A program made the translations under genes and the position numbers. A stretch of DNA of 22,615 nt. It comes from a virus. Below are positions 1-22,615 of the stretch, one piece after another (positions within the stretch are counted from its first letter, which is position 1; every line of letters begins with the position of its first letter). Under the pieces are notes generated by a model. The model worked only from the letters and a program-made list of their open reading frames with translations, was not told the DNA's origin and ran no database searches. The stretch spans positions 1 to 22,615 of IMG/VR virus record IMGVR_UViG_3300046804_000110, one strand, 5' to 3'.

Positions 1-526
1 CTGTAAAGGTGTATGAGGTTCCATTGCTTAAACCAGAGACGGTGATAGGAGATGCTCCAGTGCCAGTAATTCCACTAGGAGAAGAAGTAGCTGTGTATGT
101 TGTAACTGTCTTACCACCAGTAGCACCAGCGGTGTAGGCAACAGTTGCACTTGCATTACCTGCTGTTGCAGTTCCAATTGTTGGAGCCTGTGGAACAGTG
201 GTTGCTGTGATAGAAGAAGTTGAGTTAGATGATGGAGACTCACCAATAGAGTTAGTTGCTTTGACAACGAAGGTATATGCAGTGTTTGACTGCAAACCGC
301 TAACGGTAATAGGTGAGGTTGATCCAGTATTAGAAGCGCTACCTGGTGTTGCATAAACGGTGTATGTTGTTATCGGCGTTCGACCGTCATAGGTGGGAGC
401 CGTAAAAGATACGGTCGCAGCACCATTGTTGTAGGCTCGTGATGTACCAACATCTGTCGCCGTCCCTGCCGTTGGAGCATTAGGAACTGACTTTTTGGCA
501 GAAGAAAATATACCAAAAAGTAACAT
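1..526 (-). CDS. Fibronectin type III repeat protein, probable virion surface or tail protein (partial, 3' end outside window)
   Basis: The frame is open from an ATG at 526 to the left edge, giving 175 codons with no stop. After a short hydrophobic start (MLLFGIFSSAKK) there are two fibronectin type III-like beta modules: residues about 15-109, then about 111 to the edge. Each has an Ala-Pro entry (NAPTAGTA, QAPTIGTA), a TYT..A strand and the hallmark SPITVSGLQSNTAYTF / SPITVSGLSNGTSYTF block. Phages carry FN3 modules on tails, fibres and capsid decorations, where they are thought to bind glycans weakly. The ATG overlaps the stop of the upstream 265-aa gene as TAATG, and GGAGAT lies about 8 bases upstream, so the start is well supported. 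FN3 identity is clear; the exact virion location is inference. The true length is unknown. Confidence 0.85.
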   Translation of the reverse strand, partial: MLLFGIFSSAKKSVPNAPTAGTATDVGTSRAYNNGAATVSFTAPTYDGRTPITTYTVYATPGSASNTGSTSPITVSGLQSNTAYTFVVKATNSIGESPSSNSTSSITATTVPQAPTIGTATAGNASATVAYTAGATGGKTVTTYTATSSPSGITGTGASPITVSGLSNGTSYTFT

Positions 527-1323
527 TAGATAATATCTCCAATGAGGGTAAAGGTGTTTGTTCCAGTGCAGATAATAGTACCAGCGCTGTACTGAGCACG
601 TAGTTTAGTTCCAGCACCAGTAATGGTAGTAGTTCCATCGCTAGCAACTGTTACTTGACCTGCTCCGATTTGCTGGATATTGATTGTCTGTCCAGAGGTA
701 AAGACACCGTTAGGTACGGTAAGAGTAATCGCTGATGCGTTGTTAAGGGTTACCAGTTTGTTGACATCACTTGCTAGAAGTGAGTAAGTAGTTCCTGTCT
801 GAGCATTAAAGCTGACATTCAAAGTTGTCACTGGAGCAGCAGCCCACGCAATACCAGCACTTGCTGTGCTATCTGCTGTGAGTACATAACCGTTAGTTCC
901 TACACCCACTCGAGCAGGAGTTGCTGAAGCGGTCGCTCCAATGAGATCACCTTTAGCGGTAACGATTGACTTAGGAACTGCAGCATCTGCCGTCTGAACA
1001 CCCACACGGAAGTAGGTCAAATCATCTGAGGAAAGTACGTGGCGTACTGTTGCACCTGCTGCGTGAACTACCGCAGAGGTTCCTGCTTGATGTCGAGTAA
1101 TAGTAAAGACATCGCCAGACTGCGCTGTGATATAACAAATCTCTTCGTAGACAGTATCTGGGTCAATCGCAATAGTGAAGATGTCACCAGCGGTAAGGGT
1201 GATACCACCCATCAAAGCCGCGCCAGTACCACTGGCTACCGTCATAGTGGTAGCGGTAGATGAGATTCCACCTGCTGACAGTGTGGTATCTATACTGATA
1301 GATGAGTAGACACGTGTGGTCAT
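526..1323 (-). CDS. Probable phage fibre or virion surface protein, 265 aa
   Basis: Ser/Thr/Ala/Gly-rich, beta-predicted protein of 265 aa. The middle contains the GDLIGATASATPARVGVG segment followed by NGYVLTADSTASAGIAWA, a module seen in many phage fibre and surface proteins. The C-terminal ~100 residues ([25 protein letters not shown], then GAGQ and a closing LIGDII) match the C-terminal domain of the 999-aa collagen-like fibre in this window, so the two products share a terminal domain. The ATG follows AAGGAAAG, which overlaps the stop of the 300-aa gene. The stop overlaps the FN3 gene start. No enzyme motif is visible. It could be a fibre tip, a short fibre or a capsid decoration protein; I cannot choose among these. 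Confidence 0.75.
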   Translation of the reverse strand: MTTRVYSSISIDTTLSAGGISSTATTMTVASGTGAALMGGITLTAGDIFTIAIDPDTVYEEICYITAQSGDVFTITRHQAGTSAVVHAAGATVRHVLSSDDLTYFRVGVQTADAAVPKSIVTAKGDLIGATASATPARVGVGTNGYVLTADSTASAGIAWAAAPVTTLNVSFNAQTGTTYSLLASDVNKLVTLNNASAITLTVPNGVFTSGQTINIQQIGAGQVTVASDGTTTITGAGTKLRAQYSAGTIICTGTNTFTLIGDII

Positions 1324-1332
1324 TGGCTTTCC

Positions 1333-2235
1333 TTATTTGGTGTAATGAACGCGGATGGGGAAACGATCTTGAAGTTTTGTTGACTCTTCCATCAAGCGCT
1401 GTTGATAGAGAGCAAAGACATATTTAGAAGCAGAGGCACCAGCCGATGATGGCAACTTGGTGTCGTTTATATCTGCTTCCGCAGATGAGAGGTTGATACG
1501 ACCTGTATCAAGGTATGACAAGAGCCGGTATGAAGCTCCAAAGATAACGACATCTCGACACGTCTCTGGTAGGCCTGTAACAGTAGCAAAGTCATCAGTA
1601 GAGTTAGTGAGGTTATTTGGGATGACTGAATAGTAGACTTGGACTGTACGACCAGGCATAATCTTTTCATAAATGTTAATTGTTTTCGTTGTATCAAAGG
1701 CTGCTATGTTTGCCATACGGTCAATGCGCCAGCGATTTACTGGTAGCCATTCTTTAGATGGACCTACTGTTTGCCACGAAACATAGAGAACATCTCGTGC
1801 TTCAGCAGGTAGCGCGTATGCAATCTGAGCTGCGTTAAAGGTGAATGTTGTGGACTGAACACCAAAGAGCTTTGGGTAGAAAGAGTTGATGGTGTCATTG
1901 ATTGCTGTCTTAACGTTGACTCTAGGGAAAGTAGGAGTCATTGTTACCTGAGCATTTTGTGCGTGAGGTGCTGGAGTGCTACCGCCGTAGCCACGACCAA
2001 AACCTGCAATGGCATTGAGCTGAAGGTTCTGCTTATCAAAGGAGTTAATCCAGATAAGTTCATCGTCAATTTCAATAACGCCTTTAGCAAGGTTATCGGC
2101 AGAGCCAATCTTAATATCTAGTTGGCTAGTGTTGATGCCACCAGTATTGGTGAGATTTGAAATACGGTCTTGACGCAAGGTATAACCAGCAAGGTTAGCT
2201 CTTACCTCATCAACCATCTGTGCGAATGTTGGCAT
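1333..2235 (-). CDS. Putative virion structural protein, head-tail adaptor or neck-like, 300 aa
   Basis: The N-terminus (MPTFAQMVDEVRANLAGYT) looks like the opening helix of phage adaptor proteins. It is followed by a beta-rich part with IEIDDELIWINSF and a GFGRGYGGSTPAPHAQNAQV segment, then an INDTINSFYPKLFGVQST helix and an LPAEARDVLYVSW strand. The second half has an RTVQVYYSVIP strand, and the C-terminus is helical and ends in DRFPIRVHYTK. This mix of short helical and beta parts is typical of neck or adaptor proteins, but I do not recognise the family firmly. The ATG has a strong AAGGAGAAA ribosome site 5 bases upstream, located inside the glycosyltransferase gene. The first 26 bases overlap the 3' end of that gene. 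Reality of the gene is near certain; role is inference from fold style and position. Confidence 0.7.
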   Translation of the reverse strand: MPTFAQMVDEVRANLAGYTLRQDRISNLTNTGGINTSQLDIKIGSADNLAKGVIEIDDELIWINSFDKQNLQLNAIAGFGRGYGGSTPAPHAQNAQVTMTPTFPRVNVKTAINDTINSFYPKLFGVQSTTFTFNAAQIAYALPAEARDVLYVSWQTVGPSKEWLPVNRWRIDRMANIAAFDTTKTINIYEKIMPGRTVQVYYSVIPNNLTNSTDDFATVTGLPETCRDVVIFGASYRLLSYLDTGRINLSSAEADINDTKLPSSAGASASKYVFALYQQRLMEESTKLQDRFPIRVHYTK

Positions 2236-3283
2236 CCACTTTCTCCTTATAGAACCGAACGTTCTCTTGTAATCTTTTATCTTCTGGCGCTTTTTCTAAC
2301 GCCATCTCTCCATACCGCAGCGCGGTATCCCAATCTTCTAATTGCCACGCTGATATGCCAGCGAGGTCATAGGCCATAGGTCCCCACGCCCACGCTTCAG
2401 ACATAAAATCATCAAAGCGTGTAGTGATCTTCATTGCTTCTTCTGCCGTTAACAAGCACTCTTTCCACTGCTTAACTATGTAATAGTGGTTGGCAAGTGC
2501 TAGTACATTCTCCCGACAGTTGTATGTTTCGCAAGCCTGCATTAGATATTCTTCTGCCATCTTAGGTTCGCACTTTGCTAGATAGCGCAGTGCGTAGGCT
2601 TTCTCTGCGGGAAACTGTGTGTACTTGAGATATTCCTTAAAGACTTCTCTAGCCTCTAGGAACTTACCGTGAAAGAATAATTCTCGACCATAGTAGTAAA
2701 GCACACGAGAGTCCGTTGGGTTCTCATCGTATGCAGCCTCAAGCATTGGTAGGTAATACCCGCGAGACTTTTCTTTATCTGGTCTATGGTGTATCGCTAA
2801 TCCGATTTCAAAGAACTTCTCTTCGGGTAGTTGATACTTAGATATTACCTCGTGGATTGGGTATCTCCACCGGTAATGCTGGCGCGGATGGATTCGATTA
2901 CCATAGAACTGAACCGCTGGAGTTCCATCTGCGTGAAAGTCTGTGACCAACATATGCTTTGGTCTGGGTAAATCGCCTTGGTCATAAGCCTTTTGCAGCT
3001 CTTCTCGCCAGCCATCAGATAACATCTCATCAGCATCTAGTGAGATACAGTAGTCAATATCTGTTGGCAATAGGCAGAGAGCTGCATTGCGAGCATCATC
3101 AAAGCGCCAAGGCTTGACGCTAATTTCGTAGGTATGAATACCTAGTTCTTTTGCTATCTTGACAGTATCATCGGTAGATCCAGTGTCTGCTATTAAATGA
3201 TAATCAGCATCTTTACTTGATTCATACCAACGCTTAATATGTTTTGCTTCATTAAGCGCAATTGTGTAGATAGCTACTTTCAA
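2210..3283 (-). CDS. Glycosyltransferase family 2 with TPR-like C-terminal region, 357 aa
   Basis: Residues 1-100 carry the GT-A signature of family 2: N-terminal KVAIYTIALNEAKHIKRW, the nucleotide-binding DTGSTDDT at 33-40, and the metal-binding DAD at 83-85 within CISLDADEML. An RNAAL segment near 65-69 is also typical. The family transfers a sugar from a nucleotide-sugar donor to an acceptor in the cytoplasm. From about residue 190 the protein becomes helical with TPR-like pairs (YYYGRELFFHGKFLEAREVF and similar), which may hold the acceptor protein. The start is TTG, 6 bases after the stop of the 74-aa gene, with only a weak ribosome site; the first codons match the family start, so I keep it. 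Its place between fibre and structural genes suggests glycosylation of virion proteins, but host surface modification is also possible. Confidence 0.93.
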   Translation of the reverse strand: MKVAIYTIALNEAKHIKRWYESSKDADYHLIADTGSTDDTVKIAKELGIHTYEISVKPWRFDDARNAALCLLPTDIDYCISLDADEMLSDGWREELQKAYDQGDLPRPKHMLVTDFHADGTPAVQFYGNRIHPRQHYRWRYPIHEVISKYQLPEEKFFEIGLAIHHRPDKEKSRGYYLPMLEAAYDENPTDSRVLYYYGRELFFHGKFLEAREVFKEYLKYTQFPAEKAYALRYLAKCEPKMAEEYLMQACETYNCRENVLALANHYYIVKQWKECLLTAEEAMKITTRFDDFMSEAWAWGPMAYDLAGISAWQLEDWDTALRYGEMALEKAPEDKRLQENVRFYKEKVDANIRTDG

Positions 3284-3289
3284 GGTTTA

Positions 3290-3514
3290 CTACTCTGCTG
3301 CTGGAAGTTTAGCCAATTCCTCTTGGTGAATGGTGATTGCCTTGTCAAGAATTGCTAGTGCATCTTCTGATGCCTTAACGCCTTCTTCGTTGTTTGAAGA
3401 TTCAGCAACAGCCTTGTTGATTGAGTGCTGATATGCCTCTGATGCGAATTGAGCCAAGCGTTGTTCAAGGATTGAACGCTTCTGTTCATTTGTAAGTAGT
3501 GCTGAGTAATCCAT
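3290..3514 (-). CDS. Small helical protein of unknown function next to the fibre gene, 74 aa
   Basis: The protein begins MDYSALLTNEQKRSILEQRL and is predicted almost wholly alpha-helical, rich in Glu, Lys, Ala and Gln, ending KLPAAE. A longer frame reaches 3550, but its first 12 codons run over the fibre stop. The ATG at 3514 has AGGAGAAATA directly upstream and is the better start. It lies 8 bases after the 999-aa fibre gene and 6 bases before the glycosyltransferase gene, so it is translated with both. There are no Cys, no membrane segment and no catalytic motif. Small helical proteins downstream of fibres can be assembly chaperones or oligomerisation factors; that is a guess from position only. 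Confidence 0.8.
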   Translation of the reverse strand: MDYSALLTNEQKRSILEQRLAQFASEAYQHSINKAVAESSNNEEGVKASEDALAILDKAITIHQEELAKLPAAE

Positions 3515-3522
3515 TATTTCTC

Positions 3523-6853
<3,331 letters not shown>

Positions 6854-6857
<4 letters not shown>

Positions 6858-7144
6858 TTAGCCACCTCACGAAGTGCTGCCGCTGGCTCTAGTCCGGTAG
6901 TTCCAGCAATTGAGTTACAGATTCCAGCAATGTCAAGCATCTTAGATCTGTCAGTAATTCCTTTGATGTAATTGAGAACACCGACAGTATCGGTGATTGT
7001 TCCCAAGGTTACGCTCTTTGCTGATGCCCAGTTACGAGCAGCCAAAGCCTCATCTACATATGCTGTAATAGCAGGATAGGTGCCACCGTTTGCAAGACGA
7101 TTTAACTCATCTACGAGGGTAGACCCAAAATAACCGTATGACAC
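6854..7144 (-). CDS. Conserved-looking phage protein of unknown function, 96 aa
   Basis: Begins MSYGYFGSTLVDELNRLANG and is mostly helical, with YPAITAYVDEALAARNWASAKS, a DTVGVLNYIKG segment and a C-terminal EPAAALREVAN. There are no metal ligands and no membrane segment. The start is GTG at 7144 with AAGGGG about 8 bases upstream; no ATG is available near the N-terminus. The stop overlaps the TTG of the next gene by four bases. Position between the small-protein cluster and the fibre suggests a minor structural or assembly role, not proven. Confidence 0.7.
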
Positions 7145-7154
7145 CTATTACCCC

Positions 7155-7331
7155 TTACTTTCCTTTTTTAACTCCACTGACTTTCTTTAAGCGTGGATTT
7201 GCTTTTACTGCTTTAGCTGATGCTTTTCTAGCACCCGCTGCAACGATTGCACCTGCACGTTCCTTCGAGATGCCTTGCTTCTTGGCTACAGAAGCAGCGA
7301 CAGCTTTGAATCCCGGATGAGCTTTCTTCAT
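7155..7331 (-). CDS. Small Lys/Ala-rich basic protein, 58 aa
   Basis: Reads MKKAHPGFKAVAASVAKKQG, then ISKERAGAIVAAGARKASAK, NPRLKKV and a GVKKGK end. It is strongly basic and helical. The HPGFKA...AKKQGIS..RAGAI.A...RKAS...NPRLKKV pattern looks like a small protein widespread in phage late regions, with no assigned function that I can name. A longer frame starts at a TTG at 7379, but the ATG at 7331 overlaps the stop of the 39-aa gene as TAATG and has AAAAGAG upstream, so I choose it. DNA binding or head-associated packing is possible because of the charge; this is inference. Confidence 0.75.
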   Translation of the reverse strand: MKKAHPGFKAVAASVAKKQGISKERAGAIVAAGARKASAKAVKANPRLKKVSGVKKGK

Positions 7332-7450
7332 TACGCTTCGCTCTTTTCTTGCTTCTCTTGTGAAGCTGTCCAAGGCCAAGGCTCATTAGCTGGAGCACCT
7401 GTTTCAATATCGTCATACCACGCATAGCCACACCCACAATTCGCGCACAT
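7331..7450 (-). CDS. Tiny Cys-motif protein (CxxCxC), 39 aa
   Basis: A 39-codon gene reading MCANCGCGYAWYDDIETG followed by a Trp/Pro-rich and then Gln/Glu/Lys-rich tail ending KSEA. Three Cys in the first seven residues (C2, C5, C7) could bind zinc or iron with a partner, or be a half zinc ribbon. Both ends are fixed by TAATG overlaps: its ATG overlaps the stop of the 58-aa gene at 7450-7452, and its stop overlaps the ATG at 7331. The ribosome site is weak, so translation probably depends on coupling. Small MC..CGCG proteins occur in many phage late regions; the function is unknown to me. Confidence 0.7.
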   Translation of the reverse strand: MCANCGCGYAWYDDIETGAPANEPWPWTASQEKQEKSEA

Positions 7451-7626
7451 TATTTGCCTACTTTCTTTTTACCGCCAGAAAACTTTGCAGTATTTCCCTT
7501 GGTCTTTTGAATGTTTTGACCAGGCTTCGCATCAGCAGTAATGCCCTTTTTGCTACCTGCGCCAAAGCCTTTGAAATTGGTGGACTGTGCGCCACCATCG
7601 CCTTTTGCTGCTTTTGCGAACTTCAT
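7450..7626 (-). CDS. Small Gly/Lys-rich basic protein, 58 aa
   Basis: Begins MKFAKAAKGDGGAQSTNFKG, continues with FGAGSKKGITADAKPGQNIQ and ends SGGKKKVGK. The composition (Gly, Lys, Ala, Asn, no Cys, few hydrophobics) points to a mostly disordered, basic peptide. The start is secure: ATG at 7626 with AAGGAGAAAAA immediately before. The stop overlaps the next ATG as TAATG. It resembles the 46-aa protein at 18211-18351 in style and in its Lys-rich tail. A role in DNA condensation or as a minor head component is possible but unproven. Confidence 0.75.
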   Translation of the reverse strand: MKFAKAAKGDGGAQSTNFKGFGAGSKKGITADAKPGQNIQKTKGNTAKFSGGKKKVGK

Positions 7627-7635
7627 TTTTTCTCC

Positions 7636-7905
7636 TTATATTTTGTTTCCATCAAATGCCACACCGGTTTCGTTTGATAGACGAACCGCTGCGTCAATAT
7701 CTTTTTTCTTTGTAGAGATTGGTTCAATACCTTGACGTGTTGCATCAAAGTAGGAACTCAATTCTTTTTCATCTTTGTGTAGAAACTCTAGTGATGTGTT
7801 ACTTCTTGTTGGGGAAGCGCTGCCATCAAACATAGGCATATTCGCTCTTAAACAATCCCCATAGTCTGCGTGATCTTTGGTCTTACAACTTGCTGTGCAA
7901 TTCAT
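7636..7905 (-). CDS. Small Cys-containing phage protein, 89 aa
   Basis: Starts MNCTASCKTKDHADYGDCLR: Cys at 3, 7 and 18 plus His12 give a possible metal site. The middle (SNTSLEFLHKDEKELSSYFD) and the C-terminal part (KKKDIDAAVRLSNETG) look helical, and the end is VAFDGNKI. The start ATG overlaps the stop of the 107-aa gene (TAATG). The stop lies 9 bases before the next ATG, in front of its ribosome site. I have seen this Cys pattern as a conserved hypothetical in phage late regions but know no function. A structural or assembly role is a guess from position. Confidence 0.75.
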   Translation of the reverse strand: MNCTASCKTKDHADYGDCLRANMPMFDGSASPTRSNTSLEFLHKDEKELSSYFDATRQGIEPISTKKKDIDAAVRLSNETGVAFDGNKI

Positions 7906-8228
7906 TAGATAGGCTCCACGTAAGCGCCGTAACCGGCATCAATAAGAATCTGTGCTTGCTCATCAGTAATCTCTTGATTGTGACCACCAAGGATGTACCA
8001 ATCAGCATCTGCCAAAGTATTCTGATACGGGTAGAGTGTTTCTTCTACTGTTGTCCCATTGACAATCAGCGTTACTCCACGAGGAATATCCGTAAGGAAT
8101 GGGTTAATAGGACCGGTAAGAGACCCACCAGTAATTGGCTTACCAGCAATACGTGAGTACTTGTCAGGCCAAGGTTGACCTGCGCCCCACGTCTGCCACT
8201 GCCAAGGTGTTGTTGCTCTGTATGTCAT
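7905..8228 (-). CDS. Unknown late protein downstream of the capsid gene, 107 aa
   Basis: Begins MTYRATTPWQWQTWGAGQPW and is rich in Trp, Tyr, Pro and Gly. The middle has PRGVTLIVNGTTVEETLYPY, a beta pair, and the C-terminus is EITDEQAQILIDAGYGAYVE, a helix. AAGGAG sits 5 bases upstream of the ATG at 8228. A stable hairpin (8256-8277) separates it from the capsid gene. No known domain is recognised. A place right after the major capsid protein often holds decoration or head-completion proteins, but the 'ADADWYILGGHNQEITDEQ' style also fits a small fibre-associated protein. Confidence 0.7.
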   Translation of the reverse strand: MTYRATTPWQWQTWGAGQPWPDKYSRIAGKPITGGSLTGPINPFLTDIPRGVTLIVNGTTVEETLYPYQNTLADADWYILGGHNQEITDEQAQILIDAGYGAYVEPI

Positions 8229-8255
8229 CTGTCTCCTTGAAGTAAACCCACCACC

Positions 8256-8277
8256 AGACAGGGATTGCCCCCTGCCT
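8256..8277 (-). other. Stem-loop between the capsid gene and the next gene
   Basis: On the minus strand, 8 bases AGGCAGGG pair with CCCTGTCT across a 6-base loop. One pair is G-U, which works only in minus-strand RNA, the transcribed direction. Four weaker pairs may extend the stem. It starts 18 bases after the capsid stop. There is no U-run after it, so it is not a canonical terminator; it may protect the capsid mRNA 3' end or reduce downstream expression. Confidence 0.5.
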
Positions 8278-8294
8278 GATAGACGGTTGACTTA

Positions 8295-9224
8295 TTAGCC
8301 GTTTGTTGCAGCAGTTTCCAAACGATAGATAGCTGCTTGACGAAGGAGTGACCATCCGCCGAAGTAGTACCAACCGATTGTGTGGAAACGACGCAATGCG
8401 TCAATTTGTGGTCCAATGACGGTTGAGATGTCTTGGCCCATAGCTTCTGCAAGAGCTTCACGACCGGCAACAACTGCCTTGTAAACGTTAACTGATGCGG
8501 AGTTTGCTGCGTAAGGAACGCGAGGTGTTTCAACAACGAACGCACCTTCGATTACGCCGACAGCACCAGCCACGAATGGTGTGCGGTCTACGTACTTGCT
8601 GAGATCCTGGAATCCACCAGTACCAGTTTCAGCACGAAGATCTGCTGTCTGGCGTGGGTGTAGGTATGCAGCATAAAGCTCGCCAATACGTGGGAGAGCC
8701 TTGTTGGTGCGGAGTTCTGTTACAGCCTTACGGATAAGTGAAACTGTCATTTTATCTGTTGCAGCAACAGTGTTGGTTGAAGTTGCTGTGCCTGCATAAA
8801 GCACGTTGGAGCCTGCTGTAAGAACAGAAGCAACAACTGCGTCAATGGAGTCAGCAGCGTTATAAGCGATGATGTCTGCAAGAGCAGCGTCAACATCGTT
8901 GAAAGAAGTAAGGTTCAACTTCTTTGTGGTTGTTACGGCTGAGCCGTATTCTTGAAGGGTAACCGGAACTTGTGTTGGGTTACCGAGAGCAATGGAGGAA
9001 ACATCTGATGTTTCTGTCAATGTAGAAGTAGCCTGAGCTAAATCTGAATAGATTGAGAATACAACTGATGAACCAGGCATTGCTTGCTGTACCGGCTTAA
9101 CGTCAGCAAGTGCTCGCATAACAGGGATGCTACGAAGAGCCATACGAACATATTGATCGTACGCTGTTTGGACGAGATTGCTAATCGCAGAGGTACCGGT
9201 GAGTGTACCACCAGGAATTGCCAT
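8295..9224 (-). CDS. Major capsid protein, N4-gp56 family (HK97 fold), 309 aa
   Basis: The protein starts MAIPGGTLTGTSAISNLVQT. It shows the family layout: GSSVVFSIYSDLAQATSTLT (a strand and loop), TSDVSSIALGNPTQVPVTLQ, a YGSAVTTTKKLNLTS segment, a conserved YAAYLHPRQTADLRAETG near residue 185, VDRTPFVAGAVGVIEGAFVV with ETPRVPY, and an Ala-rich VVAGREALAEAMGQDISTVI near 255. These features match the N4-gp56 group of HK97-fold capsid proteins. The C-terminus has a Trp-rich HTIGWYYFGGWSLLRQAAIY segment. The ATG has AAAGG upstream. The scaffold-like gene comes just before it, as expected. No protease gene is visible nearby. High confidence. Confidence 0.93.
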   Translation of the reverse strand: MAIPGGTLTGTSAISNLVQTAYDQYVRMALRSIPVMRALADVKPVQQAMPGSSVVFSIYSDLAQATSTLTETSDVSSIALGNPTQVPVTLQEYGSAVTTTKKLNLTSFNDVDAALADIIAYNAADSIDAVVASVLTAGSNVLYAGTATSTNTVAATDKMTVSLIRKAVTELRTNKALPRIGELYAAYLHPRQTADLRAETGTGGFQDLSKYVDRTPFVAGAVGVIEGAFVVETPRVPYAANSASVNVYKAVVAGREALAEAMGQDISTVIGPQIDALRRFHTIGWYYFGGWSLLRQAAIYRLETAATNG

Positions 9225-9250
9225 TTAGCTTATGCCTTTCGGATTGAAGT

Positions 9251-9721
9251 TTATAAACCAGAGTTACGAATTACTTCATCCAACTCTTCACGGCTATTGG
9301 CAGACATAAGTTTACGCATAATGTCATCTGTTGAATCTGGCGTTAAGCCTTGTTCAACCACATTATTCATTTTCTTATATGCCGCAGCCTGAGCTGGATC
9401 AACTGCTGGTTTGCTGGTTTCAGCGGTCTGGATACCGAATACGTCGCCGTATTCATCCAACCACTTAGACAAAGACTCCTCAGTTGGGTCTATGTCCGAT
9501 GGAATGAAAGAAGAAATCTTCTTATTCACTCCGCGAGCTTCGAGGACATCCTTGATCGCTCTGTCTCTTTGAGCTTTGGAAAGGTGTTCAAACTGAGACT
9601 TTAACTCAGCAAGTTCTTTTTCCTTTTGCTTGTTTGCTTTACGCAACTGTTTGACGAGATCGTTATTTGTTGACTCTAATGAGTCATTATCGTCGTCGTC
9701 CTCGTAGTCGAAATTGGACAT
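9251..9721 (-). CDS. Probable capsid scaffolding protein, 156 aa
   Basis: The N-terminus (MSNFDYEDDDDNDSLESTNN) is very acidic. Residues about 22-55 form a Lys/Glu-rich coiled coil (LRKANKQKEKELAELKSQFE), followed by DVLEARGVNKKISSFIPSDI and helical segments ending DEVIRNSGL. Small, acidic, coiled-coil, and just upstream of the major capsid gene: this is the usual profile of phage scaffolds, which guide shell assembly and then leave. A longer frame begins at an ATG at 9736, but no ribosome site precedes it, while GGGAGATGG precedes the ATG at 9721, so I use the latter. It follows the structured 114-base gap. Confidence 0.85.
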   Translation of the reverse strand: MSNFDYEDDDDNDSLESTNNDLVKQLRKANKQKEKELAELKSQFEHLSKAQRDRAIKDVLEARGVNKKISSFIPSDIDPTEESLSKWLDEYGDVFGIQTAETSKPAVDPAQAAAYKKMNNVVEQGLTPDSTDDIMRKLMSANSREELDEVIRNSGL

Positions 9722-9752
9722 TAGTCCATCTCCCATTCATAGTAGTTAGCGC

Positions 9753-9843
9753 AGACCTCATACAGACTCGGGGACTTTCTGTATGGCTTCTGCTACCGGT
9801 CTTGGTGTCGCTCCACTAGGCCGGTAGTTCTAGTGGCAGGTCT
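9753..9843 (-). ncRNA. Candidate structured RNA with H-type pseudoknot in the gap before the scaffold gene
   Basis: In minus-strand RNA four perfect helices can form. P1 closes the element: AGACCT (9843-9838) with AGGTCT (9758-9753). P2 is CCACTAG (9836-9830) with CTAGTGG (9819-9813). Its loop holds CTACCGG (9827-9821), which pairs with CCGGTAG (9799-9793) to make an H-type pseudoknot with loops of 2, 1 and 13 bases, a sterically good geometry. P4 is CATACAGA (9785-9778) with TCTGTATG (9766-9759). The gap is otherwise the longest between genes here apart from the control region. It begins 7 bases after the 431-aa gene stop and ends 31 bases before the scaffold ATG. I do not recognise a known RNA family. 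Could control scaffold and capsid synthesis; function is inference. Confidence 0.6.
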
Positions 9844-9850
9844 ATGTTAT

Positions 9851-11146
9851 TTAGTAGGCTCCAGCGCCAGAATTGTTAAGCGCTCTATCTCTACTTAGCG
9901 CACCGCCTGACGCTCCTGAAGAGCCACCAAAAGATGCTTTCTCTAGTTCAGTTAATTTTCTACGCTCTCTTGCAGCTTCTGTTCCGCCAGCAAGATTAAA
10001 TGCTTCTTGCTCTGCCTGTGTCTGACCGTACGGTGATTGACCGTAGATGTCTGCAAGCTGGCTACCGCGTTGTATTGCGCTTGTAAGGAATGGTGAAGCC
10101 TGTTGATATGCCTGACCAGTTACACCATAGGATGCAAGTTGTTCAGCGCGTTGAGCTGAGGTACCAAGGCCAGCAGCCATTGCTGCGCCACCGATTTCTG
10201 CTGCGCTAATCTTCTTCTTGATATTAGTAATGGCATTATCTGGGTCAAGAACGTAGGCAAGAATGTCGCCGTTCTTAATGTCTGGATAAAAGTTTTTAAG
10301 AGCCTGAAGCACTTCTGGATTTGCGTTAAGCACACGGTTTTGTGCGTTAAGGATTCTATCTTCAAGAACTGTTGGGTCAACGTTATTAGCAATAAGTTTA
10401 TCAAAACCTTCTTGCTTTCCTAACTCGCCAACTTTCCAATAAGATTCTGGAAGTCCATAGTTACGCATAACTGTTTGGTAAGCATCTTCCATTTTAAGAT
10501 ATGTTGCTGGGTCTAGTGGTTTTAGACCTTTAGCAATACGTGCATCATTAGCAGAAAAGCGTTGCTTGTATGCCTTGTTGTATTTAGGATCATTTGCTAG
10601 ATAGAAAGAATATAACGATGGGTCAATAGTGGTATCTTCAATAATAGCCTTGAGTGGTTCAACAATAGAACCCAGACCCCATTGAGAGAACTGCTGAAAC
10701 AATACATCGTATGCAGATTTTCTGCTTTGAATCTTCTTATCTAAGCCATCTTGATAATACAAGTAATCTGAGTAGTTAGTAAAAAGAGTTCCATCGGATG
10801 CCTTGTAAGTTCCACCAGCGCCAGTTCCTGCGCCGATATTTTGACCACTTGCTGCCATTTGTTCCGAAGCTGGCAATACAGCATTTTTGTCTTTTATCGT
10901 GTACTTACTTGGCGCGTATTGATTGACGTATCGGCGTAAACCCATTTCGTCCATAATTGCTGCTTGATTTTCAGCCTCAGCCGCTGCTGCTTCTGCTGCC
11001 GCTACTGCTTCATCGCTACCCATTGGAACATCTGGGGATACGTATGGCTGGTAAATATCTTCTGCTACTGGCGGTTGTATTGCAGTAGAAGGATAAATGT
11101 CTGCGTATTCTCCGCGACTTACTGCTCCCATTTTATTAGTAGCCAT
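9851..11146 (-). CDS. Putative internal virion protein, 431 aa
   Basis: The N-terminal ~60 residues are Pro/Ala-rich with an Ala/Glu helix (DEAVAAAEAAAAEAENQAAI). Residues 70-110 include RRYVNQYAPSKYTIKDKNAV. The rest is mainly helical (YDVLFQQFSQWGLGSIVEPL, LDPATYLKMEDAYQTVMRNY, GLGTSAQRAEQLASYGV) and ends in a flexible Gly/Ser tail (GGSSGASGGALSRDRALNNS). It has no Cys and no catalytic motif. The ATG lies two bases after the 513-aa gene stop, with GTGGGGTAACG before it. The style, helical with Ala/Gln-rich stretches, fits internal head or ejection proteins. Some such proteins act as tail or tape components instead, so the assignment is a guess. Confidence 0.65.
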   Translation of the reverse strand: MATNKMGAVSRGEYADIYPSTAIQPPVAEDIYQPYVSPDVPMGSDEAVAAAEAAAAEAENQAAIMDEMGLRRYVNQYAPSKYTIKDKNAVLPASEQMAASGQNIGAGTGAGGTYKASDGTLFTNYSDYLYYQDGLDKKIQSRKSAYDVLFQQFSQWGLGSIVEPLKAIIEDTTIDPSLYSFYLANDPKYNKAYKQRFSANDARIAKGLKPLDPATYLKMEDAYQTVMRNYGLPESYWKVGELGKQEGFDKLIANNVDPTVLEDRILNAQNRVLNANPEVLQALKNFYPDIKNGDILAYVLDPDNAITNIKKKISAAEIGGAAMAAGLGTSAQRAEQLASYGVTGQAYQQASPFLTSAIQRGSQLADIYGQSPYGQTQAEQEAFNLAGGTEAARERRKLTELEKASFGGSSGASGGALSRDRALNNSGAGAY

Positions 11147-11148
11147 CG

Positions 11149-12690
11149 TTACCCCACGAATCCAAAGTCTTTAAGTACGTTTTGCACTGCGTTAGTTACC
11201 GTATCGTGAGCATTTTTTGTATATTGCCAACGAGAGTCTTTGCGTAATGAATTTTCAAAATCAAAAATAGTCATTGGCTTTTCTCCACTTAAAGCGCCTC
11301 TTAGTGCTGGGTCAGTAAGGTTAAGAGTATTTGCTGGCACCTCAAGAACTGACTGCATTACGTTCTTGTATGGAGCATAGATTGTTTCTAAGTCAACGCC
11401 TTGGTCAAGTAGTTTGGCAACATTATCTGGCATACCGACCTTTGCTGTTTGACGAATAAGGTTGGTAAATACCGAAGCATCTTCTCCATTAGCAATTCGC
11501 TTAGCCCATTCATCTGCGGCTGTGCCAAAGTTTTTTGTGAGATCTAAGCCGTTAGCAATGGCTGTCTTATTAAGGGTAGTTCTAGCAGCATCTATTGCTG
11601 ATTGTTTTGACCCTTTGTATTCAGCCCCACCGCGAATAATATCTTCAACCAACTGAGTAACGTTAACTCCGCCAGTAGTCTCAAGAACTCCAGATTTATT
11701 AAGAGCTTGACGCACAGCGTTCTTTGGGTCTTTTTGAGCAGCGTTGATTTTAGCGTAAGCATCATTGATTTCTTTTGCTGTAGCATCTCTTTTTAAGAGA
11801 GCGTTGTAAGTGTTTTGGATAACACTTGCTGCTTCATCTTTTGTGTATACAGTTGCGGTTGGTGTATATTTAGTACCGGTTCCTGATGTTCCAGAAAATA
11901 TGTTTTTATTTTGATCTTTTAAAAATGTTCTAAAATCATTTCCTTGCAAACTTGCTGGAAGTTGTGACCTATTATTTGCTACATCGGCTAGAGCAGACTG
12001 AAACTGTAGGGTATATTTACCATCAGCCTTACCCTTATAGCCCCAGTTTTTGATAAGAAAATTCTGGAACTCGATAAGATTTGCTTTTTGTTTTGGGTCT
12101 GCAAGAGTATTGAAATATGAAGCAAGGTCTAATACTTCAGGTTGCGTACCACCCGTACCGCCTGTACCGCCAGCAGTTTGTTTGATGACTGGAGGGACTG
12201 GGGCAAGTTGTGCTGGCAATGGCTTAGGCACAGCAATACCAGCCGCTTTAGCATCATCAAATGCCTGTTGTGCTTTTTGATATGCGGCAACATAGTTTTC
12301 TGTTCCGTTATATCCACTCATTCTTGCTTCAGCTTTGGACAAATCCTCAAGTGCCTTGTTATAAACACTAGCGGCAGCCTTTGATTTAGCACCAGCTACT
12401 TTCTGGGATGACTGAGATTTCTGAGCATCTTGAAGTTCTTTAGTTAATGCGTTCTTCTTATCCTGAGATTCTTTGTAAGCCTTTTGCGCTGCTAGATACT
12501 GGGACTTTAATTTATTTGCTGTCTTAGTATCTCCGCTGTTTACGGCAGTTTCATATTGCTGTTCGATTCCACCAGCTTTATAAACTCCACCAACAACCTG
12601 TGCGGTGCCTTTGAGTGCTTCGTAATTCTTTTTATTTTCAGCAGTAACCTTGTCTAATTCTGCCTGAATTTGTTCTACGGTTCTAGCCAC
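11149..12690 (-). CDS. Putative internal virion protein with coiled-coil N-terminus, 513 aa
   Basis: Residues 1-150 are a long Lys/Glu/Ala/Gln coiled coil (TVEQIQAELDKVTAENKKNY, then LSKAEARM...). A Pro/Gly linker (LPAQLAPVPPVIKQ, then a TGGTGGT run) separates it from a helical C-terminal half (NLIEFQNFLIKNWGYKGKAD, LDQGVDLETIYAPYKNVMQS). The last half includes VAKLLDQGVDLETIYAPY, a segment I have seen in other large phage virion proteins. The start is GTG with GGAGGT 6 bases upstream, overlapping the stop of the 1620-aa gene, so the two are coupled. It probably enters the head with its two large neighbours; there is no enzyme signature. Confidence in the gene is high, in the role low. Confidence 0.65.
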   Translation of the reverse strand: MARTVEQIQAELDKVTAENKKNYEALKGTAQVVGGVYKAGGIEQQYETAVNSGDTKTANKLKSQYLAAQKAYKESQDKKNALTKELQDAQKSQSSQKVAGAKSKAAASVYNKALEDLSKAEARMSGYNGTENYVAAYQKAQQAFDDAKAAGIAVPKPLPAQLAPVPPVIKQTAGGTGGTGGTQPEVLDLASYFNTLADPKQKANLIEFQNFLIKNWGYKGKADGKYTLQFQSALADVANNRSQLPASLQGNDFRTFLKDQNKNIFSGTSGTGTKYTPTATVYTKDEAASVIQNTYNALLKRDATAKEINDAYAKINAAQKDPKNAVRQALNKSGVLETTGGVNVTQLVEDIIRGGAEYKGSKQSAIDAARTTLNKTAIANGLDLTKNFGTAADEWAKRIANGEDASVFTNLIRQTAKVGMPDNVAKLLDQGVDLETIYAPYKNVMQSVLEVPANTLNLTDPALRGALSGEKPMTIFDFENSLRKDSRWQYTKNAHDTVTNAVQNVLKDFGFVG

Positions 12691-12692
12691 GA

Positions 12693-15600
12693 CTAACCTC
12701 CAATACCAGGAAGTCTCGAGAAGAGAACATCATAGGCAGCTTTAGTGTTTTCATTGTAGTTTGACAACTCTCTCAACTTAGCAATAGTGCTGTTCTTTAG
12801 AGAGTCAACCATAATTGTTGAACCTCCAAATTGGTCTAGTTGGTCTTTTTGTTTTTGATAGTTACTGTATGCGTCATACATCTGCTTGAGAATTGCTTCA
12901 GTCTTTGGACGAACACCAAGGTTCTGACTGAGCATATTTCCCAATTCATCAAGAGTACGTAGGCGGTCAATAGCCTTTTGGCTTCCTTGAGACAGTTCTT
13001 CTTGAACTAATGGACGACCTGCAAAGAATACCTTTTTCCACTCGTCAAACTTCTGACGAATCTGAGTCTTTTCAAATGGAGAAAATGCACGAGTAAGGTC
13101 TGCTTCGTATTGATCTTTGCGAGAGTAATACTGCTGCAAATCTGATGCTGTTTGTACCTCACGGAGGTAATCATCAACACGCTTGTTTTGAGTTAGACCT
13201 TCATCTTTAAAAGTCTTGTATGCGTCCCAAGAGAATCCTGACTTGTGAGGAATCAAGAATCCTGCCGCTTTAGGAAAAGCCTTAAACAGGTCTTTATTCT
13301 GGTCAACAAAGTACCCTGCTTCTTCAGAGTATCGAAGTGGTGCAAGTGATTTGCGCTCTGATTCTGGAATAGTAAAGGCAATCTGATTAGGAAACAGTTC
13401 TACCCACTTAGCCATTGCTGCGTCATAGTCACCTGGATACTGGTCAAGCAACTTATTAAAAGCCTGCTTAAAGTTTGCTCGTCCATTATCTGAAATCCAT
13501 TGAGCCATATCACTCTTTAGTGCCACCTGCGGTGTTGCTGGCGCAAAGAAGCCAAACACAAAACGCATACCAAGGATAGTTAGCGTAGTATTCTTAACCG
13601 CTAAGCGATACGCTTCCATCTCTTGCGCTGAAGGCGCTAAAAGCGTTCCATCTTTATCGTATTTCTTTGGAAGTCCGTGACCTGAAGCCTCAAGATAGGT
13701 AACTGCCTTGCGATATGCGCTGGCATACTGTGAGTTTCTGTCATCTTGGTTCATTGCCGCGTACAAACGGTTGATATGTGCTGGTAAAACAGCAGATAAG
13801 AACGGTTGATTGACCGCATACTTACCCATTGTGTAGCCTTGGATAGTATCTGCTGCGCCTGGATTCCAAATATTTACCAAACTTGATAAAGTCTGTATGG
13901 AAAGACCAGCAACTGGACCTGAAAACGTAGGCACTAGTGAGTCTGGGTTCAAAGATGGAGTAATCATCTTCAACTGTGCGCCAAATTGCACAGGGAATGG
14001 AACCTTAAACTCTTGCTTAATACCTAAACGCTCTAATGTGTTTTGAACTGCGTTGTATACCGGAGCAATTCCTGGGTAGATAAAGTAATCTTGACCCTGA
14101 TCGTCCTTTTGGACAAAGCCAGAGTGGGTAATTCCTTCATAAGTAAGAGCTGCTTTAACTACTGCCTGTGGGTTATACCGAACGATACGGTACAGACGGC
14201 GATAGAAGTCCTCAGTTGCGCGATAGAAACGAGCAAAGTTACGTGAAGCAAAAGCAATTTGCGTTCTTACCAGTGGGTTATCTACATACGAGGTAACCAT
14301 ACCCACTGCTCGCTCTTCTACAACGGTTGCTAAATCTTGTTTAGCCTTACGCGTAGCAGCGGCAATCTTTGTTGCTTCATTTGGGTCAATATTCTTTGTA
14401 TATGACTCAATCCACTTAGCTTCAAATCCAGTGTCGCGCATTTGCTTACGCATACGAATCATCTCTTCAAGCACCATAGGCTGACGAGACATACGAGCGT
14501 TAGCCATACCAAGCCACGTCCAGCCATTTGTCATTAAATTCTGAGCGTATTGTCCTGGTTCTACCGCTGGTACAAGCGTTGGTCCAACGACATTTCGTGG
14601 TACTTCTGTTGGGTCAGTTGGTAGGTCATCTAGTGAGAGTTTTCCACTGACAACGTATTTGCCAGACTCTTCATCAAAAGCACGAATCTTGTTGAGAAGA
14701 TCAACGTTAAGAGTTTTAGCATCCTCTTTAAGGAAGAGTTCTTTTGCTCGGTTATAGGCAATCTGAACAATACCGCGAGCGTCCATATCATTCTGAAGTC
14801 GTGCATCAGATAAGAACTTTTGACCTTGCTTGGTATTGTTTACCCAATCAAGCATTTCACGAATAGCACGTGTTTCATCTTGTGCCTTTGAACCCATATT
14901 AGCAATAGCGATAGCGCCAAGTTTATCATTGGCATAGTAACCAATACGCATCAACCAAGTAACCATCGAGGCTTCATCATCTGGTGATACTGCTTGGACC
15001 TTATATCCGCGCTCGCCGGCTTTCTTTACATATCGAGCAGCGCCAGCTTGGTCAATCGTTAGATTGTGTGTGCGAACACCTAAACTACGAACAAGGTTAC
15101 GTGCTGATGAAATGTAGTCATTGCCTGTGGCAAAGTTGAATCCACCTTCAGAAACATCAGCAAGAACGTTATCAATATTTCCATAGATAATCTGTTCTGC
15201 TAAAAGTTCAGCATCTTCCTGATTAACAGGCTTGAGTCCAAGTTTTGCTCTAAAGCGGTTTAACTTACCTTCGGTTAAGGCACGAGCGAGGATTTGTCGA
15301 GTCTGACCGACAACTCCACCCTTGATGCCTTTTTCGATATCGTTAATTTTATTCTTAATATCTTGAGCAGCAACAGGGTCTTTTGTTGTTTTAAGTGTTG
15401 ATTTAAGTTTAGCAACTTCAGAACGGCCGTCTTTGATTTTCTTATTAAGGCCAACAATTTCTTCTTCGTATTTTGTTACGTCATTTTTATTAACCAAACG
15501 CATTACAGCGCCTAGTGGATCTTCGGCTTTTCCTGCTAAACCCTTACCTTCATTCATTGCTGAATAGACTGTATTGAGGCGGGTAGAAAGCATACGGCTT

Positions 15601-17555
15601 TTGGCAATTCCCCAAGGAGATTCACCTATAGCAAGGTTAACCATTAAATCTTCTGATGCGTTACGTACTGCATAACGTGGGCCAGCAAGAGTTAAAAATG
15701 ACCAAGCGCTGGTTACGTTGCTTGCAAAGTCGCTATTAGCAATACCAATTACTTTTTGAATCCAGCCGTTGCGAGCTGCCGCAGCGTCCAAATCTTGAAT
15801 TGTTGGAACAGATACAAAGTTATTGAAGTCTGAAGGAATTGCACCTTTGTCGGCAAATTCATCCGTTAAACCGTGTCTAACGTTTCCTTTGCCAAGCATT
15901 GTTCGTACTAACGCCTGACCTGGCAACGTGGTATTCATACCGCGAACTTCGGTGATGGTTTTCCATAAACCGTAGTAAACATCTTTACGCTTACCTACGT
16001 CGTCAATGTTATCAAACGCTTCAGACAATAGTCGAGCATTTTTAGTAGGAAGAACCATTACTGCGATGCGATAGATTTTATCAGCAGCATCTGGTTCCAT
16101 CACATCAAACACATCATTTTTAAATAGTGGAGCGTACGTGAATGAAGCCTTTACGCGGTCAATCTTGTGCATAATATAATTAGTAGAAAATCTAGCAATA
16201 CCTTTAAAACTGGTATTCTTGGTTACATTTTCTACAATTGCTTTTTGACCGTTGATAATTGCTTCAGCAATACCATCCGTAGTAGGAGCCTGACCATAAA
16301 AATAGTCATTAGTAAATTTAGCGCCGTCTTTGAATACATCAAATATCTTATTGCCAGTGGTGGCAGCGTTTACTCGTAACTTACGTAATGGATCCATACG
16401 AGGAATAATGGTTCGGTAGCGAGTGGTGTTTCCAGCGATAATCTCTGCTACATCTTTTGCATTACCAAAAAATGCTTTGGCGGTAAGAGCATCCGTTACT
16501 GGAATCTCAGCTTTTTGAAAAGCCTTGATAACTGCTGGACCAAATTCAGGAGCAAGTATGCCAAGTTCATTTTTAGCCTTAGCAATTGCTACTGGGTTTC
16601 TTGCTTCTTGAGCCTTGGTAAGTTCTTGAAGTTTTGCGCCGTATTGGTCAAAGAAACTAACAACAGATGGCTTGGCAAATACTTCATCTACCTTACCAGC
16701 GCCAATAACAACATCTAACGCATACTTAGATACATCATAAAGACGCTTTGTTTTACCAGCGATAAGTAGTGGGTCTGCCAATACTCGATATGCTGCATCT
16801 ACCGCGCCAGAGATTGGCTTGTAAAAAAGACCAGAACCTTCAAGGTCTGCTGGGAGAACAAGGTTTGCAACCCAACGACCAGGTGAATACTTAGAAGCCT
16901 GAACTGCATCGAGTGTATCTTGAAATAAGCCACGCGCTGCTTTAATCTCTTCAGGAGAAGTTAACCCTGGAATGACAGTATTTGTTGGGTCTGCCAACAT
17001 TAAATATTTAATTTGCTCTGGAGTTGCCGATTTTTTAATAACGGCAGGATCTTCGCCAGAAGCAATTCTCATCGCTATATCTACAGCGTCATTACCAAAC
17101 TTTGCTTTTGCATCATTGATGCGATTTGGCGAGAATACTTTATCGCCTTTATCGTTAGCAATTGTCCACGCTGTTCCAACATCAACACCTTGGTCTCCAG
17201 CGATTTGAACTGTACGTGCAACGCGAGTAGAAAAATCTGAAACGTTGCCTAAACCAGCAAGAATGTGACTGCCAGTATAACCAATAGCGTTAGCAACTGC
17301 GCCACCTGTATAGTGCCACGCAGTACCAAGCCAGCCTCGCTTTTGCTTGACAGCAGGATCTTCGTTACCAAAGTTCTGTACAAGGTTTGTTTGTTGACCT
17401 GGTGTTAATTTTTGATACGCCTGTTGAGCTACATTTTGTGGAAGATTGGAAAGTTCCTTATGTGCTTGTAGCGCTTTATTAAAGTCATCAATCTTCTTTT
17501 GCTCAGTAGGTGATAATTGCGCCGCTAATGCAGCAGCTTTCAAATTATCTGGCAT
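12693..17555 (-). CDS. Very large virion-associated protein, 1620 aa, probably internal or ejected
   Basis: The largest gene, 1620 codons. The protein is mostly helical with a Gly-rich segment near 75-105 (TGGAVANAIGYTGSHILAGL). A coiled coil runs near 690-745 (KYEEEIVGLNKKIKDGRSEV). Aromatic and Arg-rich parts occur near 1108 (RNFARFYRATEDFYRRLYRI) and hydrophobic parts near 612-642 and 1318-1342 (TTLTILGMRFVFGFFAPATP). No protease, lysozyme or polymerase motif is visible to me. The start ATG overlaps the 138-aa stop as TAATG, with GAGGTAACTA upstream. It is far too large for a scaffold. I favour an internal virion or ejection protein; a large polyvalent-type protein, which phages often carry in the head, is the alternative. 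A tape measure is less likely, since no tail tube or chaperone genes flank it. Confidence 0.65.
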   Translation of the reverse strand: MPDNLKAAALAAQLSPTEQKKIDDFNKALQAHKELSNLPQNVAQQAYQKLTPGQQTNLVQNFGNEDPAVKQKRGWLGTAWHYTGGAVANAIGYTGSHILAGLGNVSDFSTRVARTVQIAGDQGVDVGTAWTIANDKGDKVFSPNRINDAKAKFGNDAVDIAMRIASGEDPAVIKKSATPEQIKYLMLADPTNTVIPGLTSPEEIKAARGLFQDTLDAVQASKYSPGRWVANLVLPADLEGSGLFYKPISGAVDAAYRVLADPLLIAGKTKRLYDVSKYALDVVIGAGKVDEVFAKPSVVSFFDQYGAKLQELTKAQEARNPVAIAKAKNELGILAPEFGPAVIKAFQKAEIPVTDALTAKAFFGNAKDVAEIIAGNTTRYRTIIPRMDPLRKLRVNAATTGNKIFDVFKDGAKFTNDYFYGQAPTTDGIAEAIINGQKAIVENVTKNTSFKGIARFSTNYIMHKIDRVKASFTYAPLFKNDVFDVMEPDAADKIYRIAVMVLPTKNARLLSEAFDNIDDVGKRKDVYYGLWKTITEVRGMNTTLPGQALVRTMLGKGNVRHGLTDEFADKGAIPSDFNNFVSVPTIQDLDAAAARNGWIQKVIGIANSDFASNVTSAWSFLTLAGPRYAVRNASEDLMVNLAIGESPWGIAKSRMLSTRLNTVYSAMNEGKGLAGKAEDPLGAVMRLVNKNDVTKYEEEIVGLNKKIKDGRSEVAKLKSTLKTTKDPVAAQDIKNKINDIEKGIKGGVVGQTRQILARALTEGKLNRFRAKLGLKPVNQEDAELLAEQIIYGNIDNVLADVSEGGFNFATGNDYISSARNLVRSLGVRTHNLTIDQAGAARYVKKAGERGYKVQAVSPDDEASMVTWLMRIGYYANDKLGAIAIANMGSKAQDETRAIREMLDWVNNTKQGQKFLSDARLQNDMDARGIVQIAYNRAKELFLKEDAKTLNVDLLNKIRAFDEESGKYVVSGKLSLDDLPTDPTEVPRNVVGPTLVPAVEPGQYAQNLMTNGWTWLGMANARMSRQPMVLEEMIRMRKQMRDTGFEAKWIESYTKNIDPNEATKIAAATRKAKQDLATVVEERAVGMVTSYVDNPLVRTQIAFASRNFARFYRATEDFYRRLYRIVRYNPQAVVKAALTYEGITHSGFVQKDDQGQDYFIYPGIAPVYNAVQNTLERLGIKQEFKVPFPVQFGAQLKMITPSLNPDSLVPTFSGPVAGLSIQTLSSLVNIWNPGAADTIQGYTMGKYAVNQPFLSAVLPAHINRLYAAMNQDDRNSQYASAYRKAVTYLEASGHGLPKKYDKDGTLLAPSAQEMEAYRLAVKNTTLTILGMRFVFGFFAPATPQVALKSDMAQWISDNGRANFKQAFNKLLDQYPGDYDAAMAKWVELFPNQIAFTIPESERKSLAPLRYSEEAGYFVDQNKDLFKAFPKAAGFLIPHKSGFSWDAYKTFKDEGLTQNKRVDDYLREVQTASDLQQYYSRKDQYEADLTRAFSPFEKTQIRQKFDEWKKVFFAGRPLVQEELSQGSQKAIDRLRTLDELGNMLSQNLGVRPKTEAILKQMYDAYSNYQKQKDQLDQFGGSTIMVDSLKNSTIAKLRELSNYNENTKAAYDVLFSRLPGIGG

Positions 17556-17971
17556 TAGTTACCTCGCGCAAGTGCCTCTTGATACAGGATTGCAATTTCA
17601 CCGGTTGTATCAAATGGAAGCAACTTTGCTAGTACGTCGGAAGTTTTTTCGGAAGATTTACGCATTAGAAGCGCTTCTGATCCAGGGCCTTCTCCAATGT
17701 CAACACCAGTAGTAATTGGACGATTTGTGTGTGGTGTTGGGTCATAAAGACCTGAACCACTTTCTGCCATAGAAGCTGCTGCTTGCTGAATTTGAGTTGG
17801 CGTAGCTGCTGGAGTTTTAGCAGCTTTCTCTAACGGTGCTGCGCTTTTGTTAGCATCATATGCAACACCTGCGCCGTATTCTGGCGATTGATATTCTAAG
17901 TCCACTCTCTTTGAGAATGGTCCAGGACCTGAAACGCCGGCAAGCGGATTAGTTGAATCCTGTAGTGCCAT
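17555..17971 (-). CDS. Unknown late protein after the portal cluster, 138 aa
   Basis: Starts MALQDSTNPLAGVSGPGPFS and continues with KRVDLEYQSPEYGAGVAYDA. The front half is Gly/Pro/Ala-rich and likely disordered. The C-terminal part (SDVLAKLLPFDTTGEIAILY) is helical. AGGAGGAAACAG directly precedes the ATG at 17971, so the start is firm. It overlaps the 77-aa gene by 23 bases and ends with TAATG on the 1620-aa gene. No known domain. The opening NPLAGVSGPGPFSKR is an unusual conserved-looking motif; a small head or adaptor protein is the best guess. Confidence 0.7.
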   Translation of the reverse strand: MALQDSTNPLAGVSGPGPFSKRVDLEYQSPEYGAGVAYDANKSAAPLEKAAKTPAATPTQIQQAAASMAESGSGLYDPTPHTNRPITTGVDIGEGPGSEALLMRKSSEKTSDVLAKLLPFDTTGEIAILYQEALARGN

Positions 17972-18182
17972 CTGTTTCCTCCTGAATTGTTTCTAAATCT
18001 GATTGAAATTGTTCCCACGCTCTGGATACTTTAGTTTTTCTATTTGCGTGATAAACACTTAATTCTAAAAAGTCTGCGAATAATACTTCAAATACTTGTG
18101 CGATGTTATGAAAGAATCCTACAAAGATAACTAAGAAGTCAGCGAGGCGTACTGGTCGTGGAACATAATCTTTATCATCCAC
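17949..18182 (-). CDS. Small probable membrane-associated protein, 77 aa
   Basis: Starts MDDKDYVPRPVRLADFLVIF, and residues about 13-41 are a Phe/Leu/Val-rich run (LADFLVIFVGFFHNIAQVFE and on) that could span or lie on a membrane. Charged residues follow (NRKTKVSRAWEQFQSDLETI). The start is GTG at 18182 with AAGGAG 9 bases upstream; no ATG is close. Its 3' end overlaps the 138-aa gene by 23 bases. It sits between portal and the large internal proteins, where a small hydrophobic head or DNA-ejection peptide could fit. A holin is possible by shape, but the context is not a lysis cassette. Confidence 0.7.
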   Translation of the reverse strand: MDDKDYVPRPVRLADFLVIFVGFFHNIAQVFEVLFADFLELSVYHANRKTKVSRAWEQFQSDLETIQEETDGTTGFN

Positions 18183-18210
18183 GCCAGTACTCCTTGCTAA
18201 TATAAATTTA

Positions 18211-18351
18211 TTATCCCTTTTTTACTTTCTTGCCTGGCTTAGCAGCTCCAGCGAATGGTTGATAAACCTTTCCGCCGGTAACTTTGTCTCCAGCCTTTGA
18301 TCCCTCAACTGGCTTGGACATTGGGGCTGCTGCGTGTGTTCCCTTTTTCAT
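18211..18351 (-). CDS. Small basic Lys-rich protein, 46 aa
   Basis: Reads MKKGTHAAAPMSKPVEGSKA, then GDKVTGGKVYQPFAGAAKPG and a KKVKKG end. About a quarter of the residues are Lys. It is probably disordered. AAGGAGGTG precedes the ATG closely, one of the best ribosome sites in the window, so it is likely made at high level. It lies 16 bases after the portal stop. The composition and KKVKKG tail recall the 58-aa protein at 7450-7626. A DNA-binding or head-internal role is plausible; nothing proves it. Confidence 0.75.
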   Translation of the reverse strand: MKKGTHAAAPMSKPVEGSKAGDKVTGGKVYQPFAGAAKPGKKVKKG

Positions 18352-18367
18352 ATGCACCTCCTTCTAT

Positions 18368-20101
18368 TTATGCCGCGCCGCCGATTGAGGCGAGCAGTGA
18401 TGCAATATCTGGACGACCAGGAGCAGGGGCCGCACCGCCAGGTTGTACTGGAGTTGGCTGCGAGGCAGGAGCGGGGGCCGCACCTGCTACTGGAGGCTGA
18501 GGCATTTGAGGTGCCTGCGGTTGTGGTTCAGGCGCAAACGCTTTCTCCACAATGCTTTCGATTTGTAAACCTTTTTGTCGTCCTTTAATCATTTCAGCAA
18601 GACCGTTAATGATTCGTGTTGGGTCTTGACCTTGCGCGACAAATGTTGGAATTGCTTGAGCAGTCTGCGCTACAGCTATGCGAAGCGCATCACGCATCTC
18701 TTCAATATCAACCTTTTGTTCTTCTTGGCTGACGTTGATTTCAACTGGAATCTCACGACGTACATAATCACGTGAGACAAGTTTATCGCTACGCATCTGA
18801 AGCAAAGCCACGATAGCATTGTTTGGATTCATACCAGACATAATGCCGTAGCGAACATCAACGGTGTAATCGCCATTGATTGCTTTAGATGGAACGTACT
18901 TCATTGTAAATGGCATACCATCATCAAGTCCACGAATTTCCTTGACGGTGTTACCAAAGATTTTCTCATCTACCTTAAAGCACATTGAGATAAGATCAGT
19001 AAAGAGCAAAGCAAATTGTGATTGAGCTGCTTTAATCTGTGAGTCAAAGCCAGCTTGAAGTGCTTGAACACCGCGACCTGTAACAACAGATGCGTCAAGG
19101 TTACCTGAACGAGATTCAGGATAACGAGCACCGATACGAAGTTCACGCTCTAAAACGCCAGATTCAGTAAAGACACCTGCTGGAAGTTCTAGTGGAACAC
19201 GGCGGATTGCTTGTGGGTTAGCAGAACGCATAATTGAATCTGGACCCAAAGCAAGTTCTTGCACATCTTGTGGAATAGCAATAGGTGCTTGGATAGATTT
19301 TTCTGCTGCTTGAATCTGAAGAACTGCAAAGCGAGCGCGAGCAAGTTGCACGGCGAGAATATCATCAAACTGGCCACGTGCTTCACCGTCAATAGTTGGT
19401 CGCATTGCAACCTTAACCAAACATTCCTTAACAGGGTTTGGTGTACGAGCAAGAACTAAATCTTTACGCTCTGGTACATAGATAACATCTTGGTCTTTAT
19501 CGTGGTAGCGAACCAACGAAAGATATGGAGAGCCTGGTGTGTAGAGATTCTTATTGAGAATCTGGTCTGCATACTCTGGATATTGTGATGCTAATTGTTG
19601 AGCATCCATACCAACGATTTGTACTAACGATAAGCAACGACCGAAACGGTCAATCTCTGGATAAGCACCGAATGGGTTGATAAGAGACATTGTTGGCTCA
19701 TTGCCTTCATAGTCTAAATCAACTCGACCAATGAGCATACCGTAGGTGTTATACCAGTCAGCGCCGGTGTACATCTGAACTTGAAGTTGACTGCGGTCTA
19801 CATAGTAGTTAGCAATACGTGCTCGCATATCTGCTGCTTTACGAGCAGTATCAGAAACCATATTAGATGCAGAGCAGTTAAAGGATGGAAGTGGTGCCAT
19901 CGCTTCAGCGAGATCACGAGCAGCAACGTCAATCATATTAGCCACAAGTGGCTTTGGATATTCCTCAGAGAACATCGAAGGATAAACCTTGGAGATGTCT
20001 CCTTGACGCGCTGAAAGAACATCGCGCATACGACCATCACGCTGTGCGTAACGAGTTTGTAAGCGAGATACCTTTGCAGTAATCTCTTTAATGTTTAACA
20101 A
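18368..20101 (-). CDS. Portal protein, 577 aa
   Basis: The protein has portal-like layout: an N-terminal helical part (MLNIKEITAKVSRLQTRYAQ), then KPLVANMIDVAARDLAEAMA, LINPFGAYPEIDRFGRCLSL and an EKSIQAPIAIPQDVQELALG segment, the long helices of the stem (GVQALQAGFDSQIKAAQSQF, then ALLFTDLISMCFKVDE), and a C-terminal Pro/Ala-rich flexible tail (MPQPPVAGAAPAPASQPTPV). It forms the dodecameric ring at one head vertex through which DNA enters. Length 577 is normal for the family. The start is TTG with AAGGAA about 7-8 bases upstream; no in-frame ATG lies near the N-terminus. Its neighbours, terminase upstream and head proteins downstream, agree. Confidence 0.9.
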   Translation of the reverse strand: MLNIKEITAKVSRLQTRYAQRDGRMRDVLSARQGDISKVYPSMFSEEYPKPLVANMIDVAARDLAEAMAPLPSFNCSASNMVSDTARKAADMRARIANYYVDRSQLQVQMYTGADWYNTYGMLIGRVDLDYEGNEPTMSLINPFGAYPEIDRFGRCLSLVQIVGMDAQQLASQYPEYADQILNKNLYTPGSPYLSLVRYHDKDQDVIYVPERKDLVLARTPNPVKECLVKVAMRPTIDGEARGQFDDILAVQLARARFAVLQIQAAEKSIQAPIAIPQDVQELALGPDSIMRSANPQAIRRVPLELPAGVFTESGVLERELRIGARYPESRSGNLDASVVTGRGVQALQAGFDSQIKAAQSQFALLFTDLISMCFKVDEKIFGNTVKEIRGLDDGMPFTMKYVPSKAINGDYTVDVRYGIMSGMNPNNAIVALLQMRSDKLVSRDYVRREIPVEINVSQEEQKVDIEEMRDALRIAVAQTAQAIPTFVAQGQDPTRIINGLAEMIKGRQKGLQIESIVEKAFAPEPQPQAPQMPQPPVAGAAPAPASQPTPVQPGGAAPAPGRPDIASLLASIGGAA

Positions 20102-20114
20102 TGGAGTTCCTTAA

Positions 20115-20303
20115 TTAGTAACCGGTTGTAATGCCGTTAACTTTGGTTGGCCATTCAACCTTGTCATTCTTTTCAACTTCAGCTTTAGCTGCTTGATAAC
20201 GAGCATCTACTACTGGGTTGTATTGAACTGTCTTTACTGCACCCTTATCAAAATATTCTTCTTCGCCTTCGGCGTTTGTCTTATAGCCTGGGGTTATTGC
20301 CAT
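20115..20303 (-). CDS. Small protein between terminase and portal, 62 aa
   Basis: Begins MAITPGYKTNAEGEEEYFDK and continues GAVKTVQYNPVVDARYQAAK, with a helical AKAEVEKNDKVEWP segment. A longer frame reaches 20366 inside the terminase gene, but AGGAGACATATA directly precedes the ATG at 20303, so I take that start. It lies 10 bases after the terminase stop and 13 before the portal TTG. It is too short for a normal small terminase subunit and has no HTH. Function unknown; perhaps a packaging or portal accessory. Confidence 0.75.
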   Translation of the reverse strand: MAITPGYKTNAEGEEEYFDKGAVKTVQYNPVVDARYQAAKAEVEKNDKVEWPTKVNGITTGY

Positions 20304-20313
20304 TATATGTCTC

Positions 20314-22176
20314 CTATACGAAGTATTTGTTTTCTGCTGCAAGCATCTCATCAATGTTGATGACAACTCGCTTTTGTTGTTCTGCTTTAGAAAGAAATGG
20401 ATTCCTCAGGTGATGCCGTGCATATTGACCATATGAAAGCATCTCTCTGGCTCTAATCTCACAGAACCATAAAGCCATCACCATATCGGTCTTACCTTTG
20501 GTCGTAGGCGACCAGGTAATCAACTGCTCAATAAGAGCTTTGACGTTTTCGGTTTGATCCGATGGTAGGTGTATTAAGTTGTCTCGGTGATGCTTGCCAT
20601 CTTGTTGCTTTGTGCCAAACAAGGTTGACATAGAAGCCACACCGAATCCTGCGTCCCATTTGTTATTGCCCGTATGGTGTTCACGTAATATGACACCACG
20701 AGTAGATAAATGAGATCTGATTCCTTCATCTTGCGTTAAGAAGGATTGAAACGCGTTGCGCTCAACTATCCATTCACTAGGACCATAGATAGAAGTCCAG
20801 TTAAAGATTAAATCTCGAATCATTGCTGGCGTTGGCCGGCTTATCTTAATAGCATCTACGATGTAGCGCTTATGACCGGTACGATCTATCGCATAACAGA
20901 TAGCTGCGGTATCGCCAACCATTGCAGGATCTAGCCCGCAGATAACAGTAAAGCCGTGTAAATCTTTTGGATGACCTGGAAAGCCTGGCGTTAGCGGGCC
21001 AGCTTTTCTCATTCCATCAATAGAGCCTCTGACACATACCGGGTCAAAGACAGCATCATCTGAAATATCTTGCTGTTGATAAATCAAAGCCCAGGTTGAA
21101 GCATCCATAGATTGGCGCTCGTTATATAAGTTGCGCCCATTCCATCTAGGATATAAACCATTCTCAGGGTCTTTATCAGATTCTAACTGCCCATCAAAGG
21201 GCTGATCTGATTGAGGCCATAGAGTAACCCACTTATCAGGATCTTCGCTAGATTCCAATAGAGCTGGCATTGCCAGATATGTCCAAGGCACTAGACCGCC
21301 TGGGTATCTATCAGGGTTACGTAGTTCTTTATATAAATCTACCGCAGCAACTCGCGTACCTATGACAACGAGTTTACCGGTGGGGTTAAGACGAGAGCGA
21401 ACATCCTGCGTTAACCACTTAATCTGACGTTCAAAGTCATTAGCATTGGCTAGGGTAACAGCGTCATCTATGATAATCATATCTGCGCGTTTACCGTAAA
21501 TCTGACCGCCGATACCTACGGCTTCAATATTAGGATCCTTCTCAGAGGATTCACGAAGTTCATCACCAAAGGTGATACGGGTTGCCTGCCAAGAGGCGGT
21601 CTTAGAATTAAACCCAACCCCAGCGGCATATGCCTGCTGTAATTCTTCGTATGTGGGATGCGTTAATCGCTGCTTGATAGCGTAAAGGAAGTCTGCTGCC
21701 AGCCGCTGAGTTTGGGAAACTATCAGAACTCTAAAGTTAGGATTCTGTGCCACCTTCCACGTGACGTAATCTACCGTGATGGTGATTGACTTGGCGTGGT
21801 TAGGTGGAATGTTAATAAGGATGCGGTTATCTGATAGACCCTTTTCGTACTTCATCGAGGGATGAAGCCAGCCTGGGTCTCTGCCTTCTATAACATCAAC
21901 GAGGTTTTGCTGATGAGAGAAGGTGCGCTGGTGGAGAAACTTACTTCTAAATTCTGCAAACGATAGGTCGTGGACATCGCCAGATGCAAATGATTTATCC
22001 TTTAGGCCTAGCCTAGTTCTGTCTACCTTATCTGCAAAGACCTTATCTGATCTACGGTAGTACTCGTAGGTCTTGAGAGATTTGCCGGCTTGCTTGCAGG
22101 CATCTTCTACAATCATCCCTTCACCTACACATCGAAGGATGACGCGCTTGGCTATATCAGCGCTAGATTCTCCCAC
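20314..22176 (-). CDS. terL: Terminase large subunit with N-terminal helix-turn-helix, 620 aa
   Basis: The ATPase shows a Walker A-like PPNHAKS (residues 124-130), Walker B MIIIDD (237-238 acidic pair) and a VVIGTR coupling motif (about 270). The nuclease domain has CGLDPAMVGD (Asp416), IVERN (Glu472) and TDMVMALW (Asp564), the three acidic residues of the RNase H-like site. Together they cut and pump DNA through the portal. Residues 12-60 (GEGMIVEDACKQAGKSLKTY, then YRRSDKVFADKV) resemble the HTH of small subunits. The GTG at 22176 has AAGGAG exactly 6 bases upstream; a longer frame to 22230 lacks any ribosome site, so I choose GTG. Residue numbers are from the GTG. No separate small subunit is visible here. 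Confidence 0.95.
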   Translation of the reverse strand: MGESSADIAKRVILRCVGEGMIVEDACKQAGKSLKTYEYYRRSDKVFADKVDRTRLGLKDKSFASGDVHDLSFAEFRSKFLHQRTFSHQQNLVDVIEGRDPGWLHPSMKYEKGLSDNRILINIPPNHAKSITITVDYVTWKVAQNPNFRVLIVSQTQRLAADFLYAIKQRLTHPTYEELQQAYAAGVGFNSKTASWQATRITFGDELRESSEKDPNIEAVGIGGQIYGKRADMIIIDDAVTLANANDFERQIKWLTQDVRSRLNPTGKLVVIGTRVAAVDLYKELRNPDRYPGGLVPWTYLAMPALLESSEDPDKWVTLWPQSDQPFDGQLESDKDPENGLYPRWNGRNLYNERQSMDASTWALIYQQQDISDDAVFDPVCVRGSIDGMRKAGPLTPGFPGHPKDLHGFTVICGLDPAMVGDTAAICYAIDRTGHKRYIVDAIKISRPTPAMIRDLIFNWTSIYGPSEWIVERNAFQSFLTQDEGIRSHLSTRGVILREHHTGNNKWDAGFGVASMSTLFGTKQQDGKHHRDNLIHLPSDQTENVKALIEQLITWSPTTKGKTDMVMALWFCEIRAREMLSYGQYARHHLRNPFLSKAEQQKRVVINIDEMLAAENKYFV

Positions 22177-22284
22177 TGTGTACTCCTTAAAAATCGCCCG
22201 TGATACGGTCACCATTGTGGTGACATTCATTGGGGAAGGAATATATCTAGTCCAGTAGATAGAACTATCCCTACTAAAAGAGGT

Positions 22285-22314
22285 GCGCTTGCCACCTCAC
22301 GGTGGCTTTAGCGC
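22285..22314 (-). other. Two-tier stem-loop with GTGA tetraloop in the leader
   Basis: On the minus strand GCGCT pairs with AGCGC, and inside it GCCACC pairs with GGTGGC across GTGA, a GNRA-type tetraloop; three A face one A between the two stems. It lies about 110 bases ahead of the terminase start, in the presumed leader. The + strand version lacks the GNRA loop, so RNA transcribed from the minus strand is favoured. Confidence 0.5.
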
Positions 22315-22396
22315 CCGAGCGAGCCACAGCGAAGTGAGGGGTAAGTCAGGCTCGGACATAGGGTCCTCGCGTAGCGTCAGCGTAGCGAGCTGTACG

Positions 22397-22426
22397 GGTC
22401 GTAAAACTAAGGCTAGGTCGTTTTAC
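22397..22426. promoter_or_regulatory. Pair of GGTCGT(A/T)4AC repeats, possible operator
   Basis: GGTCGTAAAAC (22397-22407) and GGTCGTTTTAC (22416-22426) are 11-base direct repeats set 19 bases apart that differ only in the A/T core. At the same time GTAAAAC and GTTTTAC form a 7-base inverted repeat. This lies at and just downstream of the presumed transcription start, where a repressor could act. No regulator gene is visible in the window. Confidence 0.35.
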
Positions 22427-22432
22427 TCCCCT

Positions 22433-22461
22433 ACTATATATAAGGCAGGAAAAATAGTCGA
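22433..22461 (-). promoter_or_regulatory. Likely sigma-70-type promoter for the late operon
   Basis: On the minus strand TATAGT (22438-22433, five of six to TATAAT) stands 17 bases from TCGACT (22461-22456, four of six to TTGACA). It lies after the terminator-like hairpin and ahead of the terminase, giving a leader of about 250 bases. The -35 overlaps that hairpin. It is a match by eye and the surroundings are AT-rich, so it is only moderately supported. Confidence 0.45.
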
Positions 22462-22473
22462 TTTCCGACTATT
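22450..22473 (-). terminator. Rho-independent terminator-like hairpin
   Basis: On the minus strand AATAGTCG pairs with CGACTATT (8 base pairs) over a 5-base loop GAAAT and is followed by a run of T that ends the stem (22454-22450). It would end transcription arriving from genes to the right and separate them from the late operon. The stem has only three G-C pairs, so it may be weak. On the + strand no U-run follows. Confidence 0.5.
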
Positions 22474-22488
22474 GTGACTAACGTCACA
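22473..22488. promoter_or_regulatory. CRP/GlxR-type palindrome
   Basis: TGTGA-CTAACG-TCACA matches the CRP/FNR-family consensus TGTGA-N6-TCACA at every specified base; GlxR of actinobacteria binds the same pattern with TA in the centre. The sixth base also pairs, giving TGTGAC-TAAC-GTCACA. Its centre is about 54 bases upstream of the inferred start, not an exact class I or II distance. Confidence 0.4.
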
Positions 22489-22520
22489 TAAATAGTTAGT
22501 AAATACGGACATATGGTACA

Positions 22521-22562
22521 GGTACGACCCAATTTAGTCGAAATTTTTAATTGGGGAGTACC
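22521..22562. other. Long imperfect inverted repeat with paired GA internal loop
   Basis: GGTAC-GA-CCCAATT pairs with AATTGGG-GA-GTACC across a 14-base loop. In + strand RNA the GA/GA step could form tandem sheared pairs; in minus RNA it would be a TC/TC loop. The 12 paired bases on each side are unlikely by chance. Could be an operator, an RNA structure or a terminus-related site. Confidence 0.45.
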
Positions 22563-22595
22563 GCACCGCCCGCACCATTTTTAAGCAACGGGGGG

Positions 22596-22611
22596 TGACG
22601 CTTTCGCGTCA
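22596..22611. other. Stem-loop near the right edge
   Basis: TGACGC and GCGTCA form a 6-base-pair GC-rich stem. The loop is GAAA, a GNRA tetraloop, in minus-strand RNA and TTTC in the other. A run of C follows on the minus strand, not U, so it is not a standard terminator in that direction. What lies to the right is outside the window. Confidence 0.4.
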
Positions 22612-22615
22612 GACC

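Follow-up and report, generated by a model that had tools for sequence, protein, structure and literature searches.

The locus raises the question of what is encoded in the gap that precedes the scaffold and capsid genes of this phage, and on which genes any product of that gap would act. The window, that is, the whole stretch of DNA analysed, comprises 22,615 nt of the IMG/VR virus record IMGVR_UViG_3300046804_000110. An initial annotation had drawn attention to a gap of 114 nt, which was confirmed between the annotated ORFs (9737–9850); the likely start of the scaffold gene is the ATG at 9721. The ORF layout of the window places transcription of the flanking genes on the minus strand, and the RNA to be considered is therefore the reverse complement. 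Folded without the pseudoknot, this strand gives a better fold than its dinucleotide shuffles (z −3.05, 2/200). The plus strand has a better minimum free energy (z −3.75) and was dropped since the flanking genes and the homologues orient the minus strand as sense, covariation alone being unable to separate plus- from minus-strand versions of the same pairs, G–U wobbles excepted. Other genes on the minus strand of the window encode a protein of 999 aa (3523–6522) that carries long G-x-y repeats of the collagen type and is probably a tail fibre, and a protein of 1620 aa (12693–17555), whose gene belongs to the virion region and stands upstream of those for 513 and 431 aa. A covariance model matches the window at 9729–9844 (111.9 bits, E 3.1e-27), the window sequence being among those from which the model was built. 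The element is approximately 95 bases long, and its parts and the genes following it are listed here in the order of the RNA:

9745–9841, minus strand: whole conserved element, comprising the S1/S2 pseudoknot and the P3 hairpin, the proposed scaffold/capsid leader (covariance model match, 70-sequence alignment)
9830–9839, minus strand: S1 5′ strand, CU (9839–9838), bulged G 9837 and CCACUAG (9836–9830) (covariation of the 7-bp core; CU/AG extension read from clade B)
9821–9827, minus strand: S2 (pseudoknot) 5′ strand, CUACCGG (covariation in clade A, replicated in clade B)
9811–9819, minus strand: S1 3′ strand, CUAGUGG (9819–9813) and AG (9812–9811) (basis as for the S1 5′ strand)
9800–9810, minus strand: loop L3, in which certain G and A residues are conserved (clade A alignment)
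9793–9799, minus strand: S2 3′ strand, CCGGUAG (covariation in clades A and B)
9789–9793, minus strand: P3 lower stem, 5′ strand GCAGA (covariation in clades A and B; missed in the initial annotation)
9786–9788, minus strand: internal loop, 5′ side AGC (invariant in the clade A alignment; kept in clade B and in Streptomyces contigs)
9759–9785, minus strand: P3 upper hairpin, CAUACAGA/UCUGUAUG (95.5% paired, 5/7 pairs doubly changed in clade A)
9770–9773, minus strand: apical loop motif CCCC (C run of at least 4 in 95/95 nonredundant clade A and B elements)
9756–9758, minus strand: internal loop, 3′ side AGG, in a minority UGG or CGG (sequences of clades A, B and C)
9751–9755, minus strand: P3 lower stem, 3′ strand UCUGC (covariation in clades A and B)
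9730–9734, minus strand: scaffold Shine-Dalgarno (SD) GGGAG, possible partner of the CCCC loop in a putative pairing (SD count over 94 scaffold starts)
9715–9728, minus strand: start-codon hairpin UGGAC-UAAU-GUCCA around the likely scaffold AUG at 9721–9719 (stem counts and variants)
9251–9721, minus strand: scaffold gene, the first after the element (weak PHROG head scaffolding matches, E 9e-5; immediately ahead of the capsid gene; homologue at the equivalent position annotated "scaffolding protein")
8295–9224, minus strand: major capsid gene (PHROG major head protein, E 7e-78)

IMG/VR stretches contain 548 relatives of the capsid protein, and the best 80 of these 548 loci were examined as clade A. 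Every one of them that reaches far enough upstream has a gap of similar size with the motif before its scaffold gene, and an alignment of 70 distinct sequences was made from these freshwater phages. Four helices had been drawn in the gap, and all four are present in the window on the minus strand: S1 (CCACUAG/CUAGUGG), S2 (CUACCGG/CCGGUAG), a hairpin (CAUACAGA/UCUGUAUG) and an enclosing stem (AGACCU/AGGUCU). The first three covary, whereas the 6-bp enclosing stem does not hold: pair 3–96 is unpaired in 33/64 sequences, 2–97 in 13 and 7–92 in 7, double changes occur at one pair only, and the stem is absent from the top 35 pairs of an unguided mutual-information scan in both clades A and B. Its 3′ strand is instead that of the lower stem of P3, GCAGA/UCUGC, which is 100% paired with 3/5 pairs doubly changed in clade A, and likewise in clade B.

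The H-type pseudoknot that had been proposed, with loops of 2, 1 and 13 in the window sequence, is strongly supported in both its helices by covariation in clade A, replicated in clade B. The 7-bp core of S1 is 97.3% paired with double changes in 6/7 pairs (clade A, 70 sequences). The clade B sequences suggest that the invariant 5′ CU pairs with the AG after the S1 3′ strand and makes S1 longer, with a bulge, an extension that is invariant in clade A and so carries no covariation test there. The core pairs of S2 (21–54 to 24–51) form in 100% of the 70 sequences, one of them being doubly changed in 34, and in most relatives the helix has 4–6 bp, fewer than the 7 bp of the window. Beside the pseudoknot stands P3, a long hairpin with a 3×3 internal loop, AGC/(A,U)GG, and the apical loop CCCC. 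For the revised structure as a whole, 93.6% of pairs form in the clade A alignment (n = 70), and for 17/25 pairs there is at least one sequence in which both partners have changed. None of 500 shuffles reached the observed score; these shuffles take the sequences as unrelated, a weakness lessened by slid controls (25–48% paired), by the unguided scan of both alignments, whose strongest pairs are nearly all in S1, S2, P3-lower and P3-upper, and by replication across clades. Unpaired positions are also strongly conserved in the clade A alignment. A CCU–AGG tertiary helix was considered and rejected, as two of its pairs are invariant and 7/70 sequences break its U–A pair without compensation.

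The element extends beyond these close relatives. Contig L083, with a capsid protein approximately 47% identical, carries it, and among 80 loci around the L083 capsid (clade B, likewise from freshwater) 71 are model matches, the remaining 9/80 beginning too near the capsid gene to contain it. The element was found in every examined locus of clades A and B with enough upstream DNA. An independent clade B alignment (n = 49) is 96.2% paired, with 16/26 pairs doubly changed and slid controls at 27–46%. Diverged versions occur in Streptomyces contigs, in cultured Beephvirinae and in soil phages. The model matches the Streptomyces contigs L284, L285 and L283 (E 0.0018, 0.0032 and 0.032) and L286, a contig of an Actinomycetota MAG (E 2.6e-12). 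A search for hosts by genome scan gave no match among close capsid relatives; an alignment query matched Streptomyces and Actinomycetota/Micrococcales contigs. The presence of the element in Streptomyces contigs and in the Actinomycetota MAG contig points to hosts among the Actinomycetota.

In cultured Beephvirinae a gap of 113–117 nt separates the scaffold gene from the last tRNA, and eight distinct sequences share the same architecture (99% paired, 14/25 pairs doubly changed), as counted on the alignment because a bulge-free descriptor search is blind to their pseudoknot (0/6 in clade D). Inspected by eye, four clade C phages (L328, L329, L331 and L335) show no recognisable pseudoknot; P3 is retained in them, together with the AGC/(A,U)GG motif and a loop rich in C. 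An automated search for P3 did not succeed at about a dozen loci of clade D and some twenty that are clade C-like, and there the boundaries of the family are provisional. The soil phages L505–L534 apparently carry a more diverged version with a pseudoknot-like pairing, a CCCC-loop hairpin and a GGGAG Shine-Dalgarno.

The initial annotation had named compensatory changes and a conserved gap as the check on its reading; both are found in the homologous gaps of the freshwater phages, and compensatory changes are present in both pseudoknot helices in clades A and B and in Beephvirinae. On this comparative evidence, the element is a real, strongly conserved structured RNA with an H-type pseudoknot. 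By sequence match it occurs in hundreds of environmental phage contigs from lakes and soil, counted as contigs and sequences rather than as independent events, and in the cultured Streptomyces phages Manuel, Kumquat, FlowerPower and Treat. The RNA family is absent from Rfam 15, the library searched.

What follows the element is more constant than what precedes it. The upstream neighbour is the gene of a 431-aa-type protein in clades A and B and a tRNA array in clade D, while at many clade C loci TACA(T/G)T, a pattern match read as a putative promoter, lies approximately 8 nt before S1, sometimes after an intrinsic terminator. In two clade C phages without the pseudoknot TACAGT lies 16–17 nt before P3, compared with 46–63 nt in most others where it was found. 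A TAGC...GCTA inverted repeat just upstream of TACA(T/G)T, some 60–90 nt before P3 in clade C (e.g., L303, L316, L332), is reminiscent of a late promoter's operator or activator site. In Streptomyces-type phages (L082, L288–L297, L380–L459) the element in many cases directly follows tRNA genes, from a single one to arrays of as many as 21. Downstream, the gene pair is constant, although in clades C and D, which were collected through capsid homology, this constancy is partly by construction. A capsid-blind DNA pattern, drawn from P3 and the adjacent region of the S2 3′ strand alone, returned at least 120 IMG/VR stretches; among the matches listed, 78/80 loci are covariance model matches, and wherever the downstream DNA extends far enough the scaffold gene comes next, followed by the capsid gene where this too is reached. 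As the upstream context changes while the scaffold and capsid genes stay, these two genes are most likely the targets of an action in cis. Stop-codon readthrough of the upstream gene was rejected, as the gap length is not kept modulo 3, and so was a tRNA-like element, no tRNA being called in the freshwater loci scanned.

The start of the scaffold gene is itself unusual. All 94 nonredundant scaffold starts of clades A and B (100%) have a GGGAG or GGGUG SD, compared with 7% of the 721 other gene starts at these loci. A hairpin whose stem has 4 bp or more holds the start codon in its loop in 92/94 of them and in 81/721 (11%) of the others. Both comparisons are of related sequences and not of independent counts. 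The two exceptions are one 3-bp stem and one start scored at the wrong ATG. The stems vary between clades with pairing kept (GGAC/GUCC, GUUGC/GCAAC, AUUGC/GCAAU, GGUAG/CUACC), even though the serine/alanine codons after the start change and the serine of codon 2 is written either TCC or AGC. Enrichment of the start hairpin drops to about twofold in clades C and D (32/83 vs. 82/438). A linker of 12–20 nt, 57% A, separates the P3 apical loop from the SD (95 elements of clades A and B). The two sequences are complementary: the loop keeps a C-run and the SD a G-run outside the phages with a CTAGG-type SD (Beephvirinae), and in these both have changed and are still complementary (CCUAG/CUAGG). With the CTAGG-type group left out, covariation of loop and SD is not significant (permutation p of 0.34 in D and 0.63 in C), so that the contact rests mainly on conserved complementarity; we hypothesise that the two pair.

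From the observed structure, conservation and position, and the bias in SD and start hairpin, we infer translational control together with its direction, the loop–SD contact and a trigger. The preferred reading, with a probability of about 0.5, is that the element is a structured 5′ leader of the scaffold–capsid unit acting in cis on scaffold translation; the earlier suggestion that a pseudoknotted functional RNA may set scaffold and capsid output is upheld as a possibility. The S1/S2 pseudoknot would stand beside P3, followed by an A-rich linker of approximately 15 nt, the GGG-type SD and, in most members, the start-codon hairpin. In a closed state the C-rich loop would pair with the SD, the start hairpin would be shut and scaffold synthesis would be low. 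This balance could be shifted by ribosome loading or by a factor, either from the host or a free head protein of the phage, that recognises the internal loop and the pseudoknot; scaffold and capsid output would in this way be matched to assembly, parallel to gp32 on T4 gene 32 mRNA; a free head protein as the trigger is a guess. Tentatively, the element might represent a new class of capsid-assembly sensor in many Actinomycetota phages, in which either a host factor or a free phage head protein recognises the AGC/AGG loop and the C-rich loop seals or frees the scaffold SD, coupling capsid gene translation to assembly.

Stabilisation of the mRNA 5′ end is the main rival to this translational leader. 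The element would then mark or protect the scaffold–capsid mRNA from 5′-to-3′ exonucleases and raise capsid yield without any control of initiation, the 5′ end arising by tRNA processing, endonuclease cutting or a promoter start. Knotted 5′ structures are able to block exonucleases, and the element does lie a few bases at most from whichever feature precedes it, be it a stop codon, the 3′ end of a tRNA or a promoter-like motif. However, such a device leaves the invariant C-rich apical loop, the biased SD and the start-codon hairpin unexplained, and none of three members matched an exonuclease-resistant Rfam family. We consider it rather unlikely, while noting that it is compatible with translational control and that a leader of that kind would look similar. 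Action in trans, as a free phage RNA, had also been suggested; such an RNA might serve packaging or titrate a host factor, and the pronounced conservation of unpaired positions and the location in the head-gene region would suit it. The strict linkage to one scaffold/capsid gene pair in the loci examined argues against it, as does the absence of a second strong model match from the stretches analysed, which are partial genomes; moreover, the C-rich loop matches the adjacent SD and no terminator was called just downstream of the element in the window. A trans-acting RNA is thus hardly to be expected.

A search of Rfam had been proposed, and was run on three members (the window, L085 and L284); at E ≤ 10 it returned chance-level matches only, far below gathering scores. 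A riboswitch that senses a metabolite or an ion and controls translation of the capsid would account for a compact pseudoknot and a strictly conserved internal loop beside the SD, yet no Rfam riboswitch matched, there is no metabolic context and, across the loci examined, the element is confined to a single late gene pair, making this very improbable. Least probable is a self-cleaving ribozyme of the pistol type, separating the scaffold–capsid mRNA from the upstream transcript, a lead that is not supported. Both RNAs have a hairpin with a loop pseudoknot and then a hairpin, here with a conserved purine-rich internal loop, and pistol ribozymes too are phage-associated (PMC4604425). The helix order differs, however: P2 of pistol lies outside and around the pseudoknot 3′ strand (PMC4604425), a topology absent from the element, where an extra stem 3′ of that strand covaries and no L3-to-3′ pairing stands out in the unguided mutual-information scan. 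No Rfam ribozyme, including the pistol model (RF02679), matched the three members at E ≤ 10, the four clade C phages keep P3 without a recognisable pseudoknot, and many clade C elements adjoin a promoter-like motif, where cutting would free nothing.

How tailed phages control the ratio and timing of scaffold and capsid is poorly understood, and the element offers a conserved RNA handle on this in cultured phages. No description of it was found in the literature on Beephvirinae or phage structured RNAs, a coverage outside of which most subscription journals fall. As regards known RNAs, domain IV of SRP RNA has a symmetric 3×3 loop with AGG opposite AGC. The internal loop of P3 is alike, but it is turned end-for-end relative to the capping loop, and the element has neither the asymmetric loop nor a GNRA-type cap, so the likeness is a lead only. 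In the Escherichia coli rpsO (S15) mRNA the pseudoknot includes the initiation region itself, whereas that of the element lies well upstream of this region, with P3 between. The rpsO pseudoknot governs translation initiation via an autogenous protein, according to a reference in PMC11262651. The T4/T2 gene 32 mRNA carries an autoregulatory pseudoknot (McPheeters 1988 and Du 1996, as cited in PMC11262651). As far as that account goes, both it and the element are H-type pseudoknots in a phage gene leader, upstream of the start codon; the gene, the sequence and the loops differ, with no homology. To our knowledge, the gene 32 leader is without a P3 hairpin, an AGC/AGG loop, a CCCC loop or a start-codon hairpin. 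Autogenous control as in gene 32 is proposed as the parallel, being not homologous but the nearest in kind.
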